Origin: Spirochaetales bacterium
GTDB lineage: Bacteria > Spirochaetota > Spirochaetia > Sphaerochaetales > Sphaerochaetaceae
Direction of reading: 5' to 3'
Assembly (NCBI GenBank): GCA_012523305.1
Contig: JAAYIV010000048.1
Location: 1-59,765 of the forward strand
Length of the DNA stretch: 59,765 bases
In this document: positions 1 through 59,765 of the stretch, piece by piece
How positions within the stretch are numbered: the first letter of the stretch is position 1
Layout of the letters: the number at the start of each line of letters is the position of its first letter
Notes under the pieces: generated by a model
Database searches by the model: none
The model's input: the letters and a program-made list of their open reading frames with translations, nothing else
Told to the model about the DNA's origin: nothing
Translations under genes and position numbers: made by a program

Positions 1-28
1 AGATGTAGTCTACTAATATTTTGTGTTA

Positions 29-1015
29 TCATTGTAAAAAATCAACCAAAATCGAATTGGTTACATCCGGATGTGTCTCTAGCGGAAAATGTCCTGCGTG
101 TTCAATGATATGGTATGTTGCTCCGGGTAGGATTTGGGCTATGCGATCGACATCAGCAACAGGTGTCCAAGGATCGTTTTTACCCCACACTATCAATACC
201 GGCATGTTCAGCGAACCAAGTTCTTCAATCTGCACATCGGTAGAAGTTTTCAACAAACTTGGTACTTGTCGTGCGGTACCATCGATGAGCAATGGTTCTC
301 GATATCCTTTTATGTCTTTCTCATTCGGTGATGTAAGATATCCCTGTTCAAGAATCTTTTCTATCTGTTTAGGGTTTGAGAAACGATATTGGACTAACAC
401 TTGAATCCAGCGGATAACTGAAGGAATCCAGAGAGGAACATTCCTTTTTGAATCCGGATTCCCGAAAGCTCCGTCTATAATAGTAATTGAAGCGGTTCTT
501 TCTTGCCTGGCCAAAGCCATTCGTACGGCTGTTGCCGCTCCCATGCTATGGCCGACCAGATGCCATCGGACCTGGGGGATATCTGAAGGCAATCGATCAA
601 GGAACGTCCATAACAATGTACTTCGCGCATTTTGGCTATGATCTATGTTTCCACTCCGGTCGCTATATCCGAATCCGGGCAAATCCACCGCCACCACCAC
701 AAATCCTGCAGCGGTCAACGAAGGTATGGTCTTTTCAAACGAATAGGTTGACCCACCCAATCCATGAATCAGCAAAACATTGCCCTTGGGATCTACGGTG
801 GGGGTATAAAGACGATAATGAAGGCGAATAGTATTAACTTCCATGTACTGACTCGACAGATACGGATATACATCAATGAGGTCCGGATATTTAGAGATCG
901 GTATTAAATATGGGGTTACACAAGATATTAGAAGTATCGTTATCATAATAACCATGATAACTATTAGAATCATCTTCAGTTGCTTACGTGCAGGTTTCAT
1001 GTATGTGCTCAACAT
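29..1015 (-). CDS. Alpha/beta hydrolase, probable membrane-attached or lipoprotein
   Basis: A 328-residue alpha/beta-hydrolase fold protein. The oxyanion motif HGLGG is at about 84-88, the nucleophile elbow GHSMG has Ser157, Asp281 lies in WGKNDPW and His309 in EHAGHF, so the Ser-Asp-His triad is complete. Residues 14-32 are strongly hydrophobic and end in LISC, which fits a lipobox, so it may be a lipoprotein of the cell envelope. The first in-frame ATG overlaps the end of the upstream photolyase gene by 32 bases; a second ATG at 1000 gives a cleaner signal peptide beginning MKPARK. Neither start has a clear ribosome site, which suggests translational coupling to the photolyase gene. The substrate cannot be told from the sequence; an esterase or lipase-like role is the family expectation. 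Confidence 0.85.
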   Translation of the reverse strand: MLSTYMKPARKQLKMILIVIMVIMITILLISCVTPYLIPISKYPDLIDVYPYLSSQYMEVNTIRLHYRLYTPTVDPKGNVLLIHGLGGSTYSFEKTIPSLTAAGFVVVAVDLPGFGYSDRSGNIDHSQNARSTLLWTFLDRLPSDIPQVRWHLVGHSMGAATAVRMALARQERTASITIIDGAFGNPDSKRNVPLWIPSVIRWIQVLVQYRFSNPKQIEKILEQGYLTSPNEKDIKGYREPLLIDGTARQVPSLLKTSTDVQIEELGSLNMPVLIVWGKNDPWTPVADVDRIAQILPGATYHIIEHAGHFPLETHPDVTNSILVDFLQ

Positions 1016-2354
1016 AATCGGCCATCTTGAATTTTCTCTCTAGCCCGCGATCATTCATATAACGGACGTTACCGAAAACAGAGCGTTCTTTCCATGGCCT
1101 GTCGTGGAGTCCGAAACACCAAGCAACTCCCGCATATCCGTTGGGGTCTCTTCCATCAAGTCCATATGTATTGTTCAGCTGCAATGCCAATGAATAAGCC
1201 TGTTCGGGAGATTCTTTCCATTCCAATATTTTCTTTGCCCAATACATCCGCATATATCCGTGCATGAACCCACATATCACCAATTGTTTTTGGGCAGCAT
1301 TCCAATAAGGGTCTTCGGTTTGGCTTTCTATCAGTTGCTTATCAGAATAGTACGCCGGACGTGTATCGTATCGATGAGCATCAAGCGTAGTCTTTGCCCA
1401 GTTCGGCAGAGCCTCATATGAATCATATCGGGAGTTGTAATAACAAAAATTGATGGCCAATTCTCTTCGTACGACCAACTCTTCTAGAAATCCCGAGTCA
1501 TCGTAAGGATCGTGTTCCTTGACTGCCCGATATACGCGTATCGGTGAAATATGTCCGAAATGAAGGTATGGGCTTAATTTCGATGTCATGTTCTTTGACG
1601 GATCACCTTTCAACGTACGGTAATTCGGGAGAATGGATTCGATGAACACATCCAACAAAGCATTCGCATGTTGAGTACCTCCGGTAAATCCGTCCACCTT
1701 CCCGATCGAATGATCAATCGGAAGCTTATGGATGATCGTTTCTAATCGGTGCCTGTCACTCAGGTCCATTGTCTCAAAGTTTACTCGGGGGTAAGAGGGC
1801 TCGATTTCACATATTTGTGGTATCGGAAGCTGTGCATACATATCGATGATAGGCGAAATCTTTCTTCTAAGGGTTGCCGCCGAATACTCTTGTTTTATGC
1901 TGGCGACTTCTACAGGGACAACTATATCGGTCTCTATCTGAATCATGCTACACGGTACATATTCGGCAACTATCGTTCTCCATTGCCTTTCAATCGTGAG
2001 ATACCCACGGTCAACCACAACCATGCACGCATTATCGGACAACTGCTTAATTGCGAGGATCGGTTCGACCAATCCAATGATAAACGCGACATTTTTTTCC
2101 CTGATGGAGGTTGCTAGCCCATGTAATCCTTCGAGCATAAAAGCATAATGGCGTGCGTTCGCATCCGGATACGTACTGGTAATCCCGAAACACACCAGCA
2201 AAGGTTTCTTTAATATATTTGCTTGTGTTATTGCAAATTCAAACGCATGATTATCTTCAACCCGCTGCGAATGTTGCATCCAATACAACACATATGATTT
2301 GTCCAAGACTTCTCGGTCATTTAAAAATTGAACTCTGTTCTCATATGCATCCAT
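984..2354 (-). CDS. phr: Class II CPD DNA photolyase
   Basis: Light-driven repair of cyclobutane pyrimidine dimers in cytosolic DNA, using FAD. The 456-residue product starts with the class II pattern YVLYWMQHSQRVEDN and ends with the class II FAD-domain signature around NTYGLDGRDPNGYAGVAWCF, followed by GLHDRPW. This separates it from class I photolyases and cryptochromes. Length matches the family (about 450). It is divergent from the yhhN-like gene and leads a two-gene unit with the hydrolase. No Shine-Dalgarno sequence precedes the ATG. A TATAGT hexamer ends exactly six bases before it, as at the leaderless-type starts elsewhere in the window, though no good -35 is visible. A photolyase implies that the organism meets light despite an otherwise anaerobic gene set. 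Confidence 0.93.
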   Translation of the reverse strand: MDAYENRVQFLNDREVLDKSYVLYWMQHSQRVEDNHAFEFAITQANILKKPLLVCFGITSTYPDANARHYAFMLEGLHGLATSIREKNVAFIIGLVEPILAIKQLSDNACMVVVDRGYLTIERQWRTIVAEYVPCSMIQIETDIVVPVEVASIKQEYSAATLRRKISPIIDMYAQLPIPQICEIEPSYPRVNFETMDLSDRHRLETIIHKLPIDHSIGKVDGFTGGTQHANALLDVFIESILPNYRTLKGDPSKNMTSKLSPYLHFGHISPIRVYRAVKEHDPYDDSGFLEELVVRRELAINFCYYNSRYDSYEALPNWAKTTLDAHRYDTRPAYYSDKQLIESQTEDPYWNAAQKQLVICGFMHGYMRMYWAKKILEWKESPEQAYSLALQLNNTYGLDGRDPNGYAGVAWCFGLHDRPWKERSVFGNVRYMNDRGLERKFKMADYVEHIHETCT

Positions 2355-2360
2355 AACAAG

Positions 2361-2366
2361 ACTATA
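2361..2366 (-). promoter_or_regulatory. Possible -10 box of phr
   Basis: On the minus strand TATAGT is followed by six bases and then the photolyase ATG. No convincing -35 is present at 16-18 bases, so this rests on the -10 match and the spacing alone. Confidence 0.35.
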
Positions 2367-2393
2367 AGCGATAAACAGGATTCCTTATAGCTG

Positions 2394-2423
2394 TTGACAG
2401 TTCATTTTTCATAAATGAATAAT
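2394..2423 (+). promoter_or_regulatory. Promoter of the yhhN-like gene
   Basis: A perfect -35 TTGACA (2394-2399) and AATAAT (2418-2423, five of six matches) are separated by 18 bases. The short leader contains the GGAGG ribosome site at 2430-2434. Confidence 0.5.
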
Positions 2424-2444
2424 ACTATTGGAGGAAATCTGTTG

Positions 2445-3113
2445 ATGAGACTTAATCCATTAGGGGCTTCATTCTTAAGTTTGTACCTATCAGTCGGTGC
2501 GATTCATATCATCGGATGTTATCGTGAGAATTGGCATATCAAAGCGTATTCAAAACCTTTTCTGATGCCGTTGTTACTCGCTTCATACCTAGCAACAATG
2601 CAAGAAAGAGCTTCATTATTGATTATCATTGCCCTCATATGTGATACGGCCGGCGATGTGTTGCTCATGTTCAGGGACCGCCATGGAATCCGTTTTCTGT
2701 TAATGGGAATGCTATGTTTCATCGGCGGTCATGTCGGTTATTCGATATGGCTATTCAGTTCACATGATACATTCGTCATCGCGATACCGTGGACAATCGG
2801 TTGCGTTGTCGCAGCTTCCCTTTCCTTATGGTTTCGGAAGACGATGATTAAAAGTGGACATCGCTATCACAACATACTATCTGCATATGCATTGTTCATC
2901 GATGCTTTGATTGTCGGTGCATTGTATACGTGGGGAAGCGGGAATTTAATTGGAACACTGCTCTGTCTTGCGGGAGCATTGTTATTCTGCCTATCTGATT
3001 TTCTGATCGCGATGGAAACCATAGGCAGGAAAATAGGAGACAAGACATCAGTAATGATTACCTATATCTTTGCCCAGCTCTTGTTCATCAGCGGATTCGT
3101 ATTGCTTTCCTGA
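2445..3113 (+). CDS. YhhN/TMEM86 family membrane protein (lysoplasmalogenase-like)
   Basis: A polytopic inner-membrane protein of 222 residues with about eight hydrophobic segments. It has the family landmarks YSKPFLMPLLL near the N-terminus, ALICDTAGDVLLMF in the middle and a late LLFCLSDFLIA segment, which carry the conserved acidic residues of YhhN proteins. Characterised relatives (TMEM86A/B and some bacterial YhhN) hydrolyse lysoplasmalogen. That activity would suit an anaerobe, where plasmalogens are common, but it is inferred here. An ATG at 2415 is in frame, but the GGAGG at 2430-2434 lies inside that extension, ten bases before the ATG at 2445, so 2445 is chosen. It is a single gene, divergent from phr. 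Confidence 0.85.
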   Translation: MRLNPLGASFLSLYLSVGAIHIIGCYRENWHIKAYSKPFLMPLLLASYLATMQERASLLIIIALICDTAGDVLLMFRDRHGIRFLLMGMLCFIGGHVGYSIWLFSSHDTFVIAIPWTIGCVVAASLSLWFRKTMIKSGHRYHNILSAYALFIDALIVGALYTWGSGNLIGTLLCLAGALLFCLSDFLIAMETIGRKIGDKTSVMITYIFAQLLFISGFVLLS

Positions 3114-3145
3114 ACGTCTCAATCCATGGAAAATACCTGCAACTA

Positions 3146-3174
3146 TTGCCATTGAGTCTGTCCTCAGTTATAGT
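3146..3174 (+). promoter_or_regulatory. Promoter of the CNNM/CorC-type gene
   Basis: TTGCCA (3146-3151), a 17-base spacer and TATAGT (3169-3174). Each hexamer matches the sigma-70 consensus at five of six positions. The predicted leader is about 90 bases and ends with a good ribosome site before 3270. Confidence 0.55.
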
Positions 3175-3269
3175 AGTTCTATTATGGAAGACCCTTTACC
3201 CGGATCAGGGGATGATTCAGACTACCACAGTACAAGCCGTTCATTCCCTAAACATTCAGGGAGGATGCA

Positions 3270-4517
3270 ATGGTAGCGCAATTCCTCCCGATATTGGCCC
3301 TCATTGTCCTATCTGCTTTTTTCTCAGCATCCGAAACAGCTTTTACTTCGTTGTCCTTCCTGCAAATTAGGATGCTTGAAACATCAAAAGGAAGATTAGG
3401 CAAGCAAACTGCCATACTGGCAAAACAATCAGATGTATTACTGACGACCATTCTCATTGGAAACAACATAGTGAACTTAAGCGCGTCGGCACTTACGACT
3501 TCCTATGCAATTTCAATCGGTGGCAGTACCGCTATCGGTATAGCGACGGGAATCCTTACCTTTGTAATCCTGTTGTTCGGCGAGATCGCACCGAAACAGT
3601 TGGCAATCGCCCACAATACAACAGTGGCTAAAATAGCCACGTATCCAATCAGATTTTTTATCATCGTTTTATACCCGATTGTTTTCGTAGTCAAACACAT
3701 CAGCTCATTGTTCACTCGGTTTTTTACGAAAAAACAGAAAGAAAAGCTCTCGGTCGATTCTCTGATGCATGTTGTCGATGTCGCTGAAGACGAAGGAATC
3801 GTTGATGAATACGAAACATCTTTGGTTCAACGCGTACTACATTTTAGTGAAGCTACGGTGAAATCAATCATGACACACCGGACAGATGTTTTCAGCATTC
3901 CAACTAATCTGACATTGGAAGAAGCCTTCCCTCCGGTTGTCAACAGCGGATTTTCACGGATTCCGGTCTATGAAGAAACTCCGGAAAATATCACCGGAAT
4001 CTTATTGATTCGCGACATGCTGGCTGCGGTTGTGAGCGGGCGTGTTGAGGAAACGGTTTCAAATTTTATGTTGCCTCCAATTTTTGTCCCGGAGACCCGA
4101 AAGGTTGACGACATGCTGTTTCAATTCAAAAAGGACAAATTGCAAATCGCAGTAGTATTGGATGAATACGGCGGTCTTTCGGGAATTGTTTCACTCGAAG
4201 ATATCATCGAACAGTTATTCGGGGAAATCTATGATGAACACGAAACCGGAACCGAGGAGAGAATCAGAGAAGACGGAGACGGGTTCATTATTCAAGGGGA
4301 CACATCAATGCAACAAATTAAGGATGAGCTTGATCTGGACATGGAACAAGTCGATCCTTCCTGCACTCTTGCCGCTTATCTCATTGAGAAATTAGGAGCG
4401 ATCCCTGAGACATTGGATTTCGTAGAGACGGAGATGGGAACATATACGATAGTTGAAATGAAAGGAAAAAGAATCGAAGTAGTCCGATTTGTCCCCAAGG
4501 ACAACCCGGAAGAATAG
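3270..4517 (+). CDS. CNNM/CorC family protein (DUF21 + CBS pair + CorC_HlyC)
   Basis: A 415-residue membrane protein of the HlyC/CorC (CNNM) group, annotated elsewhere as hemolysin-like or as a magnesium/cobalt efflux factor. The order of parts is a DUF21 membrane domain (about 1-170, including the SAFFSASETAFTSL signature at about 13-26), a cytosolic CBS pair (about 195-320, with FSRIPVYEETPENITGIL and AVVLDEYGGLSGIVSLEDI), and a C-terminal CorC_HlyC domain (about 340-410). CBS pairs in this family bind adenine nucleotides and control divalent-cation transport. GGGAGG sits five bases before the ATG. It lies 42 bases before leuS, which has its own promoter. Confidence 0.92.
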   Translation: MVAQFLPILALIVLSAFFSASETAFTSLSFLQIRMLETSKGRLGKQTAILAKQSDVLLTTILIGNNIVNLSASALTTSYAISIGGSTAIGIATGILTFVILLFGEIAPKQLAIAHNTTVAKIATYPIRFFIIVLYPIVFVVKHISSLFTRFFTKKQKEKLSVDSLMHVVDVAEDEGIVDEYETSLVQRVLHFSEATVKSIMTHRTDVFSIPTNLTLEEAFPPVVNSGFSRIPVYEETPENITGILLIRDMLAAVVSGRVEETVSNFMLPPIFVPETRKVDDMLFQFKKDKLQIAVVLDEYGGLSGIVSLEDIIEQLFGEIYDEHETGTEERIREDGDGFIIQGDTSMQQIKDELDLDMEQVDPSCTLAAYLIEKLGAIPETLDFVETEMGTYTIVEMKGKRIEVVRFVPKDNPEE

Positions 4518-4523
4518 CCTTTA

Positions 4524-4553
4524 TTGACACCTTCAACTTATCAGCGGTAATAT
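4524..4553 (+). promoter_or_regulatory. Leaderless-type promoter of leuS
   Basis: A perfect TTGACA (4524-4529), an 18-base spacer and TAATAT (4548-4553), followed by only GCCCGC before the ATG at 4560. Transcription would begin at or beside the A of the start codon. No Shine-Dalgarno sequence is present. Confidence 0.65.
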
Positions 4554-4559
4554 GCCCGC

Positions 4560-7070
4560 ATGAGTACTTATCCATTCAAGGAAATCGAACCAAAATGGCA
4601 AGAGTTTTGGGAACGCAACAAAACGTTCGCAGTATCGGAAGATAGTGCATATCCCAAAGATAAACGAGCATATGTGTTGGATATGTTTCCCTATCCATCA
4701 GGAGCAGGATTGCATGTCGGTCATCCCGAAGGATATACGGCAACAGATATCTATTGCCGCTTCCTACGCATGAATGGATATAATGTTCTTCATCCGATGG
4801 GGTTCGATTCGTTCGGTCTACCGGCAGAGAACTACGCTATCAAGACCGGAACCCATCCGAGGGCGACTACCGAGAAAAATATCGACAATTTCAGAAAACA
4901 GATAAAAAGCCTTGGTTTCAGTTATGACTGGGACAGGGAGATCTCTACCCATAAGAGCGAATATTATAGATGGACGCAATGGATTTTCCTTCAGCTGTTC
5001 AAACGGGGACTTGCTTATGAAGCACAGACACCGATCAACTGGTGTCCGAATTGTTTGACAGGAATTTCGAATGAAGAAGTGAAAGAGGGTTGCTGTGAGC
5101 GGTGCGGAACGAAAGTGACCCGAAAAAATATCCGTCAATGGATTTTAAAGATCACCGCGTATGCCGAACGATTATTGAAAGATCTCGACAAATTGGATTG
5201 GCCTGAATCTATCAAGCTGATGCAAAGTAATTGGATTGGGAGAAGCGAAGGCGCATCGGTAATTTTCACTATCGAAAATAGTACTGATACTCTTGAAATC
5301 TTCACTACCCGCAGTGACACGTTGTTCGGAGCAACCTATATGGTCGTATCCCCTGAACATCCGTTGCTCAAAAAACTTACTACCGATAACCAGAAAGAAG
5401 CGGTGGAAGAGTATGTATTGAAAGCTGCCCAGAAATCTGATTTGGAGCGAACCGATCTGGCAAAGGATAAGACCGGAGTGTTTACCGGGAGTTACGCAAT
5501 CAACCCGGTTAACCAAGAACGTCTGCCGATTTGGGTGGCCGATTATGTTTTGATCTCGTATGGGACAGGTGCAATCATGGCTGTCCCTGCTCACGACACC
5601 CGAGACTGGGAATTCGCTAAGAAATTCAACCTGCCGATCATTGAAGTCCTTAAAAGTGAAGTGGATGTTCAAAAACAGGCCTGGACCGAAGATGGAATCC
5701 ACGTTAATTCGGGGTTTTTAGACGGTTTGGATAAATCAACAGCCATAGCAACAATGAATGATTGGCTTGAAAACAAAGGATTGGGGAAAAAGGACATCAA
5801 TTACAAACTGAGGGATTGGGTATTCAGCCGTCAGCGGTATTGGGGAGAACCGATACCCCTTGTCCATTGTGAGAAATGTGGTATTGTTCCGGTCTCAGAG
5901 AATCAGCTCCCACTGACACTCCCTGAAGTAAGTTCTTACGCGCCTTCGGGGACGGGAGAAAGCCCGTTGGTAAACATCACCGATTGGGTGAATACCACAT
6001 GCCCGAACTGTAACGGAAAAGCAAAACGCGAAACAAATACCATGCCCCAATGGGCTGGTTCGTGTTGGTATTATTTGAGATATTTGGATCCTAATAATTT
6101 CAAAGAACTTGCTGCTAAAGACAAGATTGAATACTGGATGCCTGTGAACCTCTATGTAGGCGGTGCCGAACATGCTGTTCTACACTTGCTGTATGCCCGC
6201 TTCTGGCATAAGGTTCTCTATGATATCGGTATGGTTAATACTGATGAGCCGTTCGTACGGTTGATTAACCAAGGAATGATTACGTCATTCGCATTCCAAC
6301 GTGCAAACAAAACTTTGGTAGCGACCGATGAAGTTGAAGAAATCGCTTCTGATACGTTCATCGAGAAAGCAACCGGAGAACAACTTGAACGTGTCGTGGC
6401 AAAGATGTCAAAGAGCTTAAAGAATGTAATTAACCCTGATGACATCATAAACGAATACGGGGCGGATTCCATGCGGATGTATGAAATGTTCATGGGTCCT
6501 CTAGAGGTCTCCAAACCATGGACAACCACAGGAATTTCAGGTGTGTTCCGTTTCATGGAGCGAATCTGGCGTCTCACCGAGCGGCCATTAAGCAATGATC
6601 CGGCTCCAGAGCATATCGTCCGACTCTTGCACAAGACAATCAAGAAAGTAACACACGATACGGCAACACTCAATTTCAATACTGCAATCTCACAAATGAT
6701 GATTTTCATAAACGAACTGTATAAAATCGAACAATTGCCGACTGAAGTATGGAAGCCCTTCATCTTATTACTAGCTCCGTATGCTCCCCATATGGCCGAA
6801 GAATTGTGGGCGCTTGAGGGCAATGATCCTTCTGTAAGCAAGGAATCTTGGCCAACCTACGATGAAGAGTTAACCATCGAACAAACAGTTGAAGTAGTGT
6901 TCCAGATCAATGGGAAGGTACGAGCAAAGGTGCTTGTTGAAACCGGAACGGAGAATCTCAAAGAATTAGCTTTCCAACATGAACGAATCATGGAATTGAT
7001 CGAAGGAAAGACCATCGTCAAGACTATCGTAATTCCTGACAAGCTTGTTAATATCGTAGTCAAAGGATGA
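4560..7070 (+). CDS. leuS: Leucine--tRNA ligase
   Basis: Cytosolic class I aminoacyl-tRNA synthetase charging tRNA-Leu. Visible parts of the 836-residue protein are the HIGH-equivalent [12 protein letters not shown] near residue 51, a zinc-type cluster around CPNCLTGIS and CCERCG, and the CP1 editing domain with [19 protein letters not shown] and [18 protein letters not shown]. The leucine-specific region follows ([20 protein letters not shown]), then KMSKS near 620 and the anticodon-binding and C-terminal domains. Length is usual for single-chain bacterial LeuRS. The editing domain looks intact. Its 3' end is ten bases from the convergent serine dehydratase gene, and a terminator-like hairpin lies inside that neighbour. 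Confidence 0.98.
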
Positions 7071-7080
7071 TATGATGTGG

Positions 7081-8289
7081 TCAATTGCTTCGCTTGGCAA
7101 GACCTCCAAGCGAAGTTTCACGATACAATGAGGGTAAAGCCTGACCTGTTTCCATCATCACGTCTACGACAGTATCGAATGACACTTTATGACGTCCGTC
7201 GCTTAATAGGGCATAACTGGCATGGTCGAGCGCACGCATCGCTCCCAATGCATTGCGTTCAATGCAAGGTATTTGCACCAACCCCAACATAGGATCGCAG
7301 GTAAGGCCAAGGTGATGTTCCAATCCCATTTCGGCGGCATATTCGATTTGGTGAATTGTTCCGCCTAACACTTGGGCAGCCGCTGATGATGCCATTGCGC
7401 ATGCGACACCTATTTCTCCTTGGCATCCGACTTCAGCCCCGGAAATCGATCCGTTATGTTTGACGAGATTTCCAATAAGTCCGGCTGTTAGCAAAGCCCG
7501 AAGGATTTTAATTTTTGGAAGCTTATATTGATTGCGCAGATAAAAAAGCACAGCGGGAAGCACTCCGCACGAACCGCAGGTCGGAGCAGTTACGATTTTC
7601 CCACCCGCGGCATTTTCCTCTGAAACAGCCAGTGCATAACTCAAAGCCCTCGTAGGCGTTGCCACCGGGCCGGTCATGTCATTTGATTTTGCGAAAAATT
7701 GTGAAGCTTTCCTTTGAAGCTTGAGTCCTCCTGGCAATACTCCCTCCTGGTTCAACCCCGCATCGATCGCTTCAAGCATTACTTCCCAGATTTCTTCAGC
7801 GAATGTTAGGATTTGCTGCCCTTCGAATCGAACGACGAATTCCCATAACTGCAACCCTTCTTCTTCACAATAACCGAGGATCTGTTTCATGGTGCCCAAT
7901 TCTTTGGGATATGGATGATGCTCTTCTTTCGGATCAGCTCCTTCCTTTACAATTTTGCCACCGCCTACACTGTAATAGGTCTGTTCGCACATCAGGGTGT
8001 TATCATGAATATAAGCTCTTACGGTGAGGGCATTGGGATGAGCCGGTTTATATTGATCAGGGAACCAGAAGATTTGGACTTCTTTGCCTGCATCTTTGAA
8101 TATTTTACGAAGGGTACTGTCGGTCAGATGCCCTTTCCCGGTTGCGGCGAGGCTTCCAAATAGATGGGCTTCGAATGTATCGCATTCACTGTGACGGGCT
8201 AAAAAATCGGCAGCGGCAAACCTGGGCCCCATCGTATGGCTGCTCGAGGGCCCATATCCGATTCGATACAATTCTTTCAATGATTCCAT
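7081..8289 (-). CDS. sdaA: L-serine dehydratase, iron-sulfur dependent, single chain
   Basis: Deaminates L-serine to pyruvate and ammonia with an oxygen-sensitive 4Fe-4S cluster in the cytosol. The N-terminal beta-domain motif GPSSSHTMGP (residues 13-22) and the alpha-domain cysteines in TAPTCGSCGVLPA and GLTCDPMLGLVQIPCIERN are present, with one chain carrying both domains. At 402 residues it is a compact version of the family, which is often about 455. The ATG has no ribosome site; a -35/-10 pair ends six bases before it. The gene converges on leuS and stands alone. The Fe-S enzyme type suits a strict anaerobe that ferments serine. Confidence 0.95.
   Translation of the reverse strand: MESLKELYRIGYGPSSSHTMGPRFAAADFLARHSECDTFEAHLFGSLAATGKGHLTDSTLRKIFKDAGKEVQIFWFPDQYKPAHPNALTVRAYIHDNTLMCEQTYYSVGGGKIVKEGADPKEEHHPYPKELGTMKQILGYCEEEGLQLWEFVVRFEGQQILTFAEEIWEVMLEAIDAGLNQEGVLPGGLKLQRKASQFFAKSNDMTGPVATPTRALSYALAVSEENAAGGKIVTAPTCGSCGVLPAVLFYLRNQYKLPKIKILRALLTAGLIGNLVKHNGSISGAEVGCQGEIGVACAMASSAAAQVLGGTIHQIEYAAEMGLEHHLGLTCDPMLGLVQIPCIERNALGAMRALDHASYALLSDGRHKVSFDTVVDVMMETGQALPSLYRETSLGGLAKRSN
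7088..7115 (+). terminator. Terminator-like hairpin for leuS inside the serine dehydratase gene
   Basis: CTTCGCTTGG (7088-7097) pairs perfectly with CCAAGCGAAG (7106-7115) around an 8-base loop and is followed by TTTC. It lies 18 bases past the leuS stop and within the last codons of the convergent serine dehydratase gene. The T-run is short, so termination strength is uncertain. Confidence 0.4.
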
Positions 8290-8295
8290 GACCCA

Positions 8296-8324
8296 ACTGT
8301 ACTGTTTTTAAGCGGTCTTGGGAA
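8296..8324 (-). promoter_or_regulatory. Leaderless-type promoter of serine dehydratase
   Basis: On the minus strand TTCCCA, a 17-base spacer, TACAGT, then TGGGTC and the ATG at 8289. Both hexamers match consensus at four to five of six positions, and no Shine-Dalgarno sequence is present. Confidence 0.5.
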
Positions 8325-8336
8325 GATTGATCAAGC

Positions 8337-9143
8337 TTACCTTGTTGATAATTCCAAGTACGCCGCATCAGATAACAAAAACAATGGGTCTGCGGTAGTT
8401 ATATGCCAGAAAGGCGTATTCGCAACTCCGGGTTCCTGCTCTGGAACAAGCACCCTTAATTCCATATTCCTCTCCAGACAAAGGAATCGCAACAGCCCGG
8501 GATATAAGTTGTCATACGTATTCGAACCTTCTGAAAAGCTATAGATATCAGAATAAGCGGGGTGCTCACATACCCATTTTCCTGGAGGCAAACCTTCAAA
8601 ATGCATCTCTACCGGAGACCACTTAACAATATCATCCATAGTGAATGCACCGCTGACAATAGCCTTCCCGATCATATTCCAATCAATTGAAAGCGAATGT
8701 TCGTCGATTTGGGATATCATTGTCGCAATTCTATCAAAGTTTACCAGTGCAACCGGATCCGGCCATAATTTTGAAATCTCAATTAACGCATCTGCCAAAG
8801 GCCCATATTCCATCGAAAGAATAATCTTGTCAGAATCTTTTGAAAGCGGGGTGTACGCCCCGCCGAAAGGATGGCCCGCTCCCAATGCGTACGCGGCACA
8901 AACAACAGTTGTCCGTTCAGGGATTGTGAGCGACACACTCCGTTGTCCGACGGAAAGGTGTGTTTTGTTGATAGAGCCGTTGGCACTCCATATGAGGGTA
9001 TACCAACATGTTCGGCCGCTTTCGGTCTCCCAAGGATGTTGCTCCCCGATCGCTACGGTTATCGTTCGTTGCATGAGACAACTTGAGCATAGCAACAGGA
9101 TCAGTAGAGTGCACAGTAAGGAACAGAAGCGTGAATGAGCCAT
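8337..9143 (-). CDS. Hypothetical lipoprotein
   Basis: I do not recognise a characterised family. The 268-residue product begins with a hydrophobic signal sequence ending LLLCSSC, with Cys22 as the likely lipidated residue. The residue at -3 is Cys rather than Leu, but spirochaetal lipoboxes are known to be relaxed. The mature part looks globular, rich in Trp and Tyr, with no transmembrane segment and no motif I can name. It lies 46 bases downstream of the DUF4416 gene on the same strand and is probably the last gene of the DAHP synthase unit. No ribosome site is visible before the ATG. The reading frame is open over its whole length with protein-like composition, so I consider the gene real. 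Confidence 0.75.
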   Translation of the reverse strand: MAHSRFCSLLCTLLILLLCSSCLMQRTITVAIGEQHPWETESGRTCWYTLIWSANGSINKTHLSVGQRSVSLTIPERTTVVCAAYALGAGHPFGGAYTPLSKDSDKIILSMEYGPLADALIEISKLWPDPVALVNFDRIATMISQIDEHSLSIDWNMIGKAIVSGAFTMDDIVKWSPVEMHFEGLPPGKWVCEHPAYSDIYSFSEGSNTYDNLYPGLLRFLCLERNMELRVLVPEQEPGVANTPFWHITTADPLFLLSDAAYLELSTR

Positions 9144-9189
9144 ACAAAATACATGGCGTAATTATTCAGTTTGCTTTTCTTGAGAGCTG

Positions 9190-9720
9190 TTAGCTGTGGG
9201 CATGCAACAATTTAAGGTATTCGCTTCTTAACTGTTTGAATAAAGCTTTGAATTGATCACTTTTATAGTCAGCATAGGTCCAATCGAAGCTCTGGAATGC
9301 TTTATCTTTGTACAGCAAAGTAACTTCGGCATACATACCGTCATGCAACGGGACCCTATGACTTCTATTTTTCGTTGTTGCTAAGATCAGATTGCCCGCA
9401 CTGAGAATCCCAGGATCCAGATTGATTACTCGTTTTTCTTCTTTCGCAAACTGTGACTCGATAAAATTCGTTTCGTGCTTGATGTTTACCAATGTGGAAG
9501 GATCGATAAGATTCGAAAAAAGTATGAAGTAACGGAATATCGGAGTTCCCATTTCTTCATCGTAGTAATTCGTAAAGATAAATGGGAAAGGGCCTTCCAA
9601 CTGATGAATCGGCCCATACTTCTCTATCAGTATTTCCAACACATTATCAAGCACTTCTGGACGAGAACAGAGAAGTCCCATCACCAAAGCCGTTTGCTCG
9701 AACTGTGTTACCTCACCCAT
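9190..9720 (-). CDS. DUF4416 family protein
   Basis: A 176-residue cytosolic protein of unknown function with the family's conserved blocks: PFPFIFTNYYDEEMG (about 44-58), VINLDPGILSAGNLILATTK (about 98-117), HRVPLHDGMYAEVTLLY and WTYADYKS near the C-terminus. Relatives are annotated as DUF4416 and sometimes, without good evidence, as GTP-binding. AGGTGAG precedes the ATG by five bases. It starts six bases after the DAHP synthase-prephenate dehydratase gene ends, so the two are almost certainly co-transcribed. The link with aromatic amino acid synthesis may be no more than operon convenience. Confidence 0.85.
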   Translation of the reverse strand: MGEVTQFEQTALVMGLLCSRPEVLDNVLEILIEKYGPIHQLEGPFPFIFTNYYDEEMGTPIFRYFILFSNLIDPSTLVNIKHETNFIESQFAKEEKRVINLDPGILSAGNLILATTKNRSHRVPLHDGMYAEVTLLYKDKAFQSFDWTYADYKSDQFKALFKQLRSEYLKLLHAHS

Positions 9721-9726
9721 TGTTTC

Positions 9727-11640
9727 TCACCTGTCACTTCTAAAAGTACCCAGAATTCTGAATGAACGGCAGCTTGCAATCAACTTTTCAACTGCTTTAT
9801 CATATCTTGCCTGTTCGACTAATTCCGATTCCACAAAGAACGAATATTCCCAAGGCTTTCCGGGAATTGGACGCGATTCCAATTTTTTCATGTTCATACC
9901 GTATTGCGACATGATTTGCAACACTTCAAACAAGGCTCCGGGATGGTCTCCGACAGAGAACACCATCGCCACCCTGTTCACCGGCATTACGCTTCGCATT
10001 ACTGTGGCATGTTCTTCTCTTGAAATTACATAAAAACGGGTAAAATTGCTGCTGTCGGTCTCTATTCCTTCACGCAAAATTTCCATCTTATGATATCTGG
10101 CAGCGGCAGAGCTGGCAATCGCAGCGATTTTTGGATTGCGCAGCTGTGCGATATGGGCAACCGCACCGGCTGTGTCAAAAAATGGTAATGCCTGCGCTTG
10201 AGGAAGTTCGGTTTCAAGAAATCTGGAACATTGCGCCAACCCTTGGGGGTGGGTATATACTTGCTCCAATTGATCAAGAGAAGAACCGGGCAAACCTATA
10301 AGGCAGTGAACAATCCTTATCTGCTTTTCACCGACAACGGTCAGGTTCGGATAGGAATTCAATAAATCCAGTGTTTCGTTGATTGTCCCCCCAAGCGTAT
10401 TCTCAACTGGCAAGACTGCATAACGAGCTTCCCCGGCTTGAACCTTTTCAAATGCGTCTGAAAACATTCTGCACGGTAAAGTGGCTACCTGATCGTCGAA
10501 TACTTGTCGGATGGCTTGTTCACTGAACGCTCCATGATCTCCTTGGAAAGCGACGTTCATGGTAGAACCGATTTGTCGGTTCGTATCCGAGGACCAAATT
10601 TCTATCTCTGCTTTCGCAGTGGGTATTCTTTCAAGTGATTTGCCAACGACGGGACAGAGAGCTTGGATATCCCGCATCAATTTTTCAAACTGTTCCGGAA
10701 ATAGTGATTGTGGACCATCTGATAACGCTTTTTCGGGATTATCATGGACTTCAACCATCAGTCCGCTTGCGCCTGCTGCGACAATTGCCAATGAAGTTGG
10801 GCTTACCATGTCACGTAACCCAGTGGCGTGACTCGGATCCCCAATTATCGGCAAATGGCTCAGTTTGGTCACCACGGGAATCGCACTAATGTCCAATGTA
10901 TTCCGGGTTGCCTGTTCATATGTTCTGATGCCTCGTTCGCACAGTACAATCTGATCGGTCCCGCTTGCCATAAGATATTCGGCTGCCATCAACCATTCCT
11001 CAATAGTTGCTGAGAGTCCTCTTTTTAGCAACACCGGCCGCCCTGTCTTCCCTACTTCCTTGAGCAATTCAAAATTTTGCATATTGCGGGCCCCGATTTG
11101 GAACATATCGACATAATCCAGCATCATATCGACATCTTTCGGGCTTACTATTTCAGTAGTCACAGGCATAGAGCATTCTTCACCGGCTTCTTTGAGGTAT
11201 TTCAACCCTTCTTCACCAAGTCCTTGAAACGCATATGGAGAAGAGCGCGGTTTGAATGCTCCTCCACGAAGCATTACCGCACCCGCATCACGTACAAGTT
11301 TGGCGATGGTCCTGATTTGTTCGCGACTTTCCACGGCACATGGGCCCGCGGCCACAACAATCCTGGGTCCACCTATTTTCACATTCTTTATTCGGACTAT
11401 CGTATCGCTCTTCTTTAGTTCGCGACTTGCAAGTTTATATGGTTTGGAAATCGGGACAACGTTTGCGACTCCTTCAAGAATTGCAACTTCGCGGATATCG
11501 ATCCGATTGGTACCGACCGCACCCAACACGGTTTCTTCTTGTCCAATTATTTCTTTGACCTTGAAACCACGGGATTTGAGAAAGTCCCTGATCTTACTTT
11601 TCTGTTCTTCAGTAATCTGCTGTTTCAACACTACTATCAT
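9727..11640 (-). CDS. aroF-pheA: DAHP synthase - prephenate dehydratase fusion
   Basis: A 637-residue bifunctional enzyme joining the first step of the shikimate pathway to the phenylalanine branch step. Residues 1-70 form the ferredoxin-like regulatory domain seen in Thermotoga-type DAHP synthases. Residues 80-340 are the catalytic barrel, with metal-site residues Cys101 (AGPCAVES), His271 (GDPSHATG) and Glu297 (VEVHDNPE). Residues 362-540 are prephenate dehydratase, with [10 protein letters not shown] and the TRF triplet at 534-536. Residues about 557-630 are an ACT domain with GALFEVL and KLESRP, the usual phenylalanine-binding motifs. Phenylalanine bound to the ACT domain could therefore restrain both activities in one polypeptide. 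No chorismate mutase domain is visible. It heads a unit with DUF4416 and the lipoprotein, divergent from nth. Confidence 0.93.
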
Positions 11641-11695
11641 GGTCTGCTCAGGCTACGGCTTTTATTGGCCAATTGTCAAGTTATCCAACAAATGG

Positions 11696-11724
11696 TTGCA
11701 TCATAACCGTTCATTCAGTACAAT
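11696..11724 (+). promoter_or_regulatory. Leaderless-type promoter of nth
   Basis: TTGCAT (11696-11701), 17 bases, TACAAT (11719-11724), then CGCCGC and the ATG at 11731. There is no Shine-Dalgarno sequence. The perfect -35 TTGACA for the divergent DAHP synthase unit may lie near 11672-11677 on the minus strand, but I cannot find a matching -10. Confidence 0.6.
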
Positions 11725-11730
11725 CGCCGC

Positions 11731-12393
11731 ATGATTACCGATTGGGATGAACTATTTGCTCAGATTTCACGCGCGGTGAAAGAACACACGGCGAACCTTC
11801 CGTCCGTTTCACAGATAGCACAAACTTCATTGCAGGATCCATTCAGGGTACTCATTTCGACAATAATTTCGCTACGGACCAAGGATGAGGTTACCATAGC
11901 TGCTTCAAAACGGTTGTTTTCATTGGCAACCGATCCGTTTACCATGGTTACGTTAGATATCCAAGCGATAGAACAGGCAATCTATCCAGCAGGATTCTAT
12001 AGAAACAAGGCGAAGCATATTGTGGCAATCAGTTCGATTTTAATAGACCGATACGAAGGGAATGTCCCTCCGGACAGAAATCTTCTGATGAAACTTCCCG
12101 GAGTCGGTCCAAAAACAGCAAACCTGACTCTTAATTTGGGATTTGGGATTGATGCGATTTGTGTGGACACTCATGTACACAGGATTTCGAATCGGTTGGG
12201 TTGGGTAACAACCGATTCTCCTGAAAAGACCGAAAAAGCATTGGAATCAGTAATGCCTCGAAGGTTTTGGATCCCTTTGAATGAGTTGTTGGTGACATTC
12301 GGTCAAAACATATGCAATCCGGTCTCTCCAAAGTGCTCGATATGCCCATTGGAACATCGGTGCCCCAAAATCGGTGTGGGCCACCACAGGTAG
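11731..12393 (+). CDS. nth: Endonuclease III (DNA glycosylase/AP lyase)
   Basis: Removes oxidised pyrimidines from DNA and nicks the abasic site in base excision repair. The 220-residue protein has the helix-hairpin-helix KLPGVGPKTANLTLN with the catalytic Lys, the catalytic Asp in CVDTHVHR, and a C-terminal 4Fe-4S loop with C-x6-C-x2-C-x5-C spacing (CNPVSPKCSICPLEHRC). Length fits the family (about 210). It is convergent with the 4-TM gene, which ends seven bases away, and divergent from the DAHP synthase unit. The start is leaderless-type. Confidence 0.96.
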   Translation: MITDWDELFAQISRAVKEHTANLPSVSQIAQTSLQDPFRVLISTIISLRTKDEVTIAASKRLFSLATDPFTMVTLDIQAIEQAIYPAGFYRNKAKHIVAISSILIDRYEGNVPPDRNLLMKLPGVGPKTANLTLNLGFGIDAICVDTHVHRISNRLGWVTTDSPEKTEKALESVMPRRFWIPLNELLVTFGQNICNPVSPKCSICPLEHRCPKIGVGHHR

Positions 12394-12400
12394 ATTGATA

Positions 12401-12835
12401 TTACTTTTCTTGAATCTGCAGGATACCGGCAAACACGATAAGATGGAGCACGATCTGCTGGATCCATACAAACCATTCAGAACCATCCAAATTTCCAAAA
12501 TCAACACGAAGGATATCGGTCAGAACAATGATGACCAACCAGATGATCCATACAGCCATCATTGCGATTTTGGTAAAATTAGCAGGTATAGTCGATACGA
12601 ACATCGTGGCCAACAGTACGATTCCACAAAGCAACTGAACCGTGGAAATTATATAGACCAAGACTTCTTGGTCTCCTTTCCCTAGTAATTTTGACACTTC
12701 GTTAGCAATTTCATGTCCCCAGCCCTTTCCGGTGGAGAATCCGACAATCCCCATGCTGATAAACAAAATGGCAATTAAGATCTGCAAAGCTTTCTTCGAT
12801 GCGAGCGATTGAAGCGAGACATTTTTCTGAGCCAT
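12401..12835 (-). CDS. Four-helix membrane protein of unknown function in the methionine operon
   Basis: A 144-residue protein with four predicted membrane helices (about 16-34, 60-80, 84-104 and 118-138 by eye). I do not recognise the family. The start at 12835 is chosen because GGAGGG lies five to six bases upstream; an open extension continues back into metF but has no ribosome site. It begins 38 bases after metF ends and is the last gene of the NIF3-like - metH - metF unit, so expression with methionine synthesis is likely. Transport of methionine, a precursor or a cofactor is conceivable but not shown by any motif. No signal peptide or metal-binding cluster is visible. Confidence 0.75.
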   Translation of the reverse strand: MAQKNVSLQSLASKKALQILIAILFISMGIVGFSTGKGWGHEIANEVSKLLGKGDQEVLVYIISTVQLLCGIVLLATMFVSTIPANFTKIAMMAVWIIWLVIIVLTDILRVDFGNLDGSEWFVWIQQIVLHLIVFAGILQIQEK

Positions 12836-12873
12836 ATACACCCTCCGATAAGGTTGAATCCGTTCATTTGTCT

Positions 12874-13833
12874 CTATGATCCAAACGTTTCTTTGACCAC
12901 ACGTGAGACCGAATCGGATTTCCCTTGCGTATAGAAATGGACACCGGGAACCCCGGCTTTTAATAACTGCTCTACTTGTCTGATACAATGTCGAACTCCA
13001 ACTTCCCTCACTTTGCTTGCTGTGGGAGCTACTAGTATGTCATCGACTAGTTCAGATGGCAAATCGACATGAAATGTTTGTGGTAATACATCGACATCGT
13101 TTTTCCGACTTAGCGGTTTGATTCCAGGAATGATAGGAACATCGATACCAGCTTCGCGACATCGCTGTACAAATGAAAAATAATGGTCATTTATGAAAAA
13201 CATCTGCGTGACAATGTAATGGGCACCCGCATCGATCTTCTTTTTTAGCATCGCGATATCATGATCCATGTTGGGAGCTTCGGCATGCTTTTCAGGATAT
13301 CCGGCAACTCCTATGCAAAATGAGGTAGCAACTGGATCACGTAGCGTCGGGTCGAGGTACTCTCCCCTGTTGATCGCTGCGATTTGGGCGACCATTTGAT
13401 CAGTATGTTCATACCCTCCCTTGTGGGGAATGAATCTACGTTCCCCTTTTGGAGGATCTCCTCGCAGGGCAAACACATTGTCCAAACCAAGAAAATGTAG
13501 ATCAATCAATTGATCTTCAAGTTCTTCCTTGGTGGCTCCTCCGCAAATGAGGTGTGGAATCACAGGAATATCATATCGATAATGGATTGCAGCCGATAAA
13601 GCAACCGTACCGGGTCGTTTGCGAACGGTCCGTCGTTCCACCAATCCGTCAACCCTATCAATATACACGACTTCTTGCTGATGATTGGTAATGTTGATGT
13701 AAGCAGGATGATAGACCAACAGATCTTCGATAGTCTCGTTAATCGAATCTATTGTATGGCCTTTTAATGGAGGAAGTAATTCAAACGTAAACAGAGGGTG
13801 CTTTGATTGTGCAATGATGTCTGTCACCTTCAT
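12874..13833 (-). CDS. metF: 5,10-methylenetetrahydrofolate reductase
   Basis: Flavin-dependent reduction of methylenetetrahydrofolate to 5-methyltetrahydrofolate, the methyl donor used by MetH. The 319-residue barrel has the early FTFELLPPLKG strand with the catalytic Glu, YINITNHQ, the NVFALRGDPPKGE flavin-site segment, and AGAHYIVTQMFFINDHYF further on. Length is a little above the E. coli enzyme (296). AAGGA precedes the ATG by nine bases. It lies 60 bases downstream of metH on the same strand, so the methyl-donor and methyl-transfer steps are transcribed together. Confidence 0.96.
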   Translation of the reverse strand: MKVTDIIAQSKHPLFTFELLPPLKGHTIDSINETIEDLLVYHPAYINITNHQQEVVYIDRVDGLVERRTVRKRPGTVALSAAIHYRYDIPVIPHLICGGATKEELEDQLIDLHFLGLDNVFALRGDPPKGERRFIPHKGGYEHTDQMVAQIAAINRGEYLDPTLRDPVATSFCIGVAGYPEKHAEAPNMDHDIAMLKKKIDAGAHYIVTQMFFINDHYFSFVQRCREAGIDVPIIPGIKPLSRKNDVDVLPQTFHVDLPSELVDDILVAPTASKVREVGVRHCIRQVEQLLKAGVPGVHFYTQGKSDSVSRVVKETFGS

Positions 13834-13893
13834 CGATACTTTTCCTTTACACTACTTGCTTGCTTTTATCATGCCATGGCTCCAGGCTGTTGC

Positions 13894-16800
13894 CTAGTAG
13901 CCATGATTAAAGACCTCTCTCAATCGAATAGGATCTCTACCGGTGGAGTTGGCAATTTGCAGTATCTGATCTTCGCCTATAATGCCAACAACTCCATATT
14001 TAACACCTTTTCCAACAAAATAGAGTCCGCACACCGAAGCACTCGGATCCATTGCGTAATTTTCTGTCAGTCGCACTCCTATTTCATGTGATGCATCGAG
14101 GAGAGTAAAGACCGCAGTTTTGTCAGAATGATCAGGAGAAGAAGGGAATCCGAAAGCTGGTCGAATCGAAGGTAAAGATCCGTAATCCCAGATTTTTTTT
14201 AGCGATACACGATGGAGGTGTTCGCTGAAAGCCTCAACCAGCCTATCAGCGAGAAGAGAAACTAGTAAAGCTGAATATTCGTCATGTTTTTCTCTGAATA
14301 CGCGGGTAAGTTCGTTTGTCTTAAGTCCTGCAGTTGCCACGAACATGCCGATATAATCGTTCGGAACTTCAGATTCAAAGATGAAATCGGATAGGGAAAA
14401 AGAATTACTATTTTTTATTTGTTGACTTCTGGCAAATCGGAACGAACAAAGCACTTGTTTCGATTTGATATCAAACACATCAATCGAATTATCTAATGAA
14501 CGGGCCGGATAGATGCCAATGATCGCTATGATGGATTGTTCGAAACAAGCTTTTACCGACGGATTCTCGAGCAATGCAACCGCATCCGCTTTTACCTTTG
14601 CGGCATCTGATGATGTAAGATCGATATTCAAGGCCTTGATTAACATGGTCCAATTGATCATCGGTACGAGTTGGTCAAGTTCTCCTCGAATTTTTACATT
14701 TCCCAACTGCATTGGTTGTGGTGCCGGCTCAATCTTTTTTATCCGTTGTGCATACGCGTGTTCAATTCCAACCAATGTCGCAGCCGATAACGGTTCACGC
14801 GAATGATAAGAATCGTAACGATCCGCGATAGCAGTGAGAAAACTTTCGCGATTCACCGATACCAATTGCAGTGCTATGGCTACTGCCTGAGAAACATCAC
14901 CGGCATGCACCACATGTCCCGGATACAAAGGATGTAACTTTATCGCCGTGTGTTCTTCTGATGTCGTGGCACCTCCGATCATGACTGGAACTTTTAAATC
15001 CTGTTGAGCGAAAAGCGAACAGACATGAGCCATTTCTACCAATGACGGAGAAATCAATCCGCTAAGAGCAACAATGTCAGCATTTTCTGCGATACATGTA
15101 TCGAGAATTTTTTGCGCGTCGACCATCACACCGAGATCGATCACCCGAAAATTATTACACCTGAGAACCAGAGCCACTATGTTTTTACCGATATCATGAA
15201 CATCACCTTGCACCGTTGCCAATACGATCGTTCCGATTTGACGTAAGGCAAATGAATCATCAAAGCCAAGACGAGGCGTAAGTATATCGACCGCAATCTT
15301 CATCACCCGAGCACTTTTAACTACATGCGGTAAAAACAAACGTCCTTCACCGAATAAAGACCCTACTTTTTTCATCCCCTCCATCAATGGTCCTTCGATG
15401 ATTTCGACGGCATCACGGTCCTGCAATAAACGCAAATCTTCCTGTAAGAATTGTTCTTCGCCCAAAACGATCGCTTCGGAGATCCTTGCAAGAGGTTCGT
15501 ATGTTCTCCATCGTTTGACTTTGGAAGAAGATTCGCCATGCTCTTTTGATTGTCGTGCGAATCCTGTCTTTGCCAAACTGATTAATGCTTCTCGTGCTAA
15601 CAAAGGATTGTGGTGTTCCAATAGGAAAGCTTCTTTAATAATTGCTTCAGCTTCACTATCAGGATAAGAATGGTCACGTATGGCGGAAGGATTCATGATT
15701 GCCATATCAAGTCCTGCATCGACTGCAAGACGTAAGAAAACAGCATGTAGCGCTTCTCTGAAGACATCATTTCCTCTAAAGGAGAAGGAGAGGTTACTAA
15801 TACCACCACTGACTTTAACCCGGGGCAAGTGTTTCTTAATCCATCTCACAGCATCAAGGAAATCCTTTGCATAGGTATCATGAGCATCGATTCCGGTTGC
15901 TATGGCCATCACATTGGGATCGATGATTATCGACGAAGGATCGATGATTTGATTATCCACGAGCAATCGGTATGATCGCTGTGCGATTTCGCACTTGCGG
16001 TTAAAAGAAGCAGCTTGTCCCTTCTCATCAAAAAGCATCACGATTATTGCAGCTCCCATCGAAGCCACGTATCGTGCTTTTTCGAGGAAAGCCGATGCAC
16101 CGTCCTTCAAACTAATTGAATTGATGATCGCTCGTCCTTGAATCTCTTTCAATGCAACTGTAATAACGTTCCAGGAGGAGGAGTCTATCATAATCGGGAC
16201 AGAAGCCAAATCCGGTTCTGCTGATATGAGTCGTAAGAATGTTTGCATGGCATGTTCAGCATCGATCATCGGATCATCCATACAAATATCCATCACCATC
16301 GCGCCTTGTGCGACCTGCTGTTTGGCAATGGCCAACGCATCGTTAAATGATTGATTCCGGATGATTCGATTGAATCGTTTTGAGCCGGCCACATTCGTCC
16401 GTTCTCCGACGATGGTAAAAGTTGCTCCGGCGCCTACTTCAACCGGCTCCCACCCGCTCAATAGAAGGCAATCGGTTTTCTGTATGGGAGTTCTGGGAAC
16501 TTTACCTTCAAGAATCTTTGCGATTGCAGCGATGTGATCGGGTGTCGTCCCGCAACAGCCGCCAACGATCGATAGGCATCCATCGTCTACAAGCGGCTGC
16601 AGATTGCTCATCATCTCACTGCTGGTTTCACGATACAAACCTTCCCTATCAGGAAGTCCCGCATTGGGGTGCGCACTTACCTTAAACGGGCATATGTTGG
16701 CAAGCTTACGGATTAGCGGGGCCATTTGTTTTGAACCGAGTGAACAATTGATACCTAATGAAAACAACGGATAGGCTGACATGGTAGCGACAAACGCTTC

Positions 16801-17457
16801 AAGAGATTGCCCAGAAAGAGTTCTCGCACTCGAATCGCTGAAGGTTACCGAAACCATTATTGGCACAGAAAGTTCTTTTTCTTCAAACACTTGCAACGCA
16901 GCAACAATAGCAGCCTTGGCAACGAGCGTATCGAACACTGTTTCCACTAACAAAAGATCGACTCTTCCGTCAAGCAATGCGTCGATCTGGGTACGATATA
17001 TCCTGACAAAATCATCGAACTCATATTGCCGATAGGTAGGATCATCGACCGAGGGGGAAAAAGATGCTGTTTTCCCGGTAGGGCCGATCACTCCGGCAAC
17101 GAAGCAATAGGTATCAGGGTGGTGTAATTCATACTCTTCTACAGCTGCGCGGGCAATCTCGGCAGCGGCAAGATTCAAATCATACGTTTGATCCTGCAGC
17201 CCATAGTGAGTAAGTGAAAATTCATTGGCTCCGAAGGTGTTTGTCTCAATGATATCGGCTCCTGCTTCGAGATAAGCCATGTGAATATCGAAGATGACAT
17301 CGGGACGATACAGGGAAAGTACTTCATTGCACTTTGCGTCCGATTCTCCAAAATCTTCTTGAGTTAACGGAAGGCTCTGGATCATGGTCCCCATCGCTCC
17401 GTCAAGAAGTAGGATTTTCTTATCTGCTAGGTCATGCAGGTATTCTGTCCGTGTCAT
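13894..17457 (-). CDS. metH: Cobalamin-dependent methionine synthase
   Basis: A 1187-residue, four-module cytosolic enzyme that methylates homocysteine from methyltetrahydrofolate via B12. The homocysteine barrel (about 1-330) has zinc cysteines in GINCSLG and GGCCGTT. The pterin-binding barrel (about 345-630) includes IVGERTNVAGS and later IMIDSSSW. The B12 module (about 640-880) carries GDVHDIGKN with the axial ligand His754. The C-terminal SAM-dependent reactivation domain (about 890-1187) includes RPAFGFPSSPDHSDK. All modules look intact. AAGGAT lies seven bases before the ATG. The gap to the upstream NIF3-like gene is only 40 bases, too short for a SAM or cobalamin riboswitch. Confidence 0.97.
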   Translation of the reverse strand: MTRTEYLHDLADKKILLLDGAMGTMIQSLPLTQEDFGESDAKCNEVLSLYRPDVIFDIHMAYLEAGADIIETNTFGANEFSLTHYGLQDQTYDLNLAAAEIARAAVEEYELHHPDTYCFVAGVIGPTGKTASFSPSVDDPTYRQYEFDDFVRIYRTQIDALLDGRVDLLLVETVFDTLVAKAAIVAALQVFEEKELSVPIMVSVTFSDSSARTLSGQSLEAFVATMSAYPLFSLGINCSLGSKQMAPLIRKLANICPFKVSAHPNAGLPDREGLYRETSSEMMSNLQPLVDDGCLSIVGGCCGTTPDHIAAIAKILEGKVPRTPIQKTDCLLLSGWEPVEVGAGATFTIVGERTNVAGSKRFNRIIRNQSFNDALAIAKQQVAQGAMVMDICMDDPMIDAEHAMQTFLRLISAEPDLASVPIMIDSSSWNVITVALKEIQGRAIINSISLKDGASAFLEKARYVASMGAAIIVMLFDEKGQAASFNRKCEIAQRSYRLLVDNQIIDPSSIIIDPNVMAIATGIDAHDTYAKDFLDAVRWIKKHLPRVKVSGGISNLSFSFRGNDVFREALHAVFLRLAVDAGLDMAIMNPSAIRDHSYPDSEAEAIIKEAFLLEHHNPLLAREALISLAKTGFARQSKEHGESSSKVKRWRTYEPLARISEAIVLGEEQFLQEDLRLLQDRDAVEIIEGPLMEGMKKVGSLFGEGRLFLPHVVKSARVMKIAVDILTPRLGFDDSFALRQIGTIVLATVQGDVHDIGKNIVALVLRCNNFRVIDLGVMVDAQKILDTCIAENADIVALSGLISPSLVEMAHVCSLFAQQDLKVPVMIGGATTSEEHTAIKLHPLYPGHVVHAGDVSQAVAIALQLVSVNRESFLTAIADRYDSYHSREPLSAATLVGIEHAYAQRIKKIEPAPQPMQLGNVKIRGELDQLVPMINWTMLIKALNIDLTSSDAAKVKADAVALLENPSVKACFEQSIIAIIGIYPARSLDNSIDVFDIKSKQVLCSFRFARSQQIKNSNSFSLSDFIFESEVPNDYIGMFVATAGLKTNELTRVFREKHDEYSALLVSLLADRLVEAFSEHLHRVSLKKIWDYGSLPSIRPAFGFPSSPDHSDKTAVFTLLDASHEIGVRLTENYAMDPSASVCGLYFVGKGVKYGVVGIIGEDQILQIANSTGRDPIRLREVFNHGY

Positions 17458-17497
17458 GTATAATCCTTATTAAGGCATAAAGAATTAGCAGAGTGTA

Positions 17498-17827
17498 TCA
17501 ATTTGACCGATCATACTCAATAGTCAGCACTGGTATGAGGTGGTAGGCACAAGTCTCATATGGATGCGCTTTCAGCAGAGCGTGAACGGCTTCCGTCGCA
17601 TTCTCCTCTGTAACCGCCACTTCAACTCGATATTCGTCAACTGTTTCAAGTTCTCCGACTCTCCCAATGAACGGAGAAGAGCCTTGATTCGGTAAGAATT
17701 GTCCTTTCCCAATACACTGCCAAGAACATCGCTCATAATCTCCCATCTTTCCTCCGCCAGATGCAAATACCGCATCCTTAGTCTTTTCAAGATGGCTTTC
17801 TGGTACATACCACACGAGCACATACAT
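17498..17827 (-). CDS. Small NIF3/YqfO-insert-like (PII/CutA-fold) protein
   Basis: A 109-residue stand-alone version of the insert domain found inside many YqfO/NIF3 proteins, of ferredoxin-like PII/CutA fold. Conserved features are the N-terminal strand YVLVWYVPESHLEKTKDAVF, GGGKMGDYERCSW, the GKGQFLPNQGSSPFIG loop, and HPYETCAYHLIPV at the end. It has no Nif3 metal-binding halves. Function in this family is unknown; such folds often act as small regulators. GGAGG lies eight bases before the ATG. It is the first gene of the metH unit, 40 bases upstream, which hints at a role beside methionine or folate metabolism. It is divergent from pth. Confidence 0.85.
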   Translation of the reverse strand: MYVLVWYVPESHLEKTKDAVFASGGGKMGDYERCSWQCIGKGQFLPNQGSSPFIGRVGELETVDEYRVEVAVTEENATEAVHALLKAHPYETCAYHLIPVLTIEYDRSN

Positions 17828-17847
17828 GATAATAACCTCCGAGAGCC

Positions 17848-17876
17848 TTGAATGTCACCGTTTGGCATTCTATAGT
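17848..17876 (+). promoter_or_regulatory. Leaderless-type promoter of pth
   Basis: TTGAAT (17848-17853), 17 bases, TATAGT (17871-17876), then ACATTC and the ATG at 17883. There is no Shine-Dalgarno sequence. This is one of the clearest examples in the window. Confidence 0.65.
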
Positions 17877-17882
17877 ACATTC

Positions 17883-18452
17883 ATGGTACGGCTGATTGCA
17901 TTGCTTGGCAACAAAGGATCAATATATTCGAAAACTCGACACAATGTCGCTTGGATATTTCAACAGGAATGGGAACGGTATTGGAACTCATTGTCCGGTT
18001 GGCAATCGAAATTCCATGCCGAGTGGAAACGAATCACATGGAAGAACACCCATTTTATCGTCGTCAAACCGATGACATTCATGAATTTAAGCGGTACGAG
18101 CATAGCTGAGGCAAGCAATTACTTCGACATATCACCTGAACAGATACTCGTTGTGCACGATGACATCGAACTTCCGTATGGATCGATTAGGTTACAAATG
18201 GGGGGGCCTTTGGCAGGGCATAACGGATTGCGTTCAATCCGGCAAATGATTAAAACTGACCAATTCCTCCGGTTACGGATCGGTGTCGGAAGACCTGTTC
18301 ACCATGATGTGGCAAGTTATGTTCTTTCGCGATTCAATCCCGATGAGGAAGTCCTATTATCAACATTAGCGGATAAAAGTCGTCAACTTGTTGAGCAATT
18401 TATAGATAGTAATTTTTCTACCTCACATCTTCCTTATAGCGTACAATTTTAA
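17883..18452 (+). CDS. pth: Peptidyl-tRNA hydrolase
   Basis: Releases peptidyl-tRNAs that drop off the ribosome. The 189-residue protein keeps the catalytic residues: Asn in LLGNKG, His in KTRHNVAW, Asn in PMTFMNLSG, Asp in VVHDDIELPYG, and Asn in AGHNGLRSI. The first motif is usually GLGNPG, so this copy departs from consensus at two positions while keeping the Asn. An open extension upstream (to 17826) has no ribosome site and would bury the promoter; the ATG at 17883 fits both homology and promoter spacing. It is a single gene, divergent from the metH operon. Confidence 0.94.
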   Translation: MVRLIALLGNKGSIYSKTRHNVAWIFQQEWERYWNSLSGWQSKFHAEWKRITWKNTHFIVVKPMTFMNLSGTSIAEASNYFDISPEQILVVHDDIELPYGSIRLQMGGPLAGHNGLRSIRQMIKTDQFLRLRIGVGRPVHHDVASYVLSRFNPDEEVLLSTLADKSRQLVEQFIDSNFSTSHLPYSVQF

Positions 18453-18572
18453 CTACTTATGGGATTGTTATTAGTACAAGTCTGAAGCGGACACAAGTCT
18501 TTTCTGTTTCGCCAAAAGTGCCGTCATGATATACTGATATGGTAAAACACAACGCCTCATTAGGAGTCATGC

Positions 18573-21500
18573 ATGGGATCAAGAGATTTACGCATCGCTG
18601 CTCGGACAAGGATCGAAATTGATTATCATACACCGGTGTTCCCTGCGCCTGTTTCTGTGGAAACTATGTTGTCACAATCTAAAGAAATTGCTTACGCCTT
18701 CAATCAATTACAACATAAAAAAGGTCTTGAATCATTCATCTCAGCTGGAAAGCTTAATGCTGTCGGGGTCCTACATACTATCTATCAAGCTGTAATCTCA
18801 CGCTATTTGGTTGAGCAAAATCATGATTTTTTTACACGATTGTCGCCGCAGATAGCAAGGATTCCAGCATGCCAAGATGTTCTGATTTTCTACGCCAAAG
18901 AATTTCCTTCGCCGATTTTGATGTCAGAGAATCCCAACATTCCCTATTTCATGGAAGAGACGATCCGTGGATTCTTTATACATCAAATCATGATAGACAA
19001 CCCTGCCATACTTAAATCGATTCGACCTTTCATCAATCCGCAAGGAACACAATTCCCGCCTGCCAGCCAAGCGTTGACCGCCTTGATGGGAGGGTATACC
19101 AAATCATCACCGAGATTTGGAGAAAATGAAGATGACTTGTATACCTTTCTCACCGAACCTTCACGGTTGTATTCCGATTCGCTCAATGACCAAATTTCTT
19201 TCATCTTAGAACATTGGAAAGAACTGTTACCCGAAGATCTCCTGTTGCTTCTTTTAAGGGCGATCGATGTCATGAATGAAGAAGAAAAACCAAGGATGAA
19301 TGGGGGGCCCGGACCGATAGCCGTCCCCGATTATTCTAATAAGAGTTTTACTGCATCTTTTGACAAGGAAGCGTTCACTGCCGATAGGAACTGGATGCCA
19401 AATGTAGTCCTCATTGCGAAAAGTACTCTGGTATGGCTAGACCAACTGAGCAAGACATACGGCTATCCGATTAAAACCCTTGACGCTATTCCTGACAGAG
19501 AACTTGATCTATTAGCTCAGAGAGGGTTTACAGGATTGTGGCTCATCGGGTTGTGGGAGCGGAGCCAAGCTTCAAAAAGCATCAAGATTGCTTGTGGCAA
19601 TCCTGATGCCGAAGCTTCGGCCTATTCACTCAAAAGTTATGATATCGCTTCAAATCTCGGAGGGTGGGAGGCATACAAAAATCTGGATCGGCGTTGTACA
19701 GAACGCAATATCAGATTGGCAAGCGACATGGTCCCGAATCATACCGGGCTTGATAGTGATTGGATGATCCATCATCCTGAATTCTTCATCAGTTCTCCAT
19801 GGCCTCCTTACCCTAATTATTCCTACAATGGAATTGATCTTTCAGATAATCCAAATATTGAAATTAAAATTGAAGATCATTATTACGACAGGTCGGATGC
19901 TGCAGTCACTTTTAGGAGAATTGACAAGAGAACTCATGAAACTATGTATATATTCCATGGCAATGACGGGACGACAATGCCCTGGAATGATACGGCTCAG
20001 TTAGATTTCCTCAATAAAGATACACGAGAGGCTGTCATTCAACAGATCCTTCATGTAGCAAGCAACTTTAGCATCATCAGGTTCGATGCGGCGATGACGT
20101 TAGCGAGAAAGCATGTCCAACGGTTATGGTATCCACGCCCGGGCTCTGGAGGAGATATCCCGGGAAGATCAACCTCAGGGTTGACCGAAGAAGAATTCAA
20201 TCAAAGGATGCCGCAAGAATTTTGGAGAGAAGTCGTCGATAGGATCGCGACTGAATTGCCCGATACACTCTTGCTTGCCGAAGCATTCTGGATGATGGAA
20301 GGGTATTTTGTCCGGACTCTCGGAATGCATCGCGTCTATAACAGCGCTTTCATGAACATGTTGAAAAACCAAGAGAATAAAAAGTATCGGGATACGATAA
20401 AGAATACCATCGCTTTCGATCCGGAAATTCTCAAACGATTCGTAAATTTCATGAATAATCCTGACGAAGATACGGCTATCGCCCAATTCGGCGATGGTGA
20501 TCGATATTTCGGGGTATGCACCCTATTGGCAACCATGCCCGGATTGCCGATGTTCGGTCATGGGCAAATTGAAGGTTTCAAGGAAAAATATGGCATGGAA
20601 TTCAAGAAAGCTTATTGGGAAGAAACTCCCGATAACCGCTTGATTTCTGAGCATGAGAGAAGGATTTTTCCACTTTTGCGGATGAGATATCTATTCTCGG
20701 GATCCGAAAATTTCGAACTGTTCGACATGGCGAATGATTTTGGTGTCGAAGAGGCTGTTTTTGCATATGTAAATGGTATCGACACTGATAAAGTCCTGGT
20801 CGTGTATAATAACAGGTACGAAAAGAGTGAAGGCAGGATAAAGACTTCCGCACCAAAATTGAGACGCAAGCCCGATGGTTCCCGAGAAGTTTCTAGCAAC
20901 ACATTGGCAGAGAGCCTCGATATTAAAGTCGGGGGAAGACGCTTTGTCCTCTATATGGATTTTTATTCGAACAGACGGTATCTCTGCCCTTCGATTACGT
21001 TCTTTGACGAAGGGTTGTTTCTGCATCTCAACGGATATGAAACTAGAATTTTTACCGATATCAGGGAAGTTGAAGATTTCGACGGAGCTTATGAGAAGCT
21101 TTATCAGATGATCGGAAACGAAGGGTCATTGTCATTTGAAAGAGATCTCAAGATTATCAGGATGGAGCCGATATTCAAGGCGATGGAAAATTTCCGCTCA
21201 CCGGAGATGTTCAAAATGGCAACTGAGATCAGCCATGGGACATCCAGCCCTGCAGCTGCCAGAAAATTCATTCTCATGGTTGGTGAATCATATGCGAGAC
21301 TCACCGCTGAGATGGAAAAAATGCCCAGTGCGACCCAACGGGCGATCTGTGACGGAATCTATGAAGTCGATCCTTTGGTAATAGTAGGTCAATTGAAACG
21401 TTTGACTGATTGCTTCAAAGAGAAAAAAGACGAGCGCGAGCAATTGAGGAATATATTCCATACCGGTGCAATAGCCATGGCAGAAATCCCTTTGATAATT

Positions 21501-21965
21501 AATGCCTATTTATTCATCAAGCCGTTTTTACCAGATGATTGCTCTTTGCAGATGGCTTCAACCATTATTGACCAATTAGCCACATCGGTGTTCTTCAAAG
21601 AAGCGGCATTACCGTTAACAATAGGAGAATTAGAGATACAAAAAGTACTCGATGGCAGTGCATTCTTGGCTTCCTGTCCACAATTTTTGATGCATTTGGA
21701 TAGAGACTGCACGGCCCAGGCAAAAAAATTGCTTGCAAAACTGATGGATCTTGAGAGGTTTAGGACTTACATAGGATATAATCTCTATGATGGAATTGTA
21801 TGGTATCGCAAAGAATCGTTCCAACAGGCAGTATTTTTGTTAACTTTAGGGGTTTGCGTGAACGAAGAGAATGAAAGTAACTCTGAACACATGATACGAC
21901 TTGCGCTGGAATGGTTAAGATTGGATTCTTTGGCGGATTATCGAATACAAAACCTATTAGGATAG
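18573..21965 (+). CDS. Very large GH13 (alpha-amylase family) protein
   Basis: An 1130-residue protein with a GH13 barrel in its middle third, no signal peptide, and long flanking regions I cannot assign. Region I is DMVPNHTG with Asp385, region II is IIRFDAAM with the nucleophile Asp505, and region III is LLAEAFW with the acid/base Glu570. Region IV reads QFGDGDRYFG: the stabilising Asp is probably Asp643, but the His of the usual NHD motif is Gly642. The N-terminal 250 residues are helical and the C-terminal 300 resemble a helical repeat. Alpha-glucan hydrolysis or transglycosylation in the cytosol is the best guess; the substrate is unknown. AGGAG lies six bases before the ATG. It is followed by an SDF transporter after 56 bases. 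Confidence 0.85.
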   Translation: MGSRDLRIAARTRIEIDYHTPVFPAPVSVETMLSQSKEIAYAFNQLQHKKGLESFISAGKLNAVGVLHTIYQAVISRYLVEQNHDFFTRLSPQIARIPACQDVLIFYAKEFPSPILMSENPNIPYFMEETIRGFFIHQIMIDNPAILKSIRPFINPQGTQFPPASQALTALMGGYTKSSPRFGENEDDLYTFLTEPSRLYSDSLNDQISFILEHWKELLPEDLLLLLLRAIDVMNEEEKPRMNGGPGPIAVPDYSNKSFTASFDKEAFTADRNWMPNVVLIAKSTLVWLDQLSKTYGYPIKTLDAIPDRELDLLAQRGFTGLWLIGLWERSQASKSIKIACGNPDAEASAYSLKSYDIASNLGGWEAYKNLDRRCTERNIRLASDMVPNHTGLDSDWMIHHPEFFISSPWPPYPNYSYNGIDLSDNPNIEIKIEDHYYDRSDAAVTFRRIDKRTHETMYIFHGNDGTTMPWNDTAQLDFLNKDTREAVIQQILHVASNFSIIRFDAAMTLARKHVQRLWYPRPGSGGDIPGRSTSGLTEEEFNQRMPQEFWREVVDRIATELPDTLLLAEAFWMMEGYFVRTLGMHRVYNSAFMNMLKNQENKKYRDTIKNTIAFDPEILKRFVNFMNNPDEDTAIAQFGDGDRYFGVCTLLATMPGLPMFGHGQIEGFKEKYGMEFKKAYWEETPDNRLISEHERRIFPLLRMRYLFSGSENFELFDMANDFGVEEAVFAYVNGIDTDKVLVVYNNRYEKSEGRIKTSAPKLRRKPDGSREVSSNTLAESLDIKVGGRRFVLYMDFYSNRRYLCPSITFFDEGLFLHLNGYETRIFTDIREVEDFDGAYEKLYQMIGNEGSLSFERDLKIIRMEPIFKAMENFRSPEMFKMATEISHGTSSPAAARKFILMVGESYARLTAEMEKMPSATQRAICDGIYEVDPLVIVGQLKRLTDCFKEKKDEREQLRNIFHTGAIAMAEIPLIINAYLFIKPFLPDDCSLQMASTIIDQLATSVFFKEAALPLTIGELEIQKVLDGSAFLASCPQFLMHLDRDCTAQAKKLLAKLMDLERFRTYIGYNLYDGIVWYRKESFQQAVFLLTLGVCVNEENESNSEHMIRLALEWLRLDSLADYRIQNLLG

Positions 21966-22021
21966 TTTGCCATACCGTTAATTAATTGACTTATAGATTT
22001 CAATGGGATAAGGTTGCGAAT

Positions 22022-23272
22022 ATGAAAACTTGGATTACCTATGTTGCCGCTGTGGCATTGGGATTTTCCGCAACGCTGCTTCTTGGAGAATTTGAACTCT
22101 ACGGAACCATTGTGGGGTCGTTAGTTCCTGTGTTGGTTGACATTGGAATTTTTATGTTATTTCCAATGGTATTCGTCATGTTCTGCGCAGGAATTTCATC
22201 GCTACGAAGACATGCCAGAACTGCCATGATGGTAGGCACCACTATTTTGTGGAGCATTGTTACTGCCGTATTTTTAAGTGCCGCAGCATATGCGATCTAC
22301 CAGTTATTGCCATTTGGATTTGAGAACCTTAACATTATTGCTTCGGTATCGGCTATTCCCGATGGTGTCAATCAGGGAGCAACTGTAGATATCGTTTCGA
22401 TGTTTGTCGGTAAAAATGCATTTTCACAGGTTATTTTGAGCAATTCGCACCTGTTACCGATAATCATTCTTGCCCTTTTAGTCGGTTACGCGTTAAAGCC
22501 GAATATCGAAGTGATCCGGCCTGCTTATGTCGTGATGAATTCATTCTCAGAAGCCATGTTCAGGCTGGCTCGATTCTTTGCTGTGCTCGGAGCCTTGTTC
22601 ATTGGACTTCTAGCTGCCAACTATTTCAATACGGTAAATTTTGATGAATTATTTTTCAAGAACCTTCGTTTCTTTGCCGTAATTGGAATCGCAACAGCAA
22701 CCGGCTTGTTTGTCCTGCTTCCATTACTCTATGGCATCGTCACAGGGTTTACCAGAGGGAATCCTTACAGAATCCTTTTCGGTACGATAAGTGCTTTGAT
22801 CGCAGCGTTCTTCACCGGCAACCATCTGTATTCGACCATGGTATTGTTGCCGACCACTAGGAGAAACAACCAAGTTCAGAAAAGAATTGCGGGAACAGCA
22901 CTTCCCCTTTACACGATAATCGGAAAAGGAGGGAGTGCCATGGTTGCCACCATCACGATGATGGCAATGGTGCATGCGGCTACCGGTTCATTACCGGGAT
23001 GGAAAACTGGTGCGGTCATGGCAGGTATCTGCGTAATGTTTTCGTTTCTAAGCTCCTGGAGCCTTGGGTTTGAAAGCCTTTTCATCATGCTTGCAGCAGC
23101 CAAATTCTTACACATCCAATTCCAGCAATTAGATTTGATATTTGTCGCGCTTTTGCCATTATTATCAGGTATCGGAACATTGCTTGATACTGCAATCGGA
23201 GCCTTTGGAGCCGCATATACTTCACGCATGATAGTCCGGCCGATGGCAACACCGTATCGGGAATTGATCTGA
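22022..23272 (+). CDS. SDF/DAACS-family dicarboxylate or amino acid:cation symporter
   Basis: A 416-residue inner-membrane protein with about eight helices and the layout of the sodium:dicarboxylate symporter family. Visible are an N-terminal helix bundle, a Ser/Asn-rich loop (SVSAIPDGVNQGATVDIVSM), a re-entrant-like region AAFFTGNHLYSTMVLLPTT, and a late GTLLDTAIGAFGAAY segment. The substrate (glutamate, aspartate, C4-dicarboxylate or serine/threonine) cannot be told. An upstream TTG start at 21986 is in frame, but AAGG sits nine bases before the ATG at 22022 and the protein begins properly there with MKTWITYV. The next gene starts ten bases downstream, suggesting a two-gene unit. Confidence 0.82.
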   Translation: MKTWITYVAAVALGFSATLLLGEFELYGTIVGSLVPVLVDIGIFMLFPMVFVMFCAGISSLRRHARTAMMVGTTILWSIVTAVFLSAAAYAIYQLLPFGFENLNIIASVSAIPDGVNQGATVDIVSMFVGKNAFSQVILSNSHLLPIIILALLVGYALKPNIEVIRPAYVVMNSFSEAMFRLARFFAVLGALFIGLLAANYFNTVNFDELFFKNLRFFAVIGIATATGLFVLLPLLYGIVTGFTRGNPYRILFGTISALIAAFFTGNHLYSTMVLLPTTRRNNQVQKRIAGTALPLYTIIGKGGSAMVATITMMAMVHAATGSLPGWKTGAVMAGICVMFSFLSSWSLGFESLFIMLAAAKFLHIQFQQLDLIFVALLPLLSGIGTLLDTAIGAFGAAYTSRMIVRPMATPYRELI

Positions 23273-23282
23273 TCGGGGCGCC

Positions 23283-24068
23283 ATGAACAAGTACTTACGA
23301 ATCACAGGCCTTGCATTGCATACGTTCCTCTCTATCTCTTTAGTAGTTCTGGCGGGACAAGCGTCCCTTAGATTGCTGTTTGCGAATCCAGGTGCAGGAA
23401 CAACCGCCCCGGTCCCGCTTCAAGTGTTTGGAAGAGAATTGTTGCCAGCATTGATCATCGCATTGATCTCACTCGCAGGATCGTTTTCAATCGCATTGAA
23501 AGACACTTCAAGGATGGTGATGGAACGACGTATGCTTCCCCTGTTATTTCTTACACACACGTTATGCTTTGTAAAAATCATACCAATCTATTCTCTGTTG
23601 GTTCCAGTTTCGATTATCAGTTTTTCGACCGTGGCGGTATTATATCAATTTGCCCTAGTATTCAGTGCGTTTCTCGTATTTGCAATCGGCTTGTTCCAGC
23701 AAGGTTCAAATATGTTCAAATCAGGCCAATTGGTTTTTATAGGGGCTTTTGCATCGTTATTATTGGCAGCTTTGGCTGATGTGAGTGCCAACTCAAAGGA
23801 AGTGATTGTTTCCGGTGCTATCGCATCATCTGCCGTCTTGATGATTTCAGCTCTTTTACAGATGATTGCAATAGGAAGTTTCATAGTGATTTTTCTAAAA
23901 GAAAAAACCCGTCATAACGCCTTGCGTTGCGGAGGTTTTATCCTAATGATTTTAGCAAACATGGGAATAGCTGTATCTATCGCCTCAGGCTGGAAAATCC
24001 TTGCTTTAGTGTGTTATGCGGCAGGAGTTTTATTAGTTTCACCGATCCTTCAAGGTGAAAGAATGTAG
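23283..24068 (+). CDS. Hypothetical polytopic membrane protein
   Basis: A 261-residue, very hydrophobic protein with about seven predicted membrane helices and few charged residues. I recognise no family motif. It starts ten bases after the SDF transporter gene on the same strand, so it is likely co-expressed and may be an accessory of that transporter; this is inference from position only. The ribosome site is weak (GGGGCG). It ends in a hairpin shared with the convergent gpmI gene. Confidence 0.75.
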   Translation: MNKYLRITGLALHTFLSISLVVLAGQASLRLLFANPGAGTTAPVPLQVFGRELLPALIIALISLAGSFSIALKDTSRMVMERRMLPLLFLTHTLCFVKIIPIYSLLVPVSIISFSTVAVLYQFALVFSAFLVFAIGLFQQGSNMFKSGQLVFIGAFASLLLAALADVSANSKEVIVSGAIASSAVLMISALLQMIAIGSFIVIFLKEKTRHNALRCGGFILMILANMGIAVSIASGWKILALVCYAAGVLLVSPILQGERM

Positions 24069-24092
24069 GACTGCCGTTAACGACAGTCCTAC
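24065..24092. terminator. Palindrome between convergent genes, possible bidirectional terminator
   Basis: GTAGGACTG (24065-24073) pairs with CAGTCCTAC (24084-24092), and the centre CGTTAACG is itself self-complementary. The stop codon of the membrane-protein gene lies in the left arm. Neither side has a long T-run, though the minus strand continues ATTCTTTC, so intrinsic termination is plausible rather than sure. Confidence 0.45.
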
Positions 24093-24100
24093 GTAGCTTA

Positions 24101-25747
24101 TCATATCAACTCGATAATACTCTGATCATAATCCTCGGGAGGCTCAAAACCAAGAAGTTGCATACAGGTTGCCGGAATCGAGCTAATCCCCAACCCTTCT
24201 CTCAAGGTTGTCGAATATTCACCATTGTAATTCGGATCCACGATAATAAACGGAACAGGATTCAATGAATGGGCGGTCTTGGATTTTGGACTACCGTCCT
24301 CTTTTCGCTTTACATTCCCTTTCTTGTCATGCTCATACATATCATCGGCATTACCGTGGTCAGCTGTTAAAATCAAAATCCCGCCATATTGCTCTACGAC
24401 ACTCTTTAGCCTTGCGATTTGCAGATCCATTGCTTCCATGGAACATACCACAGCCTGATAATTACCAGTATGCCCGACCATATCCCCGTTGGGATAGTTC
24501 AACTTGATAAAATCATACTTACCACTTTTAACAGCCTTGATTACATTGTCGGTAATATCGGCGCATTTCATCCAAGGCCGTTGTTCGAACGGGACATTGT
24601 CAGAAGGAACTTCAACATAAGTCTCCAGTTTTTCATCAAATTTACCTGTTCGGTTTCCGTTAAAGAAATAGGTAACGTGGCCATATTTTTGCGTTTCACT
24701 GATCGAATACTGACGAACATTACTCGCGCAAAGATATTCAGCCAGCGTTCGATCGATAGAGGGTGGCGTTACGAGATATTGTTTGGGGACATGCATGTCT
24801 CCATCATATTCCATCATGCCTGCATACTCGACCTTGGGATGCCGTACACGATCAAATTCATCTAGTGTTTCAGCTTCGAAAGCTTTTGTAATCTCAAGGG
24901 CCCGGTCTCCCCTGAAGTTAAACAATATTACACTATCGCCATCCACTATCGGTCCGACAGGAACACCATTCTCGGAAATGACAAATGGGGGAAGATCCTG
25001 GTCTATGGCTGAAGTTTCCTTCCTGAGGGTTTCGATTGCTTCATGAGGATTGGAAAATTCTCTACCTTCACCCAAGACATGTGTCTGCCAACCCCGTCTC
25101 ACCATCTCCCAGTCAGCATTATAACGATCCATGGTGATTACCATTCTTCCACCGCCAGAGGCAATTTTTGCATCAAACGAGTCGTCGGACAATGATGCCA
25201 AAAATTCACTAAACGGATCAAAATACTCCAAAGCAGACAACTCACCGACATCCCTTCCATCAAGTAAGGCATGTACGCGAACTTTTTTAACTTTTTCTTT
25301 CTTGGCTTCAATCACCATACTTTTCAAATTATTGATGTGGGAGTGAACGTTACCGTCTGAAAGCAGTCCTATAAAATGAAGCGTGCCATTGGTATTTATT
25401 ACGTTGTTGACGAGCTTTTCCCATACCGCACCTTCGAACATAGCCCTGGTCTCAATTGAGTTGTTGACAAGTTTCGCTCCTTGGGAGAATACTCTTCCGC
25501 AGCCCATTGCATTGTGACCGACCTCACTGTTACCCATGTCTTCATCAGAGGGAAGACCGACAGCCGTCCCGTGGGCTTTTAATTTTGTCCATGGGGCTGT
25601 TTTCAGCAGTTGCTTCAACATCATGGTTTTTGAATCCGCGACGGCATCTCCTTCTTGATATGCTCCGAAACCAACTCCATCCATTATCACTAACACTACA
25701 GGACCTTTCCTGCTGATTTTTCCATTTTTATATAAAGCTTGAACCAT
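24101..25747 (-). CDS. gpmI: 2,3-bisphosphoglycerate-independent phosphoglycerate mutase
   Basis: Glycolytic interconversion of 3- and 2-phosphoglycerate in the cytosol, manganese-dependent. The 548-residue protein has the alkaline-phosphatase-fold metal motif VVLVIMDGVGFG, the phospho-acceptor Ser in EDMGNSEVGHNAMG, LLDGRDVGELSALEYF, and late metal residues in ILTADHGNADDMYEHD and KTAHSLNPVPFI. A GTG at 25768 is open upstream, but AAGGAG lies six bases before the ATG at 25747, so that start is used. It is convergent with the SDF transporter pair; pepP ends just upstream on the same strand with a separate promoter between. Confidence 0.96.
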   Translation of the reverse strand: MVQALYKNGKISRKGPVVLVIMDGVGFGAYQEGDAVADSKTMMLKQLLKTAPWTKLKAHGTAVGLPSDEDMGNSEVGHNAMGCGRVFSQGAKLVNNSIETRAMFEGAVWEKLVNNVINTNGTLHFIGLLSDGNVHSHINNLKSMVIEAKKEKVKKVRVHALLDGRDVGELSALEYFDPFSEFLASLSDDSFDAKIASGGGRMVITMDRYNADWEMVRRGWQTHVLGEGREFSNPHEAIETLRKETSAIDQDLPPFVISENGVPVGPIVDGDSVILFNFRGDRALEITKAFEAETLDEFDRVRHPKVEYAGMMEYDGDMHVPKQYLVTPPSIDRTLAEYLCASNVRQYSISETQKYGHVTYFFNGNRTGKFDEKLETYVEVPSDNVPFEQRPWMKCADITDNVIKAVKSGKYDFIKLNYPNGDMVGHTGNYQAVVCSMEAMDLQIARLKSVVEQYGGILILTADHGNADDMYEHDKKGNVKRKEDGSPKSKTAHSLNPVPFIIVDPNYNGEYSTTLREGLGISSIPATCMQLLGFEPPEDYDQSIIELI

Positions 25748-25776
25748 CAAAATCTCCTTAACGTACACTGGTACCG

Positions 25777-25805
25777 AATATAGCTATTTAATTGTGATAG
25801 GTAAA
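25777..25805 (-). promoter_or_regulatory. Promoter of gpmI
   Basis: On the minus strand TTTACC, a 17-base spacer and TATATT, leaving a leader of about 25 bases that carries the AAGGAG ribosome site. The -35 overlaps the stop region of the upstream peptidase gene. Confidence 0.5.
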
Positions 25806-25806
25806 G

Positions 25807-27582
25807 TCACAGTGCCGCTGTAGCTTCTTTAAGCCATGTTCTTGTTTTCTCATCTAGATACGGTGAGAGTGTGTTGCGAACGGTTTCATGATAATCATCA
25901 ATCATCTGTATCTCATTGGGGGCAAGCAGGTCTTTATCGATTAGATCACGTTCAAAAGGACAAAAACTGAGTACTTCAAACGCTAAAAAAGAACCGAATT
26001 CGGTGGTCTCAGCCTGTTTCACGGCAACAATATTTTCGATTCGTATCCCATATCGTCCTTCTTTGTACACACCGGGTTCATCTGAAATGACCATCCCGGC
26101 CTTCAAAGAAACCATTGTCGGCCTAGGAGAAATATTTTGGGGACCTTCATGGACATTCAACCTAAATCCAAGCCCATGTCCGGTACCATGGCCGAACGAT
26201 AGTCCTTGCTGCCACAGGAATTGGCGGGCAAGCACATCAAGTTGATATCCATATGTACCTTTTGGGAATTTTTGGGCAGCCAATGTAATAGTACCTTTCA
26301 GTACGAGGGTGTAATCCCGTTTCATCTCATCCGAGGCGGTTCCAAAAAGCAATGTGCGAGTGATATCGGTCGTACCACTGGCATACTGCCCTCCTGTATC
26401 TAGGACCAACAGGCCATCTCCTTCAAGAACATGAGCACTTTCTTCGGTTGCACTGTAATGGGCAAGCGCGCCATGTTCACGATATGCGGCGATAGGTGAG
26501 AACGATGGCCCGAGGTATTCAGGATGCTCTGATCTGCACCGGATCAGTTCTTCTGCAAGTGAGATTTCGTTATAAGTCTTTCCAGAAGTTTTCACTCGGG
26601 CCAAGAATTTTACCAATGCAACGCCGTCTAATAGGTGCGCTCGCCGCATTCCTTCAAGTTCAGCTTTATTTTTTGTCGATTTCAGGTCGGTGGAAATATC
26701 ACGTCCTTCAACCGTATCGACTTGTTTTGGGAGTGCTTCGAGAAGTCGTACAGATATCTTATCAGCCGAATAATAGACACGATATCCGTCTGAAGCCAAA
26801 GTTTTCAAGGCTGTATCGATTTCATCATACCCGAGTATCGATACATCCTTTGAAAGACTCGAATAAACCTCTTTGGAAAAATGCCTGCCATCGCTACAAA
26901 GGACGGTACTGTCGGGGCCGATAATCAAATAGGCAAGGAATACCGGATTATATTCGATGTCAGAACCTCTGAGATTGAGGATCCAGGCAATGTCGTCAAG
27001 ACTGGCGATTATCGTATGAGTACAACCTTGTTGAGCGAGCTCTTTTCTAATGAGTTCGATTTTCTCTTTCCGACTATACCCGACATACGTATCTTCCATC
27101 TCTACAACTTGCTCATGAGGTATTTCTGGTCGATTTTCCCAAATTTGATCAAACCAATCCTCTGTACCGACTAATTCAAATCGTTTCCCGATAAAAGCTC
27201 GTTCCAAGTTTCTTTTCGCCGTAACCGTACACGTTGATGCTTCAAATCCGATGACGCTGCCTGATTCCATGGTACGTGCAAGCCACTGAACATGATCTAA
27301 AACTTGAGGGGTGTCCAATTTTTGCAATTCGAACGAAGTATTTCTTAACTGTTGCTCACCTTGGATAAAATATCTTGAATCTACCCAAAGCAGAGCTTTG
27401 TCCCTAGTCACCACAACAGTACCTGCGGAACCTGTAAATCCGCTAATCCAGCTTCTTGTCTGCCAACGGGAACAAACATATTCACTTGAATGCGGATCTG
27501 ATCCGGTGATAATCCAGGCATCTATGTGTTCTTTCGCCATTCGTTTGCGCAATTTTTCCAAACGGTGTTCAATAGTATTCAT
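25807..27582 (-). CDS. pepP: Xaa-Pro aminopeptidase (M24B)
   Basis: A 591-residue cytosolic metallo-aminopeptidase that cuts N-terminal residues before proline. It is the long three-domain form: two creatinase-like N-terminal domains (about 1-300), the pita-bread M24 catalytic domain (about 310-525), and a C-terminal peptidase_M24_C extension. Metal ligands are visible in LVLDTGGQYASGTTDITRTL (two Asp), SFGHGTGHGLGF (His), and SDEPGVYKEGRYGIRIEN (Glu pair). AGGAG lies six bases before the ATG. It sits between lgt and gpmI on the same strand, 25 bases after lgt ends. It may help recycle peptides for amino acid fermentation. Confidence 0.94.
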   Translation of the reverse strand: MNTIEHRLEKLRKRMAKEHIDAWIITGSDPHSSEYVCSRWQTRSWISGFTGSAGTVVVTRDKALLWVDSRYFIQGEQQLRNTSFELQKLDTPQVLDHVQWLARTMESGSVIGFEASTCTVTAKRNLERAFIGKRFELVGTEDWFDQIWENRPEIPHEQVVEMEDTYVGYSRKEKIELIRKELAQQGCTHTIIASLDDIAWILNLRGSDIEYNPVFLAYLIIGPDSTVLCSDGRHFSKEVYSSLSKDVSILGYDEIDTALKTLASDGYRVYYSADKISVRLLEALPKQVDTVEGRDISTDLKSTKNKAELEGMRRAHLLDGVALVKFLARVKTSGKTYNEISLAEELIRCRSEHPEYLGPSFSPIAAYREHGALAHYSATEESAHVLEGDGLLVLDTGGQYASGTTDITRTLLFGTASDEMKRDYTLVLKGTITLAAQKFPKGTYGYQLDVLARQFLWQQGLSFGHGTGHGLGFRLNVHEGPQNISPRPTMVSLKAGMVISDEPGVYKEGRYGIRIENIVAVKQAETTEFGSFLAFEVLSFCPFERDLIDKDLLAPNEIQMIDDYHETVRNTLSPYLDEKTRTWLKEATAAL

Positions 27583-27607
27583 CAGACGCTCCTATGAGAA
27601 ACAAAAT

Positions 27608-28603
27608 CTATTTCTTTTTCTTCTTCTTTTTACCGCGGTTCATCTTTGCCATTCTTTTAACTTCGAGTCGAATCCCCCTGGCCTTCGTATAATACAACAA
27701 GACAATCCCAACGATGATCATCAACAAACAGAATAGCTGTCCCATTGATATGTTCAAGAAGGATTCAAACAAAGCTATCGGAGCAGTTTTGTCTCCCAGT
27801 TGAATGATAAAGCCCAAATTGGCATCGGGTTCACGTACATATTCGATGACAAATCTGAAAAATCCATATCCTATCAAATACCATGCGAGGAGAAATCCGT
27901 CATGTTTCTTAATCCTCTTGAATACGAACCAGATCAATATCCAGAGAATAATGCCCTCGAACAAGGCTTCATAGAGTTGCGAAGGATGCCGTGGCAAGTT
28001 GAGCATTTCGCCTTGGACATATGCAAGACCGATGGTATCGGCAAAGTTTTTAACCCATTCCAGACCCGTCGAGTATGAAGGGGCATCCGGAAATACCATC
28101 GCCCATGGGGCTGTGGACACGCGACCCCAGAGTTCCCCATTAATAAAATTACCCAATCTCCCAAATGTGTAGCCAAGTGGAATACCTGCGATCAAAGCAT
28201 CGGCAATGTGCCAAAAATCCTTTTTATGGACTTTACAAAAGATTATGGCTCCCACCGTGGTCCCAACAAGACCACCATGATAACTCATCCCTGGCAACCC
28301 GACAAATTGGCCATCACTGAATGGCCAGAAAATCAACCACGGATGTGTCCAATAATAGCCAGTGCCATCATAAAAGAGTGTGGAAAAGAGTCGTGCGCCT
28401 AATATCAGGCCTGCGATAGTGTAGAGAAAAAGAGTCGTTGCTTCATCGACGGTCAGATTAACTTCTTTTCGTTTAATCTGCTTCCACACCAATAGGAATG
28501 CCACGGCAAAAGCCACCAGGTACATGAGGCTATACCAACGAATTGGCAATCCTGAAAAAATCGTGGGGGAAATCCACGAAGGATATTCAATGAATAAATA
28601 CAT
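27608..28603 (-). CDS. lgt: Prolipoprotein diacylglyceryl transferase
   Basis: Transfers diacylglycerol to the lipobox Cys of prolipoproteins in the inner membrane. The 331-residue polytopic protein shows the family blocks MSYHGGLVGTTVGAI, the signature GRLGNFINGELWGR with the key Arg and Glu, and RHPSQLYEALFEG. The C-terminus ends in seven consecutive lysines after MNRGKK-type sequence, an unusually basic cytosolic tail. The start at 28603 is preferred to one 13 codons upstream because a -35/-10 pair ends six bases before it; there is no ribosome site at either. It is divergent from the S41 peptidase gene. Lipoprotein processing fits a spirochaete, which typically has many lipoproteins. Confidence 0.94.
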   Translation of the reverse strand: MYLFIEYPSWISPTIFSGLPIRWYSLMYLVAFAVAFLLVWKQIKRKEVNLTVDEATTLFLYTIAGLILGARLFSTLFYDGTGYYWTHPWLIFWPFSDGQFVGLPGMSYHGGLVGTTVGAIIFCKVHKKDFWHIADALIAGIPLGYTFGRLGNFINGELWGRVSTAPWAMVFPDAPSYSTGLEWVKNFADTIGLAYVQGEMLNLPRHPSQLYEALFEGIILWILIWFVFKRIKKHDGFLLAWYLIGYGFFRFVIEYVREPDANLGFIIQLGDKTAPIALFESFLNISMGQLFCLLMIIVGIVLLYYTKARGIRLEVKRMAKMNRGKKKKKKK

Positions 28604-28609
28604 GGAAGA

Positions 28610-28638
28610 AGTGTAGTATGAGTCTTTATTGTGGTCAA
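28610..28638 (-). promoter_or_regulatory. Leaderless-type promoter of lgt
   Basis: On the minus strand TTGACC (five of six), 17 bases, TACACT, then TCTTCC and the ATG at 28603. It supports the shorter Lgt start. Confidence 0.55.
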
Positions 28639-28694
28639 CCATATCGGCAGATTCTATGGCCTACTGTAAAAAAATTATGTATATTTTGCTTACT

Positions 28695-30140
28695 ATGAAA
28701 AAAAGAAGAATTGTTTTAGTCATTGTATTGGTTTCATTAGTATTTGCTAGTCATATCGCGGCAGCAAATGGAATTGACGAGAAACTAGCTTCAAATCTCT
28801 TCTATTATCAATCTCCGATGCAAAATACAACAGCATCCGATGAAATATCTATAAATATTCGTAAACTGGAATTGCTTTATCGTCTCGTAAACAGAGACTT
28901 TCTGTTTGAAATTGATAATGATGTAGTATTTGAATCTATGGCGAAAGCTCTTTTCACCGCTCTTGAAGACCCGTATTCAGGCTATGTGGTTGCCAAGGAA
29001 GCTGCTGATTTCAGTGAGGAAACAACTGGAACATACGGAGGGATCGGAGCTTACATTTCAAAACATTTTTTAGAATATCGCGATTTTAGCAAACCTGAAA
29101 CATATATGGTCAACATTACATCGGTGTTCCCTGGGTCTCCTGCGGAAATGGCCGGCCTTAGAAGCGGGGATCTCGTCAGTCACATAGATGGCAAACCTGT
29201 AGATGATATGGAGGCAGAGGATGCGTCCCGGGCTCTCAAAGGCCAGCCAAACACGATAGTAATGCTTACGATTCATCGGGGATCGACAGTATTTGATGTT
29301 CCGGTGACCCGTCAAATCGTATCCGTGCCGACCGTCTCCAAGACATATATCGACAATGATATGATAGGGTACCTCAGAATCACACAATTTACCAATTCGA
29401 CCGGACAGCAAACACGAGAGGCTTTGCAAGAATTTGCCGGTAAACCGCTGAAGGGAGTAATCCTGGATCTCAGGGATAATCCCGGCGGTATTGTTGACGC
29501 AGCACTTGAAGTTGCAGATATGCTATTATCCGGCAAGCAAATTGTTCACATTTATGGGAAAAACGACACTCGTGAAAAAACTTATGTCGCACAACGAGAC
29601 ACGATTCTTAAGGAATCTATTCCTCTGGTATTGTTGGTCAACAAGGGATCTGCTTCGAGCAGCGAGATTCTAGCAGGAGCTTTGAAAGACAATGGACGGG
29701 CGACCTTGGTTGGTAACACGACTTTCGGAAAAGGTCTCATACAGTTGGTATCCCCGTTTGATCAAGGGTACTATACGTTGACCACAAGCCAATACCGGAC
29801 CCCGAACAACAATGATATCAACAAAATAGGGATTCCTGTCGATTATGAGGTGGATGAGATAACGGTGGCAGAAGAAAAGATGGATGTTTATGCCAAATTC
29901 ATAGAAAGCGGCATAGCGGAAACTTTTGTTGAAGAGCACCCCGGTTATTCCGAAGAACATATGGATCAATTCTTGGAAATGGTAAGTGGTTCTGAAACTC
30001 CGTTGCCGACAGATGTATATAGATTGGTACTCAGACGATTGTATCTGCAAGAAATCCCCTATGATGAAAGGCCGTTAGTGGATCCGGATTTTGACCCCGT
30101 ACTGAAAAAGGCCATAGAGCTGCTGGAAACAAACCGCTGA
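28695..30140 (+). CDS. ctpA: C-terminal processing peptidase (S41), CtpA-like
   Basis: A 481-residue exported or membrane-anchored serine protease. It has an N-terminal signal or anchor (KKRRIVLVIVLVSLVFA), a PDZ domain (about 95-185, with GGIGAYIS and SPAEMAGLRSGDLVSHIDG), and the S41 core. The nucleophile Ser lies in NKGSASSSE, and the general-base Lys in TTFGKG falls 25 residues later, as in CtpB and Prc. The C-terminal 100 residues are acidic and may be an extra domain. Starts further upstream are open, but MKKRR gives a normal signal sequence; no ribosome site is evident for any. Its stop overlaps the rsmE ATG by one base. Confidence 0.92.
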   Translation: MKKRRIVLVIVLVSLVFASHIAAANGIDEKLASNLFYYQSPMQNTTASDEISINIRKLELLYRLVNRDFLFEIDNDVVFESMAKALFTALEDPYSGYVVAKEAADFSEETTGTYGGIGAYISKHFLEYRDFSKPETYMVNITSVFPGSPAEMAGLRSGDLVSHIDGKPVDDMEAEDASRALKGQPNTIVMLTIHRGSTVFDVPVTRQIVSVPTVSKTYIDNDMIGYLRITQFTNSTGQQTREALQEFAGKPLKGVILDLRDNPGGIVDAALEVADMLLSGKQIVHIYGKNDTREKTYVAQRDTILKESIPLVLLVNKGSASSSEILAGALKDNGRATLVGNTTFGKGLIQLVSPFDQGYYTLTTSQYRTPNNNDINKIGIPVDYEVDEITVAEEKMDVYAKFIESGIAETFVEEHPGYSEEHMDQFLEMVSGSETPLPTDVYRLVLRRLYLQEIPYDERPLVDPDFDPVLKKAIELLETNR

Positions 30141-30931
30141 TGCGAACATTCATACTCCCGCCGGAATTCAATGGAGAACATGAGTTCAAGTTATCCGCAA
30201 AAGACACTCATTATTTGACAAGGGTTCTGAGAATGAAGGAGGGCTCCGCGTTTGCAGGAAGAGACCGTAAAGGCAATGGTTGGAATTTATCAATCATACT
30301 GCACAAACAAGATGTTTGTATCATTGGTTGCCAGCAAGCCGGTCCTAGTTTCACTTCAGCCCCCGAAGCCCTTCCTGCCTACAACTTAAAGCTACGGGAA
30401 ATTCATGTGTACATTGGTTTGTGCAAAGGTAAAAAATTTGATCAAATAATTCGCCAAGCGACAGAAATCGGTGCGACAAGGATCGTTCCCCTGGAAACAG
30501 AACATGCCGTGGTGACTCTTGCTGAAAAAGATTTGTCGTCAGTACATGCAAAAACGGCTCGGTGGAACACGATCGTCAAGGAGGCCTTACAACAGTGCGG
30601 ATCACAAGTCCCTACAGAAATATCAACTCCGATGGCGATTGATGGCATGATAAGTGAATGGGGGAACAAAGGACCCGTGCTCGTGTTTCATGAGGCTCCG
30701 ATAGCACGACAAACACCACTGTTCGAAGTACTTCATAATCTTCCCCCTTCTCTGCCAATCGCTCTTGTTATCGGTCCCGAAGGAGGATTTTCTCCAAACG
30801 AGATCGACCGCTTCATGTCCCAAGGATTTAACTCCATACTGTTAAAAACAAACATCTTGCGGTCAGAAACAGCAGCGATCTATGCTCTTTCCGTGGTACA
30901 GTCCTATCTAGAAGAATTCAGGGATGAGTAA
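30140..30931 (+). CDS. rsmE: 16S rRNA m3U1498 methyltransferase
   Basis: A SPOUT-class methyltransferase modifying U1498 of 16S rRNA. The 263-residue protein has the N-terminal PUA-like part (RTFILPPEF, HYLTRVLRMKEG), KGKKFDQIIRQATEIGATRI in the middle, and the knot motif ALVIGPEGGFSPNEIDRF with NILRSETAAIYAL at the end. Translation is coupled to the S41 peptidase gene through a TGATG overlap. It is slightly longer than the E. coli enzyme (243). Confidence 0.95.
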   Translation: MRTFILPPEFNGEHEFKLSAKDTHYLTRVLRMKEGSAFAGRDRKGNGWNLSIILHKQDVCIIGCQQAGPSFTSAPEALPAYNLKLREIHVYIGLCKGKKFDQIIRQATEIGATRIVPLETEHAVVTLAEKDLSSVHAKTARWNTIVKEALQQCGSQVPTEISTPMAIDGMISEWGNKGPVLVFHEAPIARQTPLFEVLHNLPPSLPIALVIGPEGGFSPNEIDRFMSQGFNSILLKTNILRSETAAIYALSVVQSYLEEFRDE

Positions 30932-31016
30932 AATGCTCCGTATTTGAAGCATGGTCCTGAAGGAATTTTAAGGTTACACTATAAGCATATTCACTACATA
31001 CTACTCGGAGTCGCAT

Positions 31017-32294
31017 GTGTCGCTGTATCTTATCACCAAAGATGTAAGGTTACGGGCTTTGGTGAACCGAAGCTTTTCCACACCTGTCTCGGCAGCCATT
31101 TCGATGGAACAGCTTGAAAAAATCCTTTCCATAGCAAGTAATGATCCTTCGCCAATAATCATCATCGACGCTGATACTGCTTTTATCCCGCTTGAAAAAC
31201 TACTTTCATTATTTGTCATGGAAGAAATCCGAGGATTAAAAATTTTCCTCATCCCCCGGATGAAAATGCATCCCCACTGCACCGATGGGATCATGAGAGA
31301 TTGCAATGCCCTGTTTGTTTCAAAACCGGTGACAATGGACAAGTTGATCGATGCGATTATCGAATTTGGAGGATTACATATTCTTTCAAAGCACCTCGCA
31401 AAAGAGACAATCGATTCATATCTCGAACAAAGGACCGACCCTTTCTCTTCTATACTGGTAGGAACATCGAGAACAATACAAACGATCAGGGCGACAATTC
31501 GTCGCCTGGGGCCACATTTTAACTGTGTCCACATCAACGGGGAAACGGGAACAGGAAAAGAAATCGTTGCCCAGCTGCTTTATTTGCACTCAGGTTGTCC
31601 TAAAGCGATGGTAATCATCAATTGCGCTTCATTAAAAGGATCTTTACAACAATCACTGTTATTCGGCCATATAAAAGGAGCTTTCACTGATGCAAAAGAA
31701 CCACGTCAAGGATTGCTGGCACAAGCTCACAACGGCATATTATTTCTTGATGAAATAGAACTGCTCGAACATGAATCGCAGGGACAGTTGCTTCGGTTGT
31801 TGGAAACCGGGAAGTTTCGCCCGATCGGATCAGATTACACTATCAATAGCCATTTCAAATTGATCACCGCGTCAAACATTCCGTTGGAAGTGTTGGTTGA
31901 AAGCGGTAAGTTACGTAAAGATTTCTATAATCGGATCGACCAGTTCACTATTGAGATACCGCCGTTACGCGACCGTATCGAAGATATTCCATTGCTCATC
32001 AACCATAGGCTGGAGCAACTGTCTGAAAAACGAAAACTTGATAACCGGACATTTGAGCTGATGCTTTCATATCCTTGGCCAGGGAATGTACGTGAATTAT
32101 TTCATGAATTGGATACGATAGTATTCTTTAGCAAAGGCTTGGAAACACTTTCATGCAATGCTGTCTTGACGATGAGCCACCTCAGGAGAAACGGTAAAAG
32201 CACCTTCTTAAAAAACCAACGAAAAGTCTCAGAAGCCTATCCATCTTATTCTTGTACTGAAATGCAAGAACCTTGTGGAAAACCTGTGGATTAA
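31017..32294 (+). CDS. NtrC-type AAA+ regulator without DNA-binding domain
   Basis: A 425-residue protein. The N-terminal 130 residues resemble a response-regulator receiver (possible acceptor Asp in IIIIDADTAF, Lys in FVSKPV), but the paired acidic residues near the N-terminus are reduced to one. The AAA+ domain (about 145-375) has Walker A NGETGTGKE, the sigma-54 contact loop as GAFTDA instead of GAFTGA, Walker B GILFLDEIELL and an arginine-rich RLRKDFYNRIDQF-like segment. After PWPGNVRELFHELD only about 60 residues remain, with no Fis-type helix-turn-helix. It may activate sigma-54 RNA polymerase from solution or act only through proteins. The start is GTG, with CGGAG six bases upstream. 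It is a single gene, convergent with murA. Confidence 0.88.
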   Translation: MSLYLITKDVRLRALVNRSFSTPVSAAISMEQLEKILSIASNDPSPIIIIDADTAFIPLEKLLSLFVMEEIRGLKIFLIPRMKMHPHCTDGIMRDCNALFVSKPVTMDKLIDAIIEFGGLHILSKHLAKETIDSYLEQRTDPFSSILVGTSRTIQTIRATIRRLGPHFNCVHINGETGTGKEIVAQLLYLHSGCPKAMVIINCASLKGSLQQSLLFGHIKGAFTDAKEPRQGLLAQAHNGILFLDEIELLEHESQGQLLRLLETGKFRPIGSDYTINSHFKLITASNIPLEVLVESGKLRKDFYNRIDQFTIEIPPLRDRIEDIPLLINHRLEQLSEKRKLDNRTFELMLSYPWPGNVRELFHELDTIVFFSKGLETLSCNAVLTMSHLRRNGKSTFLKNQRKVSEAYPSYSCTEMQEPCGKPVD

Positions 32295-32538
32295 TATGTC
32301 TCTAGGTGGTACATAAACACCAATAAAATGACTATGACAATTATATAAGAATTGCTTAAGAATTAGGTAACTAGGAATTATTTATTTCATTAATAAGCAA
32401 TAAGTTGACATCTTGCCTTATATCTGTTGTTACATCAGTAATTTCAACATGTCCATCACTTGGGAATAACACTAGTAGCTGTTATGTGAAATAACCTGTG
32501 GATAACTTGTGCAATAGTGTGGGAAAGAAGGTGGATTA
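32274..32538 (+). other. DnaA-box-like cluster in the gap between convergent genes
   Basis: All boxes read in the same orientation on the plus strand. TGTGGAAAA (32274-32282) and TGTGGATTA (32285-32293) lie at the very end of the AAA+ gene. A perfect consensus TGTGGATAA is at 32497-32505, TGTGGGAAA at 32518-32526, and a weaker GGTGGATTA at 32530-32538. The 284-base gap 32295-32578 is AT-rich and holds no gene that I can see, only a small inverted repeat (GTTAT/ATAAC near 32480-32495). It is too far from dnaA to be an ordinary dnaA promoter region; it could be a DnaA-titrating or accessory origin site. Confidence 0.5.
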
Positions 32539-32578
32539 TTTTGAATGATTATTGTCTAAGTCTATAAGATTATAATGA

Positions 32579-33874
32579 TTATCGCACTCGAGTAATCAAA
32601 GCCCCAACCCCCAGAAGCTTCTCTTCCAATCGTTCATACCCCCGCTCGATCTGGTAAATATTTTGGATGGTAGAAACACCATCGGCACATAATGCAGCAA
32701 TCACTAGTGCCATTCCGGCCCTGACATCTGGACTTGTCAGATTTGCACCTTTTAAGCGGGACGGACCATTGATCACCGCCCTATGCGGATCGCAAAGGAT
32801 AATATCTGCACCCATCCTTACCAGCCAATCGATAAAGAACATCCGAGTCTCATACATTTTTTCATGGATAAGGATCGTTCCCTTCATTTGGGTTGAAACG
32901 ACGGTAATGATACTAAGCAGGTCTGCCGGGAACCCGGGCCATGGCGCATCGTCAATTTTTGAAGTTCCTCCGTCAAGAGCCCGTTTGATAACCCTTGACT
33001 GAACAGTAGGAACTATGATGGAGTCGGGTCCGTTTTTGATCCACTCTACCCCGATTCGCTTGAATCCCATTTGGATCATCGGAAGGTGTTTGATATTCAC
33101 CCCTTTCAATTCCAATTCTCCTCCGGTAGCCGCGGCAAGCCCGATGTAAGAGCCGACTTCCATGTAATCCGAACCGATCGTGAATGTGCATCCGCTGAGA
33201 GTTGCGACACCTTCAATGGTCAGCAAATTGGATCCTATACCGGAGATGTTTGCACCCATAGCGACTAGCATGTTGCATAAATCCTGTACATGCGGTTCAC
33301 AGGCAGCATTACTGATTACGGTGATACCTTCACAAAGGACCGAAGCCATCAATACATTTTCGGTAGCGGTAACTGAAGCTTCGTCAAGGAAGATCGTAGT
33401 ACCTTTCAGTTTTCCGGCAACAACTTCCAGCCGTCCTTCGGGGGTGATCGTACAGGTACACCCTAACGCTTCCAAACCCAAAAAATGAGTATCAAGACGC
33501 CTATAACCGATCACATCACCGCCAGGAGGTGGAAGTGATACATATTTTGCCCTTACCGCCAAAGGGCCTGCCAATAGGATTGAGGCCCTGATCGAGTCGA
33601 CAATCTCTACCGGTAACGATTCTAGTGGCAGGGAATTTTTACGATTGCCGGTAATCTTAATTTTATGGCGATCCAACGTTTCAATCTCTGACCCCAGAGA
33701 CTCCAGCAACATCAACATCGCCCCCACATCTTCGATTTCCGGAATATTTTTCAAGATGACAGGCTCATCGGTTAACAAGGTCGCAGCAAGACATGGCAAT
33801 GCCGCATTCTTATTACCACTGATTTCTATCGATCCAGAAAGGGGCTTCCCTCCGGTAATCACATATGATGCCAT
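32579..33874 (-). CDS. murA: UDP-N-acetylglucosamine 1-carboxyvinyltransferase
   Basis: The first committed step of peptidoglycan precursor synthesis, transferring enolpyruvate from PEP to UDP-GlcNAc in the cytosol. The 431-residue protein has the N-terminal SGNKNAALPCLAATLL motif with the catalytic-site Lys and Asn, and late DVRAGMALVIAALCADG. The catalytic-loop residue that is Cys115 in E. coli is Asp120 here (PPPGGDVIGYRR; codon 33515-33517). Enzymes with this Cys-to-Asp change stay active but are not alkylated by fosfomycin. The start is leaderless-type and divergent from the PfkB kinase. The gene is convergent with the AAA+ regulator. Confidence 0.97.
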   Translation of the reverse strand: MASYVITGGKPLSGSIEISGNKNAALPCLAATLLTDEPVILKNIPEIEDVGAMLMLLESLGSEIETLDRHKIKITGNRKNSLPLESLPVEIVDSIRASILLAGPLAVRAKYVSLPPPGGDVIGYRRLDTHFLGLEALGCTCTITPEGRLEVVAGKLKGTTIFLDEASVTATENVLMASVLCEGITVISNAACEPHVQDLCNMLVAMGANISGIGSNLLTIEGVATLSGCTFTIGSDYMEVGSYIGLAAATGGELELKGVNIKHLPMIQMGFKRIGVEWIKNGPDSIIVPTVQSRVIKRALDGGTSKIDDAPWPGFPADLLSIITVVSTQMKGTILIHEKMYETRMFFIDWLVRMGADIILCDPHRAVINGPSRLKGANLTSPDVRAGMALVIAALCADGVSTIQNIYQIERGYERLEEKLLGVGALITRVR

Positions 33875-33880
33875 ATCACC

Positions 33881-33909
33881 ATGGTACAGGGCTTACTCTC
33901 TTTTGGCAA
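33881..33909 (-). promoter_or_regulatory. Leaderless-type promoter of murA
   Basis: On the minus strand TTGCCA (five of six), 17 bases, TACCAT, then GGTGAT and the ATG at 33874. There is no Shine-Dalgarno sequence. The -35 lies about ten bases from that of the divergent kinase promoter. Confidence 0.6.
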
Positions 33910-33915
33910 TCCAAG

Positions 33916-33947
33916 TTGTTGTGCTCTCCTAATTTTGCGTATACTAT
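33916..33947 (+). promoter_or_regulatory. Leaderless-type promoter of the PfkB-family kinase
   Basis: Two overlapping readings exist: TTGTTG (33916-33921), 18 bases, TATACT (33940-33945), or TTGTGC (33919-33924), 17 bases, TACTAT (33942-33947). Both place the transcription start within about two bases of the ATG at 33954, with no ribosome site. Confidence 0.5.
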
Positions 33948-33953
33948 TGATGC

Positions 33954-34955
33954 ATGGAACAGCAGTACCCAAAAGTATATGGTATTGGGAATCCTCTCAT
34001 TGATATTATTTCCCAGGTTACCGATGAAGATCTCAATCAGTTGAGCGTCCATAAAGGAACCATGCACCTTATCGATGAAAAACGTCGTAAGGACCTTTTG
34101 GAGTTCCTTAATAACAGGAACGTTTCATACTCATGCGGCGGATCCTGTCCAAACACGATCATTACCCTTGCCGCATTTGGCATTGACGCAACTCTTGCCG
34201 GGAAAGTCGGTTCTGATGAATACGGAGCGATTTATCAAAAACGATTGAATGATCTTGCTGTTAATGATGAACTGGCTTATTGCGATAAGCCCACAGGATC
34301 TTCGATCATCCTCATCACTCCAGATTCGGAAAGAACGATGAACACCTATCTCGGGGCAAACCGATATTATGGGAAAGATGATGTAAAGACCTCTACGGTT
34401 TCCGAAGCTGATATTTTTCACTTCACCGGATATATGTGGGACACACAGACCCAAAAAGAAGCGGTGATGAAAGCACTTGAAATTGCTAGTCAATCAGGAA
34501 CCTTGGTTTCTTTTGATATTGCCGATCCTTTTGCCGTAGGAAGGAATCGCGATACATTTCTTTCATTGATAAGCAACCATGCCGATATCGTGTTTGCCAA
34601 CAGTGAGGAAGCCAGAATCCTATTTGACAACTATGATGCGTATGAATGCTGCAAATCGATGGGAAAACTTTGTGATATTGCCGTAGTAAAGAATGGCAAG
34701 CGTGGATCGTTTATTTCCTATAACAAAGAGATCATCGGCATCCCCGTACAGGGACCGAAAAAACCTACCGATACGACCGGTGCCGGGGATGTCTACGCAG
34801 CCGGATTCCTCTACGGTCTCTGTAAGAAGGTCCCGATTGAGAAAGCCGGAAACATTGCATCATTCCTCGCAGGAGAAATCATACAACAGTGGGGAGCCCA
34901 ATTCTCTGTCGAACGAGCCCGCCAGTTGCGTACCATATTAGAAAATGAACTGTGA
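33954..34955 (+). CDS. PfkB-family carbohydrate/nucleoside kinase (adenosine kinase-like)
   Basis: A 333-residue ribokinase-fold ATP-dependent kinase. The N-terminal signature region reads GGSCPNTIITLAAFG followed by GKVGSDEYG; a middle segment FHFTGYMWDTQTQK and NSEEARILF follow; and the C-terminal PfkB motif PTDTTGAGDVYAAGFLYG carries the catalytic Asp and anion hole. The SCPNTI version of the first motif and overall layout resemble adenosine kinases and their bacterial relatives more than fructose or ribose kinases, but the substrate is not settled by sequence. It is a single gene, convergent with metK with only four bases between the stop codons. Confidence 0.85.
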   Translation: MEQQYPKVYGIGNPLIDIISQVTDEDLNQLSVHKGTMHLIDEKRRKDLLEFLNNRNVSYSCGGSCPNTIITLAAFGIDATLAGKVGSDEYGAIYQKRLNDLAVNDELAYCDKPTGSSIILITPDSERTMNTYLGANRYYGKDDVKTSTVSEADIFHFTGYMWDTQTQKEAVMKALEIASQSGTLVSFDIADPFAVGRNRDTFLSLISNHADIVFANSEEARILFDNYDAYECCKSMGKLCDIAVVKNGKRGSFISYNKEIIGIPVQGPKKPTDTTGAGDVYAAGFLYGLCKKVPIEKAGNIASFLAGEIIQQWGAQFSVERARQLRTILENEL

Positions 34956-34959
34956 TTGT

Positions 34960-36111
34960 CTAGAATTTTGGCTTGGCTATCAAATGCTCCCAAGGTACTC
35001 CGGGTTTTCCAAAATGGCCATAGTTCACGTTTGCCCTATAAATAGGTCGTAACAAATCGAGATAGGAAATGATCCCTTGGGGAGAAAGATCAAATTCGTT
35101 GCTGACCAAAGACTCAATTTCACTATCATCATAATCACTGGTTCCAAAGGTATCTACTAACACCGATACTGGATATGGATAACCGATAGCGTATGAAATC
35201 TGGACTTCACAACGAGAACACAAGCCCCAAGCCACGAGATTTTTAGCCACGTGCCGAGCCATGTACGCTCCGGATCGGTCAACTTTTGAAGGATCTTTGC
35301 CAGAAAACGCGCCGCCTCCATGGCGACCCATTCCACCATAGGTATCTACGATTATCTTCCTGCCTGTCAAACCGGTATCTCCAGCGGGACCGCCGGTAAC
35401 GAAGCGTCCTGTCGGATTAATTAGATATGTCGTCCCGTTGTTTAGAAGCCCGGTTTCAGCCAACACAGGTTCGATTACTTCGGCTTTGAGTATCCGGGTC
35501 AAATTCTCGGTTGTAATGGAAGGCTCGTGTTGATGGGAAAGGACCACTGTCTTGATACCCACGGGATTCTGATGGTCGTATTCCACTGTCACCTGAGCTT
35601 TCCCGTCAGGCCTAAGCCATGGAAGTTGTCCGCTTTTTCTCAATGCTGCTGCCTTTTCCAATAGTTTATGGCTAAACATCACTGGCGCAGGCATGAACGG
35701 CTCGGTTTCCTTGCATGCATAACCGAACATCATTCCTTGGTCCCCAGCGCCCTGGCCACCGAACTGGTTGCTCTCTAAGTCAACTCCCAACGCAATATCA
35801 GCCGATTGTTCCTTGATATAGATCTGGACTTCGATCTTATCGGATTCAAATCCGGAATCATGATAATCATATCCGATGTCGTGAATGACGCTTCGAACCA
35901 ACGGCTCAAGATCAACCGAAGCTTTCGAGGAGATCTCCCCGCCCACGATGACCCTGTCGGTCGTGGCAAAGACTTCGCATGCGACCCTGGCATAGGGATC
36001 CAAAGCAAGATAGGCATCGAGAACCGCATCGGAAATCTGATCACAAACCTTATCGGGATGTCCTTCGCTTACTGATTCAGAAGTAAAAATCTGTCTGCTT
36101 TGACGCAACAT
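34960..36111 (-). CDS. metK: S-adenosylmethionine synthetase
   Basis: Makes SAM from methionine and ATP in the cytosol. The 383-residue protein has SVSEGHPDKVCDQISDAVLD at the start, GAGDQGMMFGYAC in the middle, and the phosphate loop GGGAFSGKDPSKVDRSGAY. Length matches the family (384). GGAGAA lies six bases before the ATG. It is the last gene of the minus-strand rpmH-rnpA-yidC-jag-metK run, 22 bases after jag. The methionine synthesis operon is 17 kb away. Confidence 0.98.
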   Translation of the reverse strand: MLRQSRQIFTSESVSEGHPDKVCDQISDAVLDAYLALDPYARVACEVFATTDRVIVGGEISSKASVDLEPLVRSVIHDIGYDYHDSGFESDKIEVQIYIKEQSADIALGVDLESNQFGGQGAGDQGMMFGYACKETEPFMPAPVMFSHKLLEKAAALRKSGQLPWLRPDGKAQVTVEYDHQNPVGIKTVVLSHQHEPSITTENLTRILKAEVIEPVLAETGLLNNGTTYLINPTGRFVTGGPAGDTGLTGRKIIVDTYGGMGRHGGGAFSGKDPSKVDRSGAYMARHVAKNLVAWGLCSRCEVQISYAIGYPYPVSVLVDTFGTSDYDDSEIESLVSNEFDLSPQGIISYLDLLRPIYRANVNYGHFGKPGVPWEHLIAKPKF

Positions 36112-36133
36112 TACATTTCTCCGATATCATCGT

Positions 36134-36841
36134 TCAAGAACGCAAAGGGGGTAATTCGTCGTCCTTGATTATTCTTACTTGCTTGTATAATCCTTCGCCT
36201 TCACTCTTTGTTTGTACCCCTTCAAATTCATTGAGGGCGGTGTGGATCAAACGACGTTCGAAAGGATTCATTGGTTCGAGCAGTCTTGATCTTCCATTGA
36301 GCCGGACTTGTTCAGCGGTTTTGTAAGCAAGCCTTACCAATTGTTCTTCATGTCGAATCCTATAATTTTCACTGTCGACAACTACTTTGATTTCTTCATG
36401 TAACTTACCGGCGACAACATTGGCAATGAGCTGGATAGCATCGAGATTTTTCCCTTTCCTACCGATGATAATCGAAGAGTGTTTGGAAATAATTTCTAAT
36501 CCAAGTTTTCCTTCTTTACGATAACTGATCTCCACTGATCCGGGAAACCCCATCTTTACCAACAGTGTGGTTACGAAATCTACTATTTCTTGCTCATAAT
36601 CCTCAACAATGGCAGAATCAGTAGAAGCAGGAACGGTCATTGCAGATAACAGTCCTTCTTCAACTTCTTCAAACTGTTCGTCATCGAGGTGTACCCTGAT
36701 ACGTACCGGACCTTTTTTAAAAAGACCTTTACGGCCAGAATCAAGGATTTCCACATCGAAATCTTGGCTGTCGATTTGTAATTCGGCAACTGCGGCCGCA
36801 ATAGCTTCTTGTTCTGTTTTTCCTTCAAATTCTCTGAACAT
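36134..36841 (-). CDS. jag: Jag/KhpB RNA-binding protein (KH + R3H)
   Basis: A 235-residue RNA-binding protein. The N-terminal Jag_N domain (about 1-50) reads MFREFEGKTEQEA and ends with GRKGLFKKGPVRIRV; a KH-type domain (about 85-165) has SIIIGRKGKNLDAIQ; and an R3H domain (about 170-230) has LEPMNPFERRLIHTALNE. In Gram-positive relatives KhpB pairs with KhpA and influences cell division and small-RNA metabolism; no khpA is in this window. AGGAG lies five bases before the ATG at 36841, which excludes an upstream open extension. It begins 13 bases after yidC, as in many bacteria. Confidence 0.94.
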   Translation of the reverse strand: MFREFEGKTEQEAIAAAVAELQIDSQDFDVEILDSGRKGLFKKGPVRIRVHLDDEQFEEVEEGLLSAMTVPASTDSAIVEDYEQEIVDFVTTLLVKMGFPGSVEISYRKEGKLGLEIISKHSSIIIGRKGKNLDAIQLIANVVAGKLHEEIKVVVDSENYRIRHEEQLVRLAYKTAEQVRLNGRSRLLEPMNPFERRLIHTALNEFEGVQTKSEGEGLYKQVRIIKDDELPPLRS

Positions 36842-36854
36842 ATGTGCTCCTGAG

Positions 36855-38663
36855 TTAGCGCTTAATTGGTTTTTTGGTGAATAGTTTGGTTTGCTTGTCA
36901 GGAATTTCACCCTTCTCAAGTTTTTTCTTTCTTCGGTAGTTCACGAATATTTGCTGTCCTATCGAAATCATATTCATGACCATCCAGTATAACAACAATC
37001 CAGAAGGAGCGTTGTAAAGTATGAAAAAGAACATGATAGGCATACCATACATCATGAATTTTCCAGCCATACCACCCTGTTGGGCTCCTGTTTGGCTAAT
37101 CTTGAATGAGAAAATCATCGATGCACCGTATAGAATCGGAAGCAACCTGATATCACTACCGATGAGCGGCAAACTCACCGGAGAAAAATTCACGATCGAC
37201 TCGGGCATTGACAAGTCAGTAATCCATCCGGGTATAAACATGGCACCGCGCAATTCAAAATGCTTGTTCAATAAACCGTACAAAGCAATGAAAATTGGGA
37301 ACTGCAAGAGCATCGGCAGACAACCACCGAGCGGATTTATCTTTTCACGTTTATACAGCTCGCCCATCTCTTGATTCAGTTTTGTCGGATTATCCTTATA
37401 CTTTACTTTCAATTCTTCCATCTGAGGGCCGAGAGCCTGCATTTTTGCGGTGGATTGCATACTCTTTTTGCTGAACGGCTGTAACACAATCTTGATAAGG
37501 ATTGTCAAGAGGATAATGGCCACGCCCCAGTTGGGAACCAGTTTATAAAAAAGGCTCAATAGCCATTTGAGGATATTTTCAAGCCATCCCAGCCAACTGC
37601 TGGTATCGAGGGCTTTCTCCAAATTGAGGTTGGTCAGTCCGAAACTATTCTGGTTGGCTTCGTTGAATACCACAAGATGTTCTTTCAATTGTGGTCCGAT
37701 ATAGAATCTGAACACATCTGTATTATTTGAGGCTTTGACTACAGGCCGTGAAAAATACATCCTTGATTCGAGAGGTATCGAATTTGATTTCGATTCGGTC
37801 AATGTGACGGTATAACGCGTGGCGTCTGGAATTCCGATTACAGAAAAATATTTGCTCGCGAGAGCGGCCCATGAAACATAATCGCTTGTCGTGTAGGCCC
37901 CGTCTTTGATTTTTACGGTCTCTTTTTTCCCATTCCTTTCAACATAGAATCTTCGATAGGTATAATTACCGTCGGGTTCTTTGTGGAATTCAGGACCTAA
38001 TTGCGGTTCAAACGCCAAAGTATAAGCATATCCGTTGATATTCAGGGGAATGGAGAAATTCTGTGAACTCTTCATATTAATCGAAATTTCAAACAAATAA
38101 TCTTTTGAATTCGAGTTGCCAAAATTATATGTTTTTTCGATGGTAAAAATATTACCAGAAGGTTTCCCATCGGCTCCCATGACATCAAACGACCTATAGA
38201 AAACAACTTTGCTTCCTTCAACCCGGTATGAAAATGTATCGGTTATCGGCCTGGCCAAATCATTTCCCATATACATTAAAAAAGAAATAGGAGTGTTTTC
38301 ATCATTAAAGATCGCCTCCACCGGCGCTCCCTGGTCGAGGTGATCTTTAAGTTTTATGCTCGAAACTCCAGCCCCTGCCGGATCAAATTCAACTAGGTAT
38401 ACTCCGGTCTCATAGACAAACCGACTGCTGGACGGTTCTTCACCTACAGGGACTATGGACGATGCGCTCGTAAAATTTGTAACTGCAACCGCTTCGGTTT
38501 GTTGAGGCTGTGATGCGACAGGAATCTCATCTGCAGCTTGGCCGACCGTGCTCACAGTCTGTTCTGCCACTGGCTGCGGTGCAAAGAAAATTGATTGAAT
38601 CGTCATACCTACTGATATGACGATAACTGAGAGTATGATAGCAATTATGGTATTTCTGTCCAT
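36855..38663 (-). CDS. yidC: Membrane protein insertase YidC
   Basis: Inserts and folds inner-membrane proteins, alone or with Sec. The 602-residue protein has an N-terminal anchor (RNTIIAIILSVIVISVG), a large periplasmic beta-domain (about 60-360), as in Gram-negative YidC, and the conserved membrane core with NWGVAIILLTILIKIVLQPF containing the key Arg-equivalent region, PLGGCLPMLLQFPIFIALYG, and a basic C-terminal tail. AGGAG precedes the ATG at 38663 by five bases. The periplasmic domain indicates a two-membrane cell envelope. It lies 66 bases after rnpA; no yidD is found between them. Confidence 0.96.
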   Translation of the reverse strand: MDRNTIIAIILSVIVISVGMTIQSIFFAPQPVAEQTVSTVGQAADEIPVASQPQQTEAVAVTNFTSASSIVPVGEEPSSSRFVYETGVYLVEFDPAGAGVSSIKLKDHLDQGAPVEAIFNDENTPISFLMYMGNDLARPITDTFSYRVEGSKVVFYRSFDVMGADGKPSGNIFTIEKTYNFGNSNSKDYLFEISINMKSSQNFSIPLNINGYAYTLAFEPQLGPEFHKEPDGNYTYRRFYVERNGKKETVKIKDGAYTTSDYVSWAALASKYFSVIGIPDATRYTVTLTESKSNSIPLESRMYFSRPVVKASNNTDVFRFYIGPQLKEHLVVFNEANQNSFGLTNLNLEKALDTSSWLGWLENILKWLLSLFYKLVPNWGVAIILLTILIKIVLQPFSKKSMQSTAKMQALGPQMEELKVKYKDNPTKLNQEMGELYKREKINPLGGCLPMLLQFPIFIALYGLLNKHFELRGAMFIPGWITDLSMPESIVNFSPVSLPLIGSDIRLLPILYGASMIFSFKISQTGAQQGGMAGKFMMYGMPIMFFFILYNAPSGLLLYWMVMNMISIGQQIFVNYRRKKKLEKGEIPDKQTKLFTKKPIKR

Positions 38664-38729
38664 ATCCACTCCTGGAGTTGGGTTAAAGGCGAATAGGCAT
38701 CCAAAATGGAAAGGCACTGGAATATGGAA

Positions 38730-39080
38730 TCAGTTGGACAAGTACACTCCTGCTTTAATAAACAATTCTGTCAGCTGTTGTTTTTGTCGGGCATGTTCAA
38801 TATCCTTTCCTGGATACACTACGAAAGCAAAATCAAAGCCGAAAGCAAATCGGTTTTTTTCCAATCGCCAGATTTCTTTAATCTGGCGACGGATTCGGTT
38901 TCTTTGTACTGAGGTCCCATAATGGCGGACTGGGATTACCACAATCCTATTGATATTCAATCCATTGGGAGCTACTACTAGCCTAATCTGTTGGCCAGCG
39001 TATCGTTTTCCTACTTTAAAAATCCGATCGATCTCCGGCTTCTTTTTGACTATTTCGAGTTTAGTAAGGCTTTTTCTCAT
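38730..39080 (-). CDS. rnpA: Ribonuclease P protein component
   Basis: The protein subunit of RNase P, which helps the catalytic RNA process tRNA 5' ends. The 116-residue basic protein has the signature [17 protein letters not shown], containing the RNR motif, and an N-terminal [13 protein letters not shown] segment. Its ATG lies inside the end of rpmH: the two genes overlap by 20 bases in different frames, and no separate ribosome site is clear, so translation is probably coupled to rpmH. Confidence 0.94.
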
Positions 39081-39216
39081 CGCAAACTGAGAGTTTTTTT
39101 CTGCCTTTGGCTCTTCTTCTGGCTAACACAAGGCGTCCGCCTTTTGTTGCCATTCTAGCTCTGAACCCAAATTTTCTATTTCTCTTCATTTTGCTAGGTT
39201 GATACGTTCTTTTCAT
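39061..39216 (-). CDS. rpmH: 50S ribosomal protein L34
   Basis: A 51-residue ribosomal protein read directly from the minus strand: it opens [18 protein letters not shown], continues [20 protein letters not shown], and ends in [13 protein letters not shown] before TAA at 39061-39063. The core is typical L34 (usually 44-47 residues); the last seven or so residues are an extension created by reading into rnpA. GGAG lies eight bases before the ATG. A strong promoter precedes it. It is part of the minus-strand run that continues from dnaA-dnaN-recF. Confidence 0.96.
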
Positions 39217-39289
39217 AGGAAATTCTCCAATTCTATATCGCTTTCGCGGAATTTTTCATTAGTTAAGGGAACATACTCCCGAGGGGGGC

Positions 39290-39319
39290 AGTATATCGAC
39301 CCCAGTATCGGTATGTCAA
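39290..39319 (-). promoter_or_regulatory. Strong promoter of rpmH-rnpA
   Basis: On the minus strand a perfect -35 TTGACA (39314-39319) overlaps the TGA stop of the DUF721 gene, followed by 18 bases and TATACT (39290-39295). The predicted leader is about 65 bases and carries a normal ribosome site. Confidence 0.7.
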
Positions 39320-39612
39320 GTATCGCCTCCGATGCGTACTTGTACCCGTTTGATCCCCAAGTCAGGATACAGCAAAGAAATCTTTTCGACAATAGCTTGT
39401 TTTCTCATCGTAATAATTGTCGCCCAAGTCGGATGATCGGCTTTAACGATCAGTGTGCTACCCTTAATGTCAATGATTTTTGTATGCAAGGCTATATCGC
39501 TACCAACCACCTCAACCCAATTACGTACCAATGCAACATTAGGATTCGAACCATCGCATTTTAGTTTTGCTAATAATATGTCCAGCAATTGCGCAGCACT
39601 TTTATCAGGCAT
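39316..39612 (-). CDS. DUF721 family protein (DciA-like helicase loader candidate)
   Basis: A 98-residue protein of the DUF721 family, with the typical RNWVEVVGSDIALHTKI block and ADHPTWATIITMRKQAIVEKI helix-strand region. DciA, the ancestral bacterial replicative helicase operator, belongs to this family, and the position directly after recF next to dnaA-dnaN fits such a role. Starting at the ATG at 39612 puts GGGAGG about ten bases upstream; it overlaps the recF stop by eight bases. This is a short version without an extended disordered tail. Confidence 0.85.
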   Translation of the reverse strand: MPDKSAAQLLDILLAKLKCDGSNPNVALVRNWVEVVGSDIALHTKIIDIKGSTLIVKADHPTWATIITMRKQAIVEKISLLYPDLGIKRVQVRIGGDT

Positions 39613-40693
39613 CCTGTACAAACCTCCCTTCAGTCACAGTATACCGGATGTCATGTCCATTCCCCAGTTCTGATGAATATTTTTCCTCTGGAAGAAAAGT
39701 AAAGAACGCTTGGCTGTATGAACCCAACTGAGCAAGAAACAGTTCTCTTTTCGCTATATCAAGTTCAAGCAGTACGTCGTCAAGCAATACGATGGGATCT
39801 TTCCCTGTCTTTTGGCGATATAGGCTGGTTTGAGCGATACGGAAAATCAATGAAGCGAGTCTTAATTGTCCGGTAGATCCACTGGCAGAGAATATTCCTT
39901 TTGAATCCATGACGACAAACTGATCACGATGGATTCCGCTTGCCGTAGTAAGTAACTTGAGATCCCGTTCGAGTGTTCGTTCAAGCTTGGCGCAAATTTC
40001 TGCAACATGCGTGCAATCATGCCAAGAAGGCTTGTAAGCAATCCTGATTTCTTCATTCGCCCCCGAAACAATTTTATATAGAGAGGGGAGCACTTCGTTA
40101 AATTCAACCACTGCTTTGGCCCTTGCTTCTTGAATATGCAAACCGACCGAAGCAAGTTGTTCGTCATACAGGGGAATAAGAGTTACGTATCCTTCTTTGA
40201 TTGCTGCGTTACGCTGTCGTAATATTGCCCGATATCGTCTCAAATCATCAAAGAATAACGGATCGTGCATTGACATGGTCTGATCGAAAAAACGTCTTCG
40301 ATGTTCGGGAGTCCCCCGAACAAATTCAATGTCATCGTGAGAAAATACTATGCAAGGTATGTTATACACCAAATATTTTCGGTCTTTTATCTCCCTTCCG
40401 TCTATAAGGATTTCTCGTTTCCCGTCAATAAAACTAAAAGAAATCCTCTGTTGGCTGCCATCATCGGTTAGTACGACAGCAGAAAGGGCGAAATCTTTGT
40501 GCCCATGAGTAATGATATCTCTTAGGTTAAGAGTCTTGAACGAAGAACCATAGCAGAGCAAATAAAGAGCTTCGAGGAAGCTTGTTTTTCCTTGACCGTT
40601 GCCCCCTATCAACAGAATACGCTTATCATCGACGGGAACCATAGAGTTTTCTAGATTTCTAAAATTCTTGAAACCAACCGATTGGAAGCGCAT
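39605..40693 (-). CDS. recF: DNA replication and repair protein RecF
   Basis: A 362-residue SMC-like ATPase that helps load RecA at gaps. Walker A is GGNGQGKTSFLEAL, the ABC-type signature is SGSTGQLRLASLIFRIA, and Walker B is PIVLLDDVLLELD. Its ATG overlaps the dnaN stop by one base (TGATG), so translation is coupled. Length is usual for RecF (about 360). Confidence 0.97.
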   Translation of the reverse strand: MRFQSVGFKNFRNLENSMVPVDDKRILLIGGNGQGKTSFLEALYLLCYGSSFKTLNLRDIITHGHKDFALSAVVLTDDGSQQRISFSFIDGKREILIDGREIKDRKYLVYNIPCIVFSHDDIEFVRGTPEHRRRFFDQTMSMHDPLFFDDLRRYRAILRQRNAAIKEGYVTLIPLYDEQLASVGLHIQEARAKAVVEFNEVLPSLYKIVSGANEEIRIAYKPSWHDCTHVAEICAKLERTLERDLKLLTTASGIHRDQFVVMDSKGIFSASGSTGQLRLASLIFRIAQTSLYRQKTGKDPIVLLDDVLLELDIAKRELFLAQLGSYSQAFFTFLPEEKYSSELGNGHDIRYTVTEGRFVQDA

Positions 40694-41796
40694 CAGTCAA
40701 TCTGCATTGGCATGATGATATGGAAGTAGTCTTTTTCCGGATCCGGCTTGATGGTGATAGCCCTATTGGCCTCTGTAAAGCAGATAAGGAAATCTTGCCC
40801 TTCCATAACCTTGAGAGGACTCATCAAGTAAGAATAATTAATCGCCAAACGACAACTGGATCCCATATAGTCGCAGTTGATTGTTTCTTTAGCTTGACCG
40901 AAATCACTTTCTTCCGAACTGACGGTAACGCCACCCGCATCGATATCAAGATACATTCGCTTTGCCTTGTTTTCTACAAGCAACGAGACTCTTTTCAACG
41001 CTTCAAGCATATCGGATATCGACAAGCGGCAAATATTTGTCTGCGTTGCCGGAATAACGCGGCGGTAATTAGGGAATTGTCCCTTGATAAGCGCACAGTA
41101 CATGAATTGATCACCTATTCTGGCAAAGACAATCGATTCGGTAACCGCTAAAGACAACGTGCCTTCTCCTGTGCCACTTTTCTTCAAAAGCGATAAGAAT
41201 TTAGCAGGGATGATAGCACTTTGGAACGGATTGATTATCTCTTCGAGATGGCGTGTAATATATGAAAGGCGTCTACCGTCGGTAGCCACCATGGTCAATC
41301 CTTCCGGATTGTGCTCCAAGAATACACCATTCATAAAATATCGAGTTTCATCGTCACTGATTGCAAAAATAGTCTGATCTATCATGTCGAACATATCTTT
41401 CTGACCGATGGAAAACCATGCGTCACCGGGAGCTTCTTCCAATTGAGGGAATTTATCTGCTCCGATAGTCCTCAACTCAAAATTAATTGAATTTCTTTCA
41501 GGATGGATAAACAGTTTATCTCCGACTTCTTCAAAAATGATATTTTCATCTGGCAATGCCCTAAGAATTCCAAGAAACTTATCACAAAACACTGTCGTGC
41601 TTCCATCTTCTATCGTCTCGACAGGCAGTACCGTTTTAAAACCGATTTTTTGATCAGTCGCCTTTACAGTAAGATTGTTTTCAGACGTTTCAAGCAATAC
41701 GTTGGATACTATGCTCAATGTATTGCGCTGAGATGTAAATTCGAGGGCAAGCATGATTTCTCTTAACAATATGTTTTTTTGACAGGCGAACTTCAT
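40693..41796 (-). CDS. dnaN: DNA polymerase III beta subunit (sliding clamp)
   Basis: A 367-residue clamp protein with three repeated domains, including RDIMLALEFTSQRNTLSIVS-like first-domain sequence, ATDGRRLSYITRHLE in the second, and a typical end FHIIMPMQID carrying the conserved P-M-Q-type C-terminus. It forms the ring that tethers DNA polymerase. AGGAG lies seven bases before the ATG. Its upstream gap of 214 bases towards dnaA carries the oriC candidate. Confidence 0.97.
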   Translation of the reverse strand: MKFACQKNILLREIMLALEFTSQRNTLSIVSNVLLETSENNLTVKATDQKIGFKTVLPVETIEDGSTTVFCDKFLGILRALPDENIIFEEVGDKLFIHPERNSINFELRTIGADKFPQLEEAPGDAWFSIGQKDMFDMIDQTIFAISDDETRYFMNGVFLEHNPEGLTMVATDGRRLSYITRHLEEIINPFQSAIIPAKFLSLLKKSGTGEGTLSLAVTESIVFARIGDQFMYCALIKGQFPNYRRVIPATQTNICRLSISDMLEALKRVSLLVENKAKRMYLDIDAGGVTVSSEESDFGQAKETINCDYMGSSCRLAINYSYLMSPLKVMEGQDFLICFTEANRAITIKPDPEKDYFHIIMPMQID

Positions 41797-42010
41797 GATA
41801 CAACTCCTATTTATATAAATACAGTAGTCGTAGTAATAATAGCATGGAAACTGTGGAAAAATACACTAATTCCATGTTGTCCAAATCAATGAATACTGTA
41901 AAAGTTGTGCAGTACTCGTCCTTTTAATCCACAAGCTTTCCACATTATCCACAGTGCTGTTAGTTATTACCATTCTTTCAACAAGTTGTACAGCAGTTAT
42001 CAACAGGTTA
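41797..42010. other. oriC: Candidate replication origin (oriC) between dnaN and dnaA
   Basis: The gap contains a perfect DnaA box TTATCCACA (41945-41953), near-boxes TAATCCACA (41925-41933), CTTTCCACA (41936-41944) and TTATCAACA (41998-42006) on the plus strand, and TTTTCCACA on the minus strand (41852-41860). Beyond the last box come a 9-base spacer, a trinucleotide run and an AT-only palindrome. The overall arrangement is boxes, spacer, trio, AT-rich unwinding site. It sits beside the point where gene direction flips (dnaA minus, gyrB plus). Confidence 0.7.
41808..41842 (-). other. DnaA-trio-like run and AT-rich palindrome
   Basis: On the plus strand 41822-41842 reads in triplets CAG, TAG, TCG, TAG, TAA, TAA, TAG, so the minus strand reads CTA TTA TTA CTA CGA CTA CTG away from the box TTTTCCACA. 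This matches the DnaA-trio layout known from Bacillus. It runs into TATTTATATAAATA (41808-41821), a perfect AT-only palindrome suited to strand opening, which abuts the dnaN ribosome site. Confidence 0.6.
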
Positions 42011-43426
42011 TTATTTGTCGCGTTTATACTCCTGAATGCGACGCAATAACGTTTGTAGTGATTCGCTCATTGCCGGATCGCTTTGGATTAATCCTGCTAT
42101 CCTCTGTACCGAATGCATAACCGTAGTATGATCCCTTCCACCGAATTCATAACCGATTTCTGTTGTGGAAAATTCAGTTATATCCCTGGCGATATACATT
42201 GCAAATTGTCTGGGCAGAACCACTGATTTCGTTCTCTTTTTGCCCTTGATGTCGTAAGGCGATATATTGAAAAATTCAGCTGCTACCCTGATTATCACGT
42301 CGACGGTAATAGATTGATCCTTAGCTATGGAAAGTGACGACTTGAGTTGTTCGCGTGCGATATCAAGAGTGATCTCTTTTCCCAACAATTGGCTATAAGC
42401 AATTAGTTTCATCAATGATGATTCGAGATCTCTTACATTGGTATTTACATTCCTACTTATGTAATCGAGAACTTCTCCGGTGATAATACAATCCTTTTCC
42501 TTACATTTCCGGTGCAAAATAGCCAGTCTGGTTTCAAAATCAGGAGGTTGCAAATCAACGTTGATTCCACGGGTAAACCTATTTTTCAATCGATCGGCGA
42601 TATCCTGTAATTCATGGATTGGACGGTCACATGTAAAAACCAACTGTTTGTTTGCTTCAAAAAGATTGTTAAACACATGGAACAATTCTTCTTGCGTCGA
42701 GTCTTTTTTTTGCAAAAAATGAATATCATCGATAAGCAACACATCCGCCTTACGATATTTATTCCTGAACTGAGGCGTTTTCTTCTCCGGAATCGCTTGT
42801 ATGAACTCGTTAGTGAACATTTCTGCCGTCACATATACCACCTGAAGCTCAGGCGTAGTTTCCTGAATATAATTCCCTATGGATTGGATCAAATGTGTCT
42901 TGCCCAGACCTACTCCACCATAGATCAGGCATGGGTTGTAGCTCACTCCGGGATTCTTTGCGATTGCCAAAGAAACGTTATAGGCAAAAATGCTATTATC
43001 TCCGACGACGAATGAATCAAATTGATAATTTGGATTGATATTTGGGTCTTTTGCTTTTTTCTGGACAGGAACGATTGCCTGATCCGTCGTGCTCCTAGGG
43101 GCTTCCTTCGGGTTGTTGTCCCGAGCAACCGCATGCTTTCTAATCTGTTCGGTTTCTTCGCTGCTTGGTTTTTTGATGTTAAAATCAACAGCGATCTCTT
43201 CTCCGGTCAATTCGTGCAGCATATCGGTAATCTGTGCTTTGTATTGAGCCGAGATATAGTCTTTGATGAACAAAGAAGGAACGGCCAGAATCAGCTTGTT
43301 CTTCTCAGATCCCGCATATGAAATCCGGCCTAACCATGTGATATTTTCTTGTTCAGACAACACTGTCTGCATTCGGGCGACAACCTCGTCCCAGAATACT
43401 TTATAGTTGAATTTTTCCGACGGCAT
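42011..43426 (-). CDS. dnaA: Chromosomal replication initiator DnaA
   Basis: A 471-residue initiator ATPase that binds DnaA boxes and opens oriC. Domain I covers about 1-85, a linker about 86-135, the AAA+ domain has Walker A GGVGLGKTHLIQ and Walker B DVLLIDDIHFL, and the C-terminal DNA-binding domain carries EIGYEFGGRDHTTVMHSVQ. The start at 43426 (MPSEKFNYKVFWDE) fits homology; starts further up (43456 ATG, 43462 TTG) are open but would overlap the promoter. It is divergent from gyrB. Confidence 0.97.
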   Translation of the reverse strand: MPSEKFNYKVFWDEVVARMQTVLSEQENITWLGRISYAGSEKNKLILAVPSLFIKDYISAQYKAQITDMLHELTGEEIAVDFNIKKPSSEETEQIRKHAVARDNNPKEAPRSTTDQAIVPVQKKAKDPNINPNYQFDSFVVGDNSIFAYNVSLAIAKNPGVSYNPCLIYGGVGLGKTHLIQSIGNYIQETTPELQVVYVTAEMFTNEFIQAIPEKKTPQFRNKYRKADVLLIDDIHFLQKKDSTQEELFHVFNNLFEANKQLVFTCDRPIHELQDIADRLKNRFTRGINVDLQPPDFETRLAILHRKCKEKDCIITGEVLDYISRNVNTNVRDLESSLMKLIAYSQLLGKEITLDIAREQLKSSLSIAKDQSITVDVIIRVAAEFFNISPYDIKGKKRTKSVVLPRQFAMYIARDITEFSTTEIGYEFGGRDHTTVMHSVQRIAGLIQSDPAMSESLQTLLRRIQEYKRDK

Positions 43427-43433
43427 GTTTTGT

Positions 43434-43462
43434 ATCTTACTCCACCCGGTTGGCATTGGCAA
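43434..43462 (-). promoter_or_regulatory. Leaderless-type promoter of dnaA
   Basis: On the minus strand TTGCCA (five of six), 17 bases, TAAGAT, then seven bases and the ATG at 43426. GGAG occurs 13 bases before the ATG, which is too far for a normal ribosome site and lies within the promoter spacer. Confidence 0.55.
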
Positions 43463-43556
43463 GACTTAAGGCGGCTAAGATATTATTCTTCTTTAAAGAT
43501 ATATTAAAAACTTATGATATAAGCAAATAAAATGATTGGAAAAATGCTTGGCACCC

Positions 43557-43585
43557 TTTACATTCTCCGTTAAAAGTGATACTAT
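43557..43585 (+). promoter_or_regulatory. Possible promoter of gyrB
   Basis: TTTACA (43557-43562), 17 bases and TACTAT (43580-43585) in the AT-rich dnaA-gyrB gap. The -10 matches only four of six, so this is tentative. The rest of the gap (43463-43627) has no DnaA box that I can see. Confidence 0.35.
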
Positions 43586-43615
43586 ATCGACGTATAGCAT
43601 TCTCATATCTTATAA

Positions 43616-45607
<1,992 letters not shown>

Positions 45608-45624
45608 GAATCGAGGAATAGATA

Positions 45625-48141
45625 ATGGAAGAAACAGTCGGCAAGATATTGCAAACAAATATTGAAGAGGAGATGAAGACCTCGTATCTCAATTATGCCA
45701 TGTCGGTAATAGTGAGTCGCGCATTGCCAGATGTACGTGACGGTTTGAAACCTGTTCACAGGCGAATACTGTTTGACATGTATGAGATGGGACTGAAGTC
45801 GAATTCTGCATTTAAGAAATCAGCGAGAATCGTTGGTGACGTATTGGGAAAATATCATCCGCATGGTGATGCTTCTGTCTATGACGCGCTCGTGCGTCTC
45901 GCACAAGATTTTTCACTTCGGTATCCCGTGGTAAAACCACAGGGAAACTTTGGTTCGATTGACGGAGATCCTCCTGCGGCGATGCGGTATACGGAAGCTA
46001 AGATGAGCCGTATCGGTGAGGAGATGCTCAACGACATCCAGAAGGAAACCGTAAACTTTATTCCTAACTATGACGATTCCATGCAGGAGCCGCAAGTTTT
46101 ACCAGCTTCGATCCCATATCTTCTGGTGAATGGAACCAGTGGTATAGCGGTAGGCATGGCCACGAATATGGCTCCTCACAACCTTACCGAGGTTTGCAAT
46201 GCAATTGCCGCATATATCGATGATCCTGAAATCACCATCGAAAGATTGATGGAGCATGTAAAAGGCCCGGATTTTCCGACTGCCGGTATAATTTGTGGGA
46301 GAAACGGGATAATCAATGCCTTCTCAACAGGAAGGGGAAAGATTGTCGTAAGGGGTCGTTACGAGATTGAAGAAGCCGATAACGGGCGAACATCGATAAT
46401 CTTTACCGAATTACCTTACCAAGTTAACAAGGCAGAACTGGTCAAACGCATCGCGGACTTAAAACGCGAAGAGATTCAAGGAATTTCTGAAGTTCGAGAC
46501 GAGTCTGACAGGGACGGTATCCGTCTGGTGATTGAACTTAAGCGGCAAGCGGTGGCCAGGGTTATATTGAACAAGCTTTTTGTTCACACTCCCCTACAGT
46601 CAAATTTCAATGTTAACAGCCTTGCGTTGGTAGACGGAAGGCCCCAACAGCTGTCCCTCAAGCAAATGATCGTACACTTTGTTGACCATCGTGAAGAGGT
46701 AGTAGAAAGAAGAACCCGGTTTGACTTGAGGAAAGCGGAAGAACGAGCTCATATTCTTGAGGGATTAAAGATTGGACTCGATAATATCGATGAAGTCATC
46801 AAGATTATCAAAGAGTCCAATGATAATGACGAATCGTGTACAAAATTGATGGGAAGGTTTGGACTTTCTCAACTTCAAGCGATGGCAATCATCGATATGA
46901 AACTTGGTCGCTTATCACATCTGGAGACTGAAAAAATCCTTTCGGAATTAGCCGACCTTATTCAGAAAATATTATCTTATAAAGATATATTATCTGACAG
47001 GGTGAAAGTTCTTCAAGTGGTAAAACAAGAGATAGTAGATGTTTCGGTAAAGTTTGGCGATAGAAGGAAAACTGAAATCGTTAATGAAGAATTGGGCGAC
47101 ATGAGTCTTGAAGATTTCATAAAGGAAGAGGATGTCGTTGTTGTAATATCTAATAAAGGCTTTGTAAAGAGAGTCCCGGCTGACGAGTACAGAAGCCAAG
47201 GAAGAGGCGGAAAGGGTGTAAGGGGTGCTACGTTGCGGAATGAAGATTTTGTCGAACACCTATTTGTCGCATCAACCCATGACTATGTTATGTTCGTCAC
47301 GTCTGACGGTAAGGCCTATTGGCTAAAGGTCCATCAACTGCCAATCGGATCAAAGACTTCCAAGGGTGATTCGATCAAATCTCTTTTACCATTGAGTGAA
47401 AATGAGGAAATTACCACAATCATTAACTTCAAGGAATTTGATGAAGATAAATATTTACTTATGGTAACAAGAGATGGAGTTGCAAAAAAAGTAAATCTTC
47501 CTCTTTTTAGAAATGCTAAAATTCGTGGAATCACTGCCATTATTCTTGATGAAGGCGATGTTCTTTTCAATTGTGTCTTGGTTGGTGAGGAAGATGATTG
47601 CATGATTATCAGCAGGAAGGGGAAAGGCCTCAGGTTCCAAGGTAGTGATGTCCGTGCTATGGGGCGAGCCTCTAGGGGCGTGAGAGGAATCAACTTGATC
47701 GATGATGATGAGGTCGCAGGGTTGCTTAGGGTCAATGATGACAAACGTATTCTCATGGTCACGGAAAACGGTCAAGGCAAACAGGTCCGATTCGATGAAT
47801 TCAGGACCCATAGACGCGGTACTATGGGACAAAAGATCTATACCTTCCGCGAAAAAACTGGCTATATCGTTGGAGCTTTGGCCGTAGACGACAATGAAGA
47901 TCTTGTTTGCATCACCCAGATGGGACAATCGATCCGAATCCCAGTTGAAACGATTTCAATCCAAGGTGCCTATGCTTCTGGGGTAATCATAACAAAATTA
48001 AGAGACAAAGACATAATTGTAGCTATTGCAAAAACAGATACAGAAAAACCAGAAGATGAAGAAGGCGAAGATCAGATTGAAGGCGAAGAGATGGTAGATG
48101 ATAATTCCGAAGGAATCGAAACTGAATCGATTGAAGAATAA
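45625..48141 (+). CDS. gyrA: DNA gyrase subunit A
   Basis: The 838-residue DNA-breaking subunit of gyrase. The catalytic Tyr is in [10 protein letters not shown] and the GyrA box in [12 protein letters not shown]; the beta-pinwheel C-terminal domain is followed by a strongly acidic tail ([18 protein letters not shown]). In the quinolone-resistance region [13 protein letters not shown], position 83 is Ala (codon 45871-45873), position 84 Ser and position 87 Asp. Ser83 is the usual susceptible residue in E. coli, so intrinsic low fluoroquinolone susceptibility is likely. GyrB is 17 bases upstream and a strong terminator follows. Confidence 0.97.
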
Positions 48142-48159
48142 ATAAACATATGCAAATAG

Positions 48160-48190
48160 GAAAGGCCGCCGTAAGGGTGGCCTTTCTTTC
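48160..48190 (+). terminator. Rho-independent terminator of gyrA
   Basis: GAAAGGCC pairs with GGCCTTTC, extended inward by GCC with GGT-type pairing around a GTAAG loop, and followed by TTTC. It begins 18 bases past the gyrA stop. Confidence 0.75.
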
Positions 48191-48202
48191 TCATTCTCAA
48201 CA

Positions 48203-48218
48203 TGTTTCACGTGAAACA
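48203..48218. other. parS: parS centromere site 1
   Basis: TGTTTCACGTGAAACA is a perfect 16-base palindrome matching the bacterial ParB-binding consensus. It is 430 bases from parA and abuts the T-run of the NifU-like terminator. Confidence 0.9.
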
Positions 48219-48252
48219 AAAAAAACAGAGCCCACATCATAAGCTCTGTTTT
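48219..48252 (-). terminator. Terminator of the NifU-like gene between the two parS sites
   Basis: AAAACAGAGC (48222-48231) pairs perfectly with GCTCTGTTTT (48243-48252) over an 11-base loop. On the minus strand the hairpin is followed by eight T residues. On the plus strand only four T follow, so it may also back up gyrA termination. Confidence 0.8.
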
Positions 48253-48275
48253 AAGTTCATCTCTATCTATGTAAC

Positions 48276-48299
48276 TTCATGTTTCACGTGAAACATGAA
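48276..48299. other. parS: parS centromere site 2
   Basis: The same 16-base core TGTTTCACGTGAAACA (48280-48295) sits here inside a longer perfect palindrome of 24 bases. Its centre is 77 bases from that of site 1. Confidence 0.9.
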
Positions 48300-48310
48300 A
48301 ACTGGTTCTG

Positions 48311-48532
48311 TTAATTGAGAGATTCAATAGTGATGTTAGGATCTACAACGCTGCGAATGTATCGCTCGACACCGTTCTTAAGTGTCATTTGAGACATAGG
48401 ACAACCGGCACACGATCCAACAAGCCTGACTGTAACGGTGTTGCCTTCCATGCTGACAAATTCTATATCTCCACCATCGTTCTGCAAGTCGGGGCGAATA
48501 TTCTCGATTGCAGCTTTGACTTTGTCTTCCAT
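48311..48532 (-). CDS. NifU-like Fe-S scaffold domain protein
   Basis: A 73-residue stand-alone NifU C-terminal domain. It has NDGGDIEFV near the start and the CAGCPMS motif whose two cysteines bind an Fe-S cluster. Such proteins act as carriers or scaffolds in iron-sulfur cluster assembly. AGGAGG lies about six bases before the ATG. It is a single gene, divergent from parA, with a strong terminator between the parS sites. Confidence 0.94.
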   Translation of the reverse strand: MEDKVKAAIENIRPDLQNDGGDIEFVSMEGNTVTVRLVGSCAGCPMSQMTLKNGVERYIRSVVDPNITIESLN

Positions 48533-48613
48533 TATTTCCTCCTGGATTTAGATGTAATGAAGATACATCAGTGACAAATGATGGTCAAGTGCTCAGCATG
48601 TCGCTATAAAGGC

Positions 48614-48642
48614 GTGACAATATTAATCGGATTGGTTATAGT
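48614..48642 (+). promoter_or_regulatory. Leaderless-type promoter of parAB
   Basis: GTGACA (48614-48619, five of six), 17 bases, TATAGT (48637-48642), then GGGTTC and the ATG at 48649. There is no Shine-Dalgarno sequence before parA. Confidence 0.65.
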
Positions 48643-48648
48643 GGGTTC

Positions 48649-49407
48649 ATGGCTGCAAAAAAAATAATATTTGCGAATCAAAAAGGCGGAGTTGGAAAAA
48701 CGACCTCCGTTGTAAATGTAGGAGCATACCTAGCCCAAAGAGGCCATAAGGTATTGTTGATTGATCTTGATTCCCAAGGAAATATGACCAGTGCTGTTTC
48801 TGGAGATAGTAAGAAACAGGGTAGTTATGATGTGATAGTGGGTAAGTGCACGGCTGAGGAAGCTTACCAGGCCACCCCGGTAAAGAATCTTTATGCTATT
48901 GGTGGAAATATCAATCTCGCTGGTTTAAACGTTGAATTGGTAAATGAATTGGCGAGAGAGTTTTTTTTAAAGAATGCACTGAAAGATATTGAAGACGATT
49001 GGGACTTTATCATGATCGATTGCCCTCCCTCACTTGGATTGGTTACGATCAATGCAATGTGTTGGGCTGAACATGTGGTAATCCCTATGCAATGTGAATA
49101 CTTTGCTATGGAAGGATTGAATTTGTTGATGAGAACCATTGCCAATGTTAAAAAGCAATTAAATCCTCATTTAGAAATTCTAGGGATAGTATTTACGATG
49201 TATGCAATAAAAACTCGTTTGTCAAATGATGTTGTCGACGATATATCTGCATATTTCTCGGATCAAGTATTTAAGACAAAGATCCCACGTAATGTAAGGC
49301 TATCAGAAGCACCGTCTCACGGTCTACCGATCAATGTATATGATGGCAGCAGTGCCGGGGCAAAAAGTTACGAAAGTCTTGCAGAGGAGGTACTCCAACG
49401 TGTCTAG
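48649..49407 (+). CDS. parA: Chromosome partitioning ATPase ParA/Soj
   Basis: A 252-residue deviant-Walker ATPase that works with ParB and parS to segregate origins. It has NQKGGVGKTTSVVNV at the start with the signature Lys, LIDLDSQGNMTSA for switch I, and IMIDCPPSLGLVTINAM for Walker B. There is no N-terminal DNA-binding extension, so it is a Soj-type chromosomal form. The parB start overlaps its end by eight bases. The mRNA is probably leaderless. Confidence 0.97.
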   Translation: MAAKKIIFANQKGGVGKTTSVVNVGAYLAQRGHKVLLIDLDSQGNMTSAVSGDSKKQGSYDVIVGKCTAEEAYQATPVKNLYAIGGNINLAGLNVELVNELAREFFLKNALKDIEDDWDFIMIDCPPSLGLVTINAMCWAEHVVIPMQCEYFAMEGLNLLMRTIANVKKQLNPHLEILGIVFTMYAIKTRLSNDVVDDISAYFSDQVFKTKIPRNVRLSEAPSHGLPINVYDGSSAGAKSYESLAEEVLQRV

Positions 49408-50332
49408 TGCCATAGGTAAAAAACATGGGTTAGGAAAAGGGATAGGAGCGTTGATGGATGATTATTCATTCGAAGCGGTGTATCCCGATCAACTCAGCGC
49501 TCAAAAAGAATCTGAGGGTCCGAGATTCGAATTGCTAGATATTAACAAGGTTCACCCAAATCCGGATCAACCACGGAAACAATTTGATCCAGAAACGTTA
49601 GAAGAACTTGCGGATTCAATACGAAGTCAAGGAATATTGCAACCATTGATTGTTGAGAAAATAAATGATGATGATTATATCATTGTTGCCGGCGAGCGAC
49701 GTTATAGGGCCGCCCTTGTTGTCGGCCTTGAGAAAGTTCCCGTTATCATCAAGAGTTTTTCAGAAATCCAACGGCTTGAAGCTTCATTGATTGAGAACAT
49801 CCAACGTGAAAATCTTAATCCGATTGAAGAGGCAAAGGCATATATATATTTACTTGAACAGGCAGAAATAAAGCAAGAAGAATTAGCCGAAAGGGTAGGG
49901 AAGAAACGTTCAACGATTGCAAATACGGTAAGATTGCTACAATTACCGAAGCAAATGCAGGAATCTCTAATGAATCAAGAATATACCGCCGGTCATGCAA
50001 GAGCTCTGCTATCTGTCGTGAATCCTGCTGACCAAATTGTCCTCTACAAGAAAATTGTTGAAGATGGAATGTCTGTGAGGAATGCAGAGAAACTGGCGAA
50101 TGAGTTAAATCTTGGTAAACGTGCAGCCTCTACCATGAGAAGTGCCAAACAAGTAAATAAATCGGCTGACATCCTGGCGATCGAGACAAAATTTCTTGAA
50201 GTTCTCGGAACAAGGGTTGAGGTGAAAGGTAATTTAAAACGAGGTAAGATTGAGATATCTTATCATTCCATGGATGATTTGGAACGCTTATATTCACTTC
50301 TGTCTCCAGACGATTCATTATTTGGAATATAA
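49400..50332 (+). CDS. parB: Chromosome partitioning protein ParB/Spo0J
   Basis: A 310-residue CTP-dependent parS-binding clamp. The N-terminal CTP-binding region contains NPDQPRKQFD and the GERRYRA box; the helix-turn-helix has QEELAERVGKKRSTIANTV; and a short C-terminal dimerisation domain follows. The start is the GTG at 49400, with GAGGAGG nine bases upstream inside parA; longer open extensions have no such signal. The next gene starts 15 bases downstream. Confidence 0.96.
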   Translation: MSSAIGKKHGLGKGIGALMDDYSFEAVYPDQLSAQKESEGPRFELLDINKVHPNPDQPRKQFDPETLEELADSIRSQGILQPLIVEKINDDDYIIVAGERRYRAALVVGLEKVPVIIKSFSEIQRLEASLIENIQRENLNPIEEAKAYIYLLEQAEIKQEELAERVGKKRSTIANTVRLLQLPKQMQESLMNQEYTAGHARALLSVVNPADQIVLYKKIVEDGMSVRNAEKLANELNLGKRAASTMRSAKQVNKSADILAIETKFLEVLGTRVEVKGNLKRGKIEISYHSMDDLERLYSLLSPDDSLFGI

Positions 50333-50347
50333 TACAAGGAACTATAG

Positions 50348-51295
50348 ATGAGTAAAGAAATTAAAGAAGGCCTCTATGCTTACGTCACTACAAATCGTGG
50401 CGAAATTGTCATGCTATTAGAACATGAGAAAACACCGATGACCGTTGCCAATTTTGTAGGATTGGCAGAAGGGGTATTGAATATTAATAATCCAGGAACT
50501 CCATATTACGATGGATTAACATTCCATCGGGTTATTCCTGACTTTATGATCCAAGGAGGAGATCCTTCTGGTAATGGAACAGGTGGTCCCGGATACAATT
50601 TCCCGGATGAATTCAGAAACGATTTGACCCATAATGGTCCTGGGACCTTATCAATGGCCAATGCTGGTCCAGGTACCAATGGCAGTCAGTTTTTCATCAC
50701 GCATGTGGAAACACCTTGGTTAAATGGAAAACATACTGTATTCGGCAGGGTTGTCGAAGGACAATCAGTTGTAGATTCAATCCAGCAGGGGGATATCATG
50801 CAGTCAGTTAAGATTGTACGAAAAGGCCCTTCTGCCGAAGCCTTCACCGTATCAAAAGAGAGTTTTGCGCAGCAGGTTGTCGATGTTCAAAAAACGATTG
50901 AGAAGAAACGGTCGGATGCATTGAAGACTCTTGAGACTGAACTGGCAAATCGGTGGCCTGATGCGAAGCAAACCCGTTCTGGTTTGAGGTATGTTGTATT
51001 AAGGGAAGGAACAGGCACGGCGGTCCCAAAACACGGGACTAACGTAACAGTACATTATACCGGGACATTGCTGAACGGTAAGATGTTTGATAGTTCAGTG
51101 CATCGGGGAGAACCGGCACAATTTGCAGTGGGACAGGTTATCGAAGGATGGAATGAAGCCTTGGTTACCATGAGAAAAGGGGAAAAACGAACATTGATAA
51201 TCCCTCCCAATCTTGGATACGGAGAACAAGGGTATCCAGGAATAATTCCACCTCATTCGTACTTGATCTTTGATGTCGAACTTATCGATTTTTAA
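50348..51295 (+). CDS. Dual-family immunophilin: cyclophilin-FKBP fusion
   Basis: A 315-residue protein joining two unrelated peptidyl-prolyl isomerase folds. Residues about 10-165 are a cyclophilin (FHRVIPDFMIQGGDPSGNGT, GTNGSQFFIT, GKHTVFGRV). After a charged helical linker (about 170-210), residues about 215-315 are an FKBP domain (VHYTGTLLNGKMFDSS, FAVGQVIEGWNEAL, IPPNLGYGEQG, YLIFDVELIDF). No signal peptide is visible, so it should act in the cytosol. This domain order has been described in Treponema denticola and Flavobacterium johnsonii. AAGGA lies seven bases before the ATG. It stands between parB and radA on the same strand with short gaps. Confidence 0.95.
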   Translation: MSKEIKEGLYAYVTTNRGEIVMLLEHEKTPMTVANFVGLAEGVLNINNPGTPYYDGLTFHRVIPDFMIQGGDPSGNGTGGPGYNFPDEFRNDLTHNGPGTLSMANAGPGTNGSQFFITHVETPWLNGKHTVFGRVVEGQSVVDSIQQGDIMQSVKIVRKGPSAEAFTVSKESFAQQVVDVQKTIEKKRSDALKTLETELANRWPDAKQTRSGLRYVVLREGTGTAVPKHGTNVTVHYTGTLLNGKMFDSSVHRGEPAQFAVGQVIEGWNEALVTMRKGEKRTLIIPPNLGYGEQGYPGIIPPHSYLIFDVELIDF

Positions 51296-51310
51296 GGAGA
51301 ACGCTACTTG

Positions 51311-52678
51311 ATGAAGGATTTGGTGACTCGCTTTATATGTTCAGGTTGCGGCAGGGCAGAGACCAAATGGCTTGGTCGCTGCCCTGATTGTGGGTCTTGG
51401 AATTCTTTCGTTGAGGAAGTAGTTAAAAAAGAGCAGAAATCTTCTAAAACTACATTAGTTAGTGATACTAACAAATTACAACCTGTTTCACTGTCAAAAG
51501 TTACTGTAACACCTGATGTCCGTTTTTCTACTGGAATTACCGAATTGGACAGAGTGCTCGGGGGCGGAGTTATGCGTGGATCTGCCATTTTATTAGGAGG
51601 AGAACCTGGTATTGGCAAATCAACGTTAATGCTTCAGATGCTTTCAGAATGCGCAGCAAAGAAAACCCTTTATGTTTCAGGAGAAGAATCTGCCGCACAG
51701 GTAAAATTGAGAGCAGAACGGTTGAAGGTCGATACTGAGGGCATCACCATATTCAGCGATACCAGCCTTGAAGAATTGCTCATGCTCATGAATAAAATGA
51801 AACCGGAAGTGATGGTTGTGGATTCCCTGCAGACTCTTACTTCATCGGATATGCCTTCCATCGCCGGATCGGTCAACCAGATACGAGTGTGCAGCATGGA
51901 GCTTTCTGATACGGCAAGACAGTTGGGAACCGCTTTGTTTTTAGTGGGACATGTAACAAAAGACGGCCAGATCGCAGGACCTAAAGTAATTGAACATATC
52001 GTTGATACGGTGTTGTATTTTGATCAGGCTGATACCGGGGTAAGAATCATCAGGGCAGCAAAGAACAGATATGGTACGGTAGATGAGATTGGAATCTTTT
52101 TGATGGGAGAGCAAGGGTTGGCCGTCGTCAAAGACCCGGCAGGATTCTTCATCGGGAACCGGGAACGAACGACATTACCCCCTGGAATCGCATATAGTGC
52201 TGTTATTGAAGGCTCCAGGACCTTTCTAGTTGAAATTCAAGCTCTCACTGTACCCGCTAAGAGTGGATATGGCCGAGTATACTCCGAGAGGATCGATACC
52301 GCCCAGGTACTGCGGATTTCTGCCGTACTTGAACGCCATGCCCAGGTAAGACTTTCTGAACAGGATGTGTATGTGAATGTAGCAGGCGGTATCAAATTAT
52401 CTGAAGTCAGTATTGAATTACCGTTGGCTCTTGCCCTCTATTCCGCTTTAGTCGGAAAGAGCCTTCCGGCGAATTTGGTTTCTTTTGGTGAATTGAGTTT
52501 GGCCGGTGAGATTCGCCCGGTGGGGTTTGTCGATAGAAGAGCCAAGGGAGCTTTGGACATGGGGTTTAAGAAGCTTTTGCTTCCCCCGTTATCAAAGGCG
52601 GAAGCTAAATTGTTCCCAGATGGGGTGATCTGCCACAGGATAAGAGATGCAATAGCATTAGTTAGTGATACTAACTAA
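51311..52678 (+). CDS. radA: DNA repair protein RadA
   Basis: A 455-residue RecA-related branch-migration helicase. It has the C4 zinc finger FICSGCGRAETKWLGRCPDC, Walker A GGEPGIGKSTLMLQ, the RadA motif AAKNRYGTVDEIG and the Lon-like C-terminal domain (SEVSIELPLALAL and GEIRPV). AAGGAG precedes either the TTG at 51308 (eight bases) or the ATG at 51311 (eleven); the ATG is used here. The stop codon lies in a perfect inverted repeat that is mostly duplicated earlier in the gene. Confidence 0.96.
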   Translation: MKDLVTRFICSGCGRAETKWLGRCPDCGSWNSFVEEVVKKEQKSSKTTLVSDTNKLQPVSLSKVTVTPDVRFSTGITELDRVLGGGVMRGSAILLGGEPGIGKSTLMLQMLSECAAKKTLYVSGEESAAQVKLRAERLKVDTEGITIFSDTSLEELLMLMNKMKPEVMVVDSLQTLTSSDMPSIAGSVNQIRVCSMELSDTARQLGTALFLVGHVTKDGQIAGPKVIEHIVDTVLYFDQADTGVRIIRAAKNRYGTVDEIGIFLMGEQGLAVVKDPAGFFIGNRERTTLPPGIAYSAVIEGSRTFLVEIQALTVPAKSGYGRVYSERIDTAQVLRISAVLERHAQVRLSEQDVYVNVAGGIKLSEVSIELPLALALYSALVGKSLPANLVSFGELSLAGEIRPVGFVDRRAKGALDMGFKKLLLPPLSKAEAKLFPDGVICHRIRDAIALVSDTN

Positions 52679-52835
52679 ATGCAAGATCTTCATCTGACAC
52701 GTAATTTTCATACAATTACCACTTTGATCAGCGTTACGATACATTGATTCGCCTAATAATTCTTTACATGATTATTAATAGTATCGATCTGATGAGATTG
52801 TTGGTAGTAATTGTTAGAATAGTTTGTTAGCCGTC
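52679..52835. other. Intergenic gap between radA and the TraB-family gene
   Basis: 157 bases between convergent genes. I see no gene, RNA or clear terminator. A weak hairpin (GTTAG/CTAAC near 52826-52840) lies at the TraB end. Confidence 0.4.
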
Positions 52836-54038
52836 CTAACTTAAGTTTAATTTACTTATCAGGACAGGAAATGCAATAAAAGTCCCGATTGAAGCAAAAA
52901 TGCTGGTAGTCATAAAAATCATCAATGTATGGATGATTCTGTTTTTAAACCATCCTTTAAATTTCTGAATATCATCGGTTAGATGTTCGAAATCTTTTAC
53001 TCTTGGTTTACGGACCGATGCCTCGATAATCCCGGCGACCATTCCGACACCTATGGTAGGATTAAGCGCGGTGACCGGTGCTGCGAGCATCGATACGATT
53101 ATGGTGACCGGATGAGCTAAGGAAATAAGGGCTGCGATTCCAGTCAGTGAAGCGTTCAAGGCAAACCAATAGAGGAACATCATCAAACCGTCTTCCCATC
53201 CCGATCTGACAAAACCCAGTGCGATGATGCCCAATAATGCAATGATAATCACCCAGGAGAAGATTTTTCCAGCAGAAGAGGCTTTAGGAATATATGTGAT
53301 TTCTTCTGTATCCGGTTCGGTTTGTTTTGCATCGAGTTGCTGCATATACGCAACCAATCCCGGAACGTGGCCGGCTCCGACTACCGCTACGATATTTTGT
53401 CCTTCGGCTTGGTAAATGCTCGTGGCCAGATATTGGTCCCGTTCATCAATCAACACCTTTTTTATCGTGGGAAGTTCCTGAGCCATTTCTTCAAGCATCG
53501 ATTGCAGGATATCGGTCTCCTTTATTTTCTCAATGTCTTCATTACTGATTTTCTCATTCGAAAAAATTGAAGAAATCAATACCGATATCAGTTTCATTTT
53601 ATTCCAGAAATTTGAAAGGCGCCAAGCTCTCTTAAAGGTAATTTGAATTTCACGATCACAGAATGAAACCGGGATGTTTTTTTCATTGGCCAGTGATATC
53701 GCTCCTAGAATCTCATCACCTGGTTTGACGCCCATTTGATCACCAAGGCGTTTTTGATATGAAGAAAGAGCCATGTTTGCCAACATGAGAAATCCTTTGT
53801 TTTCTTTAAGCACGCTCTTGAGGTTGAGTTCTTCCCATCCCTTGTTTTGTGTTTTTGAAGTATATCGTCCCACATCGAGTTCGACACATACCCTATCGGG
53901 TTGCAATTCTTCGATAGTCGCAGCAACCTCGTTCACGCTGTCTTGCGACACATGTGCTGTTCCTAACAACGTAATCCGTCTGCCATTCGAACAAGTGATG
54001 ATTTGTTTCGTGTCATTAATTTTCTCAATGCTAAGCAT
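52836..54038 (-). CDS. TraB/PrgY-family membrane protein
   Basis: A 400-residue protein with an N-terminal Tiki/TraB-like domain (TLLGTAHVSQDSV at about 24-36, VCVELDVGRY, a middle LIDERDQYLATSIY and AVVGAGHVPGL) and three to four C-terminal membrane helices. The GTAHVS, ERD-type and GxGH motifs are the conserved putative metal-protease residues of the family. Enterococcal PrgY/TraB limits pheromone activity; the role in other bacteria is unknown. GGAGG lies four bases before the ATG. It is convergent with radA and divergent from lysO. Confidence 0.88.
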   Translation of the reverse strand: MLSIEKINDTKQIITCSNGRRITLLGTAHVSQDSVNEVAATIEELQPDRVCVELDVGRYTSKTQNKGWEELNLKSVLKENKGFLMLANMALSSYQKRLGDQMGVKPGDEILGAISLANEKNIPVSFCDREIQITFKRAWRLSNFWNKMKLISVLISSIFSNEKISNEDIEKIKETDILQSMLEEMAQELPTIKKVLIDERDQYLATSIYQAEGQNIVAVVGAGHVPGLVAYMQQLDAKQTEPDTEEITYIPKASSAGKIFSWVIIIALLGIIALGFVRSGWEDGLMMFLYWFALNASLTGIAALISLAHPVTIIVSMLAAPVTALNPTIGVGMVAGIIEASVRKPRVKDFEHLTDDIQKFKGWFKNRIIHTLMIFMTTSIFASIGTFIAFPVLISKLNLS

Positions 54039-54095
54039 GGTTCCTCCGCACTTATCTCAATATATAGGTGTTCTTGGAAAGGTACAAGAAGATGC

Positions 54096-54124
54096 TTGAG
54101 TAAGTTGGGACAATTATATACTGT
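54096..54124 (+). promoter_or_regulatory. Leaderless-type promoter of lysO
   Basis: TTGAGT (54096-54101), 17 bases, TACTGT (54119-54124), then GCAGAC and the ATG at 54131. A better -10, TATACT, overlaps at 54117-54122 with a short 15-base spacer. No ribosome site is present. Confidence 0.45.
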
Positions 54125-54130
54125 GCAGAC

Positions 54131-55051
54131 ATGCAAACTCTTTGGTATCTCTTTAGGCTTTTCTTATGTTTAGCTCTCGGTGCAGGAATTGCGAAAATAG
54201 CTGGAAAAGACTCCTTTCACCGACCGGTTGAAAAAATATTAGACGGGGTACTGTACGTATTGTTGTTTTTCATGGGAGTGAACACAGGTCAAGTTGAAGG
54301 CATCCAACAGGAATTGGCCAGCATGGGTCTTCAAGCTTTGTTGGCCACCATTCTTACTTTGGCCGGATCCCTATTGGTCTCAAGGCTTGGTTCGCTATTT
54401 CTAGCCAAGTACTTTTCAAGGTTGAAGCAACACAAGAACATTGATATCTCGTGGAATCGGCTTAAAACCCCATTGCTCCTTATCCTAATCGTAAGCACTG
54501 GCATAATGATGTCGATGCTTACCGCATGGTTCGATTGGTATGATCCGTTTATCGTTACGATATTGCTCTATCTATTACTGTTTTTTGTCGGGATGCAAAT
54601 GGTGTTCCATCGTGTGAATCTATTACCGCTCCTGAAATCTCCATTGATGGTGGCCGTCCCGTTGATAACTGTTCTTGGTACTTACATAGGAGCCTTGGCA
54701 ATTCCGCTGGTCTCTTCTTATACGATCAAAGAATCAATGGCATTAGCCTCAGGATTCGGGTGGTATTCATTATCTGGTATTCTTATCAGTGATCTGGGAT
54801 ACCCCCAACTTGGGGCTGTCTCGTTCATGATAAATTTGCTAAGGGAAGCTTTTTCATTCTTCCTAATCCCCGCGTTGGCAGCGCTGGGGGCGAAACCGCA
54901 TTATGCGGTGAGTATTGCCGGAGCAACAAGCATGGATGTCACCTTACCATTGTTAAAGAAAAGCTATTCAGATGAAGTTGTCCCGTTGGCGATAGTCCAC
55001 GGCAGTCTTATCACTTTGCTTGTTCCGTTTCTCATTCCTCTTTGGATTTGA
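54131..55051 (+). CDS. lysO: LysO/YbjE-family lysine exporter
   Basis: A 306-residue inner-membrane protein with about eight helices. It has the family's conserved C-terminal half, including SGFGWYSLSGILISDLG, LLREAFSFFLIPALA, and GATSMDVTLPLLKKSY. E. coli LysO exports lysine and the toxic analogue thialysine; the family match is good but the substrate is inferred. The N-terminal part (LALGAGIAKIAGK) resembles the separate LysO_N region. The start is leaderless-type. Its 3' end overlaps the next minus-strand gene by 20 bases. Confidence 0.88.
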   Translation: MQTLWYLFRLFLCLALGAGIAKIAGKDSFHRPVEKILDGVLYVLLFFMGVNTGQVEGIQQELASMGLQALLATILTLAGSLLVSRLGSLFLAKYFSRLKQHKNIDISWNRLKTPLLLILIVSTGIMMSMLTAWFDWYDPFIVTILLYLLLFFVGMQMVFHRVNLLPLLKSPLMVAVPLITVLGTYIGALAIPLVSSYTIKESMALASGFGWYSLSGILISDLGYPQLGAVSFMINLLREAFSFFLIPALAALGAKPHYAVSIAGATSMDVTLPLLKKSYSDEVVPLAIVHGSLITLLVPFLIPLWI

Positions 55052-55481
55052 GCGGCAAGAAAAATTGTACCACTACTTCCAATGTCCGCTCCTTGAACAA
55101 CCTGATAATGAAGTGACTAGCTTTACAAGACCAATCAATCGTTGAAGCAATGAATGAAAAGACGAGCGGTTTCAGATCGCTTCCCTTGGGCGGGGTAAAC
55201 GGTAGTTGTTTGAAATGGTACGAACCTTTTGGCATCGAAAAAAGTTCCTTGTCGGAAATGTCGGACGGGACTGTGTATCCGGCGGTCAATGTTTTTATTT
55301 CAATACATTCGGCTCCGGGTCGTGCCTCACATAAGATCGAAGCATCCGAAGCGGTTTCCAGAGCATCCATTGCCTTCAATACATAATCGTATGCAGTCCC
55401 GTAATCTGCAGGTACTACAATTTCGTTTCGGTATGGCACATCCGCATATAGATGGAGTATCATTGCACCCGTATCGTTCAT
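55032..55481 (-). CDS. Hypothetical cytosolic protein
   Basis: I do not recognise a family. The 149-residue product begins MNDTGAMILHLYADVPYRN and has no signal peptide or membrane helix; the middle is rich in Pro and Gly (PFTPPKGSDLKPL). A second ATG 18 bases later is also possible. No ribosome site precedes either. The frame is open for the whole gap between lysO and the DUF45 gene, and no better plus-strand frame exists, so the gene is probably real. Confidence 0.6.
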   Translation of the reverse strand: MNDTGAMILHLYADVPYRNEIVVPADYGTAYDYVLKAMDALETASDASILCEARPGAECIEIKTLTAGYTVPSDISDKELFSMPKGSYHFKQLPFTPPKGSDLKPLVFSFIASTIDWSCKASHFIIRLFKERTLEVVVQFFLPLKSKEE

Positions 55482-55494
55482 GGAGGCAAGTGTA

Positions 55495-56202
55495 GTGGAA
55501 TCAGATGTGAATGTACAGTATATTCTGGTGAGAAAACCCGGGAAGCGAAGGGTGACCATAAAAGTCACTGATGATGCAAGAGTCCTGGTCACTGCATCCC
55601 CTCAGGTTTCGATAAAAACAATCTCAAAGGTAATCGAGAAACATCAACAATGGATAACACTCAAGGTCAATGAGGTGCGTAGTCTTCCCGCAAAGTTACA
55701 AGAGCATACTTATGAAGATAATGATGAGTTTCTTCTCATGGGTGAAAGAATTCGCCTTACAGTAGCAAAAGGAAAACCAAAACGTACCGAATTGAGAGAC
55801 AAACAGTTAATCCTCATACAACCAAGGCCATCAAAAACATCGGTTGAACGGGCAATCGTTGCGTTCTACCGTGATTTTGGTACCGAGCTGTATTCAAGAT
55901 TGGTAGAATCATGGTGTGCAACGATGGGAATTCCAGAATCAAAACAACCGGTTGCCGTCACCTTGGCGGCATTCTCGGTCAGGATGGGTAGCTGTTCCGC
56001 GAATCGTCATTTGAAATTTGCGTTACGTTCTGTCATGCTTCCGTATGAGTTGATTGATTATATCGCCTTACATGAATGTGTTCACTTGTTGCATTTCAAC
56101 CATGCCGCATCCTTTAAGGCAGCAATGGACTCGTATATGCCCGATTGGAAAGAACGTAAAAAACAAGTTGCTTATCTAAGGATCCAAATTTCATCCTTGT
56201 GA
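55495..56202 (+). CDS. YgjP-like DUF45 metallopeptidase
   Basis: A 235-residue zinc-dependent hydrolase of the DUF45/WLM type. The active-site block reads ALHECVHLLHFNHAASF, with the HExxH-like HECVH and a downstream His, followed by MPDWKERKKQ, typical of YgjP. The N-terminal region is the usual beta-rich part (RKPGKRRVTIKVTDDARV). The substrate is unknown. The GTG at 55495 is chosen because GGAGG lies eight bases upstream; the ATG at 55480 lies before that ribosome site and would share its bases with the start of the divergent gene. Confidence 0.85.
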   Translation: MESDVNVQYILVRKPGKRRVTIKVTDDARVLVTASPQVSIKTISKVIEKHQQWITLKVNEVRSLPAKLQEHTYEDNDEFLLMGERIRLTVAKGKPKRTELRDKQLILIQPRPSKTSVERAIVAFYRDFGTELYSRLVESWCATMGIPESKQPVAVTLAAFSVRMGSCSANRHLKFALRSVMLPYELIDYIALHECVHLLHFNHAASFKAAMDSYMPDWKERKKQVAYLRIQISSL

Positions 56203-56277
56203 TGAGACCGGTATGTTACAACTTTTATATTGATTTCGATTGTGTTATATTTTCATCAATTACTATGGAGGATTTGC

Positions 56278-57510
56278 ATGAAACCGGATGTTCTGGCTCA
56301 AGGTGTGTATCGTGTCCACGCACAGATTGGCACTCGTGATTTGTTTGAAGGGATTTGGCCTTTACCCAACGGTGTGTTATTGAACTCTTATATCGTAAAA
56401 GGTACGCAGAAAACTGCATTGATCGATCTTGTAAAAGATTGGGAAGGTGCTGTACATGAGATAACCACCCAAATCAATGCCTTGGGAATCCAAATCAATC
56501 AAATTGATTACCTTATCCTCAACCATATGGAGCCCGATCATACGGGCTCGCTTGCTGATCTAAAGAGAAAGTATCCAAACCTTGAAATCCTCTGCACTAA
56601 AAAAGCTGTTCCGATGGTCAAGGCTTTTTATGATATCGAGGCTAACGTACGGGCCGTATCCTCTGGCGATACATTGGATTTGGGCGGACACGTTCTGCGG
56701 TTTGAAGAAACTCCTAATATTCACTGGCCGGAGACCATGATGACCTATGATATGAACACAGGCATTTTATTCTCTTGCGATGCATTTGGATCGTTTGGCC
56801 GATACGAACATTGTTTCGATGATGAGTTAGATGAAAAAGAATGGGATTTACTTATTGGCGAGACTGTTCGATATTACGCGAATATCGTTTCATCTTTTTC
56901 GCAATTCGTAAAAAGAGGTATTTCCAAATTAGCTTCTCTTGACATTAAGATGGTCGCTCCGAGCCACGGAATCGTATGGAGAAAGAATCCCTCGCAGGTA
57001 ATAACCCTTTACAATGATTTAGCTTCTTATATGGACGGTCCGGCAAAGAAAGAAATCACCTTAGTCTACAGCAGTATGTACGGTAATACCGCCGCATTGG
57101 TACCTACTATCGTTAAAACATTGGAAAAAGAAGGGATAACGCTACATGTCCATGAAGTTCCCCGTGATCACGCCTCGTTTGTTCTCGCTTCAGCATGGCA
57201 ATCATCCGGATTAATCATAGGGATGCCCACTTATGAGTATAAGATGTTTCCCCCGATGTACCACATACTCGATATTTTTGAAAGAAGCCATGTCAAGAAC
57301 AGAAAAGTCTTCCGTTTCGGTTCGTTCGGTTGGTCCGGTGGAGCTCAAAAGCAATTCGATCCCTTTGTACAAGCTCTCGGGTGGGAGTGCTTGGGTGTGG
57401 TCGAATATCAGGGAGCTCCGAAGGAAGATGATTACAAACGAATCGAACAGCTATCCGCACAGATGGCGTCATCAATAATGCAATGGTGTTCGGAGGAAGA
57501 GCATAATTAA
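56278..57510 (+). CDS. FprA-type flavodiiron protein
   Basis: A 410-residue cytosolic enzyme that reduces oxygen or nitric oxide without making free radicals. The N-terminal metallo-beta-lactamase domain (about 1-250) has the diiron ligand motif LNHMEPDHTGS, later H and D ligands, and the C-terminal flavodoxin domain (about 260-400) has VYSSMYGNTAALV and GMPTYEYKMFPPM. GGAGG lies six bases before the ATG at 56278. The GGDEF gene starts 22 bases downstream, so the two are probably in one unit. The enzyme fits a strict anaerobe that must scavenge traces of oxygen. Confidence 0.95.
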   Translation: MKPDVLAQGVYRVHAQIGTRDLFEGIWPLPNGVLLNSYIVKGTQKTALIDLVKDWEGAVHEITTQINALGIQINQIDYLILNHMEPDHTGSLADLKRKYPNLEILCTKKAVPMVKAFYDIEANVRAVSSGDTLDLGGHVLRFEETPNIHWPETMMTYDMNTGILFSCDAFGSFGRYEHCFDDELDEKEWDLLIGETVRYYANIVSSFSQFVKRGISKLASLDIKMVAPSHGIVWRKNPSQVITLYNDLASYMDGPAKKEITLVYSSMYGNTAALVPTIVKTLEKEGITLHVHEVPRDHASFVLASAWQSSGLIIGMPTYEYKMFPPMYHILDIFERSHVKNRKVFRFGSFGWSGGAQKQFDPFVQALGWECLGVVEYQGAPKEDDYKRIEQLSAQMASSIMQWCSEEEHN

Positions 57511-57532
57511 ACATCCCAAAGAAAAACATGTA

Positions 57533-59743
57533 ATGAACAGGCATCGCATCGGTCTTCTCATTGTCATATTGTTAGGATTGTTGCTCATTGTCTCTGCAGA
57601 TTGGATTTTCGTTGGAAATCATCTCAATATTCATAGGCGAGATGAGTCACGGATGTTGCTCACCGAATCGATTCAAGACGTAAGGGTAATCGATACCAAA
57701 ATACAATCAAGTTTTTATTATTTGGAATCACTAGCCTCATTGATTACTTCGGGAGCGGAATTACCGCTTGATACGATTGCAGTTTCGTCTGATCGAAATA
57801 GGCTTGCATTCAAATACCTTTCCTTGGTGGACATGAAAGGAACTGTTATCAGGGGAGACGAGTTACCGATAGATCCACGTTCTCTCGAATATTTCGGAAC
57901 GGGGACGATTGCCCTGTCGCCTCTACCGGAACAAGAGGCCTTGGTATTGATGGTTCCGATTCGGCCAAAGATAGCAGTCGAGGCAACGCTCATCGGAATA
58001 TATGATTTTGAAACCATCATTAAATTGTTTACGGAAACTTCCTCTGCAATACACAATAAAATCTATTTTACTTATAACGACGGAGAACTCTTTTATCCGG
58101 AGGTATTTCCTGAGGGGAACAGCAATCTTTTCAAGTATCTTGAACAGGTTCGATTCATCGACACGGATTCTACCACAATCAAGAGCAATTTCTCACAACT
58201 CAAACCCTCTGTTGCCGAATTCAGGTATCAAGGAACAAATTATTTCATCACGAGCACAATGGTTCCTTCGACTGAATATTTTCTTGTTCAAATCTTCCCT
58301 GTTTCAGAATTGTTGGTGTATCAGTCAATCAACACCCTTCGCTGGATCATAATTATCTTTTCAATTGTATTGACCGTAGTAATAATTGCTTTGACAGCCG
58401 TATATCTTCGGCTCAGGTTTTTCTCAAGGAGATATCGGGAACGAAAGGATCGTTTACCAGAAACTGTTCCCGGAGGAGATTTTTCTTATTTTATCAGTGA
58501 TAACTACAATTTTATTGATGTCAGTGATTCTTTTGTCTCATTGTTAGGCTATCAGACGAAAAAAGAACTCTTGGATTCTTGTGCTTCCAGATTCGATAAT
58601 CTTATCTATGAACTTGATAAGGACACAATGTTTCAAACACGTGCAAGCCAACACATCGGACCTCCTGCGGCATTGCTGCATTATCGGGTCATTACCAAAT
58701 CGAAAACAATATTGTGGTTAGCCGATTGGTCTCATATCACCATTTCTGCCAAAGGACAGAAAGTCGTTCAATCGATTGTAATCGATGTGACTGCCACAAA
58801 ATCGATTGAAGAGGATAGGCGCGTAAGCGAAGAGCGCTTCCGTATTATTCAATCCCAGGCGAAAAGCGTGGTGTTCGAATGGAACATCAATGAAAATTAT
58901 TTTTATCGTTCTCCCAATTGGAGTGAAGTTTTCGGCTATTCTCCGAAAGACAATTCTGTGGAGCATATATTCAAGTTAGAACGCTTCCATCAAGATGATC
59001 GGAACGCAGTACTTGATTTATTGCAGCAGAGTAAAAAAGGCTTTGACAAAGGATCGATAAACGTGCGGTTTCGTAATGGGAATAACCAATACCGTTGGGT
59101 TGACATCTCATTTGCATCTCTGTTCGATGAGCACGGAAACCAGACCAAAGTTCTTGGTAGAATGGTGGACATAGATGACCAGAAACGTCAGGAAATACTT
59201 CTTAAGCAAAAAGCTTTGACCGATCCATTGACTTCACTTTTCCATAAATTGGCCATAGAAGATGAAGTAAACAATTATTTGGAACAATATGGTAAGAACG
59301 CGAAACATGCTGCGTGTCTCATTGATTTGGATCATTTCAAGCTGATCAACGACCAATACGGACATAGCGCGGGTGATGCGATACTGATTAATTTTGCCAA
59401 AAAAATTAACGAATTGTTACAGAGTTTTGGATTCATCCCTGGAAGAGTCGGCGGAGACGAATTCTTTATATTGGTGAAAAACCTCTATGACCAAAAGGAT
59501 ATCAGAGAGGTTGCTAAGCTATTGGTAGATGGATTGAGATCACAAATTAATTGCAGCGGTCAAGAAGTGAACGTATCGGTAAGTATTGGGATTGTTCGGT
59601 ATCCGGAAGACGGTGTCACTTATCGTCAATTATTCGATGTCGCCGACAAAGCTCTCTATTATGTGAAAAACCACGGAAGAAACGGCTTTCATATATTTGA
59701 CCCTGATACTGACGAGTATCTTACAAATACGACGATAAGCTAA
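57533..59743 (+). CDS. Membrane diguanylate cyclase (sensor-PAS-PAS-GGDEF)
   Basis: A 736-residue protein. A first membrane helix (about 7-25), a periplasmic sensor of about 240 residues (30-265), a second helix (about 268-292), two PAS domains (about 315-425 and 440-550), then a GGDEF domain (about 565-725) follow in order. The catalytic motif is intact (GGDEF), with substrate-site LIDLDHFKLINDQYGH. The RxxD inhibition site, expected just before GGDEF, is absent (SFGFIPGRV), so feedback by c-di-GMP may be lost. No EAL domain is present. It follows the FprA gene by 22 bases, without a clear ribosome site. It makes c-di-GMP if active; the signal is unknown. Confidence 0.9.
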   Translation: MNRHRIGLLIVILLGLLLIVSADWIFVGNHLNIHRRDESRMLLTESIQDVRVIDTKIQSSFYYLESLASLITSGAELPLDTIAVSSDRNRLAFKYLSLVDMKGTVIRGDELPIDPRSLEYFGTGTIALSPLPEQEALVLMVPIRPKIAVEATLIGIYDFETIIKLFTETSSAIHNKIYFTYNDGELFYPEVFPEGNSNLFKYLEQVRFIDTDSTTIKSNFSQLKPSVAEFRYQGTNYFITSTMVPSTEYFLVQIFPVSELLVYQSINTLRWIIIIFSIVLTVVIIALTAVYLRLRFFSRRYRERKDRLPETVPGGDFSYFISDNYNFIDVSDSFVSLLGYQTKKELLDSCASRFDNLIYELDKDTMFQTRASQHIGPPAALLHYRVITKSKTILWLADWSHITISAKGQKVVQSIVIDVTATKSIEEDRRVSEERFRIIQSQAKSVVFEWNINENYFYRSPNWSEVFGYSPKDNSVEHIFKLERFHQDDRNAVLDLLQQSKKGFDKGSINVRFRNGNNQYRWVDISFASLFDEHGNQTKVLGRMVDIDDQKRQEILLKQKALTDPLTSLFHKLAIEDEVNNYLEQYGKNAKHAACLIDLDHFKLINDQYGHSAGDAILINFAKKINELLQSFGFIPGRVGGDEFFILVKNLYDQKDIREVAKLLVDGLRSQINCSGQEVNVSVSIGIVRYPEDGVTYRQLFDVADKALYYVKNHGRNGFHIFDPDTDEYLTNTTIS

Positions 59744-59765
59744 ACGCCACGACATTGTGATCAAA

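Follow-up and report, generated by a model that had tools for sequence, protein, structure and literature searches.

The window, by which we mean the whole 59,765-bp stretch analysed here, belongs, as a single contig, to a Sphaerochaetaceae genome of 2.56 Mb in 187 contigs. From the left, its gene order runs through a AAA+ sigma-54-type activator gene (31017..32294, plus strand), a gap, murA (32579..33874, minus strand) and a PfkB-type kinase gene (plus strand); these are followed by metK, jag, yidC, rnpA, recF, dnaN and dnaA, all on the minus strand, and then by gyrB and gyrA on the plus strand. The gap thus separates convergent neighbours, and its GC content is locally 0.33, against 0.40-0.47 in 2-kb windows. 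It holds part of a conserved element, 32274-32538, the rest of which lies in the 3′ end of the AAA+ gene. The distance from this element to the dnaN-dnaA gap (41797..42010, minus strand), which has DnaA boxes of its own and is the proposed true oriC, is 9.3-9.7 kb. On the opposite side of oriC, about 6 kb from it and just 3′ of gyrA, are two perfect parS sites (TGTTTCACGTGAAACA) at 48203-48218 and 48280-48295. No tRNA genes were found in the whole window.

A perfect TGTGGATAA occurs at 32497-32505, so that TTATCCACA reads on the minus strand; this is DnaA box A. One-mismatch boxes at 32274-32282 and 32285-32293 likewise have their TTATCCACA sense on the minus strand. The first of these, box B, is TTTTCCACA here and TTATCCACA in most relatives; the second, TAATCCACA, is its upstream partner, 11 bp away, and both fall at the very end of the AAA+ coding sequence, within its final codons. 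Box A also has an upstream partner at 11 bp, TATTGCACA (32508..32516, minus strand), and further weak boxes on the same strand step outward from it by about 11 bp each: TTTCCCACA at 32518..32526 (offset -21, where class elements commonly have a site at -22) and TAATCCACC at 32530..32538 (offset -33). The weak sites together make a ladder of 10-11 bp steps leading outward from the perfect box. A preliminary description of this DNA had reported a perfect box with near-matches in one orientation, two of them in the final AAA+ codons, in an AT-rich gap between convergent genes about 9.5 kb from the dnaN-dnaA gap, and on all these points it was accurate.

Over the whole window there is no excess of one-mismatch boxes (20 found, 16.9 expected). 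The three within 265 bp at this locus were matched by none of 1000 mononucleotide shuffles of the same stretch, and at least three boxes per 265 bp occur elsewhere in the window solely around the dnaN-dnaA gap. The local DnaA boxes are real, far beyond chance, and the decisive evidence for this is their conservation in relatives.

The element is built from two direct doublets, each of which, read in the murA direction, consists of a degenerate box, 2 bp (mostly AG) and then TTATCCACA or a near match. The doublets are 223 bp apart (exactly so in the window, from 32497 to 32274) and bracket, at fixed offsets, an AT-rich central motif and a TATATA. The central motif, 30 bp long and common to the class (.tTAA.T..tTatatta.AA..AatTA.at), is at 32380..32409 on the minus strand; a TGNCAACT-like string begins about 96-98 bp past box A. 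YAANNNNTTR is the core of the IHF consensus, and a string resembling that core, CAACTTATTG (32398..32407, minus strand), lies inside the motif. The TATATA, at 32342..32347, is 65 bp from box B in elements of the 223-bp group and 75 bp from it in a 233-bp group, which places the additional 10 bp of the latter, about one helical turn, between TATATA and box B. Tandem doublets with at most three mismatches occur at four places in the genome: one at each end of the element, one in the dnaN-dnaA gap and a fourth elsewhere.

The named relatives compared were Sphaerochaeta and other Spirochaetales, in which a same-strand TTATCCACA pair recurs at a fixed distance on the 3′ side of murA. Elements beside murA were taken if they had a box pair, with at most one mismatch in each box, 200-245 bp apart; this gave 45 non-identical elements of Sphaerochaetaceae type, a denominator that accordingly leaves out pairless loci, and 37 of them have a spacing of 221-223 or 231-233 bp. 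Ten elements with the 223-bp spacing have a mean identity of 44% in their spacers, compared with 86% in the 20-bp doublets. A genome-wide search for TTWTCCACA pairs at such range found matches in 77 of the 139 genomes of the family, representing 16 of the 22 genera. The 77 is an upper limit for the element proper, since some matches lie at oriC (L127, L129, L131, L136 and L138, with dnaA and dnaN) or in repeats. The reversed pattern was found in one of the 139 genomes. In the source genome the murA-side locus is the only match.

The same search found no strict pair in six of the 22 family genera, gut Sphaerochaetaceae genera among them. Loss of the boxes in close relatives had been named beforehand as an outcome that would count against the locus; the nearest genera keep the pair, so this objection does not hold for them, although several gut genera of the family have no strict pair. 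In gut Sphaerochaetaceae, the g16 matches (L127, L129, L136 and L138, for example) have a box pair 204-224 bp apart in the dnaA-dnaN gap itself, so that element-like spacing occurs at origins too.

Enough flanking sequence was available for 49 of the 80 named loci; in these the element is present at 19 of 19 where murA is near the origin genes and at 2 of 30 otherwise. We do not use this link between presence and murA position as proof, since kinship confounds it. The element is also kept where murA is missing beside it and reg54 and pfkB or jag adjoin. In one relative (L157, genome G123, 2921-3149) the orientation of the element with respect to dnaA and murA is reversed, and there is one extra box on the opposite strand. 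Another (G022:C1:2222105-2222519) has additional DnaA-box doublets on the gyrB side of the origin, at about 5 kb from the end of the record.

Beyond the family, same-strand TTATCCACA pairs at the element spacing were found in 119 of 394 Spirochaetia genomes, a count that covers related genomes. The reversed pattern was found in none of the 394, the same boxes at a spacing of 300-330 bp in one, and the strict pair in two of 178 genomes from other classes of the phylum. A chance origin of the boxes and pairs is dismissed by these counts, by the reversed and 300-330 bp controls and by the shuffles.

Of 90 class stretches with the pair, 14 hold dnaA and are probably origins, and 76 do not; two of the latter (L219 and L231) were removed by eye as repeat- or coding-like, leaving 74 non-origin elements. 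At -11, a position outside the search pattern, a partner box agreeing at six or more of nine positions accompanies box A in 67 of the 74 and box B in 60, with a background of about two. The neighbours in other families are jag/yidC or unrelated genes, and the element stays. A perfect or one-mismatch parS is present inside the spacer, at offset 150-151 from box A, in all six elements fetched from one Treponema-type genus (L251, L252 and L275-L278). No parS was found inside the window element or in most other fetched elements.

The central motif came from a motif search of 90 non-redundant elements, with a log-likelihood of 424 against 90-95 in five shuffles. It falls 70-115 bp from box A in 76 of the 90, compared with 20-32 in shuffles, these counts and positions being taken from the very elements on which the motif was learned. 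Widths of 20 and 30 were used; at width 14 the search returned a motif that resembled the boxes and had no fixed position, and it was discarded. The YAANNNNTTR core is found in 50 of the 90 elements (16 expected) and is weak in Sphaerochaeta proper. Distances from box A to the central motif cluster near 75, 85, 96 and 106 bp. At a period of 10.5 bp their resultant length is 0.79 over all 99 elements, which are related to one another, and 0.45 (p 0.014) over 21 distinct values; by distinct values, phasing was not significant from motif to box B (p 0.26) or from box A to box B (p 0.70). Helical phasing of the element is thus suggested, not proved.

The doublets, their fixed spacing, the central motif, its conservation with theirs and the separation from oriC are shown by the sequence comparison. 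The element is a conserved non-coding box cluster outside oriC, with a conserved spacing between its boxes and a candidate bending site, and these are among the features by which a locus of the datA or DARS type is judged. We therefore regard it as fairly probable, as a reading of the sequence, that the gap is a conserved non-coding DnaA control locus of the datA/DARS/box-cluster kind, separate from oriC, in which a central bend joins two predicted DnaA-bound doublets.

DnaA binding, bending with looping and control of initiation, all of which we infer, might proceed as follows. Each of the two same-direction doublets could by its sequence hold a DnaA dimer. At the central site, about 100 bp from each doublet, a protein of the IHF/Hbb type would bend the DNA, so that the DnaA-bound doublets would meet on the correct helical face. 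Soon after the origin has been copied, the resulting complex would reduce how much DnaA is available or active for initiation, as datA does, whether by titration or by ATP hydrolysis. The genome has one IHF/HU-type gene, whose closest counterparts in the PDB are IHF and then Borrelia Hbb, and the bender is probably this single IHF/Hbb-like protein. No Hda was found above the cut-off in the source genome, which would leave room for DNA-based control. The least secure part of the scheme is that the effect is negative. This is a guess, favoured because in Sphaerochaetaceae replication reaches the locus shortly after leaving the origin; the effect may instead be positive, as with DARS. We count against the control locus that its number of boxes is small for a pure titration sink.

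In vivo, E. coli DnaA is described as preferring doublets of this design, made of a degenerate upstream box, 2-3 bp and a perfect downstream box (PMC11317965). For datA to work, two or three boxes are reported to be required on either side of a single IHF site, and their spacing to be important (PMC4585315, PMC10950094). For B. subtilis, the joint removal of DnaA-box clusters outside the origin is reported to cause early initiation (PMC5295017).

Among the alternatives, the one that survives best is a site of chromosome organisation or segregation at which DnaA acts together with ParB or a bending protein, initiation control being secondary. The parS in the spacer of all six elements of the Treponema-type genus speaks for it, as does the class-wide central motif. 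The parS pair of the window is nevertheless outside the element (48203 and 48280) and most other elements have none, and we consider this explanation unlikely.

DnaA acts as a transcription factor elsewhere, and several relatives have a TTGACA-like string on the plus strand; the element might on these grounds regulate transcription, either of the genes next to it or of a small RNA hidden there. We think this improbable. Convergent neighbours need no promoter between them, no conserved -10 was seen by eye at the right distance, and the neighbours differ between families while the element stays. An RNA gene was also tried as a candidate and rejected, as there was no Rfam match and RNAalifold found no conserved fold on the murA-sense strand of ten aligned 223-bp elements.

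Just as improbable, in our estimate, is a purely passive sink for DnaA whose geometry is irrelevant. The enrichment of boxes near oriC in E. coli, as presented in PMC12371093, favours titration, but a sink requires neither spacings of 221-223 or 231-233 bp nor a central motif at a fixed position.

The preliminary description had further proposed that the locus might be the true origin or a second origin half. Perfect boxes and AT-rich DNA are in keeping with this, and so is a distance to dnaA of 9-15 kb in Sphaerochaetaceae and one other family of the class. The element has the DnaA boxes of an oriC and lacks the DnaA-trio, the motif of a basal unwinding system that was described for B. subtilis and is predicted in most bacterial origins (PMC8287927). 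In the dnaN-dnaA gap, both in the window and in relatives, DnaA boxes are followed by a trio run such as CTATTACTACTACTA. A box end with its trio run (CTATTATTACTACGACTA, 41825..41856, minus strand) marks the predicted unwinding site of oriC; in a regular-expression scan it was the only trio match in the window, and none fell in the element. The same expression matched 13 of the 15 stretches among L145-L184 that have both dnaA and dnaN.

The element is also found away from the GC-skew turning point and away from dnaA in relatives. The cumulative GC-skew minimum of the window, a measure confounded by gene direction, is near 42-43 kb. In a complete relative (G023) this minimum, at 6.7 kb, is between dnaA and the element (16.1 kb) and nearer to dnaA. 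Skew at third codon positions (GC3), corrected for gene strand, did not distinguish the 32-kb from the 42-kb region of the window. GC skew agrees weakly with the element not being the origin.

Distances between element and dnaA were measured the shorter way round where a contig is near genome length. In two complete Sphaerochaeta-type genomes (G023 and G127) the element is 14.4 kb from the trio, and its distance from dnaA is about 29 kb in G022 and about 9 kb in G123. In other families this distance is 6-15 kb (G184, G163, G251, G259, G183 and G052) or 76-97 kb (G199 and G041), and in complete genomes of Treponema type and others (for example G281, G306, G059, G181, G316, G336, G419, G291, G265, G431 and G374) it is 138-863 kb. 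Such wandering among relatives argues against the element being half of an origin. We propose from these sequences that oriC is the dnaA-dnaN gap, separate from the element; a true origin at the element, or a bipartite origin shared with the dnaN-dnaA gap, is in view of the trio placement, the dnaA distances and the skew minimum the least probable of the explanations weighed here. The datA, DARS or box-cluster idea, also put forward in the preliminary description, stands as a sequence reading, given a locus that is conserved, rigidly spaced and the sole pair in its genome; the origin alternatives offered beside it fall.

The element is probably, to judge from its sequence, a control site of replication initiation not recognised before, rather than an origin. 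Our search of open-licence PMC papers found no report of it. A broader proposal, which we put forward only tentatively, is that Spirochaetia share an ancestral, usually single-copy switch in which two DnaA dimers would be set face to face by an Hbb/IHF-type bend at the class-wide centre. It would set the level of active DnaA and replace the missing Hda pathway, and for one Treponema-type genus, with parS built in, initiation and segregation would be read at one place.

To our knowledge, the DNA loci that tune DnaA are understood in detail only in E. coli and, less closely, in B. subtilis. If spirochaetes have a rigid locus of this kind throughout a class, recognised by its spacing and not its sequence, it would demonstrate that loci of the kind can be both ancient and general, and would be the first cis-acting handle on spirochaete cell-cycle control.

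Compared with these systems, the element resembles E. coli datA in having non-coding boxes outside oriC and an origin-side location. In datA the IHF site is described as lying between essential boxes (PMC4585315, PMC10950094), and in the element the candidate central site lies between the doublets. Unlike datA, it has two widely separated direct doublets, with a spacing of about 223 bp, around a dyad-like central motif, and it occurs across a class of another phylum; we claim no homology to the E. coli loci. DARS1 and DARS2 of E. coli are likewise non-coding DnaA-box loci, DARS2 also being described with an IHF site and a double DnaA box, but the element has no known Fis site and in Sphaerochaetaceae is close to oriC, not mid-replichore. 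With the DnaA-box clusters of B. subtilis it shares a position outside the origin; those clusters occupy several loci per genome, whereas the element is essentially a single rigid locus in each genome and is conserved throughout the class. Its doublets follow the reported pattern of the E. coli 'double DnaA box', with a degenerate upstream box, 2-3 bp and a perfect downstream box, and differ from such sites in that the two of them form a bracket at a fixed distance around a centre.

Follow-up and report, generated by a model that had tools for sequence, protein, structure and literature searches.

The window analysed here, a stretch of 59,765 nucleotides, is one entire contig of a 2.56-Mb, 187-contig Sphaerochaetaceae genome, and its DnaA is nearest to those of uncultured Sphaerochaetaceae and Spirochaetales assemblies. 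Its minus strand carries, in this order, dnaA, dnaN, recF, dciA, rnpA and yidC, with gyrB and gyrA running divergently on the plus strand. The dnaA gene (42011-43462, minus strand) codes for a replication initiator DnaA of 483 aa with the Pfam domains Bac_DnaA, Bac_DnaA_C and DnaA_N, whose best solved relative is the B. subtilis DnaA (8BTG, E=1e-115). It is followed by dnaN (40693-41796, minus strand), encoding the DNA polymerase III sliding clamp with its three DNA_pol3_beta Pfam domains; a GGAG at 41804-41807 on the same strand, 7 bases 5' of the ATG, is the probable dnaN ribosome-binding site. Adjoining recF is the gene for DciA (39316-39621, minus strand; Pfam PF05258, E=1e-14), an ancestral helicase loader or operator, and this context of DciA beside recF has been reported for Spirochaetes (PMC5109545). 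On the other side of dnaA, a gap at 43463-43627 separates it from gyrB (43628-45607, plus strand). The synteny of dnaA and dnaN with a divergent gyrB is kept in nearly all relatives. Between the end of dnaA at 42011 and the start of dnaN at 41796 lies a gap of 214 bp (41797-42010), which is the subject of this analysis. Rfam and tRNA searches of the window returned no match, and an RNA element or tRNA as the identity of the gap was rejected on this ground.

The gap had been proposed, in a sequence-only reading of the window, as an oriC candidate with a Bacillus-like DnaA-trio element and as containing one perfect and four near DnaA-boxes. The perfect box is indeed present as TTATCCACA (41945-41953, plus strand), and the near boxes number five rather than four, three of them with one mismatch and two with two. 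The former are TTTTCCACA (41852-41860, minus strand), hereafter the BUS box after the basal unwinding system (BUS) of bacterial origins, which is the counterpart of B. subtilis box #6, together with TAATCCACA (41925-41933, plus strand) and TTATCAACA (41997-42005, plus strand); the latter are CTTTCCACA (41936-41944, plus strand) and TTGTCCAAA (41877-41885, plus strand). A further, degenerate box with three mismatches, TACTGCACA, lies at 41906-41914 on the minus strand, and relatives have better boxes at the same position. Counting boxes with up to two mismatches, no other interval of this length in the window is as crowded, the gap having 6 where the mean is 0.7. The box density of the dnaA-dnaN gap is 5 times that of the region upstream of dnaA and 36 times that of dnaA coding DNA, and the cluster beside dnaA and dnaN is conserved in relatives.

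Read along the minus strand, the BUS box is succeeded by GTTTCCATG (41843-41851), the triplets CTA TTA TTA CTA CGA CTA CTG (41822-41842) and the AT-only palindrome TATTTATATAAATA (41808-41821), all of which are found just as the sequence-only reading had described them. Its 9-base spacer, GTTTCCATG, is likewise there; however, the better reading is the class-wide register described below, in which the spacer measures 12 bp (41840-41851, minus strand) and consists of GTTTCCATG plus the first CTA, the latter being an extra triplet that can act as a triplet 0. GTTTCCATG abuts the BUS box and matches 5 of 9 box positions, making it a putative, degenerate second box with four mismatches; in a search for BUS elements a second tandem box was found in 57% of origins and was not obligatory, with weak second boxes allowed up to four mismatches (PMC8287927). 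In the 12-bp register DnaA-trios 1-3 are TTA TTA CTA (41831-41839, minus strand; bound strand 3'-AAT AAT GAT-5'), the deviant, cytosine-centred trio 4 is CGA, i.e. 3'-GCT-5' (41828-41830, minus strand), and trios 5-6 are CTA CTG, in frame with the others (41822-41827, minus strand). The adjoining AT-only stretch is the probable unwinding (DUE) region. The rule published for BUS elements calls for a box with up to two mismatches, a spacer of 0-16 bp and at least three 3'-NAN-5' trios (PMC8287927). Set against it, the window has a box with one mismatch, a spacer of 9 bp to the first triplet or 12 bp to the class register, and, on the strand opposite the box sequence, four consecutive trios 3'-GAT AAT AAT GAT-5' that are followed by GCT, GAT and GAC.

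This element is the sole occurrence in the 60 kb of a box with up to two mismatches and three [CT]TA triplets within 16 bp, and first-order Markov sequences of the window's length yielded 0.125 such elements with three triplets and none with four. Across the whole genome the looser pattern CCACA-N4-16-[CT]TA x3 has four further isolated matches, against seven in a backward control; hence the loose pattern alone is not unique, and the specificity comes from the whole arrangement.

To place the element in a wider context we compared about 170 relatives, with a first set of 117 distinct dnaA-dnaN gaps and a held-out set of 59 gaps comprising approximately one genome per genus. A strict element, defined as a box with up to two mismatches and at least three YTA triplets, was recovered in 85 of the 117 gaps, as against 0.2 in dinucleotide shuffles (maximum 1) and two on the reverse strand; the 32 relatives without a strict match are partly accounted for by diverged boxes. 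The held-out set gave the strict element in 49 of 59 gaps, with the same limit of six triplets. Of the 85 loci, 53 have a spacer of 12 bp from the box to the first perfect triplet and 16 have one of 9 bp, and since these two lengths differ by one triplet the same register holds in both. Aligned on this register, the class consensus reads TTWTCCACA, 12 bp, six YTA triplets and then AT-only DNA, the BUS box thus being conserved class-wide 12 bp ahead of the triplets. Over the 146 combined loci YTA occupies triplets 1-8 in 97, 96, 86, 60, 67, 51, 12 and 16%, about 10% being expected from composition, so that trio 6 is the last above background; the selection of loci by at least two YTA triplets near a box inflates triplets 1-2 and leaves the drop past the sixth unaffected. 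The 18 nt past trio 6 average 88% A+T in the same loci. Conservation of the boxes and triplets in relatives had been named in advance as a check on the proposal, and it turned out to be strong across the class. At the level of aligned sequences this comparison shows that a predicted opening module of the Bacillus type is typical of the class Spirochaetia; our literature search found no paper on DnaA-trios in this class.

The nearest relative (L003) lacks the palindrome of the AT-only stretch, which we rejected as a specific signal, what is conserved being the AT-richness itself. Palindromes of at least 10 bp do occur in the 18 nt past trio 6 in 33 of 146 loci, about twice the mean of 15 in shuffles, with no particular palindrome conserved. 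Two further loci also deserve mention. In a probable Borrelia relative (L055) the gap contains a CTA CTA ATA CAA CTA run preceded by ATTAGACAATTAGACAG, which is apparently a BUS with diverged DnaA-boxes. In another relative (L047, from genome G016) dnaN was not found in the fetched stretch directly downstream of dnaA, yet dnaA is still followed by a box and a CTACTACTATTG run; the element may therefore persist without an adjoining dnaN.

The pattern of conservation also bears on a different interpretation, namely that the triplets and box form a promoter, operator or 5' leader of dnaN, with DnaA as a regulator and unwinding taking place elsewhere. The triplet array lies about 46 nt ahead of dnaN and its TGC-TATTAT resembles an extended -10 element (TGCTATTAT in the window, with a similar TGTGNTATTAT in relatives); moreover, in a study on Borrelia DnaA is suggested as a regulator of dnaN (PMC9879097). 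However, the conservation seen in the alignment repeats every 3 bp, allows C and T to replace each other at the first base only and stops after six triplets, which a single -10 element is not expected to produce, and some lineages carry CCCTACTACTACTA, which lacks a -10-like motif. A search of the region for sigma-70-like sites found none on the dnaN strand, and a dnaN promoter as the sole explanation was rejected for want of a consensus match on that strand. We regard this alternative as highly improbable; an overlapping secondary role of the element in dnaN expression may nonetheless exist.

An unwinding element of this kind calls for an initiator equipped to use it, and here the window's DnaA was compared with the B. 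subtilis protein (8BTG), in which the roles of the trio-pocket residues have been described (PMC10721633). Asn187, Ile190, Ile193, Arg202, Glu228, Glu183, Lys222 and the arginine finger Arg264 are identical, so that the key residues for trio binding and oligomerisation are present as expected of a BUS-using DnaA; Glu223 is replaced by Asp, and Asn196, which contacts the third base, by Lys. The DNA-reading helix-turn-helix motif GGRDHTTV is identical as well. In B. subtilis the cryo-EM complex engages six trios, and when the middle trio adenine is substituted cytosine is the one base that keeps strand separation near wild type, supporting better initiation than guanine or thymine (PMC10721633). 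The authors of the BUS survey, for their part, suspected the existence of "deviant" trios without a middle adenine (PMC8287927). In the window's clade the aligned loci indicate that the cytosine-centred trio 4 is conserved, CGA or CGG being found in 9 of 11 loci with a DnaA identity of at least 67%, and we infer that the CGA of the window is an active trio. A preference for such trios across the class, for which the first set gave a hint with a middle G (bound-strand C) in 13 of 61 non-redundant loci at trio 4 and none at trio 5, was dropped, as it was not repeated in the held-out set, where trios 4 and 5 each had 3 such loci of 49. Because of this failure the cytosine-centred trio is to be taken as a trait of the clade only.

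The boxes farther upstream show a regularity of their own. It was examined in boxes with up to one mismatch, all of which, in the first set, lie more than 40 bp from the BUS box. Same-orientation boxes cluster at 44, 52-56, 64-65 and 76-79 bp from the BUS box, and opposite-orientation boxes at 73-74, 82-84, 92-94, 101-105, 112-113, 123, 134 and 144-146 bp and on. With the nearest box per locus, a Rayleigh test at 10.5 bp gave p=4e-9 for opposite (n=58) and p=7e-9 for same-orientation boxes (n=28) in the first set, and p=5e-6 for opposite boxes (n=41) in the held-out set, where the evidence for a same-orientation phase is weak (n=11, p=0.05). When the phase was fixed on the first set, the nearest opposite box was on phase in 38 of 41 held-out loci. 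The window follows suit with four opposite boxes on phase, TAATCCACA at 73, CTTTCCACA at 84, TTATCCACA at 93 and TTATCAACA at 145 bp from the BUS box, and with the degenerate box in the same orientation at 54 bp. The weak box TTGTCCAAA, at 25 bp and off phase, is probably there by chance. For a distal box to work in B. subtilis it must be at least 44 bp away and helically phased, which was read as DNA looping (PMC6669920), and phase and spacing of DnaA sites matter in E. coli too (reviewed in PMC5043065 and PMC4451416). On the evidence of the aligned gaps, the phased upstream boxes match engineered B. subtilis origins.

The same periodicity could also have come about through common ancestry of the loci and tandem duplication of 11-bp box units, without selection for one face of the DNA. 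Tandem TGTGGATAACT arrays in some origins and the common descent of the loci speak for such an origin, and the decoy-motif control was uninformative, as a single decoy had enough matches and it overlapped real boxes. Shared ancestry does weaken the p-values, which for opposite boxes become 7e-4 and, in the held-out set, 0.02 when only loci less than 50% identical are kept. Nevertheless, the nearest-box test holds in both sets, also with loci below 60% or 55% identity, the held-out opposite boxes giving p=2e-5 and 2e-4 at these two limits. This explanation of the phasing is unlikely in our estimate.

The position of the locus on the chromosome was assessed by GC skew, which had also been proposed as a check. 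Within the window the sign of the skew switches around dnaA, with a cumulative minimum at 43447, at the dnaA/gyrB divergence and 1.5 kb from the candidate oriC. In a closed relative (G003), whose numbering does not depend on dnaA, 40 stretches around the circle place the genome-wide minimum in the one that contains dnaA. As a skew minimum is the usual mark of a bacterial oriC, both observations favour the proposed placement. The minimum in the window might also be taken to mean that the origin opens in the dnaA-gyrB gap (43463-43627), with the boxes between dnaA and dnaN merely regulatory, and between dnaN and gyrB the duplex is indeed least stable in a stretch starting in that gap, at about 43480-43492. 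Yet divergent gene pairs are expected to have a skew minimum, which is too coarse a marker to separate sites 1.5 kb apart, and within the dnaA-gyrB gap there is no box with up to two mismatches, just as 78 of 114 regions upstream of dnaA across the class are boxless. An opening in this gap appears highly improbable. A second box cluster upstream of dnaA, as in the bipartite oriC of B. subtilis, is absent here, and given the boxless gap and the box-poor upstream regions of the class the origin looks one-part, unlike that of B. subtilis.

Taken together, the unique element, its conservation across the class, the DnaA residues and the skew of the closed relative favour the proposal of an oriC with a Bacillus-like trio element, and we predict, with a probability of roughly 0.94, that 41797-42010 is the oriC of this Sphaerochaetaceae spirochaete with a BUS-type unwinding element made up of box, trios and AT-rich region. 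Initiation would then begin with DnaA binding to the BUS box at 41852-41860, helped by its degenerate neighbour, after which an ATP-DnaA oligomer would extend onto one strand of the six triplets (41822-41839; 3'-AAT AAT GAT GCT GAT GAC-5'). The AT-rich stretch at 41808-41821 would melt and the replicative helicase would be loaded, probably with DciA. The boxes 54-145 bp upstream, on fixed helical faces, may deliver extra DnaA by DNA looping, comparable to the distal incC boxes of B. subtilis. If so, the probable origin of an uncultured spirochaete is placed to within about 200 bp.

The sequence-only reading rightly set the element between dnaA and dnaN, but presented this as a departure from a placing upstream of dnaA. 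In B. subtilis the unwinding region incC sits between dnaA and dnaN (PMC6669920), and so does the oriC of B. burgdorferi, to which DnaA binds in vitro (PMC9879097); the position beyond the end of dnaA is no peculiarity, as it matches that of incC. The likeness to the incC/BUS of B. subtilis extends to the order of box, spacer, co-oriented trios and AT-rich DNA before dnaN, and the spirochaete origins, like incC, have helically phased distal boxes that begin 44 bp upstream (PMC6669920) and six trios (PMC10721633). In contrast to B. subtilis, the window lacks a box cluster upstream of dnaA and is apparently one-part instead of two-part; it has a putative second tandem box that is degenerate and a cytosine-centred trio, and its clear upstream boxes all face the opposite way. 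BUS elements have been predicted in 85% of 2070 bacterial origins, in a survey whose main text does not mention spirochaetes (PMC8287927); the window conforms to its search rule, and the deviant trio that was only suspected there is conserved in a clade here. For the B. burgdorferi oriC only two boxes are hypothesised and trios are not discussed in the available text of PMC9879097. The E. coli oriC is similar in having DnaA-boxes with phase and spacing requirements (PMC5043065, PMC4451416), and dissimilar in lying apart from dnaA and having a weak BUS score (PMC8287927). The class-wide alignment provides natural support for the six-trio oligomer, for the phasing of distal boxes and, in one clade, for the amine rule for the middle trio base, and it supplies sequences with which each of these can be tested.

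Apart from the candidate origin, the window has a second DnaA-box locus at 32274-32516, downstream of murA (32579-33874, minus strand) and 9.4 kb from oriC. A perfect and a near box are separated there by 223 bp, and another near box lies 11 bp inward. In six relatives the locus carries two perfect boxes in the same orientation at a spacing of 221-223 bp. Among 139 family genomes 37 have a pair of perfect boxes 208-238 bp apart, and among 297 class genomes, a sample that includes some of the family genomes, 90 have one, as against none in a backward control. In the family the spacings pile up at 223 and 233 bp, and in the rest of the class near 212-216, 222-225 and 233-236 bp, with the clusters one helical turn apart. 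In three Sphaerochaetaceae genomes (G003, G023 and G420) the two-box locus lies 13-16 kb from dnaA. The datA and DARS2 sites of E. coli combine DnaA boxes with an IHF site, and the layout of the murA locus recalls theirs; by this analogy it is a possible datA/DARS-like DnaA-control site near oriC. More tentatively, and with the odds somewhat against it, the helically quantised distal boxes (44, 54, 64; 73, 83, 93... bp), a naturally working cytosine-centred trio long held in one clade and the two-box locus 9-16 kb away might together constitute a spirochaete oriC/datA-DARS control layout. Were this true, spirochaete origins would embody distal-box phasing and the cytosine-centred trio, two rules for which evidence has so far come from engineered DNA only. 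The source genome encodes one protein of the HU/IHF family, and the DNA between the two boxes at the murA locus is variable around a conserved TGTCAA...TTAT...TATAAA core.
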